Positions 1 to 64,000 of a stretch of DNA of 64,000 nucleotides are shown piece after piece. The notes beneath the pieces were generated by a model. That model searched no databases. It was not told where the DNA came from and was given only the letters and a program-made list of their open reading frames with translations. Each line of letters begins with the position of its first letter. Positions within the stretch are counted from its first letter, which is position 1. A program made the translations under genes and the position numbers. This stretch comes from Natrialba hulunbeirensis JCM 10989 (GTDB lineage: Archaea; Halobacteriota; Halobacteria; Halobacteriales; Natrialbaceae): contig NZ_AOIM01000035.1 of assembly GCF_000337575.1 (NCBI RefSeq), forward strand, positions 29,382 through 93,381, written 5' to 3'.

Positions 1-1269
1 CCCCTCGTCCTCGACCGAGCCCGTCTCGAGTGCAATCCGGAGATTCCGTTCGGGAACGTTCGCTTCTCGGTCCTCGTCGGTGTAGAACACCGAGAAGTGC
101 TCGCCGAGGATTTCCGCCCGGTCGTACCCCTTGGTCTGGCGTGCGCCCTCGTTCCAACTGATGATACGGCCGTTCTCGTCGAGTCGGAAAATTGCGTACT
201 CCTCGACGGTGTCGACGAGGGTGTTGAACGCCTCCTGGCTCTTCCTGAGCTTTCCTTCCGAACGTTTTCGGTCGGTGATGTCGTCGTAGAACTCGACACG
301 ACCGCCGGCGTAGGGGCCGGTCTCGATCGGTTTGCTCTGGCACTCGAGCCAGCGCTCGCCGTGTTCGTCGACGAGTTTGAACTCGAGATAGTTGCTGACG
401 GCTGTGTCATCGGTTGTGTGGCTGTCCGTGCGGTCACCTTCGGTTTCGTGTGGGTTGTCGCTTACTTTAGCGCCGATTTTGCCTCGGTTCTTGCCCTCGT
501 TCTTCCTCCCGTTTCTGCCCACAGTATCGCTAACTCGGCTGACGAACGAGGCGGGTTCGACGACCCGGTCAGCAAGCTGGTCTTCGATGACAGTGCGTTT
601 TGACTGTCCGAGAACTGACTCGCGATCGAGATCGAGGAACGCTTCGGCGGTTTCGTCGAGCCACCTGATCGTCCGGGACTCGTCGAGGACGATTGCACCG
701 ATGTTGGCTCCGTTCAGAGCGCTTCTGATGGAGTCTGCCGAGGCGCGATCCGTGTTCGAAGCGGCCGATGCCGAGCCCTGTTCTTCATTCTGGCTCGTTT
801 CCAAGCTGGCCGCAGACGTTTCACGGTAGTTTCGGATGAAACAGAGCACACTCTTTCTCTCTCCTTCTCCCTCTCTTTCGTCTTCGTGCGTCTCTCCCAT
901 TGGTGGGACCTGCGTAACCCGCACGGTGCAGGACACGTCGTCCCCGTTGGCGGTTCGGACATCGACGACGGTTTCGACGACGGGTTCGTCCTCGGGATTG
1001 GACCCGAGAACGTCGTTGATCGCCGCGATACCTGCATCGTCGAAAACTGTCGAAATGTGGGCGTTCGTGAGTTCCTCACCCGGGTAGCCGGTGACCGATC
1101 GAAAGCCATCGTCGACGAGTTCGATACACCCCTGTTCGTTACACTGACAGAGTCCACCGTCGACCATCCGCGCGAGAGAACGGTAGCGTTCCAACTCCCG
1201 TTCCTCATCCCCAACCTCGGCAGTTCCCCAGAGCGTCCCGGACGCTCCCAATCGACGCGACATACACAT
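1..1269 (-). CDS. PAS-domain sensor protein (3' end outside window)
   Basis: I translated this frame by hand; it is open from 1269 to the window edge (423 codons) and has no stop. Three PAS-like modules are visible: about residues 24-148 (DDGFRSVTGYPGEEL), 178-340 (ending EFYDDITDRKRSE, the classic PAS/PAC exit) and 344 onward (YAIFRLDENGRIISWNEGA, then HFSVFYTDEDRE). This is the sensory half of a signal-transduction protein; a histidine kinase or Bat-type output domain would lie beyond the window and cannot be seen. The ATG at 1269 is chosen because GGTGA stands 7 bases before it; an in-frame ATG at 1371 is possible but lacks that site. Residues 40-48 contain three closely spaced cysteines (LCQCNEQGC). 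Between PAS2 halves is a basic linker around residues 250-270. Confidence 0.8.
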   Translation of the reverse strand, partial: MCMSRRLGASGTLWGTAEVGDEERELERYRSLARMVDGGLCQCNEQGCIELVDDGFRSVTGYPGEELTNAHISTVFDDAGIAAINDVLGSNPEDEPVVETVVDVRTANGDDVSCTVRVTQVPPMGETHEDEREGEGERKSVLCFIRNYRETSAASLETSQNEEQGSASAASNTDRASADSIRSALNGANIGAIVLDESRTIRWLDETAEAFLDLDRESVLGQSKRTVIEDQLADRVVEPASFVSRVSDTVGRNGRKNEGKNRGKIGAKVSDNPHETEGDRTDSHTTDDTAVSNYLEFKLVDEHGERWLECQSKPIETGPYAGGRVEFYDDITDRKRSEGKLRKSQEAFNTLVDTVEEYAIFRLDENGRIISWNEGARQTKGYDRAEILGEHFSVFYTDEDREANVPERNLRIALETGSVEDEG

Positions 1270-1445
1270 CCGAAAGTCACCGAGAAGGATAAGCGCCGTG
1301 GCGTCTCTTGCAGTGTGCCCTGTGCCCGTTTCGAGGGCTGAAACTGCGCAATTCGACTGCCTGACGATCATTGCTGGGTGATACCACACCGTCTCCGTCG
1401 GGCGGGAGCTTTTTCTCGCTCCGGTTGGATACGACCGTCGAGAAC

Positions 1446-3533
1446 ATGGACCTCGAGTCGATTCCGGGTGTCGGCGAGAAGACCGCCCGGGCGCTGTCGG
1501 ATCTCGACGATCCCGAGCGAGCGCTTCGCGCGGGTGACGTTGCGACGATCGCGTCCGCTCCCGGCATCACGCAGGGACGGGCCGCCCGGATCGCACGCGG
1601 TGCAATCCGGCGCGAACACGACGACCCCGGCGGCTTCCTCGCCACCGACCGCGCCAGAGAGATCTACCGCGAGGTCCTCTCGTTGCTCAAAGAACGTACG
1701 GTCACGGCCTACGCCGCCCAGCGCGTCGAGACGTTCTACCCGAGCCCGCGCCGTTCGCGCATCGAGGAGGTCCAGACGTTCGCGCGCGAATCTATCTCAC
1801 GCGAGGCCGACCCCGCCATCCTCGAGGCACTCGAGGGCGTCGAACCACTCCGAACGCCCGGCGACGTTCGCGTCCGCGAGCGCTGTCTCGCGACGACCGA
1901 CGCCGAGCGCTACTCCGCGGCTCGCGAGGCAATTCCCGAACTCTCCGTCGAAGTCGTCGAGGACGCCCAGGGACTCGCCGAACTCGCTCGCGGCTACTCG
2001 ACCGTCATCGCGCTCGACGAATCCTTCGCCGGCGTCACCGTCGAGGGCGATGTCCAGGTCAGACCGGACGCACTCGAGACGCCCGCCGAAATCGTCCCCG
2101 AGCGCCCGCTCGCGTTCTTCGCGCGAAACCGGGATCGAATCACCGCCGCGATCGACGTTCACCGGACCGCTGGCCTCGCAGATGAGGTCGACTGCGACCT
2201 CGATGCACTCGAGGACGGCCTCTCGCGACTCGAGCCGGATGGCACCGTCGCCGGCGACGACGAACTCGACCGACTGACGGTCGCCGCTGACGATTTAGAC
2301 GCCGCGGTCGGCACCGCAGAAACTGTCGCGAACGACCACCTCCGGGACGCGATCCGCGAGGAGGACGTGACCATCGAGGGCTCGGACCTCCTCTCGCTTG
2401 TCGAACGCGGCGCTGGCGTCGACTCGCTGCTCTCTCGGGAACTCGCAGACGAGTTCGCCGCAGCCGTCGCCGCCGCGCGCGAGTACCTGATCGACTCGCT
2501 CGACCTCGACGCGGGCGAGGCCGAACTCGCACGGCGCATCTTCGGCGACGAACCGACGTTCCCGGTCGAACGCGACGAGGACGCCACCGCTCGACTGCGC
2601 GAGGAACTCGTCGCGGCCAAGGAGCGCCGCGCTGGCAAACTCAAGCGCGAACTGGCGGCCGACCTCGCCGATCAGCGCGACGGCGCGCGCGAACTCGTCC
2701 GGGCTGCACTCGAGTTGGATGTCGAACTCGCGATCGCCCGCTTTGCTGAGGACTTTGGGTGTACGATGCCCGAGTTCGTCTGGGACGCTGACGGCGGCGG
2801 CGGTAGCGGCGGCAGTGGCGGTGATACCGCCACGAACGCCAACACCGGCTTCACCATCGAGGCCGGTCGCTCGCCCCTGCTCGACGAACCACTCGAGGCC
2901 ATCGACCCCGTCGACTACGAGGTCGCTGGTGTCGCACTCCTCTCGGGGGTCAACAGCGGCGGGAAGACCTCGCTGCTCGACCTCACCGCGAGCGTCGTCG
3001 TCCTCGCCCACATGGGGCTGCCCGTCCCCGCCGAGCGCGCGCAACTGCGGCGCTTCGACGACTTACACTACCACGCGAAGACCCAGGGCACCCTCGACGC
3101 CGGCGCGTTCGAGTCCACTGTTCGCGAGTTCGCCGACCTCGCACAGGGTGGTGAAGGCTCGCTCGTGCTCGTCGACGAACTCGAGAGCATCACCGAACCG
3201 GGCGCGTCGGCGAAGATCATCGCCGGGATTCTGGAAGCCTTGCACGAAAACGGCGCGACGGCGGTCTTCGTCTCCCACCTGGCGGACGAGATCCGCGAGA
3301 TGGCCGGCTTCGCGGTGACCGTCGACGGCATCGAGGCCGTCGGACTGGTCGAGGGAGAACTCGAGGTGAACCGCTCGCCGGTGAAGAACCATCTCGCGCG
3401 CTCGACGCCGGAACTGATCGTCGAGAAGCTAGCGACCGAGGCTGGGACTGATGATTCGGTGCGCGCAAACGGCGGCACCGAGACCGTGTCGGAGCCCCAG
3501 TTCTACGACCGGCTACTCGAGAAGTTCGAGTGA
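1446..3533 (+). CDS. MutS-family DNA-binding ATPase with N-terminal helix-hairpin-helix
   Basis: A 695-residue protein of the archaeal MutS-like (MutS2/MutS5-related) group. Residues 4-15 (IPGVGEKTARAL) and about 35-50 form helix-hairpin-helix DNA-binding motifs; a long charged helical middle follows; the C-terminal third is the ATPase, with Walker A GVNSGGKTS near 502-510 and Walker B LVLVDELES near 573-581. The canonical MutS mismatch-recognition domain is not evident, so a role in recombination or structure-specific DNA metabolism is more likely than classical mismatch repair. A Gly/Ser-rich linker (GGGGSGGSGGD) sits around residue 450. The start is ATG 1446, just before the HhH; an upstream in-frame GTG/TTG extension has no family-like sequence. 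Confidence 0.85.
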   Translation: MDLESIPGVGEKTARALSDLDDPERALRAGDVATIASAPGITQGRAARIARGAIRREHDDPGGFLATDRAREIYREVLSLLKERTVTAYAAQRVETFYPSPRRSRIEEVQTFARESISREADPAILEALEGVEPLRTPGDVRVRERCLATTDAERYSAAREAIPELSVEVVEDAQGLAELARGYSTVIALDESFAGVTVEGDVQVRPDALETPAEIVPERPLAFFARNRDRITAAIDVHRTAGLADEVDCDLDALEDGLSRLEPDGTVAGDDELDRLTVAADDLDAAVGTAETVANDHLRDAIREEDVTIEGSDLLSLVERGAGVDSLLSRELADEFAAAVAAAREYLIDSLDLDAGEAELARRIFGDEPTFPVERDEDATARLREELVAAKERRAGKLKRELAADLADQRDGARELVRAALELDVELAIARFAEDFGCTMPEFVWDADGGGGSGGSGGDTATNANTGFTIEAGRSPLLDEPLEAIDPVDYEVAGVALLSGVNSGGKTSLLDLTASVVVLAHMGLPVPAERAQLRRFDDLHYHAKTQGTLDAGAFESTVREFADLAQGGEGSLVLVDELESITEPGASAKIIAGILEALHENGATAVFVSHLADEIREMAGFAVTVDGIEAVGLVEGELEVNRSPVKNHLARSTPELIVEKLATEAGTDDSVRANGGTETVSEPQFYDRLLEKFE

Positions 3534-3728
3534 GCGCCCGCCGAAATTCCTGTTCGGATAGCGCTCGGGTAGAGACTGGTGTTTGCCCTCTCTGGGATAC
3601 TCGTTCTGGGGATTGCCGGAGCGGGAACCGGATGATCGTACCGGACGATGCCCGAGGACTCGGTTCGTTCGATGGGGCCGCCGGCCGTTGGCGCAAACGT
3701 TGATTGAGCTGGCTCCCGTCCATAGTCT

Positions 3729-4157
3729 ATGGTCGAGTTACCGGCTGAGCAACACCTCGTCATCCGAGCGCGATCGCACTTGGAGCAGTGGACGAACAAC
3801 GCCCGGACGAAGGCGTACGAGGAGCTGTTCGAGGGTGATGCACCGATCCTCACCGCTGACGAACTGCACCGTCTCGATGCGTTTGATTCCCAGCTGGAAC
3901 GACACGGCGGCGATGGCGTCTGGGGAACGGATCAGTACGGCATTCACACTGCTGGGGCCACGAGTTCGGATCGCCCGCTCGGCGTGGTCTGCGTGTATCA
4001 CCCCCACATCACCGAAGACTCCGTTCTTCGGGGTGGTGATGGGATAGATGACGAGACCGAAGAGCGACTCAATGCCGCGCTCTGGCGGTACAGCGAGCGC
4101 GTCGCAACGCTCATCGAAGAGGAACTCGACGAGTTCCTCCGTCAAACCGAGGGCTAG
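3729..4157 (+). CDS. conserved haloarchaeal hypothetical protein
   Basis: A 142-residue acidic soluble protein with no recognisable catalytic motif or membrane segment. It contains a helical N-terminal part (HLVIRARSHLEQW), a central strand-rich part (LGVVCVYHPHITED) and a C-terminal helix (VATLIEEELDEFLRQ). It looks like one of the small orphan families confined to haloarchaea. It stands alone on the plus strand, about 195 bases after the MutS-like gene, so it is probably its own transcription unit. Function unknown. Confidence 0.65.
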   Translation: MVELPAEQHLVIRARSHLEQWTNNARTKAYEELFEGDAPILTADELHRLDAFDSQLERHGGDGVWGTDQYGIHTAGATSSDRPLGVVCVYHPHITEDSVLRGGDGIDDETEERLNAALWRYSERVATLIEEELDEFLRQTEG

Positions 4158-4556
4158 ACCCAATCCGATTCCATCTCCCGAGAACGTGAGGTAGTATAGC
4201 GATGATCGGTGCGATGCGGACGGCCCTCCGCCTGGCCGGAAGCGGCTTCGATACAGCGGGTACTGGCGTTGTTGTTCTAGAAACGCAGCGACAGTTGCCG
4301 TCAACATGACCGTGACCGTGACCGTGAGCGTCGTTTAGCGATCACTGCGCGGGCGCACTTGCTGGATCAACTGATCTGGATTCGCACACGTTCTGGCTAC
4401 CGAACTCGTATGACAAACTACTGCTCTAGTACAACTGCAACTATTCACACACTGATCGCGTAGCCCTCATGCGATCAGGTGCGCACTGCCTTGCAGTGGC
4501 TACCATCGTTCCGCTCACATCAGCGGGCTGCCGGTTCACGACTCCTTTTTGCCGTT
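4158..4556. other. intergenic region, no gene seen
   Basis: About 400 bases without a supportable gene. It holds a short tandem stretch near 4308-4332 (repeats of GTGACC) and an inverted repeat TGATCGC/GCGATCA separated by 11 bases near 4455-4480. No tRNA-like fold or conserved protein fragment is evident. Confidence 0.5.
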
Positions 4557-4571
4557 CTGTTCATTGAACAG
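4557..4571. promoter_or_regulatory. 15-bp palindrome directly before the amidohydrolase start
   Basis: CTGTTCATTGAACAG is two 7-base arms around one central base and ends 2 bases before the ATG at 4574. A T-rich stretch at 4545-4550 lies upstream. At this position, around the expected transcription start of a leaderless gene, it could be an operator for a dimeric repressor or a short leader hairpin. No regulator is identified. Confidence 0.45.
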
Positions 4572-4573
4572 GT

Positions 4574-6004
4574 ATGGGTGCAGATCTTGCAATCACGAAC
4601 GCGCTCGCACTCACGATGCGCGACGGCCGGCTCGGAATCGTCGAGAACGCTACTATCGCCGTCGAGAACGACGAGATCAGTTCCGTTGGCCCCGCCGACG
4701 AGTTCGACGGCAATCCGGCGCGAACCATCGACGGAAGCGGCCGGGTCGTCCTCCCCGGACTGGTGAACGTCCACGCCCACACCGGCCTGACACTGCTTCG
4801 CGGCGGCGCGCAGGACGTGCCCGAAATCGAGTGGATGAACCGCGCGCTCGGCCCACTCTCGGAGGCGATGACTCCCGACGACGAAATCGCCGGCGCGCGA
4901 CTCGGCGTCCTCGAGGCGCTGCGCTCGGGTGTGACCACCGTCGGCGAGTACGCGGCCGATGTCGCGGACCTCGTCGACGCGGTCTACGATCCGATGGGCG
5001 TCCGCGTCGTCGCCGCGGAGACGATCAACGCCGTCGACGACGCCGCGGCAGATCTCGGGCCAGACGAGCCGTACCCGCTCGACGACGAGCAGGGCTGGGC
5101 GGGACTCGAGCGCAACGAAGACCTGTTCGAGACCTACGCCGACCACGAGCGCGTCTCGTGTCTCTACGGTCCGCAGGCACTCGACATGGTCCCGCCCGAA
5201 CTACTCGAGACGATCCGCGACCGGGCAATCGAGCACGACCGGGGCATCCACATGCACGTCGCGCAGGGCGAGCGCGAGCACCGCCAGATCCAGGCTCGCT
5301 ACGGTGCAAACGAGACGACCGTCAGCGTTCTCGACGATCTCGGAATCGTCTCGGAGCGCCTGCTCGCGGCCCACCTCCACAACGCCACGGCCGCAGAACG
5401 CGAGCACCTCGCTGACGCCGGCGTGCGGATGGCTGCGAACCCGAGTTCGATCGCCGCCATCGACGGCATCACGCCGCCGATCGATGAGTACCGCGAGTAC
5501 GGCGGCGTCGCCGGCATCGGGACGGATCAGGCACCCGGTCCGGGCGGGCACGACTTCCTGCGAGAGCTGCGGACCACGGCGCTGCTCGCGAAGACCAAGC
5601 GGACCGATCCGACTGCCTTCCCCGCGTGGGAGGCACTTCGCGTCGCGACCATCGAGGGCGCAAAGACGCTGGGGATCGACGACCGCGTCGGCTCACTCGA
5701 AGTCGGCAAACGCGCCGATCTCGTCGTGCTCGACCTCGACCACCCCTCGACCGCACCCGTCGTGTCAAAGCCGCTGCAGACGGCCGTCCCGAATCTGATC
5801 TACGGCGCGAACGCCGGCCTCGTCGACACAGTCGTCGTCGACGGCGAGGTGGTACTCGAGAACGGTGCGGTCACGACGGTCGATGAAGAGGGGGTACTCG
5901 AGTCGGCGAACGAGCGCGCTGCGGCAGTCTTCGATCGTGCGGGTGATGCGTGGCGCGCGGCTGATTCCGAGCTCGTGGGTCGAGTGGAGGATGGTTGGCT
6001 CTGA
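4574..6004 (+). CDS. amidohydrolase, MtaD/SAH deaminase-like
   Basis: A 476-residue metal-dependent amidohydrolase of the 5'-methylthioadenosine/S-adenosylhomocysteine deaminase and chlorohydrolase group. The expected metal ligands are visible: H67 and H69 (VNVHAHTGL), a His pair near 226 (HMHVAQGE), His near 270 (AAHLHN) and Asp near 317 (GIGTDQAPG). The C-terminal strand segment (VGSLEVGKRADLVVLD) is the typical composite beta-sandwich closing these enzymes. It probably deaminates a purine nucleoside or related cyclic compound in the cytoplasm; the exact substrate cannot be read from sequence. A decayed copy of its 3' end lies at 7328-7472, after the toxin-antitoxin genes. Confidence 0.8.
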   Translation: MGADLAITNALALTMRDGRLGIVENATIAVENDEISSVGPADEFDGNPARTIDGSGRVVLPGLVNVHAHTGLTLLRGGAQDVPEIEWMNRALGPLSEAMTPDDEIAGARLGVLEALRSGVTTVGEYAADVADLVDAVYDPMGVRVVAAETINAVDDAAADLGPDEPYPLDDEQGWAGLERNEDLFETYADHERVSCLYGPQALDMVPPELLETIRDRAIEHDRGIHMHVAQGEREHRQIQARYGANETTVSVLDDLGIVSERLLAAHLHNATAAEREHLADAGVRMAANPSSIAAIDGITPPIDEYREYGGVAGIGTDQAPGPGGHDFLRELRTTALLAKTKRTDPTAFPAWEALRVATIEGAKTLGIDDRVGSLEVGKRADLVVLDLDHPSTAPVVSKPLQTAVPNLIYGANAGLVDTVVVDGEVVLENGAVTTVDEEGVLESANERAAAVFDRAGDAWRAADSELVGRVEDGWL

Positions 6005-6080
6005 ACGGTGATACCTGAGAGTCGACAGCTGACGTTGGTGTCGGTATCGGCGTCGACGTCGATGTCGACGTAGGCCGTGA

Positions 6081-6581
6081 CTATGAACCCGTCTCGGTGC
6101 ACAGGCACTCGTGGCCCTGCGACGACCGGCCGATGACGAAGGCGTGGATCTCAGTGGCAAGTGCAAACATCGCCTGAGCCCGTTCTGCTGAGGCCAGTCC
6201 GTCCTGATAGTACGTTTTTGCCCGATGGTCGCGCCAGAGGTCGGCGAGGTCCGCAGCCATAGATTCAGAAACAGTGCCGACCGCGGCTGCTTCTCGATAC
6301 ACACCGGAATGCGTTCCGGGAAGATCGTTCGGCTCCATCGTCCTGCGTTCGAGGAGTCGAAACTCGACTGTTCGTTCGATTGCGACGAACGAGGCCTCGA
6401 TGACGAGCGTGTAGTATCCCGCCTCACGCAGGGCGGCAGCACCGGCGAGCAGTCGGCACGCCTTCCGTAGCTGGAGGAGCGCTGCGTCCGTCACATCGAG
6501 TCCGGATTCGATCGCTGTCGGCCGTCGGTCGAACGCTGCCTGTGCGTCGGCGATGAACTGTTCGATTCGCGTACTACTCAC
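6081..6581 (-). CDS. hepT: HEPN-domain protein, HepT-like toxin partner
   Basis: An all-helical protein of about 166 residues, encoded immediately after the MNT nucleotidyltransferase and overlapping it by 8 bases, the usual arrangement of HEPN/MNT (type VII) toxin-antitoxin loci. HEPN toxins normally carry R-X4-H-x-Y as ribonuclease residues. The corresponding segment here reads WRDHRAKTYYQDG, so Arg and Tyr are present but Lys stands where His is expected. Activity is therefore uncertain; it could be a divergent or tamed toxin. The start is taken as GTG 6581 inside the upstream stop region; a TTG at 6587 is an alternative. The C-terminus is Cys/Ser-rich. Confidence 0.7.
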   Translation of the reverse strand: MSSTRIEQFIADAQAAFDRRPTAIESGLDVTDAALLQLRKACRLLAGAAALREAGYYTLVIEASFVAIERTVEFRLLERRTMEPNDLPGTHSGVYREAAAVGTVSESMAADLADLWRDHRAKTYYQDGLASAERAQAMFALATEIHAFVIGRSSQGHECLCTETGS

Positions 6582-7254
6582 CGCCAATCACCGCCTTCCG
6601 GAGCGATTGCAGTTGCTCACTGCCGTACACCGTGACGCCCTCCGTGAAAATCTCGCGGAGCTTCGGCCCTGCTCGACGTGAACTCGCTGTGGATTCGACG
6701 TACGGTTCGAAGTCGAACCGGTCCCCATCGAACCGTTGCTCCTGGAGGCCGGCAACAACGTCGGCGATCATGCGACGGGCCGTTGTCCGGTCGCCGTCGA
6801 CCACGACGAACAGGTCGATGTCGCTCTGTCGGTCGGCTTCGCCTCGAGCGACGCTTCCAAACACGACGATGCCGACAACGTCGTCGATCTCATCGGCATC
6901 ACTGGCTGCCTCACGGATGTGCGTCACGACAGTCCGAATCGGCGCGTGGAACTCCGATTGTTCGATCGCGAGTATCGGGTCGTCCTTCTGGAGCCGATCC
7001 GGATTTATCGAGACGTAGTTTCGCCGTGCTGTTTTTCGGATTCGAACGGCACCGATACTGTCGAGGAGATCGACAGCTCGCCAGACCGTCGACCGAGTGA
7101 CATCCGTTGCGTCGACGAGATCTGGGATCGTAAACTCCGTCTCGTGGGCATCGGCCAAGAGCCGGAGGATATCGTCCGCAGCCCCGATACGAAACACGTC
7201 GGTCTCCGCATCTGGATACGCATCGATGCAGATCGTCACGTTCTGTTGCGCCAT
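6574..7254 (-). CDS. mntA: MNT nucleotidyltransferase antitoxin with N-terminal winged helix
   Basis: A 226-residue protein with two parts. Residues about 25-80 are a winged helix-turn-helix (TIPDLVDATDVTRSTVWRAV); residues about 125-210 are a minimal nucleotidyltransferase with the exact GSX10DXD signature (GSVARGEADRQSDID). MntA antitoxins neutralise HepT by AMPylating it; that is family knowledge. The fused DNA-binding domain suggests autoregulation. The start is ATG 7254; GTG 7263 three codons upstream is possible. It is the first gene of the pair and has its own TATA element at 7286-7293. Confidence 0.82.
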   Translation of the reverse strand: MAQQNVTICIDAYPDAETDVFRIGAADDILRLLADAHETEFTIPDLVDATDVTRSTVWRAVDLLDSIGAVRIRKTARRNYVSINPDRLQKDDPILAIEQSEFHAPIRTVVTHIREAASDADEIDDVVGIVVFGSVARGEADRQSDIDLFVVVDGDRTTARRMIADVVAGLQEQRFDGDRFDFEPYVESTASSRRAGPKLREIFTEGVTVYGSEQLQSLRKAVIGGE

Positions 7255-7262
7255 TTCGGACA

Positions 7263-7298
7263 CTATCTGATTTTGTGCAACGGAACATAAATAGATAG
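7263..7298 (-). promoter_or_regulatory. mntA-hepT promoter with inverted repeat
   Basis: Reading the minus strand, TATTTATG (7293-7286) is a TATA-like box 32-39 bases before the mntA ATG, which predicts an almost leaderless transcript. It is bracketed by CTATCT (7263-7268) and AGATAG (7293-7298), an inverted repeat that spans the TATA box and the start site. The winged helix of MntA is a natural candidate to bind it, but that is inference. Confidence 0.5.
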
Positions 7299-7327
7299 CG
7301 TGCTCTTCCGCAGCACGTGCGCACCGT

Positions 7328-7472
7328 GCCGGCGTTGGCGGCTGGCTGCTTGCGAATCCGAGCCCGATCGCCGCCATTGGTAGCGGAACACGGTACTCGA
7401 GAGCCGCGAGCGATGCGTGGCGCGCGGCTGACTCCAAACTTGTAGGCCGAGTGGAGGACGGCTGGCTCTGAA
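7328..7472 (+). pseudogene. decayed 3' fragment of the amidohydrolase gene
   Basis: Two blocks match the amidohydrolase at 4574-6004 in order and on the same strand: 7328-7377 resembles 5415-5460 (shared ATCGCCGCCAT), and about 7388-7472 resembles 5890-6006, including GATGCGTGGCGCGCGGCTGA and GAGTGGAGGA...GGCTGGCTCTGA with the stop. The roughly 430 bases between the blocks in the intact gene are deleted here, and the frame is broken. It is a remnant of a tandem or recombined second copy, lying on the far side of the hepT/mntA genes. Confidence 0.75.
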
Positions 7473-7601
7473 CAGTGACCGCTGGGAGCTGAACCATCGG
7501 TGCGATGAGAGCCGACCATCGGTGTGGATCACGGCTGTCGAACGGGTCAGAACCCGATAGACAGCAAACAACTAAGTAACTTGGACAGCGTGGTGAAAGT
7601 G

Positions 7602-8732
7602 ATGGCAGACGACCCCGAGGAGGGGATGTTGTCGTGGGACGAATCCGTGTTTCGGGACGAGCACGTCTTCGAGATCGACTACGTTCCCGAGACGTTCCAG
7701 CACCGCGAGGGCCAGATGCGAAACCTGACGTACGCACTTCGGCCAGCGGTGCGTGGTTCGCGCCCGCTCAACGTCGTGGTTCGCGGCCCGCCGGGCACCG
7801 GCAAGACGACCTCGATCCAGAAACTGTTCGACGAGGTCGGCGCACAGACCAGCGACGTGCGGACCATCCGCGTCAACTGCCAGGTCAACGCGACCCGCTA
7901 CTCGGTGTTCTCGCGACTGTTCGAGGGCACCTTCGACTACGAGCCGCCCTCGTCGGGGATTTCCTTCAAGAAACTGTTCAGCCAGATCGCGGAGAAACTC
8001 GTCGAGGACGACCGCGTCCTCGTCGTCGCCCTGGACGATGTCAACTACCTCTTCTACGAGAACGAGGCCTCCGACACGCTCTACTCGCTGCTTCGCGCCC
8101 ACGAGGAACACCCTGGCGCGAAGATCGGCGTCGTCGTCGTCTCTTCCGATCCCGCACTCGACGTCATCGACGAACTCGACTCCCGCGTCCAGAGCGTTTT
8201 CCGCCCCGAGGACGTCTACTTCCCGGTCTACGACCAGCCCGAAATCGTCGACATCCTCGACGAGCGCGTCCGCCGGGGCTTCCACGACGGTGTTATCGGC
8301 CGGGAGACACTCGAGTACGTCGCCGAACTGACGGCCAACAGCGGCGACCTTCGGGTGGGGATCGACCTCCTGCGCCGGGCGGGGCTCAACGCGGAGATGC
8401 GTGCGAGTCGCAGCGTCGAACGCCAGGATGTCGAGGAGGCCTACGAGCAGTCGAAGTACATCAACCTCTCGCGGTCGCTGTCGGGGTTGACCGACACCGA
8501 GCAGACCTTACTGGAGGTTATCGCCCACCACGACGGCGAGCAGGCTGGCGAGGTGTACGAAGCCTTCCGCGAGCAGACGGATCTCGGCTACACCCGCTAT
8601 TCGGAAATCGTGAACAAGCTCGACCAGCTCGGGTTGATCGACGCCGAGTACGCAGAGGTCGACGGTCGCGGCCGCTCGCGGTCGCTGTCGCTGTCCTACG
8701 AGAAGGACGCCGTGCTGGATCGACTCGAGTAA
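7602..8732 (+). CDS. Orc1/Cdc6-family AAA+ replication initiator
   Basis: A 376-residue AAA+ ATPase of the Orc1/Cdc6 family, which binds origin sequences and loads MCM helicase. Walker A is RGPPGTGKTT near residues 65-74; the Walker B/sensor region is LVVALDDVNYLF near 143-154, with Asn after Asp-Asp as in archaeal Cdc6. The C-terminal 80 residues form the winged helix (LTDTEQTLLEVIAHHDGEQ). Start ATG 7602 is preceded by GGTGA at 7592. Haloarchaea usually carry many orc/cdc6 paralogues, often next to an origin; I found no convincing origin recognition boxes in the flanking non-coding DNA, so this copy may not mark an origin. Confidence 0.9.
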   Translation: MADDPEEGMLSWDESVFRDEHVFEIDYVPETFQHREGQMRNLTYALRPAVRGSRPLNVVVRGPPGTGKTTSIQKLFDEVGAQTSDVRTIRVNCQVNATRYSVFSRLFEGTFDYEPPSSGISFKKLFSQIAEKLVEDDRVLVVALDDVNYLFYENEASDTLYSLLRAHEEHPGAKIGVVVVSSDPALDVIDELDSRVQSVFRPEDVYFPVYDQPEIVDILDERVRRGFHDGVIGRETLEYVAELTANSGDLRVGIDLLRRAGLNAEMRASRSVERQDVEEAYEQSKYINLSRSLSGLTDTEQTLLEVIAHHDGEQAGEVYEAFREQTDLGYTRYSEIVNKLDQLGLIDAEYAEVDGRGRSRSLSLSYEKDAVLDRLE

Positions 8733-8854
8733 GCCGCCGACTGCGCCGACCGGTCAGTGTGGATTCACCGCCCGCTCGCAAATTTATCGACTCAGAGCTG
8801 TGCTCGGTTGCGCGACCTTCTGTTTTATCGTGGTCGCAGCTGTGGAGGTGAACG

Positions 8855-9238
8855 ATGGAGCCAGTTACGACAGACGGCGCGCCGTCGTTCACCGATCTGT
8901 ATTCGCTGCCGATCGGGCAGGGAATGATCCACGGAGAGACGCTACACGCTGCACAGCTCCCCGGCGATCCAGAGACCGGCGAGATCGTCGGCGAGACGAT
9001 GAGCGAGCAGGCCGAACGGACGCTCGATAACATCGAAGCGACCCTTGAGGCGGGCGGGTCATCCTTCGACGACGTCATCAAGGTAACTGTGTACGTCACT
9101 GATCTCGATTCATTCGATGAGTTCAACGAAGTCTACGCACAGTACGTCTCTGAGCCATATCCGGTTCGGTGTGTCGTCGAAGTCTCCGACCTCGCTGCAA
9201 CAGCCATGGTCGAAGTCGATGTCGAAGCCGCCGTCTGA
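8855..9238 (+). CDS. RidA-family (YjgF) reactive imine deaminase
   Basis: A 127-residue RidA/YjgF/UK114 protein. This family hydrolyses reactive 2-aminoacrylate and other enamines/imines as cytoplasmic trimers. Visible hallmarks are the central helix (TLDNIEATLEAGGSSFDDVIKVTVY is the family core; only its beginning is quoted in sense) and the conserved Arg near residue 105 in YPVRCVVEV, which binds the substrate carboxylate. The N-terminus is longer than usual and more divergent. A strong ribosome site GGAGGTGA lies 4 bases before the ATG, and TTTTATCG at about 8822-8829 is a TATA candidate, so it is a monocistronic unit. Confidence 0.85.
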   Translation: MEPVTTDGAPSFTDLYSLPIGQGMIHGETLHAAQLPGDPETGEIVGETMSEQAERTLDNIEATLEAGGSSFDDVIKVTVYVTDLDSFDEFNEVYAQYVSEPYPVRCVVEVSDLAATAMVEVDVEAAV

Positions 9239-9383
9239 TACGGTCTGCTGCGGGTCTGTTCCGGTGCAACTGCTGGACGGGGCACGGTTTCACCGGTAAA
9301 CCGTTCCAGTGACTCGTCAAGCCCAGTCTTTGTGAATGGTGAGTCTCTGAGTAAATTATCTGGTGTTTTGTGAGGTATTGCAC

Positions 9384-9653
9384 TCAGGCTTGATCGATCT
9401 GTTCGCGATACTCTTCTGCGATCTCGAGTGCGTTGTCGATCCGGTCTTGTGTGTCGGTGTCCGTTCGCTCGCTGAGCTGTCTGAGCTGGTTGAGATGCTC
9501 GTCGAGAATCGCGTGATCGGGTTCGTGATCCCCGACAGTGTAGTCTTTGAACGAATCGGCGACCTCGCGGATATCCTCGCGAGCGCCGTCGTCGTCGGCC
9601 GTCTTCGCCGCCTCCTCGAGTTCGTCGCGCGCCTGCGCTAGTTCCTGAACCAT
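9384..9653 (-). CDS. small conserved helical haloarchaeal protein
   Basis: An 89-residue, highly charged, entirely helical protein with coiled-coil character (ELAQARDELEEAAKTA; LNQLRQLSERTDTD). It resembles a small haloarchaeal family of unknown function; no enzyme motif is seen. The ATG at 9653 is preferred over the GTG at 9665 because a TATA element (GTTATAG on the minus strand, about 9680-9686) lies roughly 30 bases upstream, giving a leaderless transcript. Confidence 0.7.
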   Translation of the reverse strand: MVQELAQARDELEEAAKTADDDGAREDIREVADSFKDYTVGDHEPDHAILDEHLNQLRQLSERTDTDTQDRIDNALEIAEEYREQIDQA

Positions 9654-9908
9654 GTGCGAGGCCACAACGACCCGCCCTATAACGGTTAGCGTGGCACCTG
9701 AATAGGTGGTTGTTTCGCACCGTTCAAATCCGTTTCAGTCTGTTTTCCATCCGGCGTTCTGCGTTCAACATCGTGTTGGTCGACTGCCATCAGGGAATGA
9801 CTGATTACCTCTTATCGAGACACATGGCATTACCAGCAGAAACGGTAGTCAACCCGCTGAAACCAACTGCTGAGTTCTTCTGGTCGAACGCCCCTTGATT
9901 GGCTGCAA

Positions 9909-10919
9909 ATGACGTTCTCACGACGCACGACGCTCAAGGTAATTGGTGTTGCAAGCGGAGTTGGACTCTCCAGTGGAGTCGCCCTCGCGAGCGGTGACGA
10001 CACGACAGATACAGACGGGAAGCCGTCGGAAGACGACGAACCGACGACCGACGACAAACCGATGGACGAGGACCGTCCGGCAGACGAGCCCACCGACGCT
10101 GCAGTTCGCGTCGCACACTTCTCACCCGACGCACCCGCGGTCGATATTCTCGTCGATGGCGCGGAAGTCCTCTCGGACGTTCCCTACGGTGCCATCTCAC
10201 CGTATCTGGACCTCGATCCTGGTACCTACACGGTCACCATTACTGCGGCTGGTGATCCCGACACCGTCGCATTCGAGGGTGATGTCGATGTCGGTGACGC
10301 CTACTACACGGTTGCAGCAATCGGCGAACTCGAGGCGGAGACGTTCCGGCCAGAGGTGCTGACTGACGCCGCCCCACTCCCAACAGATGCGCCGGCGGAG
10401 TCGGCGTTCGCTCGTGTCGCCCACTTCTCGCCCGATGCGCCCGCAGTTGACATCTACGCCGACGACGATCCGCTGGTCGAGGACGTCTCCTTCGGTGACG
10501 TCTCTGAGTACCTCGCCGTTCCCGCCGGCTCCTACGAACTTTCCGTCCGTCCTGCGGGCGACCCAGAGACTGTGGTCGCGTCGTTCGATGTTGAACTCGC
10601 TGCCGACGTAGCGTACACTGGGTACGCGATTGGCTACCTCGAACCGGCGGCCGATGTGGACGACCGTGACTTCACGGTCGAAATCGCTGTCGACGGCCCT
10701 GGGGCGGATGAGGAAGCGGCGCCAGCGGAGACGGAGGCCGACCCTGTAGACGAAGATGACGAAGTCGACGACGCCGTTGGGCCCGATGAGCCTGCTGACG
10801 AATCGACGACCGAGCCAGAGACTGAGCCTGAAGCCGAACCGGAACCAGAACCCGAACCTGACCCCGACACCGACGACGCACCTGTTGACGAGCCAGCCGA
10901 GGCTGACGCAGGGGCCTAA
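9909..10919 (+). CDS. exported DUF4397-domain protein
   Basis: A 336-residue secreted protein. The N-terminus SRRTTLKVIGVASGVGLSSG is a twin-arginine signal peptide. After an Asp-rich linker come two tandem DUF4397 beta-sandwich domains (about residues 62-150 and 155-250), each starting RVAHFSPDAPAVDI and having a LDPGTY/VPAGSY strand turn. A long acidic tail of E-P and D repeats (residues about 270-336) ends the protein, without an obvious membrane anchor. DUF4397 proteins are extracellular and of unknown binding role. The gene is alone, in a 240-base spacer on one side and 260 on the other. Confidence 0.85.
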   Translation: MTFSRRTTLKVIGVASGVGLSSGVALASGDDTTDTDGKPSEDDEPTTDDKPMDEDRPADEPTDAAVRVAHFSPDAPAVDILVDGAEVLSDVPYGAISPYLDLDPGTYTVTITAAGDPDTVAFEGDVDVGDAYYTVAAIGELEAETFRPEVLTDAAPLPTDAPAESAFARVAHFSPDAPAVDIYADDDPLVEDVSFGDVSEYLAVPAGSYELSVRPAGDPETVVASFDVELAADVAYTGYAIGYLEPAADVDDRDFTVEIAVDGPGADEEAAPAETEADPVDEDDEVDDAVGPDEPADESTTEPETEPEAEPEPEPEPDPDTDDAPVDEPAEADAGA

Positions 10920-11141
10920 ACAGGGCTTGCCGAGACAGTAAACCGCGGGCGCGTCAGGCAAGAAGGGGCGAACGGCCGGACAAACGAAGCCACACACGAC
11001 CGGCGACACACTACAGCGATGGGCCCCGGTCTGTTTCTGCTTTTGATCGGCTCCAGACGAGTGACTGCTCCCGAGACAGCCGACGACTCTAGCAAACCCG
11101 GCCACTGTTCCCGCGCTGAGGATAGAGCGAGAGATCAGGCC

Positions 11142-11155
11142 CTCGCATATGCGAG
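11142..11155. promoter_or_regulatory. perfect 14-bp palindrome upstream of uvrB
   Basis: CTCGCATATGCGAG is self-complementary and ends 33 bases before the uvrB ATG at 11189, roughly where the TATA box should be. It could be an operator or could simply overlap the basal promoter. No palindrome of this kind precedes uvrC. Confidence 0.4.
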
Positions 11156-11188
11156 CGCGTAAAGTAGCTCCAGTCCTTGATCCCGATG

Positions 11189-13249
11189 ATGAGTGATTCT
11201 CGAGGTCCCCTGCAGCCGGACCGACCGGACGCCGACCACCCGTTCGAGGTCGACGCGCCCTTCGAGCCCGCCGGCGACCAGCCCGAGGCGATTGAGCAGC
11301 TAGCCGACGGGTTCAACTCGGGCATGGAGAAACAGACGCTCCTCGGCGTCACGGGATCGGGAAAGACGAATACCGTCTCCTGGACCATCGAGGAGGTCCA
11401 GCAGCCGACGCTCGTGATCGCACACAACAAGACGCTCGCGGCCCAACTCTACGAAGAGTTCCGGAACCTCTTCCCCGAGAACGCCGTCGAGTACTTCGTC
11501 TCCTACTACGACTACTACCAGCCCGAGGCCTACGTCGAACAGACGGACACCTACATCGACAAGGACGCCTCGATCAACGACGAAATCGACCGGCTTCGGC
11601 ACTCGGCCACGCGCTCGCTCCTCACCCGCGAGGACGTCATCGTCGTCGCGAGCGTCTCGGCCATCTACGGCCTCGGTGACCCGCGAAACTACATCGACAT
11701 GTCGCTGCGACTCGAGGTCGGCGAGGAGGTCGGCCGCGACGACCTCCTGAAACAGCTCGTGGACCTGAACTACGAGCGCAACGACGTCGACTTCACGCAA
11801 GGCACGTTCCGCGTCCGGGGCGATACCGTCGAAATCTACCCGATGTACGGCCGCTACGCCGTCCGCGTCGAACTCTGGGGCGACGAAATCGACCGCATGG
11901 TGAAAGTGGACCCACTCGAGGGCACCACCCAGGGCGACCAGCAGGCCGTCCTCGTCCACCCGGCAGAGCACTACTCGATTCCGGAGCCCAAACTCGAGCG
12001 CGCGATGGACGAGATTCGCGACGACCTCGACTCCCGAATTTCGTACTTCGAACGCAAGGGCGACATGATCGCCGGCCAGCGCATCGAGGAGCGCACGACG
12101 TTCGATCTCGAGATGATGCAGGAGACGGGCTACTGTTCGGGCATCGAGAACTACTCGGTCTACCTCTCGGATCGCGAGTCCGGCGAGGCACCGTACACGC
12201 TGCTCGATTACTTCCCGGACGACTTCCTGACGGTGATCGATGAGTCCCACCAGACGATTCCACAGATCCGCGGCCAGTACGCCGGCGACAAGTCCCGCAA
12301 GGATTCGCTCGTCGAAAACGGCTTCCGGCTCCCAACCGCCTACGACAATCGCCCGCTCACCTTCGAGGAATTCGAGGAGAAGACGGACCAGACGCTGTAC
12401 GTGTCTGCGACGCCGAGCGACTACGAGCGCGAACACTCCGAGCGCATTGCTGAACAGATTGTTCGGCCAACGCACCTTGTCGACCCCGAAATTTCTGTCT
12501 CGCCGGCGAGCGGTCAGATCGACGACCTCATGGACCGCATCGACGACCGGATCGACCGCGACGAGCGCACCCTCGTCACCACGCTCACGAAGCGGATGGC
12601 CGAGGACCTCACGGAGTACCTCGAGGAGGCCGGCGTCAACGTCGAGTACATGCACGACGAGACGGACACCTTGGAGCGCCACGAGATCATCCGCTCCCTT
12701 CGATTGGGGGAGATCGACGTGCTCGTCGGGATCAACCTCCTGCGGGAGGGGCTGGACATCCCCGAAGTCTCGCTCGTGGCGATTCTCGACGCCGACCAGG
12801 AGGGCTTCCTCCGCTCGGAAACGACGCTCGTCCAGACGATGGGCCGCGCGGCGCGAAACGTCAACGGCGAGGTCGTCCTCTACGCCGACGACCCCTCGAA
12901 CGCGATGGAGTCCGCAATCGAGGAAACCAAGCGCCGCCGTCGAATTCAACAGGCGTACAACGAGGAACACGGCCTCGAACCGACCACCATCGACAAGGAC
13001 GTCAGCGAGACCAACCTGCCCGGCAGCAAGACCGACACCTCGCAGGTCTCCGGCCGGGAACTCGAGGACGAGGACGACGCCGCCCGCTACATCGACGAAC
13101 TCGAGACGCGGATGGACGAAGCCGCGAGCAATCTCGAGTTCGAACTCGCCGCGGATATCCGCGACCGGATTCGGGAGGTCCGCGAGGAGTTCGAACTCGC
13201 AGGCGGTGACGAAGACGAGGGTGTCGCGCCGCCGGCCGAGGAATTCTGA
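11189..13249 (+). CDS. uvrB: excinuclease ABC subunit B
   Basis: A 686-residue UvrB, the helicase-like damage-verifying subunit of nucleotide excision repair. Helicase motif I is [11 protein letters not shown] (residues about 50-60), the damage-binding beta-hairpin is [11 protein letters not shown], motif II is VIDESHQT, motif VI is QTMGRAARN, and the C-terminal UVR motif ([19 protein letters not shown]) contacts UvrC. Length is standard. UvrABC in haloarchaea is bacterial in origin. Adjacent ATGs at 11186 and 11189 and a TTG at 11177 are all in frame; the later ATG keeps the usual N-terminus. UvrC lies 1.7 kb away on the other strand, so the two are not co-transcribed. Confidence 0.95.
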
Positions 13250-13327
13250 CTGTCTGGCTGTTTGACTGTCCAGTTGTCCCCCCACCTGTTCCTGAAAATC
13301 CGCTCAATGGGTGCCCGCGAACGATCC

Positions 13328-13816
13328 TTACAACTCGAGTGTGTAGACGACTTCCTCGTGCTCCTCGTCACCCATCTCGACGGTACCGCCACCGGTCTCC
13401 GTGAAGCCCAGGTCTTCGTAGAACGTTCGCCCGCCCTCGTTCGAGGCGAGGTCGATCGCCTGCATTCGGTTCATGTTGAAATCCGCGAGATCGTCGCGCA
13501 GCCGCTCGTGGAGCGCAGTCCCGATCCCTTCGCGCTGGTGGTCCGGGTGAACGTACATCCGCAGCACGTTGCCCTCGTCTTCTTGCACGACGCCGTGGGT
13601 GAAGCCGACGACGCCGTCGTCGGTTTCGGCGACCAGCACTGCGGTGCCGGGTTTCGAGAGGGCGCGCTCGAGTTCGTCGTCGGCGTACCAGTCGTCGACC
13701 GTTTCGTCGATGACGTCGCTTGCGAGTTCGTCGTAGGTGTCGTGCCAGGTGTCGCGAGCGACCTCGCGGATCGCCTCGCGGTCGTCGGCGGTTGCTGGTC
13801 GGATTGTTCCCTCCAT
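13328..13816 (-). CDS. GNAT-family N-acetyltransferase
   Basis: A 162-residue GNAT acetyltransferase. The acetyl-CoA binding motif A is clear: VLRMYVHPDHQREGIGTALHE (R/Q-x-x-G-x-G/A type, here QREGIG). The N-terminus (TIRPATADDREAIREVAR) and C-terminal FYEDLGF are typical of the RimI-like subfamily. The acceptor, a protein N-terminus or small amine, cannot be inferred. Start ATG 13816 gives the canonical beginning MEGTIRPAT; the upstream ATG extension is poorly conserved-looking. Convergent with uvrB. Confidence 0.85.
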   Translation of the reverse strand: MEGTIRPATADDREAIREVARDTWHDTYDELASDVIDETVDDWYADDELERALSKPGTAVLVAETDDGVVGFTHGVVQEDEGNVLRMYVHPDHQREGIGTALHERLRDDLADFNMNRMQAIDLASNEGGRTFYEDLGFTETGGGTVEMGDEEHEEVVYTLEL

Positions 13817-13937
13817 ACTGTGGTCTACGATACCGAGGAACAAAGAGGGCCGCTCAACGCGGATTGTGGTAGTGCAACCTGCGTTACGCTCGGTTGAGGA
13901 CAGCGTCGAGCAGCAGTCGGCTCGGACAGGTCCGACC

Positions 13938-14234
13938 TCACGCCTGCACGTCGAACCCGCGATCGCGAAGCAGGTCCAGCACTCTATCGCGGTGGTCGCC
14001 CTGCAGTTCGATCCGGCCGTCGTCGACGGTGCCGCCGGTGCCGAGCGACGATTTGAGATCGGAGGCGATCGACTCGATTTCGGATTTCGAGAGGTCGAAG
14101 CCCTCGACGATCGTCACCGGTTTGCCGTACCGCCGGGATTCCATGCGAATCGACAGCACCTGCTCTGCGGTTTCGAGGTCACTTTGGCTATCTAATTCGT
14201 CAAGCAGGTCGTCGAGTGGGTCGTCTGCGGGCAC
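13938..14234 (-). CDS. SUI1/eIF1-like translation factor (YciH type)
   Basis: A 98-residue protein with the SUI1 fold: KPVTIVEGFDLSKSEIESIA followed by LKSSLGTGGTVDDGRIELQG, where the Gly-rich GTGGT loop is the family hallmark. Archaeal SUI1 proteins (aIF1) bind the small ribosomal subunit and monitor start-codon selection. The N-terminal 35 residues are Asp/Leu-rich. The C-terminus (HRDRVLDLLRDRGFDVQ) is canonical. Its length and sequence fit the second, YciH-like haloarchaeal copy rather than a long form; whether it is the main aIF1 cannot be told. Confidence 0.85.
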   Translation of the reverse strand: MPADDPLDDLLDELDSQSDLETAEQVLSIRMESRRYGKPVTIVEGFDLSKSEIESIASDLKSSLGTGGTVDDGRIELQGDHRDRVLDLLRDRGFDVQA

Positions 14235-14269
14235 AGTCGATTACAGGTGGCCCAGGGCAATAGCCCTAG

Positions 14270-14803
14270 TCACCGGTCGGATTTCCGGACCGTCGTCCGT
14301 CGTCCAACGAGTTCGGTGGTGCCGACCGAGAGGACCGACAGCCAGAGCGCGCAGGCGACGAGGCCGATTGTCGTCGCAACCACGGAGTGGATCGCGAGCG
14401 GTGCGAGAACGAGCAGTGGAAGACCGGGGAGGATCATCACGAACGTCAGCGCGTCGCCGAGCACTGCTGGCCCGATTCCAACGAAGACGACCAACGCCCA
14501 GAGCGCACAGAGTCCGACCAGCGCGAGGAAGACGGTGAGCGAGGCGGTGTCGGGCTGAAACACCCGTTGTCGGAACGGTAGCTCTTCGGCCGCGACAGAC
14601 TGGTTTCGCCCGACGGCCGCGAGAAGGGCGGCGACCACAGCGGAACCGGCGACTGCGCCGGCCAGACCGAGCAGGAGTAGTCCTGCACTGGGCTCGATCG
14701 TTGGCGGAAGCTGTGCGGCCGTCAGGTTCCGGTTGACGAACCAGACCGCCGGAAAGAGGGCCATGAAGAAGGGGACCACCATGGCGCGGACGAAGTCGTT
14801 CAT
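14270..14803 (-). CDS. multi-pass membrane protein of unknown function
   Basis: About 177 residues with roughly four hydrophobic segments: VVPFFMALFPAVWFV, LLLLGLAGAVAGSAVVAALL, LTVFLALVGLCALWALVVFV and LPLLVLAPLAIHSVVATTIG. Basic C-terminus (GRRTTVRKSDR). No family motif recognised. The ATG at 14803 is preferred to 14818 because it starts right before the first membrane segment. It follows the SUI1 gene's promoter side by only 36 bases and could be co-transcribed with it. Confidence 0.65.
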   Translation of the reverse strand: MNDFVRAMVVPFFMALFPAVWFVNRNLTAAQLPPTIEPSAGLLLLGLAGAVAGSAVVAALLAAVGRNQSVAAEELPFRQRVFQPDTASLTVFLALVGLCALWALVVFVGIGPAVLGDALTFVMILPGLPLLVLAPLAIHSVVATTIGLVACALWLSVLSVGTTELVGRRTTVRKSDR

Positions 14804-14899
14804 CGCCGAACGATTCAACCCGACAACACAAATACGTTAGCAAACTGCGACGATTCGATCTGCTGTGAGTTTTGTGCGTCCTCTCACTGCATATCGACT

Positions 14900-16753
14900 C
14901 TATAGCCGCTCCTTCACCGTCTGAGCCGTCTTCTCACCGACACCCGAGACACTCTGGAGATCCTCCACGCTCGCCTCGCGGACGTTCTCCACGCTGCCGA
15001 AGCGCCCGAGCAGCCGTTTTCTCGTCTCGGGGCCGATTCCCGGAACGTCATCCAACACCGTCTTCACGTCGTCGCGCAGCGTCTGGTGGTACTGGACGGC
15101 AAACCGGTGGGACTCGTCGCGAACACGCTGGAGAAGGTGCAAGTGCGGTGCGTCCGAGGGCCAGGAGAGCTGTCTGTCGGGTGTGATAACCGTCTCCTCA
15201 GCCTTTGCGAGCGCGATTGTGGGTACGTCCCAGCCAACCGAAGCCAGCGCGTCCCGGGCCGCCTCGAGTTGCCCCTCGCCACCGTCGATCAGCAGGAGGT
15301 CCGGATCCGGTCTGTCGTCTCGGCCCTCGACGGCTCGGCTGGCGCGCCACTCGAGTAGCGCGCGCATGTTGTCGTAGTCGTCGTTCTGGTCGGTGAGCTT
15401 CTTCCGGCGGTAGTCGGCTTTGTCGGCGCTGCCGTCGACGAAGGTGACGTTGCTTCCGACGGCGGCTGTTCCCTGGGCGTGGCTCACGTCGAAGCCCTCG
15501 ATTCGGCGGGCCGTCTCGAGGTCGAGTGCGTCGGCGAGCATGCCACACTCGTCGCGGCGGCCGACGTTTCGCCGGGCGTTTTTGAGCGCGAGGTCGACGA
15601 GTTTGGCCTCGCGGCCGGCACCGGGGACGCGGACGGCGACGCCTTCGATGTCGAGCCAGGCGCTGACCTCGTCGTCGCCGTGGCGTTCGGGGAGGAGGAG
15701 TGCGTCGGGGAGGTCGCGTTCGGCGTAGTACTGGACGATGAAGGCGGCGAGGACGGCGGGGACGCCGCCCCGGCTGTTCGCTGTCTCCGTCCCCTGTGCG
15801 AGGCCGCCATCGACCGCAGCTGCTGTCGCGTTTGCGTCTGTGCCTGCGTCGCCGTCCGTGTTCGCGTCCGTTTCCGTTTCTGTTTCTGTTTCTGCACCCG
15901 GCGCTTCGAGCGTGTGGCGCTCTCTATCCACGAGCTTCCCGCTCTCGGCGCGCAGCCGGGCCACCGTCGCGTCCTCGCCCTCGATGGCGACGCCGAGCAC
16001 GTCGACCGCGCGCTCGTCACCGACCGACTGGACCGCCTCGCCGCCCTCGCCGTGGAAGGCTTCGACCGTCTCGAGTCGGTCCCGGAGATTCGCCGCGCGT
16101 TCGAAGTGCTGTTCCTGGGCGGCGGCTTCCATCTCCCGACGCAGCGGGTCCGTGAGAATCCCGGTTTCACCTTCGAAGAAGCGCTCGACGGCGGTCACGT
16201 CCTCGGCGTACGTCTCGAGTTCGATCTCTCGCGTACAGGGGGCGGTACAGAGCCCCATCTCGTAGTCGAGGCAGGGCCGGTCTCGGCCGGAGTACTTGTG
16301 GTCCGAACAGCCCCGGACGCCGTAGGTCTCGCGCAGGGCTTTCACGACGGTCTCGACCTGCCGTTTGTTGGTGTAGGGGCCGAAAACGGTCGCGGACTCG
16401 CTCGGATCACGGGTGATCTCGATCTGCGGGGCGGGGTGATCCGTCAACTGCACCATCGGGTACGATTTGTCGTCCTTGAGCCGGACGTTGTACCGCGGCT
16501 GGTGGCGCTTGATCAGGTTGGCCTCGAGCAAGAGCGCCTGCGTCTCGGTGTCGGTGACGGCGATTTCGACCGCGTCCGCGCGGTCGATCATCCGACTGAT
16601 GCGGGCGCTTCGCGGATCGGCGTAGGAGCCGACGCGGCCCCGGAGGTCGACGGCCTTGCCGACGTAAAGAGTCGTGCCGTCGGCCTGGAACTGGTAGACG
16701 CCCGGCTCTCGCGGCAGCGACCTGGCACGCTCGCGAACCGCGTCTGCGTTCAT
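14900..16753 (-). CDS. uvrC: excinuclease ABC subunit C with in-frame low-complexity insert
   Basis: A 617-residue UvrC, the dual-incision nuclease of nucleotide excision repair. Parts in order: GIY-YIG nuclease (GVYQF ... LYVGKAV, residues 18-35), UVR motif ([18 protein letters not shown], about 212-230), RNase H-like 5' nuclease ([19 protein letters not shown], about 425-445), and tandem C-terminal HhH ([25 protein letters not shown]). Between the UVR motif and the second nuclease, residues about 285-328 (nt 15770-15905) are an E/T/D/N/A repeat insert coded by imperfect hexamers, not part of the family. It lies in a linker, so the protein should still work. Confidence 0.95.
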
Positions 16754-16864
16754 CGAGCGCGTTAGGAGGCGGACGGCTTTCAGCCTGACTCATCGGGTCC
16801 GTGATTTCGTCGCCGTCGCCGTCGCCGTCGACGTCGCTGTCGCTGTCGTTACCAGTGGATCGAC
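16754..16864. repeat. hexamer-rich spacer upstream of uvrC
   Basis: Around 16809-16851 the sequence is an imperfect tandem array of GTCGCC/GTCGCT-type hexamers (GTCGCCGTCGCCGTCGCCGT is its first 20 bases). It lies between the uvrC start and the next minus-strand gene, with no coding signal of its own. Confidence 0.6.
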
Positions 16865-17722
16865 TCACCACCCGTTCCCCGGACCGAACTCGTCGTTTAG
16901 CGAGTGGCCGTCCCCGTCTCTGTCGGAAGTACTGCCGCTCGTCGCTGCGAGCGACTGCCCACCCACCGGTCCCGGCCGGATCGCCTCGCGGAGACTGAGT
17001 GCAGTCACCCTCCCGTCGTCCGTTCGACCGAGCGGTAGTTCGATGTTGGCCTCGCCCGCGACTTCGATCCGCAGTCGCTCCCTGCGAGAGCGGACGTACA
17101 GTGTCGCGAATACGGCCGCCAGTCCGAGCGAGAGCAGGCCACCCACGAGCACCGCCAGGTCGAGTGCTTGAAACACCAGCCCGAACGTCTCGAAGATTCC
17201 GTCGACGGCGGCCGTCGTCGAGATATCCGTTCCGGACTCCGCTCCGGTTGCTGTTTCCGCGCCCGACGCACCCGTTTCTGATTCAACACCTGAGCTGGTC
17301 CCGTCTCCGCTTGTTCCGTCGCTCTCGAGTGCCACCGCTGGAACCATAGCCGCGAACGAGGTCGCCAGCGAAATCGTCAGGAGTGTGAGTCCGAGCGCAC
17401 CACTGAGCAGCGTCCGGTAGAGGTGTACCGGCGCTCCGCCCGTGCTGACGTCGACGCGTTGGACGTTTGGCCGGTCTGCGTACCGGTAGGGACGGTTCCC
17501 AGCAGTCTCTCGACCGCTGTCGCCGGCGTGATCGACCGCCAGCACCCGGTGGCTGGTGACGACGACCGTCGCCGACTCGAGTGCGACGCGTCGCTGTTCG
17601 GTCTCGCCGTCGTAGCGAAGGCGGTCGAGGGGGTCCACTCGAGGACCAGTGTCGTGGGAGTAGCTACGGTCGCTCCTGGTGTCTCGACTGGTGGCGTCGT
17701 CTCCGTTCCTGCGCGTGGCCAT
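16865..17722 (-). CDS. haloarchaeal membrane protein with PH-like N-terminal domain
   Basis: About 285 residues. Residues 30-75 (RVALESATVVVTSHRVLAV) resemble the conversion of a bacterial PH-like (bPH) domain. Two long hydrophobic segments follow (LLSGALGLTLLTISLATSFAA and LAVLVGGLLSLGLAAVFATLYV), separated by a Ser/Gly/Thr/Glu-rich loop. A C-terminal beta part (LRIEVAGEANIELPL) precedes a Gly/Asp tail. Function unknown. The ATG at 17722 is favoured; the further upstream ATG runs through the promoter region shared with the divergent gene at 17861. The loop composition matches the repeat-rich inserts found elsewhere in this window. Confidence 0.65.
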   Translation of the reverse strand: MATRRNGDDATSRDTRSDRSYSHDTGPRVDPLDRLRYDGETEQRRVALESATVVVTSHRVLAVDHAGDSGRETAGNRPYRYADRPNVQRVDVSTGGAPVHLYRTLLSGALGLTLLTISLATSFAAMVPAVALESDGTSGDGTSSGVESETGASGAETATGAESGTDISTTAAVDGIFETFGLVFQALDLAVLVGGLLSLGLAAVFATLYVRSRRERLRIEVAGEANIELPLGRTDDGRVTALSLREAIRPGPVGGQSLAATSGSTSDRDGDGHSLNDEFGPGNGW

Positions 17723-17860
17723 CGGTTCGTCTCGCTCGTGAGTGCACCAACTGGACCCAAGTACGCTGTGGCGTTCTGCTGTGCGTGCGAACGGACGATT
17801 CCTGCGACCGGCCACGACGGACGCGATACTTTCTCGGTGCTCCACCGGTTACGGTCGGCC

Positions 17861-18130
17861 ATGACTGAGTCGACGGTTCGGTGCTGGCTGGTCGAACGCG
17901 AGTTCGGGACGCGAAATATCGTGACGCTCGTGTACGCGACGCCCGATGGCTCGCGCTATCAGCAGCGCGAACGCTCCTCGACTGCACTGCGAACAGGCTC
18001 GGCGGTGACTGCCGCGGTGAGTGTTCCCGAGGAAGACCTCGAACCAGTCGAGGACGAGCAAACCCGCGAGCGCTACGCCGCGGAGGTCGACCGTGTAACC
18101 GACCAGTACGAGCCTGACGAGCCGATCTGA
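17861..18130 (+). CDS. small conserved haloarchaeal protein
   Basis: An 89-residue protein, strand-rich at the start (VRCWLVEREFGTRNIVTLVYATPDG) and helical and acidic at the end (DEQTRERYAAEVDRV). No known motif. It is divergent from the membrane protein at 16865-17722 with a 138-base shared promoter region, and 92 bases before the ABC ATPase. The start is the ATG that follows a GATACT element by about 30 bases. Confidence 0.6.
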   Translation: MTESTVRCWLVEREFGTRNIVTLVYATPDGSRYQQRERSSTALRTGSAVTAAVSVPEEDLEPVEDEQTRERYAAEVDRVTDQYEPDEPI

Positions 18131-18222
18131 CTGGCTGCTGTAGTTTCTTCCTTTCAATCTGGTGTGTGGATTATCTCTCACAAGTGGCAACTCTTATCGG
18201 TGAACGTGCTGATGGGTCAGCC

Positions 18223-19149
18223 ATGCCCGCACTCCGCGTCGACGACCTGACGAAATCTTACGGTCAGACGCTCGCGCTCGACGACCTCTCCTTCGAGGTC
18301 CGTGAGGGCGAGGTCTTCGGCTTTCTCGGCCCGAACGGCGCAGGCAAGTCGACCACGATCAATGTCGTCCTCGACTTTATCCGCCCGACCGCCGGCCGCG
18401 TCGAGGTGCTCGGCCGCAACGCACAGGCCCACAGCCGCGATATCCGCTCGCGGACCGGCGTCCTCCCCGAAGGGTATCGCACCTACGACCGGCTCACCGC
18501 TCGCCAGCATCTCGAGTTCGCCATCGAATCGAAGGGGGCTGACGACGATCCGGAAGCCCTCCTCGAGCGGGTCGATCTGGCAGACGCGATCGACAAAAAG
18601 GCCGGCGGCTACTCGAAGGGGATGGCCCAGCGACTCATGCTCGCGATGGCCCTCGTCGGCGAGCCCGACCTGCTGATCTTGGACGAGCCCTCGACGGGGC
18701 TCGATCCCAACGGTGCCCGCGAGATGCGCGAAATCGTCCGCGAGGAGAACGCCCGCGGCGCGACGGTGTTCTTCTCGAGCCACAGCATGGAGCAGGTCGA
18801 AGCAGTCTGTGACCGTGTTGGTATCCTCCGGAACGGCGAGATGGTCGCCGTCGACTCCGTCGAGGGGCTTCGTGACTCGGTCAGCGGCGGCACGACGCTT
18901 CGGATTACGGTCGACCGCATCGACGACGAGGCGGTGCAGTCCGTTCGCGCTCTCTCGGATGTCTCGACCGTCACCATCGGATCGGAACAGCCACCGACGA
19001 TCACCGCGCAGGTCGAGGGCTCGAAGACCGCTGTGCTCACCGCACTGGAGGACCACGGCGTCGACGTTCGGGACTTCTCGACGGAGGAAGCCTCGCTCGA
19101 AGACGTCTTCCAGTCGTACACGACGGGAACGGAGGTGCACGCGCGATGA
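18223..19149 (+). CDS. ABC-2 transporter ATP-binding protein
   Basis: A 308-residue ABC ATPase of the drug/NosF export type. Walker A is GPNGAGKST (residues about 38-46), the signature is YSKGMAQRL, Walker B is LLILDEPSTGLDPNG, and the H-loop is SSHSMEQVE. A C-terminal extension of about 80 residues (TVTIGSEQPPTITAQVEG) is usual for CcmA/NatA-like exporters. Its permease follows with a 4-base ATGA overlap, so the two are translationally coupled. The ATG at 18223 fits a TATA-like CTTATCG about 28 bases upstream; the longer upstream frame would include that promoter. Confidence 0.93.
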   Translation: MPALRVDDLTKSYGQTLALDDLSFEVREGEVFGFLGPNGAGKSTTINVVLDFIRPTAGRVEVLGRNAQAHSRDIRSRTGVLPEGYRTYDRLTARQHLEFAIESKGADDDPEALLERVDLADAIDKKAGGYSKGMAQRLMLAMALVGEPDLLILDEPSTGLDPNGAREMREIVREENARGATVFFSSHSMEQVEAVCDRVGILRNGEMVAVDSVEGLRDSVSGGTTLRITVDRIDDEAVQSVRALSDVSTVTIGSEQPPTITAQVEGSKTAVLTALEDHGVDVRDFSTEEASLEDVFQSYTTGTEVHAR

Positions 19150-20105
19150 GCACTGACGTTGGGTCCGGCGCTGGACCTGATACGACCGCAACCGACGCTG
19201 GAGCTGGCGCGACGGCAGGCGGCTCGCCGAGCAGTTCGATCAACCCGGCGAGTGTCCGCGCGGTTGCGAAGAAAGACTTTCGGGATTCGATTCGTTCGTG
19301 GGTGTTCTGGGGGCTGAGCGTCTTTTTCTTCACCCTGCTGGTTGCGACGACGGGCGTCATCTCCTACTTCGGTGAAGATATCGCTGCGCAGGGGGAGACG
19401 ACGGAGGCGCTCGTGGCCATGGTCAACGGGATCACGCGGCTGGTTATCCCGCTGATCGCGCTGATCCTCGGCTGGAAGGCCATCGCTGGTGAGCGCGAGT
19501 CGGGGAGCATCAAGGTCCTGCTCTCGCTTCCTCACTCCCGGAAGGACGTGCTTCTCGGGAAGCTCATTGGACGGGCCGCTGTGCTTTCGGTCTCGCTCAT
19601 CGTCGGTTTCGTGCTCGCGGCGCTCGTCGTCGTCGCGCTGCTCGGAAGCTTCGATATCGTCGACTACGGTGGGCTCCTCGTGATGTCGATCATCTACGGG
19701 CTCGCCTACACGAGTATCGCGGTTGCCGTCTCGTCGCTGACGCGCTCGACGACCGTTGCTGGTGCGGGGATGATCGGCATCTTCGTCCTCTTCTACATTC
19801 TCTGGGATACCATGCTCGTCGCGTTCATGACGCTGATGAATATGGGCTACTTGCCGGAAGGTGAAACGACCGCACAGGTCATGCTGTTCTTCAACAGCCT
19901 CGATCCAGGAATGGCTTACCAGAACGTCCTCTCGCTGGTGACGTCGGTGGGTGACCTCGACGGACAGACGGTGATGATGCTCGAAAACATGTTCGGTAGC
20001 GTGCCGTTCTATCTGCAGGATTGGTTCGCGTTCGTCATCCTGCTGGCCTGGATCGTCGTGCCGATCGCGATTGCGCTCTTCCGGTTCGATCGGGTCGACC
20101 TGTAG
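19146..20105 (+). CDS. ABC-2 type transporter permease
   Basis: A 319-residue membrane protein with six hydrophobic segments, e.g. VFWGLSVFFFTLLVATTGVI, VLSVSLIVGFVLAALVVVAL, GMIGIFVLFYILWDTMLVAF and WFAFVILLAWIVVPIAIALF. It has the NosY/ABC-2 hallmark between segments two and three (AGERESGSIKVLLSLPHSR). The first 35 residues are a Gly/Ala/Ser/Thr-rich cytoplasmic lead. With the overlapping ATPase it forms an exporter; the cargo cannot be predicted. Copper/nitrous-oxide genes are not present nearby. Confidence 0.9.
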   Translation: MSTDVGSGAGPDTTATDAGAGATAGGSPSSSINPASVRAVAKKDFRDSIRSWVFWGLSVFFFTLLVATTGVISYFGEDIAAQGETTEALVAMVNGITRLVIPLIALILGWKAIAGERESGSIKVLLSLPHSRKDVLLGKLIGRAAVLSVSLIVGFVLAALVVVALLGSFDIVDYGGLLVMSIIYGLAYTSIAVAVSSLTRSTTVAGAGMIGIFVLFYILWDTMLVAFMTLMNMGYLPEGETTAQVMLFFNSLDPGMAYQNVLSLVTSVGDLDGQTVMMLENMFGSVPFYLQDWFAFVILLAWIVVPIAIALFRFDRVDL

Positions 20106-20148
20106 AGCGACGCTTTCGCATTACCTTTTGTAGAGCGCGCCTTCCGCG

Positions 20149-20550
20149 TCACCCTTCGAAGTGGCTCACCCGCTCGGGTTCGATCGAGATGATGACGCGC
20201 TCGCTCTGGATCGGACTTTGATACTCGTCGTTGCCCGTGTAGCGCTGTGAGAGTTCGTCGATGTGTTCGCGAGCGTTCTCGGTCGTCACTTCGTCCACCG
20301 TCCCCGTCACTGAGAGCATCCGATACGGGTTGTCGGGATCGGTCATACTCACGGCGACGCGGGCGTCGTTACGTGCGTTTTTCTCCTTGCGCCGGTCACG
20401 CTCGGTGTTGACGAGCAGCCGATCCGTGTCGGCGTCGTAGTCGATCCACACCGGCGTCACGTGTGGTGCGCCGTCCGGTAGCAGCGTGGCGACGTGAGCG
20501 AACGTTTCCTTCTCGAACAGATCCTGGAAGTCGTCGGGGATCGAAGCCAT
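20149..20550 (-). CDS. pyridoxamine 5'-phosphate oxidase-family flavoprotein
   Basis: A 133-residue split beta-barrel protein of the PNPOx-like/F420-binding group. It begins with the typical DLFEKETFAHVATLLPDGAPHVTPVW and continues LLVNTERDRRKEKNARNDARVAVSM, the strand and loop that contact FMN or F420. PNPOx proper is longer and dimeric with extra C-terminal strands, so this is a general FMN/F420-dependent reductase or binding protein rather than vitamin B6 oxidase. Start ATG 20550 begins MASIPDDF; the upstream frame is non-conserved. Confidence 0.8.
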   Translation of the reverse strand: MASIPDDFQDLFEKETFAHVATLLPDGAPHVTPVWIDYDADTDRLLVNTERDRRKEKNARNDARVAVSMTDPDNPYRMLSVTGTVDEVTTENAREHIDELSQRYTGNDEYQSPIQSERVIISIEPERVSHFEG

Positions 20551-20679
20551 GTGATCCATACATCGCTTCGGTACTAAGTCGCGTGCCCCACATTGGTAGG
20601 TAGGATTTACTACACAGCGGTCTTCTCCGGTGCAGTCGGTCTTTCGCTGAATGATTCCCCGGTGCAGCCGACCAGTTAC

Positions 20680-20695
20680 CGATCGAAATATATTC
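20680..20695 (+). promoter_or_regulatory. TATA box of the split small membrane-protein gene
   Basis: AATATATTC at about 20685-20693 lies 25-33 bases before the ATG at 20718, the right spacing for a leaderless or near-leaderless haloarchaeal transcript. Confidence 0.55.
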
Positions 20696-20717
20696 GGTAA
20701 CGAACACATCTGATCTA

Positions 20718-20801
20718 ATGTCGGATAATCCAATCCTCCTGCGACTCAATCTGATTATCGCGCTGTTGAGCGGGCTCCTCGTTCTGGAGCTCATCTCTAT
20801 A
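20718..20801 (+). pseudogene. 5' part of a small membrane-protein gene split by the TnpB element
   Basis: The ATG at 20718 opens 28 codons of a hydrophobic N-terminus (LLRLNLIIALLSGLLVLELI) that then runs into non-coding DNA of the insertion element. The missing C-terminal half is found in frame at 22233-22339 (VVFPLAVITLPLLFPVAVIA...). Joining the two at ATA (20799-20801) and CTT (22233) restores one uninterrupted frame of about 63 residues with two membrane segments. This is a haloarchaeal-type small membrane protein inactivated by insertion. Confidence 0.75.
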
Positions 20802-22232
20802 CTAGAGAAACAAGGGCGAGTACCCCGACCCACCGAGGTCGGGGGTGAAGCCCGACACTCGGCCAACCTATCAACCGTATTCCATACCTTTACAAGACCG
20901 CAGTACGACGATTAGGGTATGCAGAAGTCGCTGACCAAAACACTCGTCTTCCAACTCCAACCCGACGAGGACGGTCAGCGACTTCTGGATGACGCCTTCC
21001 TTGAAGCCCGGCGCGTGTACAACGAAACGATCTGGCGAGCAAAGAACGGTGAGGACTGGGACGAGATTCGACAGGACTTGGAGTCTGACGCCAACCTCGT
21101 GAACAACACCGCACAACTCGTCGTACAGAAATCACTGGAAGCGATGGAGAACTACTACGAGTACGACGACTATAACCAACCCAGCCACACCAAAGACGGC
21201 ACATACCCGCTCCGGTCGAACTACGAAGAAGGCTACAACCTGTTCCTCAAAGACGACTGCATCCGCTATCGGGTCAGTGCGAAACCGTACAACCCGGTGA
21301 AGGGGACACTCAGTGGCTCGCTCGACTCTCTTGAACAACTCCGCCAAGCAATCCAATCCGATGAGTGGCGTGTTGGAACGGCGGAAGCGATGCAGCGGAA
21401 CGGAAACTACGAACTCCACATCAACATCACCCACACCGAAATCGAAGTCCAAGACAAAGCGGAGTCACGAACAGTGGTTGGTGTGGATAGTAACGAGGAC
21501 TGTATTGCTCTCGCTGCCCTCCACGAGAACGACATTGTTGACTCGGTGGTCATCGACTTCCCTGAAATCAAGAAAGAACGGCATCGGTACTTCACGATGC
21601 GAAAGCGGATGCAGAACGCCGGGAAGTCGTCATTTGATCGGGCGTTCGAGCAGAAGGAGGAACGGTTCGTTCACGACCAACTCCACAAAGTCTCTCGACA
21701 AGTCGTGGAGTGGGTGTCACTGTTCGAAACTCCCGTCATCGTCTTTGAAGACCTCAAAGAGATGCGGGACTCGATTGACTATGGCACCCGGATGAACCGT
21801 CGCCTCCACTCACTTCCGTTCCGTAAACTTCGGGACTTCATCACGTACAAAGCCGCGTTCCAAGGCATCCCGAGCGAGGAGATCAACCCTGAATACACGA
21901 GTCAGGCGTGTTCACTTACCAAGTGTGAGCATACGACTCGTGCAAACCGGAACAAGAAGCGATTCAAGTGCGTAGAGTGTGGCCGCCAAGACCACGCTGA
22001 CCGGAACGCGGCCATCAACATCGCCAAGAAAGAGTTGGAGAAACTGGATAGGAATGTGCCTGCTCTCAAGACGCTTCCCACTGTGCGGAAGTTGCGACGG
22101 CAGGCATCGGGCTGTGTGGACCAGCCGACCGTGACCCACGACACCGCCAGAGGTCATCATGCCGATGGTGTCGCGGGTGTGTCAGACTAATCCACGAGAA
22201 GCCACGGGCCACCGCGCCCGTGGCGGTTCACT
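20802..22232 (+). mobile_element. IS200/IS605-superfamily element carrying only tnpB (IS1341 type)
   Basis: The element lacks a TnpA transposase and holds one gene, tnpB. The left end includes a perfect 8-bp hairpin (CCCCGACC/GGTCGGGG, 20823-20844) and the right end a perfect 9-bp hairpin (GCCACGGGC/GCCCGTGGC, 22201-22224) followed by GGTTCAC, features of subterminal structures in this family. There are no terminal inverted repeats and no target duplication, as expected for single-strand transposition. Boundaries are set by restoring the reading frame of the interrupted gene and may be off by a few bases. Without TnpA it needs a transposase in trans. Confidence 0.82.
20919..22190 (+). CDS. 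tnpB: TnpB, RNA-guided nuclease of IS605-type element
   Basis: A 423-residue TnpB, ancestor-like relative of Cas12. The RuvC residues are in place: Asp in VVGVDSNEDCIALA (about 191), Glu in VIVFEDLKEM (about 280) and Asp in QDHADRNAAINIA (about 361). A zinc ribbon is present as C-X4-C (CSLTKC) plus C-X2-C (CVEC). The N-terminal REC/WED part starts KTLVFQLQPDEDG. The full length and intact motifs suggest it is active. Its omega-RNA would overlap the gene's 3' end and run through the right-end hairpin, with the guide taken from DNA beyond 22232. Family function: cleavage of the empty donor site to retain the element. Confidence 0.9.
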   Translation: MQKSLTKTLVFQLQPDEDGQRLLDDAFLEARRVYNETIWRAKNGEDWDEIRQDLESDANLVNNTAQLVVQKSLEAMENYYEYDDYNQPSHTKDGTYPLRSNYEEGYNLFLKDDCIRYRVSAKPYNPVKGTLSGSLDSLEQLRQAIQSDEWRVGTAEAMQRNGNYELHINITHTEIEVQDKAESRTVVGVDSNEDCIALAALHENDIVDSVVIDFPEIKKERHRYFTMRKRMQNAGKSSFDRAFEQKEERFVHDQLHKVSRQVVEWVSLFETPVIVFEDLKEMRDSIDYGTRMNRRLHSLPFRKLRDFITYKAAFQGIPSEEINPEYTSQACSLTKCEHTTRANRNKKRFKCVECGRQDHADRNAAINIAKKELEKLDRNVPALKTLPTVRKLRRQASGCVDQPTVTHDTARGHHADGVAGVSD

Positions 22233-22255
22233 CTTCCGTCAGACGTAGTGTTCCC
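22100..22255 (+). ncRNA. probable omega-RNA of TnpB, guide in flanking host DNA
   Basis: By analogy with characterised IS605 elements, the omega-RNA scaffold comprises the last part of tnpB and the right end, here including the 9-bp hairpin at 22201-22224. The guide would begin right after the element (about 22233), reading CTTCCGTCAGACGTAGTGTT. The 5' boundary is a guess. Confidence 0.45.
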
Positions 22256-22339
22256 GCTAGCTGTGATTACGTTACCACTGCTCTTTCCAGTCGCCGTTAT
22301 CGCGGTTGTCCGACTCGCAGTCGGTGCAACTACGTAGAT
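22233..22339 (+). pseudogene. 3' part of the split small membrane-protein gene
   Basis: In frame from 22233, the sequence reads LPSDVVFPLAVITLPLLFPV and continues to GATT and stop TAG at 22337-22339. It has no start codon or promoter of its own in a useful place and is the missing C-terminal membrane segment of the gene starting at 20718. Confidence 0.7.
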
Positions 22340-22468
22340 TTGACTTTGTCGAACATATCACTGAACGGTCTGTTCTAGTGGGAGTGCTGAATACAGAGAA
22401 CAGTTCCATCGCTCATCAGTCGTTGGCTGTGAGCGACTCAGCGGGTGAGTTTCCCAGACAACAACTGG

Positions 22469-22891
22469 TCAGTCTTCGTTCGAGAGTGGTACGATAGTCA
22501 GCGGAATCTGCGTCTGTTCCGCGAGTTGCTCGGTCGTCCGTCCGAAGATTGTTGCCTCGAGTTGTCCGGCACCACTCTGTCCGACGAGAATTAGATCCGC
22601 ATCAATTTCAGCAGCATACGCCAGCAAGGCATCAGCAGGGTCGCCTCGACGAACTTCGGCCGTGATGTCGTCATTCCCGGTTGTTTTTGTAATGTTTTCA
22701 ATGAGGGTCGCCTTCGCCTGATTCAGTTCATCCACTTCGGTGACGCTGAACCGCATCGGGTTCGCCGTCGAATCGACAACCGTGATGACGTGGAGGGTTG
22801 CCCCAACAGCTTGCGACAGTTCGACAGCGTGTTCAAGCGCTTTCTGTGCGAAGTCACTCCCATCTACGCCAACCAGAAGCGTATCGTACAT
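22469..22891 (-). CDS. universal stress protein (UspA family)
   Basis: A 140-residue UspA domain. It begins YDTLLVGVDGSDFAQKALEH, the canonical first strand with Asp that binds ATP, and ends with the nucleotide loop GQSGAGQLEATIFGRTTEQL, matching G-2x-G-9x-G-(S/T). The final strand is PLTIVPLS. Such proteins are cytoplasmic dimers bound to ATP, of general stress function. It is on the same strand as ligA, 170 bases downstream of it, but the spacer is repeat-rich and an own promoter is likely. Confidence 0.9.
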   Translation of the reverse strand: MYDTLLVGVDGSDFAQKALEHAVELSQAVGATLHVITVVDSTANPMRFSVTEVDELNQAKATLIENITKTTGNDDITAEVRRGDPADALLAYAAEIDADLILVGQSGAGQLEATIFGRTTEQLAEQTQIPLTIVPLSNED

Positions 22892-22904
22892 GTGAAATCG
22901 TTGT

Positions 22905-23040
22905 ACACCAATCCGCTTCGGCGTTCTGGTTGCCGTCTTCGTTCCAGTTGCCGTTCTCGTCCCCGTTCTGGTTGCCGTTCTCGTTCTCGTCCTCGTCCCC
23001 GTCTCCGTCCCCATTTTCGTCCCAATCCCCGTTCTAGACT
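22905..23040. repeat. imperfect hexamer tandem repeat between ligA and uspA
   Basis: About 110 bases of degenerate 6-base repeats (CCGTTC/TCGTTC/CTCGTC). On the minus strand one frame reads an alternating D/E/N/G run like the linkers of haloarchaeal lipoproteins and opens directly after a TAG, so it may be a relic of such a linker. It is not CRISPR: there are no conserved repeats with unique spacers. Confidence 0.65.
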
Positions 23041-23061
23041 CGCCACCACCGATCCACTCTC

Positions 23062-25158
23062 CTACGATCCAAGATCGATCCCACGCTCTGCCAGCAGCTC
23101 GCGGAACTCGCCCTCGTCGATGATCGGCACGTCGTTTTCCTCGGCGTCCTCGCGCTTCGTCGCACCCGGATTCTCGCCGACGATGAGGTAGTCCGTATTC
23201 CCAGATACACTTCCTGTCGCGTTCGCGCCGTGGGCTTCAACCGTCTCCTGAGCCTCGCTGCGGGTCACATCGGCGAGCGACCCCGTAAAGACGAACGTCA
23301 GACCGTCGAGTTCGTCGCCGCCGGACTCGAGTACCGTCTCCTGTGGCGAGACGTGAGCGAGAATGTCGGCCACTGCTGCGGCGTTCGCCTCGCTCGCGAA
23401 GAACTCGTGAATCGTCTCCGCGACTGTCTCGCCCACGTCGTCGACGCCCTCGAGTGCCGCCGGGTCGTCCTCGGCGGCCTCACGGACCGCCTCGAACGTG
23501 CCGAACTCGCGGGCGAGTTCGCGTGCCGTCGTCGGTCCCACGTGGGGGATACCAAGTGCTGAGAGGAAGTCAGCGAGCGGCGGCTCGCGGCTGGCGTCGA
23601 TCTCCGACAGGAGGTTCTCGGCGCTGGTTTCACCCCAGCCCTCAAGTGTGGTCAGATCTTCGCGCTCGAGTTCGTAGAGGTCGGCAATAGACTCGACGAG
23701 TCCGGCGTCGACGAGTTGGCGGACGCTCTGTTCGCCGAGGCCCTCCAGATCGAGGCCGCCGTCGCTCGCGTAGTACTCGATAGAGCGCCGAAGCTGGGCA
23801 TCACAGGCCAATCCACCGGTACAGAACGCCATCGGCCCGTCACGTTCGATCGCGCTGTCGCAGACGGGACAGTGGTCGGGGAGTTCGTAGTGACTCTCGG
23901 GTTCGTTCTCCGCCCCCTTCTCGATGACTTCCTCGACGTAGGGAATCACGTCGCCCGCACGCTGGACGCGAACCGTGTCGCCGATATCGACGTTTTTCTC
24001 GGCGATTTCCTCGGGGTTGTGCAAACTCGCACGCGAGACGGTGACGCCGCCGACGTCGACCGGTTCGAGCAGGGCGACGGGCGTTACCCGACCGGTACGA
24101 CCGATCTGGACGGCCACGTCGGCAATCGGAGTCACTTCGGCACGGGCGGGGAACTTGTAGGCGAAGGCGTAGCGGTCGTGTCTGGCCGTTCGGCCGAGTT
24201 CCTCGCGAGCGTCGCGGTCGTCGACCTTGATCACGGTGCCGTCGATTTCGTAGTTCAGGTCGTCTCGGGCCTCGAGCATCCGGTCGCGGTACGCGATGGC
24301 GTCGTCGATGTCGTCGACAATCTCGACATGGTCCGTGACTCGCAGGCCGAACTCGGGGAACCGCTCGAGTTCCTCGCGATGGCTGTCCTCGAGTTCACTC
24401 GCTGCGAGCACGTCGAAGTAGAAGACGTCGAGCGGGCGCTCGGCGACGATTTCGGGGTCGAGCTGGCGGATGGTGCCAGCGGTCGCGTTGCGCGGGTTGG
24501 CGAAGGGGTCCTCGCCGCGTTCGATTCGCTCGCGGTTGTGCTCCTGAAAGGCGTCTTTCGGCATGAAGACCTCGCCGCGGACCACGAGGAAGTCGGGGTA
24601 GTCGCCGTGGAGTTTCTGTGGAACCGAGCCGATGGTGCGGGCGTTTTGCGTCACGTCGTCGCCTTCGCGGCCGTCGCCGCGGGTGACGGCGCGTTGGAGG
24701 CTGCCGTCCTCGTAGACGAACTCCATCGAGACGCCGTCGAACTTGGGCTCACAGACGTAGTCGACCGCTCCGACCTCGCGCCGGACGCGCTCGTCGAACT
24801 CACGAACATCGGCCTCCTCGCCGCTCTGGTCGATCGAGAGCATCGGTGCCTCGTGGTCGACCGTCTCGAAGGCCTCGATCGGTTCGCCGCCGACGCTCCT
24901 CGTTGGACTGTCGGGGTGACTGCAATCGAATGCGGACTCGAGTACCTGCAGTCGCTCGAACAGCGCGTCGTAGGTCCGGTCGGCGATGAGCGGGTCGTTT
25001 TCGACGTAGTACCGGCGGTCGTGTTCGCGGATGGCCTCGCGGAGCAACTCGACCTGCTCGCGGACCTCGGCCTCGGTGAGGTCATCGACCGGATCGAATT
25101 CGGTCGACGGATTCCGAAGGTAGGGGTTCTCGTCGGCGTCCGAATCGGCGGCTGGCAT
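23062..25158 (-). CDS. ligA: NAD+-dependent DNA ligase
   Basis: A 698-residue bacterial-type ligase that seals nicks using NAD+. Domain Ia has the NMN-binding Tyr pair (HDRRYYVENDPLIADRTYD), the adenylation site is K139 in EPKFDG, followed by GDGREGDDVT and the OB fold. The zinc finger (CPVCDSAIERDGPMAFC, then C) is about residue 418-440, tandem HhH motifs follow (LEGLGEQSV; LEGWGETSA; GIPHVGPTTA), and a BRCT domain (LDGLTFVFTGSL) ends the protein. An N-terminal acidic extension of 25 residues is the only addition. Archaea normally use ATP-dependent ligase, so this gene was gained from bacteria. Confidence 0.95.
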   Translation of the reverse strand: MPAADSDADENPYLRNPSTEFDPVDDLTEAEVREQVELLREAIREHDRRYYVENDPLIADRTYDALFERLQVLESAFDCSHPDSPTRSVGGEPIEAFETVDHEAPMLSIDQSGEEADVREFDERVRREVGAVDYVCEPKFDGVSMEFVYEDGSLQRAVTRGDGREGDDVTQNARTIGSVPQKLHGDYPDFLVVRGEVFMPKDAFQEHNRERIERGEDPFANPRNATAGTIRQLDPEIVAERPLDVFYFDVLAASELEDSHREELERFPEFGLRVTDHVEIVDDIDDAIAYRDRMLEARDDLNYEIDGTVIKVDDRDAREELGRTARHDRYAFAYKFPARAEVTPIADVAVQIGRTGRVTPVALLEPVDVGGVTVSRASLHNPEEIAEKNVDIGDTVRVQRAGDVIPYVEEVIEKGAENEPESHYELPDHCPVCDSAIERDGPMAFCTGGLACDAQLRRSIEYYASDGGLDLEGLGEQSVRQLVDAGLVESIADLYELEREDLTTLEGWGETSAENLLSEIDASREPPLADFLSALGIPHVGPTTARELAREFGTFEAVREAAEDDPAALEGVDDVGETVAETIHEFFASEANAAAVADILAHVSPQETVLESGGDELDGLTFVFTGSLADVTRSEAQETVEAHGANATGSVSGNTDYLIVGENPGATKREDAEENDVPIIDEGEFRELLAERGIDLGS

Positions 25159-25304
25159 CGTTGTCGGAGCTATCGAACTCCCCCTTCCTAAAGTCGCTGA
25201 CTCGGAACGTCGGTTGCCGTTCGTTGCTCACCGCAGTGGGTTCGTCGCTCGCTCTGGCGGGGTCGGCTGTGCGGTGGGTGTCTGCGGGGACGGATACCCA
25301 GTCC

Positions 25305-25311
25305 TTTACCC
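25305..25311 (+). promoter_or_regulatory. putative TATA element of rio1
   Basis: TTTACC stands about 30 bases before the rio1 ATG at 25337, consistent with leaderless transcription. Confidence 0.4.
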
Positions 25312-25336
25312 GCTTGCACCTCTTAGATACGAGTAG

Positions 25337-26212
25337 ATGGGACAGGGCACGGACGCGGAGTACGGGTTGGTCGATCTCGAGGAGGCCGAGACACCTGGCG
25401 ACGAGTGGGAGGAAATCGACGTTTCGGACACCGAGGCCGACCGGATCGCCCGCAAGCGCGACCGCAAATTCGAGCAGTTCGAGGAGCGGATCAAAGACGC
25501 CGATCAGTTCAAAGTCGAGCAGTCGGTGTTCGACGACGCGACGCTGGCGGCGCTCTATAAGCTAGTCCAGGACGGCTACGTCGAGGCCTTCGGCGGCCCG
25601 CTCTCGACCGGTAAGGAGGCAAACGTCTACCATGCGCTCGGCGACGACCGCGATGTCGCCGTCAAAGTGTACCGGATCAACGCTTCGAACTTCCGGCACA
25701 TGCGCGACTATCTCGAAGGCGACCCGCGCTTCGAGGGGCTGGGCGGCAAAAAGAAGGACGTCGTCCTCGCCTGGACGAAAAAGGAGTACGCGAACCTCAT
25801 GCGGGCCGAGAAAGCGGGCGTTCGCGTTCCCGAACCGATCGCTACCGAGCGCAACGTCCTCCTCATGGAGTACATCGGCAACGAGGACGGCCGCGCAAAG
25901 CGCCTCGGCGAGGTCCACATCGAGAACCCCCAGACCGCCTACGAAGTCATGCGCGAGTACATGCGCCGCCTCTACGCGGCCGGCCTCATTCACGGAGATC
26001 TGAGCGAATACAACGTCGTCTTCCACGAGGGCCAACTCGTCGTCATCGACCTCGGGCAGGCCGTCACCGTTCACCACCCGAACAGTCGCACCTTCTTAGA
26101 ACGCGACTGTGAGAACGTCGCGAACTTCTTTTCCCGACAGGGGCTCGAGACCGATGCCGAGGAGCTACTCGAGTTCGTCACTGATCCGGAGCCGGATCCG
26201 TCCCGAGACTGA
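25337..26212 (+). CDS. rio1: RIO1-family atypical serine kinase
   Basis: A 291-residue RIO1-type kinase, which in archaea acts in late maturation of the small ribosomal subunit. The flexible-P-loop STGKEANVYHA, catalytic Lys in VAVKVYRI, hinge LLMEYIGNEDG, catalytic loop LIHGDLSEYNVV and metal-binding DLGQAV are all present in order. The first 50 acidic residues are a haloarchaeal extension. The gene is a few kilobases from a KH-domain protein and thermosome gene on the same strand, with a lipoprotein, trpS and a phosphoesterase between. Confidence 0.93.
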   Translation: MGQGTDAEYGLVDLEEAETPGDEWEEIDVSDTEADRIARKRDRKFEQFEERIKDADQFKVEQSVFDDATLAALYKLVQDGYVEAFGGPLSTGKEANVYHALGDDRDVAVKVYRINASNFRHMRDYLEGDPRFEGLGGKKKDVVLAWTKKEYANLMRAEKAGVRVPEPIATERNVLLMEYIGNEDGRAKRLGEVHIENPQTAYEVMREYMRRLYAAGLIHGDLSEYNVVFHEGQLVVIDLGQAVTVHHPNSRTFLERDCENVANFFSRQGLETDAEELLEFVTDPEPDPSRD

Positions 26213-26290
26213 CCTGAGGGTAGCAGCTTCCTCAAAGAGACGTTTCACCTTCCTGAAGATACTTGTCTGGTCCCGTCGTGCGTGTTCGTA

Positions 26291-27199
26291 ATGTATCGAC
26301 GCCGCCTGCTGGCTGCTGCCGGACTGTCCACTGCGGTGGTTGCTGGCTGTCTCACCAGCGACGGCACTGACGGTGATGGTGACGAGGCCGGCGACGGCGA
26401 TGGTGAGGGCAACGGCAATGGTGAGACTGACGGTTCCGGAGAGTCCCTCCCGGAACCACCCCAAAACGCGCCGAGTGGTGACTGTCCCGCGACCGACGCT
26501 GAGCCGCCAACGGAGCTCTCGCGTGAGACGGCCGAATCGTTCGTCGACACGTTTGAATCGGACTGGGTCGCTGCCTCGGCACCGGACAACGCGACACGCA
26601 GCGGGTCCGTCTCTATCGAGGCGGTGCGCGTCGCGGACGAGGCTGAGGGTGAGAGTGAAGATGAAGATGAAGATGAGGACGAAGACAAGGTCAACCGGGC
26701 ACGAGTCGATGCATCCGTCGGCTTCAGCGGCCGTGGCTGGGACGGGGAGATAGTGATTCGCCCGTTCGAAGACGAGTCTGCTGCGGACAGCGACAAAGAC
26801 GACACCGAACCCGCGGACTCGTCCGACCTCGAACGCGTCTCCACGACAGCGGACCCAATCGCCACCTCTGAGCCGTTGCTCGACGCAATCGACCACGTTG
26901 CCGACACCGGGGAGTCCCGGTCGATCACGGACGCCGACTCACTCGAGGCGCTCACCGAGGCCGGCGAGTACCTCGATGATTTCCTGATCGAAACCGAACA
27001 CGACGATAAGGTCCTCTACGCTGACAACGACGCGGCCGTCTGGGAGAGCCACGGCGAGTGGTTCGCCGGCTACTTCCTCACGGCCGACGCCGTCTACCGA
27101 ACCGAACACGACCCTGGCGAGTGGACCGACGACACCCGCTCCGATGAACCGCTCTCGGTTCCCGACGAGGACTGGCGGCGACTCGAGTGCTGGTCGTGA
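26291..27199 (+). CDS. haloarchaeal lipoprotein of unknown function
   Basis: A 302-residue predicted lipoprotein: YRRRLLAAAGLSTAVVAGCL gives a twin-arginine-like signal and a lipobox ending at Cys20. An Asp/Gly/Asn-rich linker follows, then a folded part with ETAESFVDTFESDWVAAS and VDASVGFSGRGWDGEIVI strands, an E/D run near residue 120-130, and a C-terminal globular region (YLDDFLIETEHDDKVLYADN ... GYFLTADAVYRTEHDPGEW). No family is recognised; it probably sits on the outer face of the membrane. The start is ATG 26291, not the upstream GTG. Confidence 0.7.
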   Translation: MYRRRLLAAAGLSTAVVAGCLTSDGTDGDGDEAGDGDGEGNGNGETDGSGESLPEPPQNAPSGDCPATDAEPPTELSRETAESFVDTFESDWVAASAPDNATRSGSVSIEAVRVADEAEGESEDEDEDEDEDKVNRARVDASVGFSGRGWDGEIVIRPFEDESAADSDKDDTEPADSSDLERVSTTADPIATSEPLLDAIDHVADTGESRSITDADSLEALTEAGEYLDDFLIETEHDDKVLYADNDAAVWESHGEWFAGYFLTADAVYRTEHDPGEWTDDTRSDEPLSVPDEDWRRLECWS

Positions 27200-27233
27200 T
27201 CGGTGTCCTGGATCGCTTGCTTTGTGCTCGTAC

Positions 27234-27240
27234 TTATACT
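27234..27240 (+). promoter_or_regulatory. TATA box of the trpS leader transcript
   Basis: TTATACT lies 54-60 bases before the leader-peptide ATG. A start site about 26 bases downstream (near 27262) would give a short 5' region before the leader and places leader, hairpins and trpS in one transcript. Confidence 0.55.
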
Positions 27241-27293
27241 CGTGTTCGTGACCGGAGAAACTGTTAGGTAACCCGGGCGACTACTGGGTAGTA

Positions 27294-27377
27294 ATGGCAA
27301 CCGCTCTCGAGTGGCGCTGGCGCTGGCAGCCGTCCTCGAGAGCGGACAGTGTCGTCCTCGCGGCCGGCGCGGCCTAA
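27294..27377 (+). CDS. 27-residue Trp-rich leader peptide upstream of trpS
   Basis: A small frame found by eye: ATG at 27294, stop TAA at 27375-27377. The peptide starts MATALEWRWRWQPSSRADSV and ends LAAGAA. Three Trp codons (27312, 27318, 27324) alternate with Arg CGC. Trp is rare in proteins, so three in 27 codons directly before the gene for tryptophanyl-tRNA synthetase is what a leader peptide sensing charged tRNA-Trp would look like. No good ribosome-binding site is visible (GGGTAGTA precedes the ATG). The region contains a perfect 11-bp inverted repeat that covers the Trp codons in its loop and is followed by a terminator-like element. Function as an attenuator is inference. Confidence 0.7.
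   Translation: MATALEWRWRWQPSSRADSVVLAAGAA
27301..27345 (+). promoter_or_regulatory. leader hairpin with Trp codons in its loop
   Basis: CCGCTCTCGAG (27301-27311) pairs perfectly with CTCGAGAGCGG (27335-27345); the 23-base loop contains all three TGG codons. A ribosome stalled on the Trp codons would hold this stem open. A further possible pairing is CGCGG (27359-27363) with CCGCG (27379-27383), which would compete with the terminator stem. Confidence 0.6.
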
Positions 27378-27418
27378 CCCGCGGTCGCGGTGGCGGGTGC
27401 TCCCTCCGTTTTTCGTTT
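27377..27418 (+). terminator. putative attenuator terminator before trpS
   Basis: ACCCGC (27377-27382) can pair with GCGGGT (27393-27398), and TTTTT follows at 27409-27413 with a further TTT at 27416-27418. The stem begins at the last base of the leader stop codon. Archaeal termination depends mainly on U-runs, so the T-rich part alone could terminate. Confidence 0.55.
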
Positions 27419-27464
27419 CGTACAGATTGCTGACGAGCACTGCGAGACAGTCACGACACAATAC

Positions 27465-28778
27465 ATGCCAACACCAGCCGATCAGAGAGAGCAGACCGAT
27501 AGCGAACCGACCGATACAACAGCCAGTACTGATAGCGAGCCAACTGACGCGACAACCAGCACCGACAGTGACCCACCCACCGACGCAGAACTGAACGCAG
27601 CGGCCGATCAGAACGCACCTACTGACGACTTCAGGGTCACGCCCTACGCCGTCACCGGCGAGGTCGACTACGAGAAGCTACTCGAGCGCTTTGGTGCTGA
27701 CCCGCTCACCGCCGACCAGATCGAGCGCTTCCCCGACCACCCGCTGCTGCGTCGGCGGACGTTCTACGCGGGCCGGGATCTCGAGGACTACCTCGACGCC
27801 GCCGAGGCCGGTGAACCGCACGCCGTCGTGACGGGGCGCGGTCCCTCGGGACCGATGCATCTCGGGCACGTCCTCCCGCTGTACCTCGCGAAACGCTTCC
27901 AGCAGGCGACGGGTGCGACCGTCTACATCCCGCTCTCGGACGACGAGAAGTACCTCGCGAAGGAGCAGTCGTTCGAATCGATCGGCGAGCACACTCGCGA
28001 GAACCTCCGTGATGTCCTCGCGGTCGGCTTCGACCCCGAACGCACCCGGATCGTGGTCGACACCGCCGACGCAGACGTGGTCTACCCGATTGCCGTTCGA
28101 CTCGCAAACCACCTCACGCCGGCTACCGTCGAGGCTGTCTACGGCGAACAGGATACCGTCGGCCTGCAGTTCTACCCCGCCGTGCAGGCGGCCCACCTCC
28201 TGCTTCCGCAGCTCGTGGCGGGTCGACAGCCCACGATTGTCCCCATCGCCATCGATCAGGACCCGCACGTTCGCGTCTGTCGCGACGTGGCCGCGAAAGA
28301 GGCGTTGCCCGTCGACAAACCCGGTGCGCTGCTCGGGCGGTTCCTCCCGAGTCTGGCGGGGCCGGGGAAGATGAGTTCCTCCGGCGACGCGCCGTCGATC
28401 GAGTTGACGGCCGATCCCGACACCGTCGCCGAGACGATCCACACCCACGCCTACACCGGCGGCCGAGCCACGCTCGAGGAGCACCGCGAGCACGGCGGCG
28501 ATCCGTCGGTCGACGTCCCCTTCCAGTACCTGCGATTCTTCTTCGAGGAGAACGACGAGACACTCGAGTCCATCGCCGACGCGTACCGTGCAGGCGACCT
28601 GCTCAGCGGCGAGTTGAAGGAGCTCGCGATCGAGCGGATCACGGACTTCCTCACAGCCCATCAGCGCCGCCGTGACGCGCTGGGCGAGATTTCAGACGAA
28701 CTCGAGTCCTACCGGCTCACGGACGACGAACGTCGCCGGGCACTGGAACGGGCTGGCGTTCCGGGGGTACTCGAGTAG
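27465..28778 (+). CDS. trpS: tryptophanyl-tRNA synthetase
   Basis: A 437-residue class I synthetase that charges tRNA-Trp. The HIGH-like motif is GPMHLGH (about residue 128-134) and the KMSKS-like motif is GKMSSSG (about 303-309), both typical of the archaeal/eukaryal TrpRS type; Trp-pocket segments include YIPLSDDEKYLAKEQ and AIDQDPHVRVCRD. The first 45 residues are a repetitive T/D/S/E/P/A run (repeats of TDSEPTDxT) absent from the family core, so an alternative later start is possible though the frame has none convincing. Preceded by the Trp leader and terminator at 27294-27418. Confidence 0.94.
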   Translation: MPTPADQREQTDSEPTDTTASTDSEPTDATTSTDSDPPTDAELNAAADQNAPTDDFRVTPYAVTGEVDYEKLLERFGADPLTADQIERFPDHPLLRRRTFYAGRDLEDYLDAAEAGEPHAVVTGRGPSGPMHLGHVLPLYLAKRFQQATGATVYIPLSDDEKYLAKEQSFESIGEHTRENLRDVLAVGFDPERTRIVVDTADADVVYPIAVRLANHLTPATVEAVYGEQDTVGLQFYPAVQAAHLLLPQLVAGRQPTIVPIAIDQDPHVRVCRDVAAKEALPVDKPGALLGRFLPSLAGPGKMSSSGDAPSIELTADPDTVAETIHTHAYTGGRATLEEHREHGGDPSVDVPFQYLRFFFEENDETLESIADAYRAGDLLSGELKELAIERITDFLTAHQRRRDALGEISDELESYRLTDDERRRALERAGVPGVLE

Positions 28779-28927
28779 CCCGCGGAGGGCCCGGTTCGGT
28801 CGTTACCAAGGTAGTAGTTGAACGATGTCACAACTACGGTGGCGAAGATGAGTTCGGGAACAGTCGCCTGTGGTGGCTCTTGCTCCCACCCCGAACGGCT
28901 TAGTGGCTCGCGGGTCCCCCATTGGGT

Positions 28928-29431
28928 ATGAACATCGGAATCGTCTCCGACACCCACGACAACGTCGCGGCAACCGAACGAATCACCGACCTCCTCGAAT
29001 CGGAGGGCGTCGAAATCGTCATCCACTGCGGCGACTTCGTCGCACCGCTGCTCCCGCCGTACTTCTCCGACTTCGAACTGCACGGGGTTCTCGGGAACAA
29101 CGACGGCGACGTCGCCAATCTGCAGGCGGCCTTCGACTCGCTCGGCGGCGAAAGCGAACTCCACGGCCGGTTCGCCACACTCGAGTTCGACGGCCTCTCG
29201 TTTGCCGTCCTGCACGGGGAATCGATGGACGAAGTTCGGGCAATCGCCGACTCCGAGTCGTACGACTTCGTCTGCTACGGCCATCACCATACGCGTGAAC
29301 TCTCGGAACACGGGCGCACGACGCTACTGAACCCCGGCGCACAGTTCCCGACGACCCCCGAGGACCACCAGACCATTGCACTCGTGGACACGCGAACGGA
29401 GTCGGTTCAGTTTCGGTCGGTACTCGAGTAA
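28928..29431 (+). CDS. YfcE/MJ0936-family metallophosphodiesterase
   Basis: A 167-residue calcineurin-like phosphoesterase with the complete two-metal motif series: GIVSDTHDN (D..H), IHCGDF (GD), VLGNNDGD (GN-D), LHGE (H) and CYGHHHT (GHxH). The closest family is the archaeal MJ0936/YfcE group, active on phosphodiesters in vitro with unclear natural substrate. The start is ATG 28928, directly at the first beta strand. It follows trpS by 150 bases with a possible own promoter. Confidence 0.9.
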   Translation: MNIGIVSDTHDNVAATERITDLLESEGVEIVIHCGDFVAPLLPPYFSDFELHGVLGNNDGDVANLQAAFDSLGGESELHGRFATLEFDGLSFAVLHGESMDEVRAIADSESYDFVCYGHHHTRELSEHGRTTLLNPGAQFPTTPEDHQTIALVDTRTESVQFRSVLE

Positions 29432-29528
29432 CGTCCTGTGCGGAACCGGATGCCGCGGTGTGGGGAGCGGTTCCAAACGGCGGCGAGCGGACCAAGGCCT
29501 TAACCTCACGCAGCAAGTAGCCGGGTGT

Positions 29529-30113
29529 ATGCAGCACGTGAAGATTCCGCAGGACCGGATCGGAGTTCTCATCGGTGAGGGTGGCGAGACGATGCGTGAG
29601 ATCGAGGCGGCGGCCGAAGTGCGATTGGATATCGACTCGGAGAACGGCTCGGTTGCTATCGAAACGGTTGGCGACCCCGTTCTCGGGTTGAAGGGTCCCG
29701 AAATCGTCCGTGCGATCGGACGTGGGTTCCCGCCGGAAGACGCCCTTCGGTTGCTCGATGACGACATGATGCTGTTCGACGTCGTTGACATCGACGCCGC
29801 TTCCCGGAACAAGAACGATATGAAGCGCCAGAAGGGCCGACTCATCGGCGAAGGTGGCCGGACCCGTGAACTCATGGAAGAGCTCTCGGGTGCGTCGGTC
29901 GTTATCTACGGATCGACGCTGGGACTCATCGGGACGCCGCCGGAGGTCGAGGCCGCACGGACGGCTGCCGAGATGCTCCTCGATGGGGCTCCACACGGAA
30001 CGGTCTACTCGTTCCTAGAAGAGAAGCACAACGAGATGAAACACCAGGGGCTGCAGTATCACCGGTTCCCTGGCTCCAGCTCTGACTCTGACTCTGGTTC
30101 GGAGTCGCCGTAG
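29529..30113 (+). CDS. KH-domain RNA-binding protein (Dim2/Pno1-like)
   Basis: A 194-residue protein with two KH domains: RIGVLIGEGGETMREIE (residues 10-26) and KGRLIGEGGRTRELMEELSG (about 101-120). This is the archaeal homologue of Dim2/Pno1, which with RIO1 acts in maturation of the 3' end of 16S rRNA. The C-terminus ends in a Ser/Asp repeat (SSSDSDSGSES) that looks like a recent low-complexity addition. It is co-oriented with rio1 and the thermosome gene. Confidence 0.88.
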   Translation: MQHVKIPQDRIGVLIGEGGETMREIEAAAEVRLDIDSENGSVAIETVGDPVLGLKGPEIVRAIGRGFPPEDALRLLDDDMMLFDVVDIDAASRNKNDMKRQKGRLIGEGGRTRELMEELSGASVVIYGSTLGLIGTPPEVEAARTAAEMLLDGAPHGTVYSFLEEKHNEMKHQGLQYHRFPGSSSDSDSGSESP

Positions 30114-30405
30114 CGTCGGTGTCGTACGGTTCGCGCCGTATCTGCCGTGTCGAACCGTATCGCATCGATTGCGCCGTGTCGTCGTGCTCCGACCGCTGGC
30201 GACGTTGAGTATCCAGTCCCTCCGATCTGTTTCAGGTTTGGCCGGGTTCGTTGGTCCTGTTCCGTCTCCTCTGTCTCCTTCTGGGTTTGCCGACTGGTCG
30301 TCATGCCGTTACAGTCGGAACTCCTAATCGTTCATAAATAACTGCTGACCGGTTTCACTCGGTGCAACACTCCCCGTCGATTCAGCGCTGTAACGAGCGC
30401 GGACA
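30114..30405. other. intergenic region before the thermosome gene
   Basis: About 290 bases with no convincing gene. It contains repeated short inverted words (CGGTTCG/CGAACCG near 30128-30160) that may form the KH-gene 3' stem, and then the thermosome promoter. No RNA gene is recognised. Confidence 0.5.
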
Positions 30406-30421
30406 CCAAAGCATTTATATA
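30406..30421 (+). promoter_or_regulatory. strong BRE/TATA promoter of the thermosome gene
   Basis: CCAAAGCA (BRE-like) is followed by TTTATATA at 30414-30421, 28-35 bases before the ATG at 30449. This is the best promoter in the window, in keeping with a highly expressed, heat-inducible chaperonin. A GGTGA at 30442-30446 sits too close to the start to be an ideal ribosome site, so the transcript is probably nearly leaderless. Confidence 0.75.
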
Positions 30422-30448
30422 GAATAACAATCAATCCTTCGGGTGACT

Positions 30449-32122
30449 ATGGCTCAACAGCAGATGGGCAACCAGCCCCTCATCGTTCTTTCGGAGGACA
30501 GCCAGCGAACCTCCGGGAAAGACGCGCAGTCGATGAACGTACAGGCCGGTAAGGCAGTCGCCGAGTCCGTTCGGACGACCCTCGGCCCGAAGGGGATGGA
30601 CAAGATGCTCGTCGACTCCTCGGGCAACGTCATCGTTACGAACGACGGCGTCACACTCCTCTCGGAGATGGAGATCGATCACCCCGCGGCGGACATGATC
30701 GTCGAAGTCGCCGAAACCCAGGAGGACGAGGTCGGCGACGGCACCACGAGCGCCGTCGTCGTCTCCGGTGAACTCCTCAGCCAGGCCGAGGATCTCTTAG
30801 AGCAGGACATCCACGCAACCACGCTCGCACAGGGATACCGCCAGGCCGCCGAGGAAGCCACGAACGCACTTGAGGAGATCGCGATCGAGGTCGACGAGGA
30901 CGACGATGAAATCCTCCACCAGATCGCCGCCACCGCGATGACCGGGAAGGGCGCAGAGAGCGCTCGCGACCTGCTCTCGGGACTCGTCGTCGACGCCGTT
31001 CAGGCCGTCGCTGACGAGGACACCATCGACACGGACAACATCAAGGTCGAGAAGGTCGTCGGCGGTTCGATCGAGAACTCCGAACTCGTCGAGGGCGTCA
31101 TCGTCGACAAGGAGCGCGTCTCGGACAACATGCCGTACTTCGCCGAGGACGCCTCCGTCGCGATCGTCGACGGCGACCTCGAGATCAAGGAGACCGAGAT
31201 CGACGCCGAGGTCAACGTCACCGATCCGGACCAGCTCGAGCAGTTCCTCGAACAGGAAGAACAGCAGCTCAAGGAGATGGCCGAGCAGGTCGCCGACGCC
31301 GGTGCTGACGTCGTCTTCGTCGACGGCGGTATCGACGACATGGCCCAGCACTACCTCGCACAGGAGGGCATCATCGCCGTCCGCCGCGTCAAATCCAGCG
31401 ACCAGTCCCAGCTGGCCCGCGCGACCGGCGCAACGCCCGTCTCCTCGGTCGACGACCTCACAGAGGACGACCTCGGCTTCGCCGGCAGCGTCGCCCAGAA
31501 GGACATCGCAGGCGACCAGCGCATCTTCGTCGAGGACGTCGACGACGCGAAGGCCGTTACGATGATCCTCCGCGGCGGCACCGAGCACGTCATCGACGAA
31601 GTCGACCGCGCAATCGAGGACTCCCTCGGCGTCGTTCGGACGACGCTCCAGGACGGCAAGGTGCTCGCCGGCGGCGGCGCACCGGAAGTCGAACTCTCAC
31701 TCGCGCTGCGTGACTACGCCGACTCCGTCGGTGGCCGCGAGCAGCTCGCTGTCGAAGCGTTCGCAGACGCACTCGAGGTCATCCCGCGCACGCTGGCAGA
31801 GAACGCGGGTCTCGACCCCATCGACTCCCTCGTCGAACTTCGCGCCGACCACGACGGCGGCAACGAGGCCGCTGGCCTCGACGCGTTCACCGGCGACACG
31901 ATTGACATGGCCGAGGAAGGCGTCTACGAGCCGCTGCGCGTGAAGACGCAGGCGATCGAGTCCGCCACTGAGGCGGCCGTCATGCTGCTTCGCATCGACG
32001 ACGTCATCGCAGCCGGCGACCTCGCGGTTGCCGACGACGACGACGGCGAAGACATGCCACCAGGCGGCGGTGGCATGGGCGGTATGGGCGGTATGGGTGG
32101 CGGCATGGGCGGCATGATGTAA
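30449..32122 (+). CDS. thermosome subunit (group II chaperonin)
   Basis: A 557-residue group II chaperonin subunit forming an ATP-driven double-ring folding chamber. Hallmarks are the ATP motif [23 protein letters not shown], the apical region [29 protein letters not shown] in the lower equatorial domain, and the GGM-repeat C-terminus ([17 protein letters not shown]). Length and motifs are standard. The ATG at 30449 starts [10 protein letters not shown]; an ACT-codon further upstream is not a start. A T-poor 3' region with small hairpins follows. Confidence 0.96.
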
Positions 32123-32436
32123 GCGCGGTTTGACCAAACCCAAACCCGCGTCCATGCGAACGGCGCTTTGCGCCGTGAGTAGGCGAGGTCGGGACGACCG
32201 AAGCGAGTAAGGATCTCGTGAAAGCGAGCGGGAAGCGAACGACCCGCGAGCAAGCCCGACTCGCAGCTACCTACGTTTCACCCGACCAGTACTGTCAGCT
32301 CGGACCGCATCCGAGCACACTTGCGACGGCCCATTTTGCCGTTGGCACTCGATCTCACTGTAGTGACAACGATACCGCTGCCCGGTTCTCCTGGCCGGAG
32401 AATCACTTAAGGTCCCGCCACGCAATATTCGCCTCT
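32123..32436. other. intergenic region with hairpins
   Basis: No gene is supportable. A perfect 7-bp hairpin ACGGCGC-TTT-GCGCCGT lies at 32160-32176, about 40 bases after the thermosome stop, and GCGAG/CTCGC words recur over the next 80 bases. A TTAAGG near 32407 is the likely promoter element of the following gene, 30 bases before its ATG. Confidence 0.5.
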
Positions 32437-33516
32437 ATGCAGACACTGCTTTTGGACAGCGACGACGTCGAGGCGAACGCCCAGATGGGTGCCATCATCG
32501 AGGCGGTCGAACAGGCCTTCGGTGCGTTCGAGCGTGGCGATACACAGATGCCAGCCAAGTCCTACATCGACCTTCCACAGTACAACGGCGACTTCCGGTC
32601 GATGCCAGCGTATCTCGAGGTTCGAGGAAGCGACGCGTCCTCGAGTGAGTCAGGATCACAGCGCGATGCTGACGCCGCCGATGACTGGGACGCGGCAGGC
32701 ATCAAGTGGGTCAACGTCCACCCGAACAATCCTGCCGAGCACGACCTGCCGACCGTGCTGGGGACGATGATCTATTCCGATCCCGAAACCGCCTCCCCGC
32801 TCGCGATCATGGACGGGACGACGCTGACGATGAAACGAACCGGTGCGGCAGCAGCCGTCGCAACGGACTACCTCGCTGTCGCGGATGCGACGAGTCTCGG
32901 TCTCGTCGGTGCTGGCGTCCAGTCGTACACGCAACTCGACGCAATCAGCGAGGTTCGCCCCATCGAGGAGGTCGTCGTCTCGGATCTCGACGACGCGCGC
33001 ACCCAGCGGTTCATCGACGCCTACGACGACGAGTTCGACGTCCGCGCCGGTTCCATCTCGGAGGCCGGCCACTGCGACGTGCTCTCGACCGTGACACCTG
33101 TCCGCAACCCCGTCGTCACACCCGACGATGTCGGTGAGCACACCCACATCAACGCCATCGGTGCCGACGCAGAGGGCAAGCACGAACTCGCTGACGACCT
33201 CCTGCAGGCGGCGACCATCGTCATCGACGACCACGAGCAGTGTACTCACTCGGGCGAGATCAACGTCCCGTACCACGAGGGAACGCTGACCGATGCGGAC
33301 ATCTACGGCGAAATCGGCGAACTCGTCGTCGGCGCAAACGCAGGTCGGGCCGGTGGAGCAGGCGGGGACGATGAATCGGGCGTGACCGGTGTCTCCGTCT
33401 TCGATTCGACCGGGCTCGCAATTCAGGACGTCGCCGCTGCTCGCGTCGTCTACGAGAACGCCCGCGACCGCGATACCGGTACCCCGTTCGGGCTGATCGA
33501 CACCGAGGTTCAGTAA
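32437..33516 (+). CDS. ornithine cyclodeaminase / mu-crystallin family dehydrogenase
   Basis: A 359-residue NAD(P)-dependent enzyme of the ornithine cyclodeaminase/alanine dehydrogenase family. The conserved PAKSYIDLPQYNGDFRSMPAY start, GIKWVNVHPNNP, the Rossmann motif GLVGAGVQS (about 155-163) and HINAIGADAEGKHEL are present. Members do ornithine to proline conversion or alanine/ketimine reduction; archaeal ones are often alanine dehydrogenases. A Ser/Asp-rich insert (DASSSESGSQRDADAAD, about residue 67-83) and a Gly-rich one near 312 interrupt the core, as in other genes of this window. Confidence 0.85.
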   Translation: MQTLLLDSDDVEANAQMGAIIEAVEQAFGAFERGDTQMPAKSYIDLPQYNGDFRSMPAYLEVRGSDASSSESGSQRDADAADDWDAAGIKWVNVHPNNPAEHDLPTVLGTMIYSDPETASPLAIMDGTTLTMKRTGAAAAVATDYLAVADATSLGLVGAGVQSYTQLDAISEVRPIEEVVVSDLDDARTQRFIDAYDDEFDVRAGSISEAGHCDVLSTVTPVRNPVVTPDDVGEHTHINAIGADAEGKHELADDLLQAATIVIDDHEQCTHSGEINVPYHEGTLTDADIYGEIGELVVGANAGRAGGAGGDDESGVTGVSVFDSTGLAIQDVAAARVVYENARDRDTGTPFGLIDTEVQ

Positions 33517-33528
33517 GCCTCATACCAG

Positions 33529-34320
33529 CTACCGCACACGCCGCGGAATCGATCCCGTCATCTCGAGTTCGTCGCAATAATAGCAGATCGGCCCGCCGGA
33601 CGGCTCCGGCAATCCGTGCCTGTCGAACACCGTATTCTCTCGAATCGTCATCTCTGCCGGCTGTAACGGCCACGGGTCGTGTGCAATTTCTGCCGTGAGC
33701 ACGCCGCTACGACCGTGCCCGCTGGCCGGCGCGTAGAACCGCCGGCGCTCTGTCAACCAGTACTCGAGTGACCCTGGCTCTGCCGTGGTGACTGGCCCGT
33801 TCGGACGGTAGGTTGCGGCGAACCAGGCGGGTTCGTCGTCGGTCCCGTTCTCTCCAGGGAGGTCAGCCACGGTGTCCGAGCGGCGACTCGAGAACGTGAT
33901 GCCGTCCTCGGTGCCGCTGACGGACATGGTGGCGTTGAACACCGGGAGACGAGTAAGCCGACCGATGGCGGTTGCGAGCAGCGGTTTATCGAGGTCGACG
34001 CTGAGGAAGTAGAGTCCCGGATCACCGCGGCAGGTAACGTACGTTCGGACGTTGAGTTCTGGAAACGCGATTCTGGTCGCTGCAGGCGAGCCGCGGATGC
34101 CGACGTTCGTGAGGACGAACGGAAGGATGCTGAGCCAGGCGTCGCCGTCCCAGGTTTCGAGTTCCAGCGGCGCTGGAACGTGCGGTCGGAGCTGGTCGGG
34201 GTCGACCGGCCAGTTCGCGAACAGCCCGTGTCGCCACGTCATCGATGCGATGTGCGGTGCTCGCGGGCGCTGGCCGTCGGTGAACTGCCACCGAATCTGG
34301 TCAGTCCGTCCGTCTGTCAT
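33529..34320 (-). CDS. YqjF/DUF2071-family protein
   Basis: A 263-residue DUF2071 protein. Typical phrases are MTWRHGLFANWPVDPDQLRPHVP, ILPFVLTNVGIRG and LNVRTYVTCRGDPGLYFLSVDL. The family has a beta-barrel acetoacetate decarboxylase-like fold with unknown activity. The C-terminus has CYYCDELEMTG, a two-cysteine motif. The ATG at 34320 starts close to the conserved region. Convergent with the ornithine cyclodeaminase gene, 12 bases from it. Confidence 0.85.
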   Translation of the reverse strand: MTDGRTDQIRWQFTDGQRPRAPHIASMTWRHGLFANWPVDPDQLRPHVPAPLELETWDGDAWLSILPFVLTNVGIRGSPAATRIAFPELNVRTYVTCRGDPGLYFLSVDLDKPLLATAIGRLTRLPVFNATMSVSGTEDGITFSSRRSDTVADLPGENGTDDEPAWFAATYRPNGPVTTAEPGSLEYWLTERRRFYAPASGHGRSGVLTAEIAHDPWPLQPAEMTIRENTVFDRHGLPEPSGGPICYYCDELEMTGSIPRRVR

Positions 34321-34566
34321 GTCTGTTGTCACGGTTTGAGACTGGTGACTACCCGTCTCTACTGTATGGCGGACAGCGACATAAAACAGATAGCTGTCTG
34401 TCAAAACCGGTGGAGGTTCGCCATCGGGAAGGCAGGTATGAGTGTAATCGAATGTGAAACGTCGGCGACTCCGGCGGGGTATGTGCAGGCTGCTGTGGCG
34501 GGGATTGCGCGATCGATACAGACGGAGTTTAGTCGTCTCAGTCAAAGCCGTACGTATGAGTACTCG

Positions 34567-34755
34567 ATGGGGGAGCGGTCGATGACCGGGCGACGACTGC
34601 AGGCGATGTACGTCTTCGGTATCCTCCTCAACGCCGGTGCGCTGATTGCTGCGGCGACGAACGGGGCGACGCTGTACGCCGTCACGTTCGGCATCGTCAT
34701 GTGTTATCTGGGCGTCCGGTTCTGGATGGTCCGCCAGAGCTATGGTGCCCACTGA
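34567..34755 (+). CDS. small membrane protein
   Basis: About 62 residues with two hydrophobic segments (LQAMYVFGILLNAGALIAAA and LYAVTFGIVMCYLGVRFWMV) and positively charged ends. The frame extends upstream to an ATG at 34438, but the upstream part does not look like protein coding with the same character, so the later ATG is used. Function unknown; similar two-segment proteins are common in haloarchaea. Confidence 0.5.
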   Translation: MGERSMTGRRLQAMYVFGILLNAGALIAAATNGATLYAVTFGIVMCYLGVRFWMVRQSYGAH

Positions 34756-34917
34756 CCGTCACTGCACGACTACGAATCGCCACTTCCTGTACGCGGTGCG
34801 ACGCAGTAGTGTGTCTTCGGTTCAGTTGACATTCTCGCCCTCTCTTTTACGCCGGCCCATAAAGCCATCAGCAGTTCAGGTTCAGACGTATGGTACTCGA
34901 GTGCCCACACTATCGTG

Positions 34918-35043
34918 ATGGAACCGGTCCCCGTCTACGTTGAAACGGTGATTTACGGCTACTTTGTGCTCGTCTGTGCGATCGGTTGTTACCTCCACGG
35001 CCGACTTCGGTTCGGGTCGCGAACTGAGGGGCGCGAGACGTAA
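34918..35043 (+). CDS. 41-residue single-pass membrane peptide
   Basis: ATG at 34918, stop TAA at 35041. The peptide begins MEPVPVYVETVIYGYFVLVC and ends in a basic tail (HGRLRFGSRTEGRET), giving one membrane segment with a positive C-terminus. A TTTTACG TATA-like element lies about 65-70 bases upstream. Too short for comparison by eye; the coding character and topology are the only support. Confidence 0.4.
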   Translation: MEPVPVYVETVIYGYFVLVCAIGCYLHGRLRFGSRTEGRET

Positions 35044-35155
35044 TCTGCGTCATATACCAGTCCCGTTTGGACTCTGTTCCGATCCTATCCCACCCCGTTT
35101 CGACCCTGTCCAGACTCCGTTACGACCCTGTCCCAACCCCAACACCACCGCCGAC
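35044..35155. repeat. degenerate CCGTTTCGACCCTG repeats
   Basis: At about 35064-35150 the words CCGTTT, GACTCTGTTC, GACCCTGTCC, CCGTTACGACC and CCTGTCCCAAC recur every 12-18 bases, a decayed tandem repeat just beyond the thioesterase stop codon. No coding potential is seen in it. Confidence 0.45.
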
Positions 35156-35650
35156 TCAGCGCCGAAACACCCGATAAGATCCCTGCCCGGTCGCGACCTC
35201 CTTCGTCTCGCCGTCCGGCGTCGTGCTCTCGACCGTTACCTCGCTGACGCCGACGGTTCCGCCGACGCGGATCACGTTCGCCGTCGCCGTCAAGTCGCCC
35301 GTCGCCGGACGCAGGTAGTTCACGTTCAGGTTGATCGTCGCGATCGAGGCATCGACGGGGTCCTCCAGTTCGGTTCGGAGCGCGAGGCCGCCGACGGTGT
35401 CGATGAGCGTGGCGGCGATGCCGCCGTGGATGTCGGGTCGCTGGTCCGAGTCGGTCGTTGCAGCGGGGCGGACGTTCGTGAGTTTCTGGTCGTAGGGGAT
35501 CGACATGGTCATCGTCCCGGGACCGACGTCGTCGACGCTGGTGCCGATCCACGAGAGGAAGTCCTGGTATTCGTCGATGTAGCTCTGGAGGTACTGTGCG
35601 ATGTCGTCGTAGCCGCCGTCGCCGGTAATCTCAGGGACGTCTTCGGTCAT
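35156..35650 (-). CDS. hotdog-fold PaaI-family thioesterase
   Basis: A 164-residue hotdog thioesterase. The core is DIHGGIAATLIDTVGGLAL (residues about 73-91, the HGG-x-x-x-x-x-D active site loop), then ATINLNVNYLRPATGDLTATA and the final strand EVATGQGSYRVFR. PaaI-like enzymes hydrolyse aryl- or acyl-CoA thioesters in the cytoplasm. The N-terminal 45 residues are helical and acidic. No CoA-pathway genes are adjacent. Confidence 0.88.
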   Translation of the reverse strand: MTEDVPEITGDGGYDDIAQYLQSYIDEYQDFLSWIGTSVDDVGPGTMTMSIPYDQKLTNVRPAATTDSDQRPDIHGGIAATLIDTVGGLALRTELEDPVDASIATINLNVNYLRPATGDLTATANVIRVGGTVGVSEVTVESTTPDGETKEVATGQGSYRVFRR

Positions 35651-35857
35651 ACCCTGTGGTCCGACAGCAACTGTCTTGATGGCTACGCTTCTGTGGTTGC
35701 CAGTTGTTGGGTGTTTGTTGTGGGTTCGGCGAGCGTTTGGCGGACGCGTATGACTCGCTGCCCACTCGTTCTGTCGCCTGTCGTTTCAGTCGTTTCGCGT
35801 GGCGTGGTTTCGTATGCCGGCCGGGGGTCGTTCCCGCTGGTCCGCCACAGGTGAGCT

Positions 35858-36328
35858 ATGGGAGATAGATCGACCAACAGCGATGGCGGCCCGGAGTACG
35901 AGACCGATTTCCGCGCCAATCCCGCCGAGTACGATATCGGTCGCGGCGAGGAGGGCGTCTTTAAAGTCGAACCGTACAAGAGCGAACTCCTGCCGCTGTG
36001 GTCGTACAAAGACGAGGACGCAGCCGAGGAGTCCGCCGAGGCAATCTACGATCAGTACGAACAGTACCGAGCGACCGACGAGTTCCCTGGGATGGATATG
36101 GCCCGTAAGTACCTCCAGATGGGGTACACGCGAGCGATGCGCTACGCGAAGTACTCTGGGGGACAGAAGTACGACGAGGATGGCACCGAACGCGACCCCG
36201 AACAGTGGGCGGACCCCGACAAACGCGAGGCAGCGCTCGTCTTCGAGTCCTACTGGGAACGAGTGCGGGAGGACGACGCCTACCAGCGGGCGAAAGAGCG
36301 CCACCGCGAACACACTGGCGAATCGTAA
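35858..36328 (+). CDS. DUF4385-family protein
   Basis: A 156-residue soluble protein with the DUF4385 pattern: GEEGVFKVEPYKSELLPLWSY, FPGMDMARKYLQMGYTRAMRYA and a C-terminal VFESYWERVREDDAY. The family occurs in bacteria and haloarchaea without a known function. A GGTGA site precedes the ATG by 3 bases. It is on the same strand as the serpins, 50 bases ahead of them, but without evidence of co-function. Confidence 0.8.
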   Translation: MGDRSTNSDGGPEYETDFRANPAEYDIGRGEEGVFKVEPYKSELLPLWSYKDEDAAEESAEAIYDQYEQYRATDEFPGMDMARKYLQMGYTRAMRYAKYSGGQKYDEDGTERDPEQWADPDKREAALVFESYWERVREDDAYQRAKERHREHTGES

Positions 36329-36379
36329 GCTGAAACTGCCGTTTTACCCTCCCGAACACGTTTGATACGCCAGTTCGTT

Positions 36380-37867
36380 ATGTCGCATATGACACAGGGC
36401 TACGCCGACCGACGGACGATGCTCGCTCTCTCCGGTGCCTTTCTCGCGGGAATGGCCGGCTGTACAGGGACATCTCCCGATGCGGAGGACGAGGTCGAGA
36501 ACGGAGATTCGAACGGAACTGAACCCGACGACGAGACAGGCAGATCCAACTCCGATATCGACTTCGACGGCGACTTCCCCGAACTCGAGTTCGTCACCGA
36601 TCCCGAACTCGAGGACGACCTGCTCGCAGATCAGATCCGCAGTAACGTCGCGTTCTCGCTCGACCTTCTCTCCCAGCTCCGGACGGACCGACCCGATGAA
36701 AACCTCTTTTTCTCGCCGTACAGCGTCTCTGTCGCGCTGGCGATGACGTACGCCGGTGCGCGCGGTGAGACGGCCGCAGAGATGCGTGAGACACTGCGGT
36801 ACGATCTGCCGGGAAGTGCCGACGACTGGTCGACAGCAACCGAATCCGACGACACGACGCTCCACGCAGCCTTCGGTGCACTCGAGTCCGAGTTCGATCG
36901 GCGAAACGAAGACGGGGAGGAGATTGAACAGCCGCGAGATGATGAAGTCGGCGCGGATGACGACGAAAGTAAGGACGAGTTGGGCTTCCAGCTCTCGAGT
37001 GCCAACGCCGTCTGGGCAGCCGAGGACCATCCGTTCGACGACGCGTACTTCGACCTTCTCGAGGCCTACTACGGGGCTGGCGAGCACCTCGTGGACTTTA
37101 CCGGGAGCCCGGACGAGGCGCGCGAGGAAATTAACGCTTGGGTGGAAGCACAGACGAACGATCGGATCGAGGACCTCCTGCCCGAGGGCTCGGTCGACGC
37201 CTCGACGCGGCTCGTGCTGACGAACGCGGTCTACTTCCTTGCGGCCTGGAAGCACGACTTCGACCCTGCGAACACCGAGCCGGAGACCTTCACCGGGCTC
37301 GCTGGTGCCGAGACCGAGGTCGAGATGATGCACCAGGCCGCCCAACTGCGCTACGCCGAGCACGAGGGCCACCAGCTCGTCGAACTTCCCTATGCCAACG
37401 AGGAGACGAGCATGGTCGTTATCCTCCCTGCAGAAGGCGAATTCGAGTCCTTCGAGGAGTCGTTCTCGGTGGACGTACTCGCGGCGATGCTCGACGATGC
37501 CTCGCGCCCGCAGGTCGACCTTGCGATGCCGAAGTTCGGTATCGAGTCGAAGGTCAGTCTCGTCTCAGTCATGCAGGAACTGGGGATGCAGCGGGGGTTC
37601 ACCACCAGCGCAGATTTCAGCGGGATGGTCGACGGTGAGACGAGCGACCTCTTCATCGGCGACATCATCCACCAGAGCTTCGTCGAGGTGGACGAGGAGG
37701 GAACCGAAGCCGCCGCGGCAACGGCCGTCACAATGCCGGTTTCGGCTCCGCCAGATCAGGTCGAACTGACGGTCGATCGACCGTTCCTCTTCTACATCCG
37801 CGACCAGCCGACCGAGACGCCGCTGTTTCTGGGTCGCGTCGTCGATGGCCGTTCGTTACGGATGTAG
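36380..37867 (+). CDS. serpin-family protease inhibitor lipoprotein, copy 1
   Basis: A 495-residue serpin with a lipoprotein-type signal (LALSGAFLAGMAGC, Cys about 31) and a 50-residue acidic linker, so it is exported and membrane-anchored. Serpin motifs are complete: NLFFSPYSVSVALAMTYAGA, LSSANAVWA, NAVYFLAAW, ELPYANEETSMVVILP, and the reactive-loop hinge EEGTEAAAATAV, which fits an inhibitory serpin (P15 Gly, P14 Thr, P12-P9 Ala). The reactive loop continues TMPVSAPPDQVE before DRPFLFYIRD. Two acidic inserts lie between helices (residues about 165-195). Target proteases are unknown, probably extracellular serine proteases. Sister gene follows at 37936. Confidence 0.92.
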   Translation: MSHMTQGYADRRTMLALSGAFLAGMAGCTGTSPDAEDEVENGDSNGTEPDDETGRSNSDIDFDGDFPELEFVTDPELEDDLLADQIRSNVAFSLDLLSQLRTDRPDENLFFSPYSVSVALAMTYAGARGETAAEMRETLRYDLPGSADDWSTATESDDTTLHAAFGALESEFDRRNEDGEEIEQPRDDEVGADDDESKDELGFQLSSANAVWAAEDHPFDDAYFDLLEAYYGAGEHLVDFTGSPDEAREEINAWVEAQTNDRIEDLLPEGSVDASTRLVLTNAVYFLAAWKHDFDPANTEPETFTGLAGAETEVEMMHQAAQLRYAEHEGHQLVELPYANEETSMVVILPAEGEFESFEESFSVDVLAAMLDDASRPQVDLAMPKFGIESKVSLVSVMQELGMQRGFTTSADFSGMVDGETSDLFIGDIIHQSFVEVDEEGTEAAAATAVTMPVSAPPDQVELTVDRPFLFYIRDQPTETPLFLGRVVDGRSLRM

Positions 37868-37935
37868 AAGGCATAAACTCGAAATCGGACATTACTATGA
37901 AAAAGCACTTATCGCGGCAGGAACGTGTGATCGGT

Positions 37936-39315
37936 ATGTCATCCGACCGACGGACCGTTCTTACTCTGATCGGGGCCGCGATGGCCAGCGGAGCTGGCTG
38001 CCTGTCTGGAATGGGTTGGAGGGAGGGGGACAGCGTGTTCGACGAATACGACGCTCCTACCTTTCCCCAGACAGATTTCGTAACGGACCCCACTATCAGT
38101 TCGGCGGTAGCTGCCGATCAGGTGCGGGGTAATATCGATTTTTCACTGGCACTTCTAGACCAACTCCGGGACGGAGTGGCCGACGATGAAAACCTCTTCG
38201 TCTCTCCGTACAGCGTCTCTGTCGCGCTGGCGATGACCTACGCTGGCGCACGCGGCGAGACGGCCGCAGAGATGGCTGCGGCGCTGCGGTACGACCTCGA
38301 AGACGACGACCTCCACGCCGCATTCGGCGCGCTCGAAACGGAACTCGAACAGCGAAACAGGGACGGACAGGAGGTCGAACAGCACGGGGCGGAGGACTCC
38401 GACGAAACGGACGCACTTGGGTACCAGCTATCGAGTGCTAATGCCGTCTGGGCGGCCAAGGAGTTTCCCTTCGCCGACGACTATCTCGACCTGCTCGAGG
38501 CGTACTACGAGGCTGGCGACCACACCGTTGACTTCGCTGGAGACCCGGACGAGGCGCGCGAGGAAATCAACGCTTGGGTCGAAGCGCAGACGAACGACCG
38601 CATCGAGGATCTTCTCCCCGAAGAATTAATCAACGCCTCGACGCAACTCGTGCTGACGAACGCAGTCTACTTCCTCGCGGCCTGGGAACACGACTTCGAT
38701 CCTGACGGCACGGAACCCGCGCCGTTCACCGGACTCGACGGAACTGAATCCGAGGTGGAGATGATGCACCAGTCGACGCAACTTCGCTACGCCGACATCG
38801 GTGGCCATCAACTCGTCGAGTTGCCGTATGCGAACGACGACACGAGTATGGTCGTTATCCTCCCCGCGGAAGGCGAGTTCGAGTCTTTCGAAGCGTCGCT
38901 GACAGCGGATCGGCTCGCAATCATGCTCGATGAAGCCACCTATCCAGTGGTAGACCTCGCACTACCGAAGTTCGGTATTGAGTCGAAGTTCGACCTCAGA
39001 AACGTGCTGGGCGAACTGGGGATGGAACGAGCGTTCGACGGGGCCAGTGCAGATTTCAGCGGGATGCTCGAGGATGACGACAGCGACCTGTCTATCACGA
39101 GTGTCATCCACGAGACCTTCATCGAGGTGGACGAAGAGGGGACGGAGGCTGCAGCGGCGACGGCGGTGGTGATGGGAGGGGACGACGACGGCGGACAGCC
39201 GGACAGCGTCTCGATGACAGTCGATCGACCGTTCCTCTTCTACATCCGTGACCAGCCGACCGAGACGCCGCTGTTTCTGGGTCGTGTTGTCAACGGCGAG
39301 ACGTTCGACGACTGA
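37936..39315 (+). CDS. serpin-family protease inhibitor lipoprotein, copy 2
   Basis: A 459-residue paralogue of the preceding serpin, 68 bases downstream and very similar throughout (both share NLF.SPYSVSVALAMTYAGA and EEINAWVEAQTNDRIEDLLP). Signal with lipobox: LIGAAMASGAGC. The hinge EEGTEAAAATAV is identical, but the loop itself differs: VMGGDDDGGQPDSVS against TMPVSAPPDQVE, so the two copies should have different targets. The linker after the signal is shorter. The ATG at 37936 is used; an upstream ATG at 37897 would place 13 non-signal residues first. Confidence 0.92.
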   Translation: MSSDRRTVLTLIGAAMASGAGCLSGMGWREGDSVFDEYDAPTFPQTDFVTDPTISSAVAADQVRGNIDFSLALLDQLRDGVADDENLFVSPYSVSVALAMTYAGARGETAAEMAAALRYDLEDDDLHAAFGALETELEQRNRDGQEVEQHGAEDSDETDALGYQLSSANAVWAAKEFPFADDYLDLLEAYYEAGDHTVDFAGDPDEAREEINAWVEAQTNDRIEDLLPEELINASTQLVLTNAVYFLAAWEHDFDPDGTEPAPFTGLDGTESEVEMMHQSTQLRYADIGGHQLVELPYANDDTSMVVILPAEGEFESFEASLTADRLAIMLDEATYPVVDLALPKFGIESKFDLRNVLGELGMERAFDGASADFSGMLEDDDSDLSITSVIHETFIEVDEEGTEAAAATAVVMGGDDDGGQPDSVSMTVDRPFLFYIRDQPTETPLFLGRVVNGETFDD

Positions 39316-39347
39316 ATCAGCGAGTCGTCTCTGTCACCGTTACTCAG

Positions 39348-40253
39348 CTATTGCCCTCGAACGCGGATCTGTACCTGCTCCCCGTCCTCGAACGGCCGCT
39401 TCGGGCAGATCAATTTCGCGCCGAAATCCGCATCTCGCGCACAGAACAGCGAGAGCCCCGTAATCGGGTCCCCGTTCGCTGTGACGACCACATCGTCCCA
39501 CGTGATCGACCGGCCGTCATCCGCGATCGAGCCGAGTTCGTCCCCGTTCAGCGAGACCTGCGACGGGAGTGGGGTACTCGAGTACACTCCGCCGCCGTCG
39601 TAATGCGGGAGTCCGCCGTCGAGGACGCCGCTCGTGTCGTTGTCGTCGACTCCGACACCGACGAATTCCTCGCCCGGATTCGGGTGTGTCGGCGCGTCGA
39701 GGACGGCGTACGTTTCGCCGGTCGCGACGACGGTTCCAGTGCCGTCCCATGCGAGCGGCCGCGGGCGGACGCCGTCTGCGAGTTCGATCGGAACCGACCC
39801 TGAGGCGCGGTACGGGTTCTGTGCCGGCGTCCGAAAGCCGACGTGGAGGTGGTTGTCGACCCACGGCGCGAAGAAGCCGGCGCGGACGAGTTTGCCGAGC
39901 GACTCTCCCGCTTCGACGCGGTCACCGGCCTCGACAGCGGGATCGACGTGGAGGATTCGGGCTGTTAGCCCTGCACAGTCACCGGGGCCGTCGCAGTCGA
40001 TCAGAATGAGATGGTCGTGTTCTGGCGCGTACGGTTTCGGCGGTGCGCGGACCGTGCGGGTTTCGCGGACGGTGCCGGCGACAGGGCTCGGCGCGGCGGT
40101 CGTCCGACCATCGCGCAGCGTCCCGGGATAGAGGTCGATCGCACACCCCGCGTCGTGGGCCGGATACGGCGAGTTGTACAGCGAGAAGCGAGCGTATGGT
40201 GCCAGTGCTGCCTCCGAGAGCGGTACCGCGTCTGTGTCCGACAGATCGATCAC
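39348..40253 (-). CDS. LytM/M23-like beta-barrel domain protein
   Basis: A 301-residue haloarchaeal protein whose first half resembles a LytM/M23 peptidase barrel: AHDAGCAIDLYPG matches the H-x(n)-D metal loop, SPVAGTVRETRTV and VEAGDRVEAGESLGKLV are the biotinyl/lipoyl-like strands of this fold, and NHLHVGFR supplies the HxH motif. A C-terminal domain of about 120 residues has no known motif. No signal peptide is visible, which is odd for a cell-wall peptidase, and haloarchaea lack murein; the role is unknown. Divergent from the lipoate ligase gene over 60 bases. Confidence 0.65.
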   Translation of the reverse strand: MIDLSDTDAVPLSEAALAPYARFSLYNSPYPAHDAGCAIDLYPGTLRDGRTTAAPSPVAGTVRETRTVRAPPKPYAPEHDHLILIDCDGPGDCAGLTARILHVDPAVEAGDRVEAGESLGKLVRAGFFAPWVDNHLHVGFRTPAQNPYRASGSVPIELADGVRPRPLAWDGTGTVVATGETYAVLDAPTHPNPGEEFVGVGVDDNDTSGVLDGGLPHYDGGGVYSSTPLPSQVSLNGDELGSIADDGRSITWDDVVVTANGDPITGLSLFCARDADFGAKLICPKRPFEDGEQVQIRVRGQ

Positions 40254-40312
40254 AACTGTACCGACGACTCGCAGCGAGAGCGTTTAGGTGCGTCGACACA
40301 AATGCCACTGGT

Positions 40313-41158
40313 ATGCGAGTGCTTCGCGGCCGCGCCGACACGATAGACGCTGACCGGCGGGCAAGCGAGTCGCTACTCGAGTTCGCCGCCGACGGCGAAC
40401 CCGCGGTTCGGGTCTGGCGACCGCACCGACAGGTCGCCTTCGGCCGGCGTGATCGCAGGCAAGAGGGGTACGACGAGGCCTACGAGGCCGCACGCGAGCA
40501 CGGGTTCGCACCGATCGAGCGGTCGGTTGGCGGCCGCGCGGTCGCCTACGACGGCGAGACGACGATCGCGTTCGCCCGTGCCGACCCGGTCGAAGACTTC
40601 CGGCGCGGAACCGACGCGCGCTACGAGCGAGCCACGAACGCGACGGAGCGGGCACTCTCCGAGTTGGGTGTCGACGCCGAGCGCGGCGAGCCGGCGGACG
40701 CGTTCTGTCCCGGCTCGCACTCTGTGTCGGCCCGGCTCACCGCTGCTGGCGGGAACAGGGACCCGACACTCGGGAAACTCGTCGGCCTCGCCCAGCGCGT
40801 TCGCCAGGATGCCGCCCTCACGGCGGGGATCGTTCTGGTCGACAACCGCGAGGAGATCGGACCGGTACTCGAGTCGGTGTACGGCGCGCTCGGGCTCGCG
40901 TTCGATCCCGATTCAGTTGGGACGATTGCGGCGGCTGGTGGCGACCCGCATCCAGCTGTGGTCCGCGCGCGGTTTGAGGAGGCACTTATCGGCGATGTCG
41001 ACTCGGAGGCTGTCACGGTCGAGTCTGTACCGGTCGAGGACGACGGTGGCTCGGCAGACAGCGACCAGTCGAACGGCGGTCCGGCGGCACAGCAACCGGA
41101 CGCCGATGCGGTAGACGACAGATCGACCCGAGGGTGGGACCGGGAGGAGTATGAGTGA
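40313..41158 (+). CDS. lipoate-protein ligase A family protein
   Basis: A 281-residue BPL/LplA/LipB-fold protein. It has VRVWRPHRQVAFGRRDRR, the Arg/Gly loop RSVGGRAVAYDGETTIAFA (in place of RxxGGGxVxH), and CPGSHSVSAR followed by KLVGLAQRVRQDAALTAGIVLV, the typical second half of the LplA group in archaea. These enzymes attach lipoate or octanoate to 2-oxoacid dehydrogenase E2 proteins. The last 50 residues are a disordered Asp/Ser/Gln tail. A TTTAGG lies 27 bases before the ATG. Confidence 0.85.
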   Translation: MRVLRGRADTIDADRRASESLLEFAADGEPAVRVWRPHRQVAFGRRDRRQEGYDEAYEAAREHGFAPIERSVGGRAVAYDGETTIAFARADPVEDFRRGTDARYERATNATERALSELGVDAERGEPADAFCPGSHSVSARLTAAGGNRDPTLGKLVGLAQRVRQDAALTAGIVLVDNREEIGPVLESVYGALGLAFDPDSVGTIAAAGGDPHPAVVRARFEEALIGDVDSEAVTVESVPVEDDGGSADSDQSNGGPAAQQPDADAVDDRSTRGWDREEYE

Positions 41159-41273
41159 GGTGGGTGTGAGAGCGAAAGGTACTGTTTTCGGGCTCCGTCC
41201 CGTCGGTTACGAGTATGCACACCGACGTAGCGATAGACCGACGGTACGGCGATCGTGCCGTGGAGGGCTCGCG

Positions 41274-41807
41274 ATGAGCGACGACGCACCGACGGCCGAC
41301 GACCGGTGGGCGGAACTGCTCGCCGACGCGAACGCGATCGCCGCGGAGTACGACGAGGACGGCTGGGAACCGATCGTTCTCGAGCCGGCGTCGGTCTCGC
41401 CGAGCGAGGCCGAGGAGCGCTTCGGTCTCGACGTTGGCATCGATCAGGAGACGTTCGAACGGGTCGAGGACCGTGTCGCGGACTCGGCCACGACGTTCGG
41501 CGACGCGGAGGTGTACTATCTGCCGGTCGACGAGGATGACACAACTCGCGACGACAGCCGCCGCTTCGCACTCGCCGTCGAACGCGATGCTGACAACTCG
41601 GTCGCCGTCTTCGTCCCGGTGACCTACACCCTCCCCGAAGCGAAACCTGTCTTCGAGACGGCGCTCCTTGAGGAGGAACTGCTGATCCACGTTCGGGCGA
41701 TCGATGCGGACGAGACGGATCCGTGGGTGACGTTTTCCCACGATGACCCGTCGCTGTTCCTTTCGGAATCGGACGTGCAGTCGTGGGAGTTCTCGCCGAG
41801 AGAGTGA
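41274..41807 (+). CDS. conserved haloarchaeal hypothetical protein
   Basis: A 177-residue acidic soluble protein with an N-terminal helix (WAELLADANAIAAEYDEDGW) and a strand-rich rest (FALAVERDADNSVAVFVPVT; LIHVRAIDADETDPWVTFSH). No catalytic motif is recognised; it resembles a haloarchaea-only family. A GGAGGG site precedes the ATG by about 7 bases. Function unknown. Confidence 0.65.
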   Translation: MSDDAPTADDRWAELLADANAIAAEYDEDGWEPIVLEPASVSPSEAEERFGLDVGIDQETFERVEDRVADSATTFGDAEVYYLPVDEDDTTRDDSRRFALAVERDADNSVAVFVPVTYTLPEAKPVFETALLEEELLIHVRAIDADETDPWVTFSHDDPSLFLSESDVQSWEFSPRE

Positions 41808-41855
41808 TGACTGATTCGGACTAGATCGGACTGGTTCAGACTGGTTCAGACTGGA
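41808..41855. repeat. tandem GACTGGTTCA-type repeat
   Basis: Between the convergent genes, GACTGATTCG, GACTAGATCG, GACTGGTTCA, GACTGGTTCA and GACTGGATTA follow one another, a five-unit 10-base tandem repeat with substitutions. It may also act as bidirectional 3' sequence. Confidence 0.7.
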
Positions 41856-42929
41856 TTAGCAGGGCCCGAACTCGAACGTCCCGTTCAACGCCATCGAGTG
41901 GTCGTCGTAGTACGCGTAGAGATTTTTCGGTGCGGTGTACTGGCCGCCGTAGTGACCCGCGGGACCGTTCGAATCGATGATGTTGTTCGCGTGATCCGTC
42001 GTGAACCGAAGGTCCTCGCGCTCGTAGACGAGGTCGTCGTCGAGCCAGTAGCGGACGATCCCGTCCGGATTCGCCGCGCCGTCGGTCACCGTGTTCACGC
42101 AGGCGTAGTATTCGAACTCGTACCAGTTCCCGGGGACGATCTCTGGCTGACCGAGCGCGTACGGCTCGCCCTCCATGACGAAATCGTGGTCCTGGTTCTG
42201 GTCCATATGGTACGTGTGTGAGAGCAGAGAGAACGGCCCGTCGGGGTCCGATCCCCGGTTGGTGATGTACAGTCGATTACTCCAGCCGTTCGTCCCGTCG
42301 GGCATTCCGCCACCGGCACTCCCTTCGCCGAGCGCCATCGCACAGTTCCAGAGCCGGCAGTTCGCCGGATACCGACCGGTCATCTCCCAGCCCGTATCGA
42401 GCGCGAACCGGACGCGTCCGGTGAGTTCGAACAGGCCGTCCGCGAAATCGTAGTGCGTGCTCGCACCCCAGTGTGCACCCTCCTGCATGCGCACCTGCAG
42501 CGCCCGGTTCCCGGAGGCAGTCGGATCGGCGACGAGGTCGAGCGCCGCCGGATCGCCGTTCGACAGACGATATACGTCGTCCCACCCCTCGTAGTCGTCG
42601 TAGTCGAGATGAACGACTTCATCCGGCCGGCCGCACTGCGTCGTGTCCGGTGTCTGTGCTGTCCCAACGCCAGTCCCGAACTCGAGTCCACCCACAAGTC
42701 CGCCCAGTCCGAGCGCTCCCAGAACGCCACTCGCGCGTATCGTTTGTCGGCGGCTCAGGCTTGGGCTCTGGTTCTGGTTTTGGTTTTGGTTTTGGTTCAA
42801 GTTGCCCGCTACTGGCGGGGTACTCGAGTTCCGGCCCGTGTCGGTTCGTGATGCCGTGCACCGATCACGGCCGTCGTCGCTGTTGGTTGTCCCGCCGTCG
42901 ATTGCGTCGTCGGTCGCGTGGGATGTCAT
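41856..42929 (-). CDS. Tat-exported beta-jelly-roll protein, possible polysaccharide lyase/hydrolase
   Basis: A 357-residue exported protein. A 40-residue lead ends in an Asn-Gln repeat (five NQ units) directly before the twin-arginine signal SRRQTIRASGVLGALGLGGL. The mature part (residues about 95-357) looks like a concanavalin/jelly-roll polysaccharide-active domain: GDPAALDLVADPTASGNRAL, GRVRFALDTGWEM, YITNRGSDPDGPFS and NWYEFEYYACVNTV. The closest groups I can think of are alginate or glucuronan lyases, but I cannot confirm catalytic residues. The NQ repeat sits before the Tat signal, so the true start may be a later codon. Confidence 0.65.
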   Translation of the reverse strand: MTSHATDDAIDGGTTNSDDGRDRCTASRTDTGRNSSTPPVAGNLNQNQNQNQNQSPSLSRRQTIRASGVLGALGLGGLVGGLEFGTGVGTAQTPDTTQCGRPDEVVHLDYDDYEGWDDVYRLSNGDPAALDLVADPTASGNRALQVRMQEGAHWGASTHYDFADGLFELTGRVRFALDTGWEMTGRYPANCRLWNCAMALGEGSAGGGMPDGTNGWSNRLYITNRGSDPDGPFSLLSHTYHMDQNQDHDFVMEGEPYALGQPEIVPGNWYEFEYYACVNTVTDGAANPDGIVRYWLDDDLVYEREDLRFTTDHANNIIDSNGPAGHYGGQYTAPKNLYAYYDDHSMALNGTFEFGPC

Positions 42930-43031
42930 GCACGACTCGCTCGCACAGGGGGACGGTTAGTATCGAGTCAGCTACCAGACAGTCCCGATTCAGAAACGGT
43001 GTTTTCCGGCGGTTACCACCGGCAGGAACGA

Positions 43032-43046
43032 TTGTACTCGGTACAA
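43032..43046. promoter_or_regulatory. 15-bp inverted repeat upstream of the exported protein gene
   Basis: TTGTAC-TCG-GTACAA is a perfect 6+3+6 inverted repeat about 103 bases before the minus-strand start at 42929 and 46 bases past the end of the next minus-strand gene. It could be an operator or a weak terminator stem; no T-run follows. Confidence 0.35.
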
Positions 43047-43092
43047 CTGTCTGGAGTGGCTGCTCCCGACCGGCCCCATTCGCCGTGCGTGA

Positions 43093-43824
43093 CTACTCGT
43101 CTTCCTGTTCGCGCAACTCTGCGCTCGCCTCGCGGACCTCGCGCATTACGCTGGAGATTCGCTCTTCGGCCTCGAGTTCGTCCTCGACGGAGAGGTCGAC
43201 CCCCTCGACCTCCAGCAGGAATTTCGCGACCTCGGTAGATTCGTACATCACGTCGTCGAGTTCCTCGGCAGTGAAGAAGTCACACATTGCGCCGTAAAGG
43301 AAGGTTGCGCCGGCGGTTCGGACCTTGTCTTCGAACGAGGAGCGGGCCTGGTTGACCGCCTGGGGCGTGTAGGTGTCGGTCATGAACGGCACGAGTTCGG
43401 GCAGGTTTTCGCCGATTTTGGTCATCTCGACGCCGGTTTCGGTCCGGAAGTCAGAACAGAGTCGGGCGATGGCCCACTCGCGGGCGGTGATGTAGGTTCG
43501 GTCGCGCAGGAACTCGTTAACGCGGTCGTACTGCGCGCCGTCCATTTTCTTGAAACGGGCGTACTTCTGGACGTCTTCGGGGATGTCGGACTCTTCGGGT
43601 TCGGTATCTGGAACGTTCGGTAGTGGGCTATTGTCCTCGCTCGCCCCCGCTTGCTCTCCGGTGGTTGATTGCTCCGTGGGCGAACTCTCGGCGACGGTTC
43701 GTGGCTGTTCTCCTGCCGGTTCACCGTCGCTGCTGGCGTCGGTGTCAGTGTCGGCGTCGGTGTCAATGTCGGTGTCAGTCGACTGGTCCGACTCCATGCT
43801 TGCCTTCGTGCCGTCCTCGTCCAT
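43093..43824 (-). CDS. DUF5806-like haloarchaeal protein
   Basis: A 243-residue acidic protein. Residues 10-80 are disordered and contain an alternating T/D run (TDTDIDTDADTDTDA) coded by imperfect hexamers. The conserved part, about 85-243, is helical: YARFKKMDGAQYDRVNEFLR, EWAIARLCSDFRTETGVEMT, LPELVPFMTDTYTPQAVNQA. It looks like the haloarchaeal family DUF5806, of unknown function. No membrane segment. The ATG at 43824 could be followed by an internal start nearer the conserved domain. Confidence 0.7.
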   Translation of the reverse strand: MDEDGTKASMESDQSTDTDIDTDADTDTDASSDGEPAGEQPRTVAESSPTEQSTTGEQAGASEDNSPLPNVPDTEPEESDIPEDVQKYARFKKMDGAQYDRVNEFLRDRTYITAREWAIARLCSDFRTETGVEMTKIGENLPELVPFMTDTYTPQAVNQARSSFEDKVRTAGATFLYGAMCDFFTAEELDDVMYESTEVAKFLLEVEGVDLSVEDELEAEERISSVMREVREASAELREQEDE

Positions 43825-43887
43825 GCGCGCCTATTTCTACAGGCCCGAGATAAGGTTTCTTGGTTCGAGTACGGAGTGTCGGTGTCG

Positions 43888-45792
43888 TTAGGAACGGGAG
43901 TCCTCGCCGTCGCCACGATAGCGAGCTACCAGGTAGCCCGCCCCGCCGATGCTCGCGAGTGTCCCGACGAATCCTGGTGCTGGTATCCCGTCGGTGTCAG
44001 CACCACTCTCGTCAGCAGTTGACTCATCGGTTTCGTCGCTGTCGGTTGCCTCCGCTGTTTCCGTCCCGTTATCCGAATCTTCGCTGCCGCCGTCGTCTTC
44101 GCTCTCCGCGTCAGCGTCGTCAGCGCTTTCAGCTTCCTCGTCGTCCGTTCCGTCGGCTCCGTCAGATTCACTATCTGTTGGTTCTTCCGCAGTGTCAGCA
44201 TCAGCCTCTACATCGCCGACTGCAATCTCCACTGACGTCTCCGCGCTCCCACCGCTGTCATCGATGACCGTCAGTGTGACTGTCCGTGTGCCTGCGTCCG
44301 AAAACGCGTGCGTAACTGTCTCACCGGAACCTGTCTCTCCATCACTGAACTCCCACGTGTAGGCGACGATCGTTCCGACACCCGCTGAGGACTTGGTTGC
44401 GTCAAACGAAACGTCCTCGCCGACTGCTGGCGCTGTCGCGGAAACCTCGATCACAGGTTCGGTTCCAAGTGCGTCGCCGAACTCACTCACACTCTCCCCG
44501 GCGAGACTTTTCTGGTGAAACTCGACGATGTCCGCTTCTGCTTCACGAGGACTGTGCCCGGCGTTCTCGTAGATCTTGAACTGGGCATCGACACCGGCTT
44601 CTTCGAACGCAGCCTGACAGGTTGGGAACCGTTCCGTAATCATATCATCGCCGTAAACGTCGAGCGCTGTCTGACGAAGTTCGTCCTTGGTCCAGGCGTC
44701 GTCGTACGGAATGGTGTCGTTGTCGTCCTGTGCTCCCATGTAGAGGAAGTGGTTGACCTCGTCGACCGCGTCGAGATCGACCGGCTCGCCGGTGAGCTCC
44801 TCGACGTCCGCGATTCCGACGTGGAACGGAAGTTCGTGGCCGTCGTACTCCTCGTGGGGCAGCGTGACCATTCCATTCAACCCACCGGCCGTGACCGATA
44901 CGACCTCTTCTGGGTGAAGCATGGCAAAGCGTTCGACGAAATTCCCCGATGCGGAGAATCCGTTCAGCATAACGCCGTCGTCGGTGTCGTACCCTTCACT
45001 CTCGAGTTGCCCGCGGGCGTGCTCAACCATCGCCAGGAGCTGTAGATCAACGCGCTCGAGATCGCCACTCTCGATACTCATCGTTTCCCTGTCGAGCGCG
45101 TGTATGTAGTGCGACCAGTCGACGGGCTCCTGTACTGGGCGCGGGAAGACCGGGATTACCAGCGGTGTCCCAACCTCCTCGCTGACTCTCCGCGAGGTAC
45201 CACCCTCGATGTGGCGCTGTGCAACCTCACGGTGCTCTTCGAGCTCGTCGGCTGTCGTCCCCGTGTTGTTCGGTTCGACGAGAACGGGCGTCGCTTCGTC
45301 ATCGGAGACTCGATCCGGTGCGTACAGGTAATAGGGGTAGTTGAATCCGGCTGACGGATCCGCTTCGACGAACCGTTCTTCCACCCCGGAGACGACATCG
45401 ACGGTGTCTTCGAAGGAGACTGTCGCAACCTCGCGGGCAATCCCCTGCCCAGTCTCGTGGTCGTAGATGCTGACAGCAATATCGATCTCCCCGTTGTCAT
45501 CGATCGGCTCGGTGAACTCGAGTGTCAGGTCCTCGATTGTCGTGTCGGCCTCGATCGTCGTTCGTCCGAGTTCCCCGGTTTCGTTGCTCCGAGCTGCTAG
45601 CATTCCATCGACAGTCGAACTCGCTTCGGCGATGGTGATCGAGGTCCCGTCGGACGTCTGCTCTTCGAAGACCAGTGATGCGTCCGGGTCGCTCGTCGCA
45701 CCGGCCGTATTCGAAGCCAGACCGGCAACTGAAACGAGACCTGCCCCGGCCAGTTGAAACAGCGTTCTCCGAGTCGATTTCGGTTCGCTCAT
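43888..45792 (-). CDS. Tat-exported alpha/beta-hydrolase with PKD domain and PGF-CTERM anchor
   Basis: A 634-residue surface protein with five parts: a twin-arginine signal (STRRTLFQLAGAGLVSVAGL); a beta domain (about 35-125); an alpha/beta-hydrolase domain with nucleophile elbow GFSASG (about 272-277) and candidate catalytic His in NAGHSPREAE; a PKD domain (VAYTWEFSDGETGSGETVTH); a long D/E/S/T linker; and a PGF-CTERM signal IPAPGFVGTLASIGGAGYLV plus basic tail. Archaeosortase ArtA processes such tails and lipid-anchors the protein to the cell surface. The enzyme is likely an esterase or depolymerase of unknown substrate. Confidence 0.88.
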   Translation of the reverse strand: MSEPKSTRRTLFQLAGAGLVSVAGLASNTAGATSDPDASLVFEEQTSDGTSITIAEASSTVDGMLAARSNETGELGRTTIEADTTIEDLTLEFTEPIDDNGEIDIAVSIYDHETGQGIAREVATVSFEDTVDVVSGVEERFVEADPSAGFNYPYYLYAPDRVSDDEATPVLVEPNNTGTTADELEEHREVAQRHIEGGTSRRVSEEVGTPLVIPVFPRPVQEPVDWSHYIHALDRETMSIESGDLERVDLQLLAMVEHARGQLESEGYDTDDGVMLNGFSASGNFVERFAMLHPEEVVSVTAGGLNGMVTLPHEEYDGHELPFHVGIADVEELTGEPVDLDAVDEVNHFLYMGAQDDNDTIPYDDAWTKDELRQTALDVYGDDMITERFPTCQAAFEEAGVDAQFKIYENAGHSPREAEADIVEFHQKSLAGESVSEFGDALGTEPVIEVSATAPAVGEDVSFDATKSSAGVGTIVAYTWEFSDGETGSGETVTHAFSDAGTRTVTLTVIDDSGGSAETSVEIAVGDVEADADTAEEPTDSESDGADGTDDEEAESADDADAESEDDGGSEDSDNGTETAEATDSDETDESTADESGADTDGIPAPGFVGTLASIGGAGYLVARYRGDGEDSRS

Positions 45793-45971
45793 TGAATTGG
45801 CCCCCGATTGTGTGATCCAACCTGTTTCATCGACTCACAGTTCTGAATAGGACGAAATCATCGTTATGGCCAGTTGCCGTTTTCGCGTGATCGGGTACAG
45901 AATCAGTAAACTCTCCTCGCATCCTCGCGAGTTCTCCCGGATTTAAGTTTGTTAAGCGTCTTCGATACAGT

Positions 45972-47108
45972 ATGTCACAGACACCAGTCGTAGTGAAGGC
46001 CGTGCGGACACCACAGGGCAAGGAGGACGGCGTGTACGCCGATCTCCGAAACGAGGATCTCTCGGTCCCGCTCATCGACGAAATCCTGGCCGAGACCGGT
46101 CTCTCCGGCGAAGACGTCGACGACCTGATGTGGGGCTGTGCCCAGCAGCGCGACGAGCAGGGGAACAACGTCGCCCGCGTCATCGCACTGCTCTCCGAAC
46201 TCGGCGAGCACACGCCTGCAACGACGATCAACCGCTGGTGTGCCTCTTCGATGCAGGCCGTCATCTCCGCCTCGGACGCCATTGCCGCCGGCAACCGCGA
46301 CGCCGTCATCGCGGGCGGTGTCGAGAGCATGAGCCGCGTCGCGATGGGGCAGAACACGCACAACGTCCACCCGCGGATGGCCGAACTGTACAACATGGGC
46401 GAACTCCAGATGGGGATGACCGCCGAAAAGGTCTCCGAGGAGTACGGCGTCAGCCGCGAGGAGCAGGACGAGTACGCCGCCCAGAGCCAGCAGCGAGCCG
46501 TCGAGGCAACCGAGGAGGGTCGCTTCGACGACGAAATCGTCCCGATCGAAACCGAGGACGGCACCGTCGAGGAGGACGAAGGCCTTCGCCCAGGCACGAC
46601 CGCCGAGAAGCTCGGCGAGCTGCCGACCGTCTTCAAGTCCGACGGCACCGTCACGCCCGGCAACGCCTCCCAGATCTCCGACGGCGCGTCCGCGCTGCTC
46701 ATCACCAGCAAGGCGTTCGCCGAGGAGAACGACCTCGAGATCATGGCCGAAGTCGGCATGAACAACGTCGCCGGCGTCGACCCGACCGTGATGGGAATCG
46801 GTCCGGTCCCCGCAACTGAGGGGCTCCTCGAGCGCAACGGCCGCGACATCGACGAGTACGACCTCGTCGAACTCAACGAGGCCTTTGCCAGCCAGTCGCT
46901 CTATTCGCGCGACGAACTCGGTATCGACCCCGACATCTTCAACGTCAACGGCGGCGCAATCGCCATCGGTCACCCACTGGGTGCCTCCGGCGCGCGCCTC
47001 CCAGTGACGCTGATTCACGAACTCCAGAAGCGTGGCGGCGGACTCGGCCTGGCGACGCTCTGTGTTGGCTTTGGCCAGGGTGCAGCGATCGAGTTCGACG
47101 TGAACTAG
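45972..47108 (+). CDS. thiolase (acetyl-CoA C-acyltransferase)
   Basis: A 378-residue thiolase. The acylated nucleophile is in INRWCASSMQA (Cys about 90), the His of GGAIAIGHPLGASGAR (about 337) and the second Cys in TLCVGFGQG (about 367) complete the active site. The family does beta-ketoacyl-CoA cleavage or acetyl-CoA condensation; the sequence type is the long-chain/acetyl-CoA acyltransferase. Promoter: TTTAAG about 28-33 bases before the ATG. A 33-base copy of its 3' end lies at 47186-47218. Confidence 0.93.
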   Translation: MSQTPVVVKAVRTPQGKEDGVYADLRNEDLSVPLIDEILAETGLSGEDVDDLMWGCAQQRDEQGNNVARVIALLSELGEHTPATTINRWCASSMQAVISASDAIAAGNRDAVIAGGVESMSRVAMGQNTHNVHPRMAELYNMGELQMGMTAEKVSEEYGVSREEQDEYAAQSQQRAVEATEEGRFDDEIVPIETEDGTVEEDEGLRPGTTAEKLGELPTVFKSDGTVTPGNASQISDGASALLITSKAFAEENDLEIMAEVGMNNVAGVDPTVMGIGPVPATEGLLERNGRDIDEYDLVELNEAFASQSLYSRDELGIDPDIFNVNGGAIAIGHPLGASGARLPVTLIHELQKRGGGLGLATLCVGFGQGAAIEFDVN

Positions 47109-47185
47109 GGCGGTCGATCGAGGACTTTTGGTCCAGATTTTGCGAGCGTGCGGTATGACCGCGAGCGAGACAACAGGTGGTCGTG

Positions 47186-47218
47186 TCAGGGTACAGCGAT
47201 CGAATTCGACGTGAACTA
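47186..47218 (+). pseudogene. short duplicate of the thiolase 3' end
   Basis: 47186-47218 repeats 47075-47107 with three substitutions in 33 bases; in frame it encodes AIEFDVN, the thiolase C-terminus, but with TAC where the stop was. It is 78 bases past the intact gene and has no other thiolase sequence around it, so it is a scar of a duplicated or deleted second copy. Confidence 0.7.
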
Positions 47219-47250
47219 CCTGCGGACGCGGTTTCACTGGGTCGCGGTAG

Positions 47251-47257
47251 TTTTTTT
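47251..47257 (+). terminator. T-run terminator after thiolase
   Basis: Seven T residues at 47251-47257 after a GC-rich stretch, a typical haloarchaeal U-run terminator. It is followed about 20 bases on by a TTACAAC element that may start the next gene. Confidence 0.55.
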
Positions 47258-47306
47258 ATCACGATTGAGCAGTCGACTTACAACGCGTGGGCACGTAGGA
47301 CCACCA

Positions 47307-47786
47307 ATGGACCTGCTGCTCCTGGCTATCGTCGTCGGGATTCCACTCGCCTGGCACGTCGGGTTGACGGCGTTCACGTACTACGACGCCGGAACGGTCG
47401 GGCTCGAGCCGCCGGCGAAGTGGGCGGCGATCACGTTCCTCGTCCCGATCTTTGGCTTCTTTATCTACCTCTTCGAGCGCAGCGAACTCGACTACGATCC
47501 GGAGACGGACCCCTACAAGGGTCACAACTTCAACATTCATCCCTCGCGGGCCGACGATGCGCCGTTGCGCTCTCGCGGTGACGATCGGCTGTCGCCAGAG
47601 GACGAGCAGAAGAGCGGATTTGATGGTGATGGAGAGAGCGTTCGCGATGGCGAGAACACCACAGCGTACGACAGCGTGTTTGACTCCGACAGCGATCGGG
47701 GACGCGACGGGACCACTGACTCCACCGACACTACCGGAACTACCGACCCCACCGAGAACACCGATCCAAACTCACACTCGGAGTAA
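47307..47786 (+). CDS. two-segment membrane protein with disordered acidic tail
   Basis: A 159-residue protein. Residues 1-55 contain two membrane segments (LLLLAIVVGIPLAWHVGLTA and WAAITFLVPIFGFFIYLF) with LEPPAKW between, followed by the conserved-looking FERSELDYDPETDPYKGH. The last 85 residues are a disordered D/S/T/G tail with a TD/TT repeat. Similar small membrane proteins are widespread in haloarchaea, function unknown. Its stop codon is directly followed, in the same frame, by a fragment of an HTH regulator gene. Confidence 0.7.
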   Translation: MDLLLLAIVVGIPLAWHVGLTAFTYYDAGTVGLEPPAKWAAITFLVPIFGFFIYLFERSELDYDPETDPYKGHNFNIHPSRADDAPLRSRGDDRLSPEDEQKSGFDGDGESVRDGENTTAYDSVFDSDSDRGRDGTTDSTDTTGTTDPTENTDPNSHSE

Positions 47787-47900
47787 CAACTCGGCGACGA
47801 GCTCGGAATCACGCAGCAGGCTATCGCGTCTCGTCTCCGTCGTGGGATGAAGCACATCCTCGAGAGCACCCTTCCCGAAACGGGGGAGTCGAACCAGTGA
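47787..47900 (+). pseudogene. remnant of a Bat-type HTH (HTH_10) regulator
   Basis: The 37 codons after the preceding stop read QLGDELGITQQAIASRLRRG and continue to GESNQ and TGA at 47898. ELGITQQAxxxRLRRG is the recognition part of the C-terminal HTH in haloarchaeal bacterio-opsin-activator (Bat) proteins. The rest of that gene is absent and there is no start codon here, so it is the severed 3' end of a regulator gene. Confidence 0.75.
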
Positions 47901-47935
47901 TATACTTAAATCAGTTGTATAACCAAGAGTAGTTC
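47900..47935 (+). promoter_or_regulatory. AT-rich promoter region of the zinc-ribbon gene
   Basis: TATACTTAAATC and GTATAACC near 47901-47925 are TATA-like and are the most AT-rich run in this neighbourhood. The distance to the ATG at 47969 implies a leader of about 20-40 bases. Confidence 0.45.
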
Positions 47936-47968
47936 TGATGTTGTTATTGCCCTAACTGGGGGTAGACA

Positions 47969-48160
47969 ATGCCCGAGGGAGAGAGTGAACGGACAATTGC
48001 TGAATGTTTCGACTGTGGAAGTGCGTATGCGGCCAAGAAGTGGCCAGACGGGACGATTCAACCAATCGGGACGAGAAACGGCTGCCAATGTGGTTCAACG
48101 GAGTTTCAGACCGTTGGGAAGGCAAGTGCGACCGTTCTCCGTGAAGGTCAGAGTGACTGA
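47969..48160 (+). CDS. small zinc-ribbon protein
   Basis: A 63-residue protein with two cysteine pairs: CFDCGSAY near residue 13 and CQCGSTEF near residue 39, spaced as in a one-zinc ribbon. Such small haloarchaeal zinc-finger proteins are numerous and some affect swarming or biofilm in other species; no role can be assigned here. Its own strong AT-rich promoter lies upstream. Confidence 0.7.
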   Translation: MPEGESERTIAECFDCGSAYAAKKWPDGTIQPIGTRNGCQCGSTEFQTVGKASATVLREGQSD

Positions 48161-48405
48161 CTAGAGAGCTGTCGGCTACGCAGAAATCGACGGCGATGAC
48201 CAAACCGATCGTGCGACACTCATCTTCTGTATTCAGTACGACGCCAGATTCCGATCGTCGATCAACGGGATCCACAGAGCCCTGAGGCCACGGTTGTCCA
48301 GGGCACAACGCAATTCCCACTGTGTGCGCCCTCTGCGCCGACCGACGCTGCGGAACCCCACATCCAGACTACTAGCAGCGAAGAACTCAGCACAGCAGCG
48401 CTGCC
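48161..48405. other. intergenic region, nothing recognised
   Basis: 245 bases between convergent genes. No open frame of protein-like character, RNA fold or repeat is evident. Confidence 0.4.
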
Positions 48406-50097
48406 TCAGTCGTCAGCCGGTGCCGCGTCAGAGCCACCCGACTCGAGTGCACTCGCTGGAACCGTCCCGTCTTCGTTCCAGCCGCGTTCTGCGTAGTACT
48501 CGTCGAGTCCCTGCTCGAAGCCGGGAATCTCGTACGGTAGCGTGTCGTCCTTGCGGTCGAAGCCGCGCTGGTTGTTGAAGTGGCGCTCGAGGGCGACGAT
48601 TTCGCCGCCGAGAGCGAGTAGCTCTTCGTAGTCGGCGTCGAGCAGTGTCTCGATGCGTTCTTCGGTCATGAAGCTCCGGGAGAACTTACAGAGGACGGCG
48701 CTGTCCTTGATGGCGTTGATGTTCTCGAGTTCGACGACTTTCGGGGGCTTGTCCTCGAGTCCCTCCTTGTCGAAGGCGTCGTCGGCGTCGACGAGCGGGT
48801 ACTCGTAGGGGTAGAACTCGGCGTACATGTGGTCCGCGCCGCGGTTCGAGGTCGCGAAGGCGAGCCCCTGGCCGTTCAGGGTGCGCCCGTCGTGGGCGGC
48901 GAACTCCATGCTCTTGACCGACCAGTTCTCGACGCCGAGGTCGTCGTGGACGCGGTCGATACCCTCTGCGAGGTCGTCGCCGATGCCCTCGCGGTAGGCG
49001 ATCTTCTCGACGGTTTCGTGGATGAGCTCGGCGTTGCCGAACTCGTCTTCGCTCGCGAGGTAGGCGGCGACGACGTCGCCGGCGGAGATGGTGTCGAGCC
49101 CGAGTTCGTCACAGAGCTTGTTCGACTTCATTACGTCCACGATGTCGTCGACGCCGGAGTTCGAACCGAACGCCATCAGTGTCTCGTACTCGGGGCCTTC
49201 GGTTTCGAGGCCGGTCTCCTCGTCTTTCGTCGGCAGTTTGCAGGCGAATGCACAGGCCGAGCAGGTCCCCTTCTTGTACTTTTTCTCCTCGACGCGGTCG
49301 CCGCTGATGTCGTCGATGTGCTCGTAGGAGAGCTCCGAGAAGTACCGCGTCGGCAGGGCTTCGACCATGTTCGCGTACGTTGCGACCGAGGTCGTCCCCT
49401 GATCACGCATCGGACTGTCGGACTGGGCAGCCTCGCCGTGGATCTCCATCTGGAGGGGTGGGATCTCGACCTCGTGGGTGGAGTCGCCGTCGAACGTGAT
49501 CGCCTTCACGTTCTTCGCACCCAACACTGCACCGAGTCCGCCGCGACCGAACGCCCGTTCCTCGGAGGTCATAATCGAGGCGAAACGAACCTCATTCTCG
49601 CCGCCGGGGCCGATCACGACCGTGTGCTCCGAGCCGAGTCCGTGCTCGTCGTCGATGTAGTCACAGGTTTCGGGAACGGTCGCCTTCTCGAGTTCGGGGA
49701 CGGCTTCGAACTCGACGCCCTCGTCGGTGACGTGAACGATGACGAGCTCGTCGCTCGCGCCGGCGATCTCGACAGTGCTGTAGCCGGTGCCGGTGAAGTT
49801 CCGCGAGAGGAAGCCGCCCGCGTTCGAGGAGAGCAGCCCGTCGGTCAGCGGCGAGACGCCGGTGGCCGACATGCGGCCCGTGAAACTCATCGTCGCATGC
49901 TGGAGCGGGCCGGTCGCGAAGTAGAGGCGGTTTTCCGGTCCGAGCGGGTCGGCGTCGAACGGGATGCGCTCGTGGGCGAGTTTCGTCGTGAGCGCGCGGC
50001 CGCCGATCGACGATTCGAGAACGTCGTCGATCGATTCGGTTTCGACTGTTTGTTCGCCGACGTCGATCGTACACAACGGTCCCCGGACGTGTTTCAT
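48406..50097 (-). CDS. aldehyde:ferredoxin oxidoreductase family (tungstopterin) enzyme
   Basis: A 563-residue AOR-family oxidoreductase, which uses a tungsten-bis-pterin and one [4Fe-4S] cluster to oxidise aldehydes with ferredoxin. The N-terminal fold (LCTIDVGEQTVETESIDD; RALTTKLAHERIPFDADPLG; TGRMSATGVSPLT) is typical. Cluster cysteines are CSACAFAC (about 277-284) and the late Cys in AVLCKFSR (about 468). EERAFGRGGLGAVLGAKNVK is the pterin-contact region. Start ATG 50097 gives MKHVRGP; the longer frame upstream is not conserved. The C-terminal 20 residues are a disordered tail. Physiological aldehyde unknown. Confidence 0.92.
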   Translation of the reverse strand: MKHVRGPLCTIDVGEQTVETESIDDVLESSIGGRALTTKLAHERIPFDADPLGPENRLYFATGPLQHATMSFTGRMSATGVSPLTDGLLSSNAGGFLSRNFTGTGYSTVEIAGASDELVIVHVTDEGVEFEAVPELEKATVPETCDYIDDEHGLGSEHTVVIGPGGENEVRFASIMTSEERAFGRGGLGAVLGAKNVKAITFDGDSTHEVEIPPLQMEIHGEAAQSDSPMRDQGTTSVATYANMVEALPTRYFSELSYEHIDDISGDRVEEKKYKKGTCSACAFACKLPTKDEETGLETEGPEYETLMAFGSNSGVDDIVDVMKSNKLCDELGLDTISAGDVVAAYLASEDEFGNAELIHETVEKIAYREGIGDDLAEGIDRVHDDLGVENWSVKSMEFAAHDGRTLNGQGLAFATSNRGADHMYAEFYPYEYPLVDADDAFDKEGLEDKPPKVVELENINAIKDSAVLCKFSRSFMTEERIETLLDADYEELLALGGEIVALERHFNNQRGFDRKDDTLPYEIPGFEQGLDEYYAERGWNEDGTVPASALESGGSDAAPADD

Positions 50098-50193
50098 ACA
50101 CACTACCGTGGTACGCGCTCCGGCAAAATGATACCGGTTCTGTGACTGTGGGTGTTTACTCTTCAACCGACTATTTGGATTGGCTGTTCAACT

Positions 50194-50484
50194 TCAGACA
50201 ACATCGTGTGATCTTTTAGAAGACAAGCCAACTATCTCCTCGTCTGCCGGTGGCCGATGATCGGTGTCGTCGAGGACGACCTCGAGTCGTCCGTCTCGAA
50301 TCAGGTGGTCGATCTGGTCGTGTGTGAACCGGCCGTTGCACTCCTCACCGACGAACGTAACGTAGCGCTCGGTTCGTTCGATAACGGTTGCGAGGGAATC
50401 GCCGGTTCGGTAGTAGTAGCGAACGGTCGTACCGGGGTGGAGGGCGTCTGCGCTCGTGCGATACGCCCAGCGGTGGAGGACCAT
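50194..50484 (-). CDS. small conserved haloarchaeal protein
   Basis: A 96-residue protein. The core (TTVRYYYRTGDSLATVIERTERYVTFVGEECNGRF is one strand-rich domain; only its sense is described) contains a GEECNGRFT turn and DHLIRDGRLEVVLDD at the end. There is no known motif. It stands 96 bases upstream of the AOR gene on the same strand and could be co-transcribed with it. Confidence 0.6.
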   Translation of the reverse strand: MVLHRWAYRTSADALHPGTTVRYYYRTGDSLATVIERTERYVTFVGEECNGRFTHDQIDHLIRDGRLEVVLDDTDHRPPADEEIVGLSSKRSHDVV

Positions 50485-50617
50485 CGGTAACTGATCTTGG
50501 GTGAGGGGTTTGTCTGTCTTCTGGTCTCAGCGTTGTCCCCAGATCGCCGGTGAACGGTCGACAACTGCACGCAAAAGAGCCAGCAGCAGGTGTACCGAAC
50601 CCGTTACACCAATCGTC

Positions 50618-52639
50618 TCAGGCTTCGGGTGCCTGTTCGGCCGAATCCTCTGCGTAGATCGACTCGATCTCGTCGTCGAACGCGTCGAGGATCGCGCGGC
50701 GCTTCTTCTTCATCGTCGGGGTGAGCAGGTCGTTCTCCTCCGTGAACTCGATCGGAACGAGCCGGTACTCCTTGATCGTCTCGTGGGACTCGAAGTTCTC
50801 GTTGACCGTGTCGACCGCCTGGTCGATTCTGTGTTGGACCCATTCGTGATCGCAGATGTCCGAGGGATTCTCCGGCAGTGCAACGCCCTCGTCCGCAGCG
50901 GCACGCTTGATCGCATCGATGTTCGGCACGAGCAGCGCGCCGACGAACTTCTCGCCGTCGCCGACGACCATACACTGCTCGACGAGTTCCTTCGAGGCGA
51001 AGGCGTCCTCGATCGGTGCGGGCGCGACGTTCTTGCCGGTCGAGAGGACGACAAGCTGTTTCGTCCGCTCGTGGAACTCGATGTAATCGTCGGGGCGGAT
51101 CGTGACGATGTCGCCAGTACGGAACCACTTGCCCTTGTCTTCACCTCCCGCATCGTCTTCGTCTACACCCGGCGCGTGCTCGGTGAACGCCCGATCCGTC
51201 GCTTCGGGTTTGTTCCAGTAGCCCTGGGTCACGTTCGGCCCGCGGACGAGGAGTTCACCCGTCTCGCCGGGCGTGTTGGCGGCGTCGCCGTCCGGCACAA
51301 TCGAATCGTCGACAGTTACGTCGCAGTCGATGATTGCCGGGCCGACGGTGCCGATCTTCGGCTCCTCGGGCGGGTTGGTCGTCACGACTGGCGAGGTTTC
51401 AGTCAGGCCATAGCCCTCGAAGATGGGCAGTCCCATGCCGTGGTAGAGCTGGCAGAGCTCCGGCGAGAGACTGCCACCGCCGCTAACGAGCATCTCGATG
51501 TTTCCACCCAGCGCTTCCTTGACCTTGCTGAACACCAGTTTGTCTGCAACCGAGAGCTTGAACTCCAGAATCGCCCCCGGATCGTCCGCCTGGTAGTACT
51601 CGCGGCTTACGTCGGTCGCCCAGTTGAAGATGCGTTCCTTGACCGGGGACTCCGTCGCCTGCTCGCGAATCGTGTCGTAAATTTTCTCGTAGACACGCGG
51701 CACACTCGTCGCGCCGGTCGGCTGAACGGCCTGGAAGTCCTCTTTCAGCGTGTCCGAACTCTCGGCGTAGGCGACGGTCGCGCCCGCGGCGAACAGCAGG
51801 AAGTGGCCCGCCGTGCGCTCGAAGACGTGTGCCAGCGGCAGGTAGGAGACGAGCGTACTGTCCTGATCGATACTCGGCACGTCCTCGTCCTTGTCCGGTC
51901 GCGGCCCGTACCGGCGATAGACCTGGTTGACGTTCGTCCGGAAGTTGCCGTGAGTGAGCATGACCCCCTTCGGCTTGCCTGTCGTTCCGCTCGTGTAGAT
52001 GATGCTCGCCAGATCGTCGAGGTCGCGCTCTTCGAGCCACTCCTGGTAGGCGTCCGGATCGTGTCGCTCCTCGCCGATCTCGTAGACATCCGCGAGGGTG
52101 TAGATCTCCGTTTCAGCGTCGGCGTACTCTGTGTCTAACGCGTCCATCGAGACGATGAACTCTAGATCCAGTTCGTCTTCGACTTCCAGCACGCGCTCTA
52201 GCACGTCCGCGTTCTCGACGACGACGCCGTCTGCGTTGGGATCGTCGAGCAGATACCTGGCCTTCTCCGGTGAGGAGTTCTTGTACACCGTCGTCACGAC
52301 TGCGCCGGCGGCGAGCAGCGCGAAGTCTGTCTGTGCCCACTCCATGCGCGTCTGGGCGAAGATGCCGACCCGATCGCCGCCCTCGACGCCGAGTTCGCGA
52401 AAGCCGGTCGCCAGCGGCCGGACGATCTCGGCCATCTCGGTGTAGGTAAGACTCACATAGTCGCCGTGTGGGGCGGGTTCGAACGCCGTCCCCGCCAAAC
52501 TACGGTCGTAGATCCCGCCCTGATACTGCTGGGCGACCGCGTTCGGATTCCGCTCGACCGACGCCTCGAACAGCTGCCCCAGTGGTTCCCCTCCCAGTAC
52601 GTCGCTCGAGAACTCTCGCTCTGCAGTCTGCCAATCCAT
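50618..52639 (-). CDS. long-chain fatty-acid-CoA ligase
   Basis: A 673-residue ANL-superfamily acyl-CoA synthetase, which activates fatty acids through an acyl-adenylate. The P-loop-like motif is IIYTSGTTGKPKGVMLTHGN (about 215-234), the adenylate site is EGYGLTETSPVV, and the hinge/A8 region is FRTGDIVTIRPDDYIEFHERTK. The overall length and the N-terminal part ('TYTEMAEIVRPLATGF') match the bacterial FadD15-type. It lies downstream of the carboxylase cluster on the same strand, separated from it by a cupin gene. Confidence 0.93.
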   Translation of the reverse strand: MDWQTAEREFSSDVLGGEPLGQLFEASVERNPNAVAQQYQGGIYDRSLAGTAFEPAPHGDYVSLTYTEMAEIVRPLATGFRELGVEGGDRVGIFAQTRMEWAQTDFALLAAGAVVTTVYKNSSPEKARYLLDDPNADGVVVENADVLERVLEVEDELDLEFIVSMDALDTEYADAETEIYTLADVYEIGEERHDPDAYQEWLEERDLDDLASIIYTSGTTGKPKGVMLTHGNFRTNVNQVYRRYGPRPDKDEDVPSIDQDSTLVSYLPLAHVFERTAGHFLLFAAGATVAYAESSDTLKEDFQAVQPTGATSVPRVYEKIYDTIREQATESPVKERIFNWATDVSREYYQADDPGAILEFKLSVADKLVFSKVKEALGGNIEMLVSGGGSLSPELCQLYHGMGLPIFEGYGLTETSPVVTTNPPEEPKIGTVGPAIIDCDVTVDDSIVPDGDAANTPGETGELLVRGPNVTQGYWNKPEATDRAFTEHAPGVDEDDAGGEDKGKWFRTGDIVTIRPDDYIEFHERTKQLVVLSTGKNVAPAPIEDAFASKELVEQCMVVGDGEKFVGALLVPNIDAIKRAAADEGVALPENPSDICDHEWVQHRIDQAVDTVNENFESHETIKEYRLVPIEFTEENDLLTPTMKKKRRAILDAFDDEIESIYAEDSAEQAPEA

Positions 52640-52844
52640 GGCTTATCATACCAAGGGAAGCGATCACTCTTGAAAGCATAGGATGTTTCGAACTCCGTTG
52701 GTTGAAATAATCGCAAAAATCAGGAGCGGTAAGCGGACCGTCCACTTCGAGTGAACATTGGTAACCATCACAGCGGGGTCGCGCTCCGGTCACAGCCCCG
52801 TTGGGTGGGAGGTGGTACACCGTGGGACTGGACAGCAACCCGCG

Positions 52845-53210
52845 TCACTCAACGAGTTCGATCTCGTCGTCGCCGTTCGGGACCGCACAGAGGAACGCAC
52901 CGTCTTCGTCGCCCTCGTTTCGATACCAGTGGACCGTTCCCGCGGGAATGAGCAGCGAGTCACCCGCCTCAACCTCGTACTCCTCGTCGTCGATGCCGAC
53001 GGTGTACTCGCCACCGAGGACGTACTGCTCGTGTTCGACCTCGTTCGTATGCTCCGGGACCTCGGCACCCGCTTCGAGGACGAACCGCCGGATCGCGAAG
53101 TTCGGTGCGCCGTGGTCGTCCGCGATCAGCACGCCCTTCTCGAGTCCGTCCGCAGCGTCGACGGCCTCGTACTCGATCTCGTCACTGGTTCGGATCAGTG
53201 GTTCAGCCAT
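52845..53210 (-). CDS. cupin-domain protein
   Basis: A 121-residue single cupin. The metal motifs are PEHTNEVEHEQYVLGGEYTV (H-x4-E-x-x-Q-y-V variant) and GDSLLIPAGTVHWYRNEGD, with His residues in the canonical places. Such small cupins are metal-dependent isomerases, dioxygenases or sensors. Start ATG 53210 gives MAEPLIRTS. It lies 66 bases after the carboxyltransferase gene and could be part of that operon. Confidence 0.85.
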   Translation of the reverse strand: MAEPLIRTSDEIEYEAVDAADGLEKGVLIADDHGAPNFAIRRFVLEAGAEVPEHTNEVEHEQYVLGGEYTVGIDDEEYEVEAGDSLLIPAGTVHWYRNEGDEDGAFLCAVPNGDDEIELVE

Positions 53211-53276
53211 GGACGGCGATTCGGACGCCAGAACCAAAACAGCACCCGGTTTGGGTGTTCCGCTCGACCGCGCGGC

Positions 53277-55148
53277 TCAGAGAATCGTCCCGTGCTTCTT
53301 GTCCGGAATATCCTTCTCGACCGTTTCGTAGAATTCGAAGCGGTTTTCCAGTTCCTCGCGCAGCGAGCTCGGCGGGACGATCTCGTCGACGACGACCTCG
53401 CTTGCCATTCGGTGGATGTCGATATCTTCGCGGTACTCCTCGCGCAGTTCCTGCTCGCGTGCGGCGCGCTCGTCGGGGTCGTCGATGTCCGCGAGTCGGT
53501 TCGCGTAGACTGCGTTGATCGCAGCCTCGGGGCCCATGATCGCGATTTCGCCGCTTGGCAGGCCGATGACGCTCTCCGGATCGTAGGCTGGCCCAGACAT
53601 GGCGTAGATGCCCGCCCCGTAGGCCTTGCGGACGACGACGGACTGTTTCGGCACCGTCGCCGAGGAGGTTGCGTAGATCATCTTCTTACCCTGCTCTAGG
53701 ATGCCGTCTTTCTCGACCTGCGAACCGGCCATGAAGCCCGGTGTGTCACAGAGGTACAGCAGCGGCACGTCGTAGGCGTCGCAGGTCCAGATGAACTCGG
53801 CGGCCTTCTCGGCCGCATCGGGGAAGATCGCGCCCGCGCGGTGGTTTGGCTGGTTGGCCACGATGCCGACCGGCCGGCCGTCGATGCGCGCGAAGGCCGT
53901 GATGATCTCCTTGCCGTACTCCGGTCGCAACTCGAGTACCGAGTCGGCGTCGACGACGCGCTCGATGACGTCGAACATGTCGTAGCCGCGGTTCGGTTCC
54001 TGCGGAACGACGGCGTCGATGCCCTCGGGTGAGAGCCGCGGCGCTGTCCCGGCTGTCTGGGGTGGCTTCTCGTCACTGTTGTCCGGCAGGTAGCTGATCA
54101 GTTTCGCGACGAGTTCGCGTGCGTGTTCCTCGTCCTCGGCGATCAGATCCGCGCTTCCGGAGTGTTGGGCGTGGACGTCCGGGCCACCGAGATCCTGCAG
54201 ATCGATGTTCTCGCCGGTGACCATCTCGACCATCCGCGGCGAGGCGATGGCCATCGCGCTCACGTCCCGGACCATGATCGTGAAGTCCGCGAAGACGGGC
54301 GTGTAGGCCGCGCCGGCGATACACGGACCGTAGAGCACGCAGATCTGCGGAACGCGCCCGGAGAGCATCGAGTGATTGTAGTAGTACTTCCCGATGCCCT
54401 CGCGGTTGGCGAAGAAGCCGGTCTGCTGGTCGATGCGGCCGCCCGAGGAGTCCATCAGGTAGAGGACGGGGCGACCGGTCTTGAGCGCGCGCTGTTGCAT
54501 TCGCAGGAACTTCTCGACGCCCTTCTCGGCCATCGAGCCCGCCTTGACGGTGAAGTCGTTGGCCATGAAGTGCAGGTCCCGGCCCTCGAACTCCGCCGCG
54601 CCGGTGATGAGACCGTCCGCAGGCAGGTCGTCCTCGGCGTCGAAGTTGGCGAACTTGCCGTCTTCGAACTTGATCGTGTTCCCGCCGTTACTGCCGGCCG
54701 TGTCGCCGTCCGAACCGCCGTCATCCGTGCCGCCGTCGTCGCCGAACCAGAGATCGAGTCGGTCGCGAACGAACAGCTTCCCCTGATCGGAGAGTCGCTC
54801 CTTGTACTTCTCGGGGCCGCCCTCGAGTATCTCCTCGATTTCCTCGCGCAGGAGTTCCTCGCGCTCGGTTGGTTCGAGGTCGTCCGCTGCACTACTGCGC
54901 TCACGGCTTCGGCCGGCGCTCTGGACCGGTCCGGAGCCCGAGCCAGAGCCGGCAGCGCCACTGCCACCGCTACCGCCACTCGCCGCTCCAGTGGGCGCTG
55001 ACGCGCTTGCGAGCAGATCGTCCCCCGACTGCGTGTACAGTTCGACGTCCTCGCCGAAGTGCTCGGCGAGCGCCGAGGCGACCGCTTGCACTTCGCTCTC
55101 GTCCTGTGCCGCCGCGTCCGAAATTCTGAGTTTGAGGTCTATCGTCAT
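53277..55148 (-). CDS. acyl-CoA carboxylase carboxyltransferase subunit with fused N-terminal small domain
   Basis: A 623-residue biotin-dependent carboxyltransferase of the PccB/MccB type. The body (about 120-623) has MDSSGGRIDQQTGFFANREG, VLYGPCIAGAAYTPVFADFT, DTPGFMAGSQVEKDGI and YGAGIYAMSGPAYDP. The first 45 residues (ISDAAAQDESEVQAVASALA) resemble the small accessory protein (PccX/acc operon protein) seen beside haloarchaeal carboxylases, joined by a long Gly/Ser/Ala linker. The biotin carboxylase gene ends 9 bases upstream, and the dehydrogenase precedes that, so substrate is likely a branched or short acyl-CoA; the exact CoA ester is not determined. Confidence 0.9.
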   Translation of the reverse strand: MTIDLKLRISDAAAQDESEVQAVASALAEHFGEDVELYTQSGDDLLASASAPTGAASGGSGGSGAAGSGSGSGPVQSAGRSRERSSAADDLEPTEREELLREEIEEILEGGPEKYKERLSDQGKLFVRDRLDLWFGDDGGTDDGGSDGDTAGSNGGNTIKFEDGKFANFDAEDDLPADGLITGAAEFEGRDLHFMANDFTVKAGSMAEKGVEKFLRMQQRALKTGRPVLYLMDSSGGRIDQQTGFFANREGIGKYYYNHSMLSGRVPQICVLYGPCIAGAAYTPVFADFTIMVRDVSAMAIASPRMVEMVTGENIDLQDLGGPDVHAQHSGSADLIAEDEEHARELVAKLISYLPDNSDEKPPQTAGTAPRLSPEGIDAVVPQEPNRGYDMFDVIERVVDADSVLELRPEYGKEIITAFARIDGRPVGIVANQPNHRAGAIFPDAAEKAAEFIWTCDAYDVPLLYLCDTPGFMAGSQVEKDGILEQGKKMIYATSSATVPKQSVVVRKAYGAGIYAMSGPAYDPESVIGLPSGEIAIMGPEAAINAVYANRLADIDDPDERAAREQELREEYREDIDIHRMASEVVVDEIVPPSSLREELENRFEFYETVEKDIPDKKHGTIL

Positions 55149-55157
55149 CGTTTCATC

Positions 55158-56936
55158 TCACTCCAGTACGACCAGCGGGTCGCCCATGTCGACCGAGTCG
55201 CCCTCGGAAACGGGAACCGAGGCGACGGTTCCAGTTCCTGGCGCGACCACGTCGTTCTCCATCTTCATCGCCTCGAGGACACAGACCACGTCCCCGCTGG
55301 CGATTTCGTCGCCGGGTTCGACGTCGATCGAGAGCACGGTGCCCTGCATCTCGGCCGTGATCGCGTCGCCGGCCGCGACCTGTTCGGTAGCGCCAGCTCC
55401 GCTCCCTGATCCTGAGGACTCACCAGCGGCTGCGCCGCCGTTGCTGGCCGCCCGCGGCAGGCCGTCTTCGACCAGCACGTCGAATCGCCGACCGTCGACC
55501 TCGACGGTGAGTTCGTGCTCGCTCGCGTCGGCATCGCTTGCGCCGCCGGTCGTTGCACCCGACCCCCAGCGCTCGACTGCGTCGGCGAGTTCGTCCTGGC
55601 TCACTTCGTGGTCGAGGTAGGCCGTCGTGTGCTCGCCTGCGCGGAAGGTATCATCCGCGAGCATGAGCCGGTGGAACGGCACGATGGTTTCGGGACCCGA
55701 AATGTCGAAGTGGGCGAGTGCGCGCTGTGAGCGGTCGAGACAGCGCTCGCGTGTCGGTGCGCGAACGATCAGCTTCGCGATCATCGAGTCGTAGTCGCCC
55801 GCGATCTCGTCGCCCTGGGAGACTGCGTCGTCGAGTCGAACACCGAGACCGCTCGGTGGGTTGTACGTCTCCAGTGTGCCTGGCGTCGGTGCGAACTCCT
55901 TTGCGGGGTTCTCGGCGTTGATCCGGAACTCGATGGCGTGGCCCTCGATATCGATGTCGTCCTGTGCGTAGGGGAGTTCCTCGCCGGCCGCGATGCGAAG
56001 CTGTTCCCGGACGATGTCGATTCCCGTTACCTCCTCGGAGACGGTGTGCTCGACCTGAATCCGGGTGTTGACCTCCATGAAGTAGAACTCGCCGTCCTCG
56101 ACGAGGAACTCGACGGTACCGGCGTTCGTGTAGCCCGACTCGCGGACGCCGCGGCGGGCCGCCTCGCCGATCGACTCGCGCAGTGAGTCGTCGAGTGCGG
56201 GACTCGGCGCTTCCTCGATGACCTTCTGGTGACGGCGCTGGAGCGAGCAGTCGCGCTCGCCCAGGTGGAGCACGGTGTCGTGTTCGTCCGCCAGGATCTG
56301 CACCTCGACGTGCTTGGGGGACTCGAGATACTTCTCGACGTAGACCGTGTCGTCGTCGAAGTAGGCCTCGCCCTCACGTTTCGCGCTCTCGAAGGCGTCG
56401 TCGGCCTCCTCGGCGCTGCGGACGATTTTCATGCCGCGACCGCCACCGCCGCCGGCAGCTTTGATCGCGACGGGGTAGCCGTACTCCTCGCCGAGTTCGC
56501 GGACTTCGGCGGCGGAGTCGACGGGATCGGTCGTGCCGGGGACGACCGGCACGTCGGCCGCTCGCATGACCTGTCGGGCCGTCGTCTTCTCGCCGAGGGC
56601 CTCCATCGCCCCGCTCGGCGGGCCGACCCAGGTGATCCCCTCGGCATCCTCGACGCGGGCCGCGAACGCGGCGTTTTCCGCGAGGAAGCCGTAGCCGGGG
56701 TGGATTGCGTCGGCACCCGCGCGGTCGGCGACGTCGATGATCGTCTCCTGATCGAGGTAGGACTCGCTTGCGGGTGCGGGGCCGACGTTGTACGCCTCGT
56801 CGGCGTACTCGACGTGGCCCGCGTTTCGGTCCGCGTCGCTGTAGATTGCGACGGTGTCGATACCCAGTTCCTCACAGGCTTGCATGACGCGCACGGCGAT
56901 TTCGCCGCGGTTGGCAACGAGTAGTTTGCTAAACAT
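55158..56936 (-). CDS. acyl-CoA carboxylase biotin carboxylase/BCCP subunit
   Basis: A 592-residue fusion of biotin carboxylase ([23 protein letters not shown]-grasp loop [36 protein letters not shown]) and a C-terminal biotin carrier domain with EAMKMEND (Lys about 558). A Gly/Ser linker (about 505-520) separates them. With the 53277-55148 carboxyltransferase it forms a two-subunit acyl-CoA carboxylase. The start is ATG 56936, at [12 protein letters not shown]. The acyl-CoA dehydrogenase gene ends 9 bases upstream. Confidence 0.94.
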
Positions 56937-56945
56937 CGTGATCAC

Positions 56946-58112
56946 TCAGTAGGACTTGGGGAACCCGAGCTGCTGGCTGATGTGGTTGTACGCCATCTGC
57001 TGGGAGACCGGCGCGAGCCGGGTCAGGTTGATCTCGCGCCACCAGCGCTCGACATCGTACTCGGTGGCGTACCCCCAGCCGCCGAAGGCCTGCATCGACT
57101 GCTTGACGGCCTCGATGCCGGCCGACACGGCGGTCGCCTTCGCGACGTTGGTTTCGTAGGCACAGTCCTCGCCCTGGTCGTAGAGCCAGGCCGCCTTCTC
57201 GCGCATGAGCGCGGCGGTCTCCATCTTCGCGTAGGGTTTCGTGATCGGGAACGAGACGCCCTGGTGGGAGCCGATCGGCGCGTCGAACACCTCGCGCTCG
57301 TTCGCGTACTCGATGGCCGTGTTCGCGGCGAGTTTCCCGATTCCCGTTCCGGCCGCGGCGAAGCCGATCCGCTCGGGGTTGAGCATGTCGACCAGCACCC
57401 ACCAGCCGTCTCCCTCGTCGCCGAGCATGTTCTCCTCGGGGACGCGGACGTTCTCCAAGAAGACCTCGCAAGACTTCGAGTAGTTGATGCCGTGTTTGTC
57501 GATCGGCGAGACGTCGATGTTCGAATCGTCCATATCGACGATGAACAGGCTGATGCCGTCCGTGCCGCGGTCGACCTCCTCGCGGGGGGTCGTCCGCGTG
57601 ACGATAATCATGTTTTCGGCACGATCGGAGAATGTGATCCAGGCCTTCTGGCCGTTGAGGACGTACTCGTCGCCGTCCTTGTCGGCTTTCGTGGCGACGT
57701 TCAGCGTGTTCGTCCCCGCCTCGGGTTCGGTGATCCCGATCGAGAAGTTGCGCTTCCCGTTCGCGATGTCCGGCAGGTACGTCTCCTTCTGGGACTCGGT
57801 GCCGTACTCCCGGATGCCGACCGCGGCCATTCCCGCGGTGAGCACCAGGTACCAGGTGCCGGCCATCCCACAGCCCTCCGCACAGAGGGTCTCCATGGCG
57901 AGGCCCATCTCCTGCATTCCCATGCCAGCGCCCTCGTACTCCTCGGGAATCAGCAGGCCGTGAAAGCCCGCCTCGGCAAGTTCGTCCCAGAAGGCCTCGG
58001 AGAACTCGCCGGCTTCTTCCTTCTCGCGCCAGTGCTCGGGGCCGTACTCCGCGGCCACGTCGGCCGCCGTCTGTCGGATCAGATCGCGTTCCTGTGTAGA
58101 TTCGAAGTTCAT
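56946..58112 (-). CDS. acyl-CoA dehydrogenase
   Basis: A 388-residue FAD-dependent acyl-CoA dehydrogenase. Typical segments are LLIPEEYEGAGMGMQEMGLA, FSIGITEPEAGTNTLNVATK, FDAPIGSHQGVSFPITKPYA and the C-terminal GGWGYATEYDVERWWREINL. The catalytic Glu position is not obvious by eye. It is the first gene of a run with biotin carboxylase and carboxyltransferase, as in leucine/isovaleryl or short-chain acyl-CoA catabolism. Start ATG 58112. Confidence 0.93.
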   Translation of the reverse strand: MNFESTQERDLIRQTAADVAAEYGPEHWREKEEAGEFSEAFWDELAEAGFHGLLIPEEYEGAGMGMQEMGLAMETLCAEGCGMAGTWYLVLTAGMAAVGIREYGTESQKETYLPDIANGKRNFSIGITEPEAGTNTLNVATKADKDGDEYVLNGQKAWITFSDRAENMIIVTRTTPREEVDRGTDGISLFIVDMDDSNIDVSPIDKHGINYSKSCEVFLENVRVPEENMLGDEGDGWWVLVDMLNPERIGFAAAGTGIGKLAANTAIEYANEREVFDAPIGSHQGVSFPITKPYAKMETAALMREKAAWLYDQGEDCAYETNVAKATAVSAGIEAVKQSMQAFGGWGYATEYDVERWWREINLTRLAPVSQQMAYNHISQQLGFPKSY

Positions 58113-58482
58113 AGTTTGAATCTCGTCGTGCACCGTTATCCGTGTCCCCACCCGATGGTTGGGTCGTCGACACGTCGTGACTGACCTCGCGCGACCCGCC
58201 CAGTTCGCGGGACGTGAACCAGTCGGTTGCCGCGCGATGGCATACACCGAAGCGGTTTCGCCATCCCCAATAACTATTCTGGTAACTTTCGCGCGATTTA
58301 CCGGAGGAACCAACCGATTCAGCACGACGACACGGTGTCTACCCCGGCGCATTCTTGCGTAAACAGTTTCGTATACACCAGTACCGAGCGTGACCAGTTC
58401 AGTCCCTCCTGGTCGGTACTCGAGTACACCTGCGCTCAGAAACAGATTTGCGCCTGTTCGCTACTCGCTGTTTCCCGACCCG
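58113..58482. other. intergenic region upstream of the acyl-CoA dehydrogenase
   Basis: 370 bases with no supportable gene. Reading the minus strand, GGATAACGG about 30 bases before the ATG at 58112 is a TATA-like promoter. The palindrome GGTACTCGAGTACACC lies at 58416-58431. The UbiD operon ends at 58483. Confidence 0.5.
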
Positions 58483-59997
58483 TCACTCCGCCGACTCGGA
58501 CTCGTCGCCGACGGTAGCCATCGACTCCCGCTCGAACCCGAACTCCGTCCACGAGTCCCGAACTGCCTCGCGGAGTTCTGGCGGGTACGACTCGTCGAAC
58601 GAGACTCTGGGTGCGATGTACTCGTCCGTCCAGCGCGGGTCCCAGGTGGCGTCGACGTAGAGGCGTGCGCCGGTCTCACTGTCACCGCCTTCGTGGTTGT
58701 TCTTGCCTCCACCTCCACCGCTGCCTCGGCCGTACGTCGGCATCCGCGCGCTCGGTGCGTCGGGTTCGCTCACCAGCCAGTCCCGCGAGGGGTGGGCCTT
58801 GACCCAGCTATCGCCGAGCGCCCGGCCGAGGTTTCGCGGACTGATCTCGGTGTCGACGACGAGCACCTTGTCGAAGCAATCAGAGAGCGAGAACAGCAGG
58901 TTCGCAAGCTGCCACTCGAAGCCGGCGTAGAGAATCTCCGAAGCGACGAGACAGAGCCCGAGCCGCCCCTCCGCGGGCAATAGCAGCCAGTCGACCGGCG
59001 CGACACCCCAGTAGCTGTTGACCCGATCGAACAGGGTCGCCGATAGCGAGAGGGCCGCAAGCTGCAGGTCGTCCGACAGCGGCACCCCCAGCGGCGTGAA
59101 CGGCACGACCGGCTCCTCACGAGTGAAGATCGCGTCGGACTCGAGTGTCAGCGTCGCTCCGCCACCCAGTCGCTCCCAGAACTCGCGTTTCTCGGACTGC
59201 GTTGCAGGCTGGCGGTCGGCGACGGTGGTCTCGACGACGACTTCCGCGGAACTCGGGACGACGCCGCCGGCGGTGGGAATGACAGGGACCGTCGCGCCGA
59301 CGCCGCGGTCCTCGATCGGCGTCTCGAGTCGGTCCGTGATCGCGAGCAGATGCGTCGCCGCGAGCGCTTCCGGGGGAACACCGAGTGCGATGGTGACCGC
59401 TGCGCCCGTCTCGAGGCGGTCTCGCTCGGCGACGGCCGCCGGCACTCGAGCACGGATGGTGTTGCCGTCGAGGATCGTGCCGTGAATCGGTGCCCAGTAA
59501 GAACCCCGATCGCTACCGATCGAGAGCAGTCCGAGGGTAAACCGCGGCCAGGCCTCGTCCGGCGGCGTCGGGAGTCCGAGTTCCCGGAGATCCTGCGCCG
59601 TCGCGTCGGCAGCGCGCTCGACGTAGGTCACGTCGCGCTCGTCGCGGCGCTCGCCGAGCGCGAGGAGGGACTCGAGTACGTCGGTGTACGCTGGGTCCTG
59701 ATCGATCCCGAGGCCGATTCCGAGGCGGGTCCAGGGGTAGCCCTGCCGGTGCCGGGAGTCCGTTGTGCGTTGTCCGCGCGATTGGTCGATGCCGCCGTAG
59801 ACGCCGCTCGCGAGGGTGACGGTGGTTGCGGTGGGTGCGCCCTCGCGGTCGGTACCGGGTTCCATCTCGATCGCGTGGCCACCCGCTCGAAGTGCCTCCG
59901 CCGCGACGACCTGCGGGGAGCAATCGGCAGGCCGGGAGAGCGTGCGACAGTCGTCGGTTCGGTGGAGGAACTCGAGGTGTTTGCGGAAGGCGGTCAT
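58483..59997 (-). CDS. UbiD-family protein, divergent paralogue
   Basis: A 504-residue protein with UbiD-like architecture: N-terminal region, WAPIHGTILDGNTIRARVPA, VPPEALAATHLLAITDRLET and a late PLGVPLSDDLQLAALSLSAT segment, then LFSLSDCFDKVLVVDTEISP. In canonical UbiD, acid and Arg residues bind prenylated FMN; the late segment here lacks the usual DxDVDP pattern, so it may be a non-catalytic or altered-specificity partner. Its start codon overlaps the stop of the second UbiD gene by 4 bases. A Gly-rich run GRGSGGGGGKNNHEGG interrupts the C-terminal part. Confidence 0.75.
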   Translation of the reverse strand: MTAFRKHLEFLHRTDDCRTLSRPADCSPQVVAAEALRAGGHAIEMEPGTDREGAPTATTVTLASGVYGGIDQSRGQRTTDSRHRQGYPWTRLGIGLGIDQDPAYTDVLESLLALGERRDERDVTYVERAADATAQDLRELGLPTPPDEAWPRFTLGLLSIGSDRGSYWAPIHGTILDGNTIRARVPAAVAERDRLETGAAVTIALGVPPEALAATHLLAITDRLETPIEDRGVGATVPVIPTAGGVVPSSAEVVVETTVADRQPATQSEKREFWERLGGGATLTLESDAIFTREEPVVPFTPLGVPLSDDLQLAALSLSATLFDRVNSYWGVAPVDWLLLPAEGRLGLCLVASEILYAGFEWQLANLLFSLSDCFDKVLVVDTEISPRNLGRALGDSWVKAHPSRDWLVSEPDAPSARMPTYGRGSGGGGGKNNHEGGDSETGARLYVDATWDPRWTDEYIAPRVSFDESYPPELREAVRDSWTEFGFERESMATVGDESESAE

Positions 59998-61652
59998 CGA
60001 TTCTGGTGCTGTGGGTGCTGGTGTCGCGTCGCGTCCGTCTCTTGATCGATTGCACTGTGCCGTTCGCCCATTGTGTCGACTTCGTCAGCGACGCCTGCCA
60101 CGCCGGCCTCGGCGAGCAGATCGCGGGCGCGCTGGCGGTCTTCGGGGTTGCCGATGGTCTGGGTCGGTCGCTCGCCCTCCGAGAGCGCGTCGATGTACGC
60201 CTTCGCAGTTTTCGACTTCGAGGTGCCGACGGCGGCACTGCCCTTCTCGTCTGGCGTCTGGTAGATGTTCAGCGGCACTTTTGGCATGCGCTCGACGCCG
60301 AACTGGTGGAAGTCCGTGGCCGGATCGGCGTGCAGCGCGAGCGCTTCCACGACCGCGCGCGAGTCGAGCGGGTTGACCTCGCGGTCGACGAAGACGAAGC
60401 AGTCGATGTGGAGCATCCCCCAGGTGGTGAAGATGAAGTTCGCGAGTTCGTGTAGCGCGCCCGGATAGGGCCGATCCGTTGCAATCACCCAGACCGTTCG
60501 CTCGGTGTAGGGCCAGGGTGCGGCCATCGCAACGTCGTAGCCGGCGGCACGCAGGCCGAGGGTGGCGTCCGGTCCGGCGGCCGCGACCTGGAGCGAACTC
60601 GTCGAGTTGCTGGCGTAGCCGACGCCAGAGCCCTCCACGCAGAAGGGAAGGTACGGTCGCTCGCGGTGGGTGATCGCGTCAACTGCGAGTACCGGCATGG
60701 AGCGGCGCGGGCCGTTCACGTAGCCGAAGTAGTCGCCGAATGGACCCTCGTCGAGTCGTTTCTCGGGGAGAATCCGCCCCTCGATGACGAGTTCGGCCGA
60801 CGCCGGCACGCGGAGGTCGTTCGTCTCACAGGGAACGAGTTCGATTGGCGACTCCTGAAGCCCGCCGGCGAACGTCGCCTCGCTCCGCCCGACGGGAATC
60901 CACATCTCGCTGGCAGCGGTGACTGCCGGCCCCGCGCCGAGCGTGAGGGCAACCGGCATCGCCTCGCCGCGGCGCTCGTACTCGTAGTAGTAGCGATTCG
61001 GGAGTTGTTCACCAGCAAGGAACAACACGCTCGCTCGCGACTCGCCGTGGATCATCGCCCGATGGCGCGACCAGCGCCCCCACTCGCCGTCCGGATCCGG
61101 CGCGACGAGCGTCGTCAGCGTCGCGTAGCGCCCGCCGTCCTGCTGGTGGATGTACGGCCAGGGGAACTCGAGTAGGTTCGCGTCTGTGTTTGTGTCCGTA
61201 TTCGCGTCTGTGTCTGCATTCGTCTTCGCGCTCCCGTTTGCGCTTGCACTCGCGTCTCTGTCTTCAGCTGCGCGAGTCCGAACGACCTCCTTACACGGCG
61301 CTGTTCCCGGCTCGATGACGGTCGGTTCACGCTGCTTCTCGAGGCGATCGATAAGCTGGGCGTAGTAGGCGGGTCCCGATCGTCGCGCCGGCTTCGGCAG
61401 ATCGAACGCCCGCGCGAGGTGGTCGAACTCCCGTCCGCGGGGGCCGCGGTAGGGATCACCGACGAGGCGGGCAGCCGTACCGTTGCCCTCGACGGACTCG
61501 AAGACGGGAATCCGCTCGTCAGTCTCGTTCGCGGCCATCGTGACCGCGCTCGCTTCGAGGTCCCAGGAAACCGGCGTCTCGATTTCGGTGAGTGCACCGG
61601 CGTTCTCGAGTACGGTGAGAAACTCACGGAACGTCGTTACGGAAGTTGTCAT
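59994..61652 (-). CDS. UbiD-family decarboxylase with in-frame repeat insert
   Basis: A 552-residue UbiD-family enzyme (prenyl-FMN-dependent aromatic/alpha,beta-unsaturated acid (de)carboxylase). It has TFREFLTVLENAGALTEI, DPYRGPRGREFDHLARAFDL, LPFCVEGSGVGYASNS, and FVFVDREVNPLDSRAVVEAL in place of the DEDVDP stretch. Residues about 135-162 are an insert of A/N/T/D repeats (SAKTNADTDANTDTNTDAN) coded by hexamers. The C-terminus has a His/Gln tail. It overlaps the gene upstream (61649-62311) by 4 bases, so all three are translationally coupled. Confidence 0.82.
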   Translation of the reverse strand: MTTSVTTFREFLTVLENAGALTEIETPVSWDLEASAVTMAANETDERIPVFESVEGNGTAARLVGDPYRGPRGREFDHLARAFDLPKPARRSGPAYYAQLIDRLEKQREPTVIEPGTAPCKEVVRTRAAEDRDASASANGSAKTNADTDANTDTNTDANLLEFPWPYIHQQDGGRYATLTTLVAPDPDGEWGRWSRHRAMIHGESRASVLFLAGEQLPNRYYYEYERRGEAMPVALTLGAGPAVTAASEMWIPVGRSEATFAGGLQESPIELVPCETNDLRVPASAELVIEGRILPEKRLDEGPFGDYFGYVNGPRRSMPVLAVDAITHRERPYLPFCVEGSGVGYASNSTSSLQVAAAGPDATLGLRAAGYDVAMAAPWPYTERTVWVIATDRPYPGALHELANFIFTTWGMLHIDCFVFVDREVNPLDSRAVVEALALHADPATDFHQFGVERMPKVPLNIYQTPDEKGSAAVGTSKSKTAKAYIDALSEGERPTQTIGNPEDRQRARDLLAEAGVAGVADEVDTMGERHSAIDQETDATRHQHPQHQNR

Positions 61653-62311
61653 CGGGAGGGACGAGTGCGGTCGCGGTCAGTCGGCGCTGTCGTGGTCGGT
61701 GCGGTATCATCGCTGGCCGTATCCGTGCTCCGATTCCCATTCCTCTTCCTGCTCACATCCGCATCCGCATTCGTGCCCGTCTCTGCCTCCGACTCCGCGT
61801 TCGGGGCTGTGCTCTCGCCTCCGTCAACCGTCCGTTCGAGCGCCTCACGCAGCGGATCGGAGTCGTACTCGGTTCGGATCTCGTCGTACGCGTCGAGCAA
61901 CGCCGGCTCCTGCTCGGCCAACTGGCTGAACAACAGCTCACGGATGGCCGCCGATGAGGACTCGTAGCGGCCAGTTTCAACGAGATACCGAAGGAGGACC
62001 TTCAGATCGTCCGACCTCGTGTTGAGCACGTTCGAGCGCTCGCGCTGGGAGGACGCGAGGGACTCGAGTAGTGTCTCGTCGACGGCGCGGTCGACGAACT
62101 CGACGTACCACTGTTCGGTCGTGGTCTCGTGGGGGCCGCTGACGACCGAGAGGGGGTGTGGGTCCTCGAGGTGTGTTTCGGTTCTGGACAGACGGACGCG
62201 CGCCTCGAAGATTTCCTTCGTCTCGGGGTCCCGAAGCTGAAGGGTTGTTACTGTCTCGCCTGTCACATCCTCGGGGACGTGTTCTGCGGCCGTGACGTAC
62301 TGATTCGCCAT
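61649..62311 (-). CDS. UbiD-operon partner protein with RHH-like core
   Basis: A 220-residue protein, first gene of the operon. The first two-thirds are folded (VTTLQLRDPETKEIFEARVR ... VEFVDRAVDETLLESLAS ... LKVLLRYLVETGRYESSSAA), the last resembling a ribbon-helix-helix or dimerisation helix. The last 60 residues are a disordered A/S/T/N/R tail. No known family. Encoded 4 bases overlapping the UbiD start, it is probably needed by the complex or regulates it, but its role is unknown. A TATA-like element is not obvious upstream. Confidence 0.6.
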   Translation of the reverse strand: MANQYVTAAEHVPEDVTGETVTTLQLRDPETKEIFEARVRLSRTETHLEDPHPLSVVSGPHETTTEQWYVEFVDRAVDETLLESLASSQRERSNVLNTRSDDLKVLLRYLVETGRYESSSAAIRELLFSQLAEQEPALLDAYDEIRTEYDSDPLREALERTVDGGESTAPNAESEAETGTNADADVSRKRNGNRSTDTASDDTAPTTTAPTDRDRTRPSR

Positions 62312-62552
62312 TGTAGTGGGTCGTGTTCGGCTGCGTGCCAGTCGATTCGGTCGCCGAAAACCGCCCGACTGGGAAGTCAAACCGAAGCTACAGAGGCGAA
62401 CGAGATAAAAGGGCACGGTCCAGTCGACCGGTTACGGCGCAGCCGCTCGATTTGGGTTGCCAGTTACTGAACAGCCAGTGAGTGATGACAGCGCTGTCGC
62501 TCACAGGTGTAGAATACTGCAGTCAAGAGTCGATACCGTTACGAATTCCGCC

Positions 62553-62747
62553 TTACAGGCGCTCGACGTTCGTCGCGCGCGGGCCCTTTGGGGCCTGCTC
62601 GATTTCGAACTCGAGCTCCTGTCCTTCCTCAAGGTCCGGGCCGCCGATGTCTTCCATGTGGAAGAACACGTCGTCGTCCGCGTCCTCAGTCTCGATGAAT
62701 CCGTAGCCGCCTGTGTCGTTGAAGAAATCAACGGTTCCTTTCGCCAT
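62553..62747 (-). CDS. cold-shock domain protein
   Basis: A 64-residue cold-shock protein, one OB fold. RNP1 is GYGFIETED and RNP2 is VFFHMEDI; the start is AKGTVDFFNDTGG and the end APKGPRATNVERL. These bind single-stranded nucleic acid and act as RNA chaperones. A TTTATGG on the minus strand about 33 bases before the ATG at 62747 is a good TATA box, so it has its own short-leader transcript. Confidence 0.94.
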   Translation of the reverse strand: MAKGTVDFFNDTGGYGFIETEDADDDVFFHMEDIGGPDLEEGQELEFEIEQAPKGPRATNVERL

Positions 62748-63030
62748 TGCTTCTAAAGAGAGCAGGGCTGGACCCATAAACCCTGCGACTCATGCGGTAG
62801 TGCGGAATACTGGCGAGCTGTGGCCGCTGTGTGCGGTTGGGGGGATAATTGCCGATACGTATCAGTATACTCTTCGTCTCGATGGGCAGATCGTTGCGGT
62901 TGGGGGGAGTCCGTCGAATTGGTATCGATCGCTGTCGAACCGATCGGCATCTGATCTGGAATCGAGAACGTACTCGAGCCGATGTGTGTTGGTACCGGAA
63001 CTATGTGATCTGGTCGTGCTATGTGATACC

Positions 63031-63240
63031 ATGGATGGGGTTCTGAACGAGCACACGAAAACGATCCACAAGCACCGAGGCGAGCATGCGGACCAGACCG
63101 ACGTGCAGACGATTTGCGGTGCGACTGCACATGTGACTCACGGTCGACTACAGGTCGTCCCGATCGAACGAATAACCGAGGATCAGACCATTACGCGCTG
63201 TGGGCGCTGTTTTGCGGATGCTGACGGTGGCGGCTACTGA
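63031..63240 (+). CDS. small haloarchaeal zinc-binding protein
   Basis: A 69-residue protein with TICGATAHVTHGRLQVVPIE and a C-terminal TRCGRCFADADGGGY, so three cysteines and two or three histidines in a zinc-ribbon-like spacing. The same type of short protein is common in haloarchaeal genomes. The frame extends upstream, but the ATG at 63031 is the sensible start. Its stop is 10 bases from the convergent carbonic anhydrase end. Confidence 0.6.
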   Translation: MDGVLNEHTKTIHKHRGEHADQTDVQTICGATAHVTHGRLQVVPIERITEDQTITRCGRCFADADGGGY

Positions 63241-63249
63241 CTGGCCGGC

Positions 63250-63993
63250 TCACCACAGCAGACTGCGCGTCGCAGACTCGAACTTCGGCGGGACGAGTTC
63301 GGCGATCGCTTCCGGTTGGGTTTCGCCGTCGACGTTGACCAGATACGCGCGGCCGTGTTCGTCGCCGTAGACGCCCTGAAAGTCGTAGACGAATCCGTAC
63401 ACGCTGACTTCCTCGGGCACGTCCTCCGCGGCACGGAGGAACTCGACTTGCCGGTCTACGTTGAACTCGACGAGCTGGTTGATGACTGTCTCGTCGTCGG
63501 CATCGGCGTCGATCTGGTCGGACTCGAGTCCGGCTTCCACGACGGGGACGAGCTGTTCGACCCACTTGTCGACGCCGCGCGGGCCGGGAAGCTCGCCACC
63601 AGTTGCAGCCTCGTAGGCGGCTGTGACGGCCCCGCAGCCGGTGTGACCGACGATGACGGCAGCGCTGGTTCCGGCGTGGTGGATCGGGTACAGCAGACCG
63701 CCATCGACGATGCGCTCGCCGTGGTCGACGTCCCAGACCTGATTCCCGATGTTGCTCGGCGTAAAGACGGAGCCGGGGTCGGCGACGTCCCACATTCGCT
63801 CTTGGGGGACGCGCGAGTCGGAACAACAGATCGAGACGACATCCGGTTGCTGACCGTCCTGCACGGCTGCGAAGTACTCCTCTGGTAGTGCGTCAGCGTG
63901 CGCTGCGTTGCCGGCGAGCAGGTCGGTCAGTACGGCGTGCCCGTCGCTCGCACAGGACGATTCCTGGGACTCCTGTTCGGCGTTGCCTCCCAT
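63250..63993 (-). CDS. beta-carbonic anhydrase
   Basis: A 247-residue beta-class carbonic anhydrase, interconverting CO2 and bicarbonate with zinc. The zinc ligands and switch residues are visible: C57 with D59-R61 in CSDSRVP, and H117 and C120 in GHTGCGAV. Other family parts are NIGNQVWDVDHGERI and YGFVYDFQGVYGDEHGRAYL. The first 20 residues are an acidic, Cys/Ser-rich lead. The ATG at 63993 is the last start in the window; a transcription start would lie at or beyond the window edge. Confidence 0.92.
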   Translation of the reverse strand: MGGNAEQESQESSCASDGHAVLTDLLAGNAAHADALPEEYFAAVQDGQQPDVVSICCSDSRVPQERMWDVADPGSVFTPSNIGNQVWDVDHGERIVDGGLLYPIHHAGTSAAVIVGHTGCGAVTAAYEAATGGELPGPRGVDKWVEQLVPVVEAGLESDQIDADADDETVINQLVEFNVDRQVEFLRAAEDVPEEVSVYGFVYDFQGVYGDEHGRAYLVNVDGETQPEAIAELVPPKFESATRSLLW

Positions 63994-64000
63994 ACGAACT

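Follow-up and report, generated by a model that had tools for sequence, protein, structure and literature searches.

Can the position of a ribosome on a few tryptophan codons decide whether an archaeal gene is expressed? The question is raised by the DNA ahead of a tryptophan--tRNA ligase gene in the window (the whole 64,000-nucleotide stretch of Natrialba hulunbeirensis JCM 10989 that was analysed), which a preliminary description had read as an attenuator. In bacteria, attenuation that depends on the translation of a leader is a textbook mechanism; for archaea, a search of the open-access literature returned no report of a translated-leader attenuator. Sequence comparison indicates that the leader is probably an attenuator through which the ribosome controls haloarchaeal trpS. 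Conservation, the TGG frame, covariation in the first hairpin and constrained folding strongly support a translated Trp-codon leader in which the position of the ribosome would select the RNA structure formed before trpS. We infer, in addition, that the leader is translated, that transcription termination is the output, with the sign given below, and that the output responds to tryptophan.

The leader of trpS2 in the window

All the features described here lie on the forward strand. The gene, trpS2, encodes an auxiliary tryptophan--tRNA ligase (27465 to 28778, start ATG at 27465; NCBIfam NF008927, E 1.3e-175). It is the second such enzyme of the genome; the primary TrpS is encoded elsewhere, and its gene carries no leader of this kind. 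Ahead of trpS2, a short frame that recurs in relatives runs from an ATG at 27294 to a stop codon ending at 27377 and reads MATALEWRWRWQPSSRADSVVLAAGAA. Its putative sensor codons, TGG CGC TGG CGC TGG, occupy 27312 to 27326 (TGG at 27312, 27318 and 27324) and lie in the loop of a hairpin, P1, which is a perfect 11-bp inverted repeat (27301-27311 with 27335-27345). The 5' arm of P1 (CCGCTCTCGAG, 27301 to 27311) is referred to as segment 1 and covaries with segment 2, which comprises the 3' arm (CTCGAGAGCGG) plus an invariant ACAGT (27335 to 27350) and can pair with either segment 1 or segment 3. For its part, segment 3 is a conserved pyrimidine tract, GCTCCCTCCGTTTTTCG (27399 to 27415). The frame, the hairpin and the TGG codons in its loop were thus confirmed in the sequence as they had been described.

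The promoter had to be relocated. The TATA box that had been placed near 27231 was not conserved; instead, the base composition of 140 upstream regions aligned on the start codon showed CGAAAC at positions -38 to -33 and a T/A-rich, TATA-like element at -30 to -26, corresponding in the window to a BRE/TATA promoter at about 27254 to 27268 (GGAGAAACTGTTAGG). A promoter conserved at -38 to -26 implies that the transcript would start at the leader ATG or within approximately 10 nt before it.

Conservation and distribution in Halobacteriales

Relatives were collected by protein similarity, the leader not being a criterion. In the first search the leader was present at 30 of 30 trpS2 loci, and the few apparent misses among relatives were due to unoriented loci or variant spellings (L060/L285). 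Frame, hairpin and flanks were found again in 42 distinct loci by two scans. The best-kept letters in the alignment of these loci were both hairpin arms, the GGACAGT past the 3' arm, the TGG codons, TAACC at the stop and GCTC[C/A]CT approximately 57 nt downstream. Such an alignment had been proposed as a check on the preliminary description; Trp codons and hairpin were conserved, and the flanking sequence was not.

The unit conserved before trpS across Halobacteriales therefore consists of a near-leaderless promoter, a short frame, P1, the nearly invariant GCGGACAGT on the 3' side of the hairpin, and a downstream pyrimidine tract (consensus GCTC[C/A]CTYCGYT, about 57 nt away). The spacing from GCGGACAGT to GCTC[C/A]CT was 56 to 58 nt in 128 of 144 elements, despite sequence divergence. 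Of 392 Halobacteriales genomes searched with a covariance model of the element, 236 contained a match at E≤0.05, approximately 150 of these at 1e-14 or better; weak matches in G292 (the third), G022 and G102 contained no leader on reading, and most remaining matches with E >1e-4 were counted as chance without inspection. No element was found in a sample of the phylum outside Halobacteriales. Many Natrialbaceae keep a CCAGCC(G)C block in the stretch that separates the pyrimidine tract from trpS; it is missing from the window (about 27420 to 27464).

The gene downstream of the 144 distinct elements was trpS2 for 121 and trpS1 for 18. Where the leader stood on trpS1, trpS2 was absent from each of the 20 genomes tested, and trpS1 of G000 and 18 other genomes carried no leader. 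In a reduced-size haloarchaeal genome, a leader with WSWRW preceded a trpD-trpF-trpE cluster (L095; G050:C166:6133-6271). A reported link between BHB motifs, the splicing endonuclease and haloarchaeal trpS1 (PMC7714728) concerns an endA-trpS1 operon with a different 5' UTR, and this lead was dropped.

The Trp codons followed the frame of the leader. Among 65 non-redundant loops, 137 TGG triplets were in frame and 12 out of frame, and TGG made up 22% of loop codons, although loop length ranged from 14 to 57 nt. Leaders typically contained two to four in-frame TGG codons inside the P1 loop; a few had a single Trp codon, and two had none in the loop. An ATG or GTG occupied the matching start position in 141 of 144 elements. 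As in bacterial trpL, therefore, a leader with several Trp codons stands ahead of a Trp-related gene. In one leader (L040, G033) the middle TGG is changed to TGA, so that the frame stops after one Trp codon, with hairpin and tract intact. This leader, like those with a single Trp codon or none, speaks against the attenuator reading.

Candidate mutually exclusive pairings and the predicted switch

P1 showed clear covariation. Native arms paired better than swapped partners (permutation z -14.6; control z +1.1), and on the trpS protein tree eight independent changes at one pair all preserved pairing, with 0 contrary changes (p 0.008). The same kind of test supported a tail helix around the stop codon, with AGT..:..GCT closing pairs (27348 to 27401 in the window; permutation z -11.7, versus -2.8 for the reversed control). 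The evidence for P2, the pairing of segment 2 with segment 3 (27337-27346 as the partner of the tract in the window), came from duplex energies: only 2 of 5000 permutations reached the native mean (control z +1.1), and when arm types were contrasted (GGAAGTGGA, GCCAGCGGA, GGTAGCGGA and others) native partners were 2 to 4 kcal/mol better than foreign ones. The trpS-tree test, in which changes are too few, gave P2 no support. With a stalled ribosome imposed on the folding, a shuffled tract still paired at 0.63, compared to 0.88 for the native one, so pyrimidine composition accounts for part of P2. Sequence comparison suggests that P1 and P2 compete for the 3' arm of the hairpin, P2 being partly shown.

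Ribosome-constrained folding of 83 leaders was in agreement with such a competition. P1 reached 0.85 in the free RNA; placing a ribosome on the first Trp codon brought P2 to 0.88, and P1 returned to 0.78 with the ribosome at the stop; a footprint over the first Trp codon flipped P1 to P2 in 95% of the leaders. The corresponding values for the window were 0.98 for free P1, 0.98 to 0.99 for P2 with the ribosome on the Trp codons, and 0.99 for P1 with the ribosome at the stop, the TTTTT at 27409-27413 being buried in the predicted P2 helix and left free by P1. As in trpL, the 5' arm of the first hairpin would lie beneath the stalled ribosome.

These structures differ from those that had been sketched for the locus. 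The second stem, which was thought to start at the stop codon, is in its conserved form longer and encloses that codon, and the conserved alternative pairing joins the 3' arm of the hairpin to 27405-27415, in place of the pairing of 27359-27363 with 27379-27383. The attenuator of the preliminary description thus survives in outline, through conservation, the TGG frame, P1 covariation and constrained folding, but without its TATA box, its second stem and its competing pairing.

The following sequence of events would account for the switch. Transcription would begin on the leader ATG or immediately ahead of it, with a ribosome trailing the polymerase; transcription-translation coupling has been reported for Haloferax volcanii (H. 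volcanii) (PMC8576121). When charged tRNA-Trp is abundant, the ribosome would clear the TGG codons, reach the stop and depart, leaving segment 2 to pair with segment 1 in P1, together with the tail helix, and segment 3 single-stranded behind it. The exposed pyrimidine/T tract would then end transcription, with the T run, FttA (aCPSF1) or both as the agent. A shortage of charged tRNA-Trp would instead make the ribosome stall at the TGG codons and mask segment 1; the freed segment 2 would pair with segment 3 and so lengthen the tail helix to P2, with the result that the tract would be hidden and trpS transcribed.

Proposed output of the leader, rival readings and related elements

A T run had been reported before trpS, and the window indeed contains a T5C run (27409 to 27414; TTTTT at 27409-27413, then C). 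However, runs of at least four T occurred in only 39 of 138 leaders, and a T-run terminator was rejected as a general leader feature. Termination elsewhere would thus need the pyrimidine-rich tract, possibly with FttA. Archaeal termination by FttA/aCPSF1 and by T tracts has been reported (PMC7515710, PMC8116511), and in an H. volcanii reporter a signal of the T5C type led to the termination of 95% of transcripts (PMC7237163).

The scarcity of T runs lends itself also to a different reading, in which an identical sensor and switch has another output, P1 and P2 governing trpS translation or the stability or processing of the mRNA. Such an output would suit the short distance from segment 3 to trpS (45 nt in the window), the length and stability of the P2 helix, and the CCAGCC-rich block that many relatives keep ahead of the trpS start. 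We nevertheless regard it as unlikely, though a serious contender: segment 3 is conserved as a pyrimidine/T-rich tract that directly follows a GC-rich helix, the arrangement that a termination signal should have, the window holds the strong H. volcanii terminator type (PMC7237163), and no Shine-Dalgarno-like partner was seen in the window.

Comparison with known systems bears on the sensor. The bacterial trpL attenuator resembles the haloarchaeal leader in its short frame with repeated Trp codons and in the T-rich stretch ahead of a Trp-related gene; its mutually exclusive pairings and the stalled ribosome over the first hairpin arm correspond to what is predicted for the haloarchaeal leader. 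In contrast, the haloarchaeal leader has a near-leaderless start, nearly always precedes trpS rather than a biosynthetic operon, carries its Trp codons inside the first hairpin loop and has no general U run; moreover, its alternative pairing would lengthen a standing helix into the tract, whereas that of trpL blocks a separate terminator stem. TrpY, which acts on the Methanothermobacter trp operon, shares with it the archaeal control of tryptophan genes, but is a DNA-binding repressor that works at the promoter with no leader.

T-box leaders of Gram-positive trpS and trp genes are untranslated RNAs that bind tRNA and, like the proposed attenuator, place an aminoacyl-tRNA synthetase gene under the control of tRNA charging. 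With a UGG displayed in a hairpin loop and trpS as the gene, the leader could be imagined as a T-box-like RNA sensing uncharged tRNA-Trp directly. This is very improbable, as no Rfam match was found near the leader at E≤5 (the sole matches were upstream and far below threshold), and two to four in-frame UGG codons with a conserved start, maintained across loops of 14 to 57 nt, would not be expected of a single specifier codon.

Still less credible is the reading that the product of the frame is a small protein that has a function of its own. The C-terminal ...SRADSVVAAGDAA is alike among Natrialbaceae, but in other families the frame shifts, ending in GERTVS, or stops earlier, with the nucleotides of GCGGACAGT unchanged. 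Counted from the start codon, the frame in which GCGGACAGT is read varied by clade (119/14/3), and the stop codon moved from -10 to +45, lying ahead of the 3' arm in some elements and up to 45 nt past it in others; thus, selection has kept the RNA and its TGG codons, not the peptide. In accordance with this, the third positions of AGT and GCG were invariant, indicating a constraint at the RNA level downstream of the Trp codons. The same variation separates the leader from TnaC, a leader peptide likewise linked to Trp, in which tryptophan-induced, Rho-dependent ribosome arrest relies on particular residues of the peptide close to the stop: in the haloarchaeal leader, families differ in C-terminal peptide, frame and stop position.

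Finally, a chance assembly of GC-rich sequence, with which the unremarkable and by itself uninformative folding energy of the region would agree (simple folding z-score, -1.7), is refuted by conservation, the model matching the 236 genomes mentioned above and the pattern of 3' arm plus downstream tract occurring in 94 of 392 genomes, compared to 1 for the reversed pattern.

The proposed attenuator may extend beyond tryptophan genes. The same arms, GCGGACAGT or a (G)GACAGT-like box, and the downstream tract were found before genes unrelated to tryptophan: GNAT acetyltransferases (L097 and L099, with looser forms in L115 and L183), an ABC transporter (L101) and, at L177 and L190, a methyltransferase. 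Such elements outside trpS were few, and the model that picked them up had been trained on trpS leaders. In the GNAT leaders, Trp codons were absent or single. GNAT acetyltransferases, ABC exporters and methyltransferases are gene types linked to drug resistance in bacteria. It is conceivable, although we put it somewhat below an even chance, that haloarchaea possess a general class of attenuators, of which the trpS leader is merely the most frequent, with a shared chassis of P1, GCGGACAGT and tract and with varied loop codons, placed before GNAT, ABC exporter, methyltransferase and trpDFE genes, through which the ribosome would sense more than tryptophan.

A conserved archaeal case of attenuation would mean that transcription and translation are coupled tightly enough for regulation. 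It would offer a direct assay of that coupling and of FttA/T-run termination, and would show by what means the charging of tRNA-Trp is controlled in haloarchaea.
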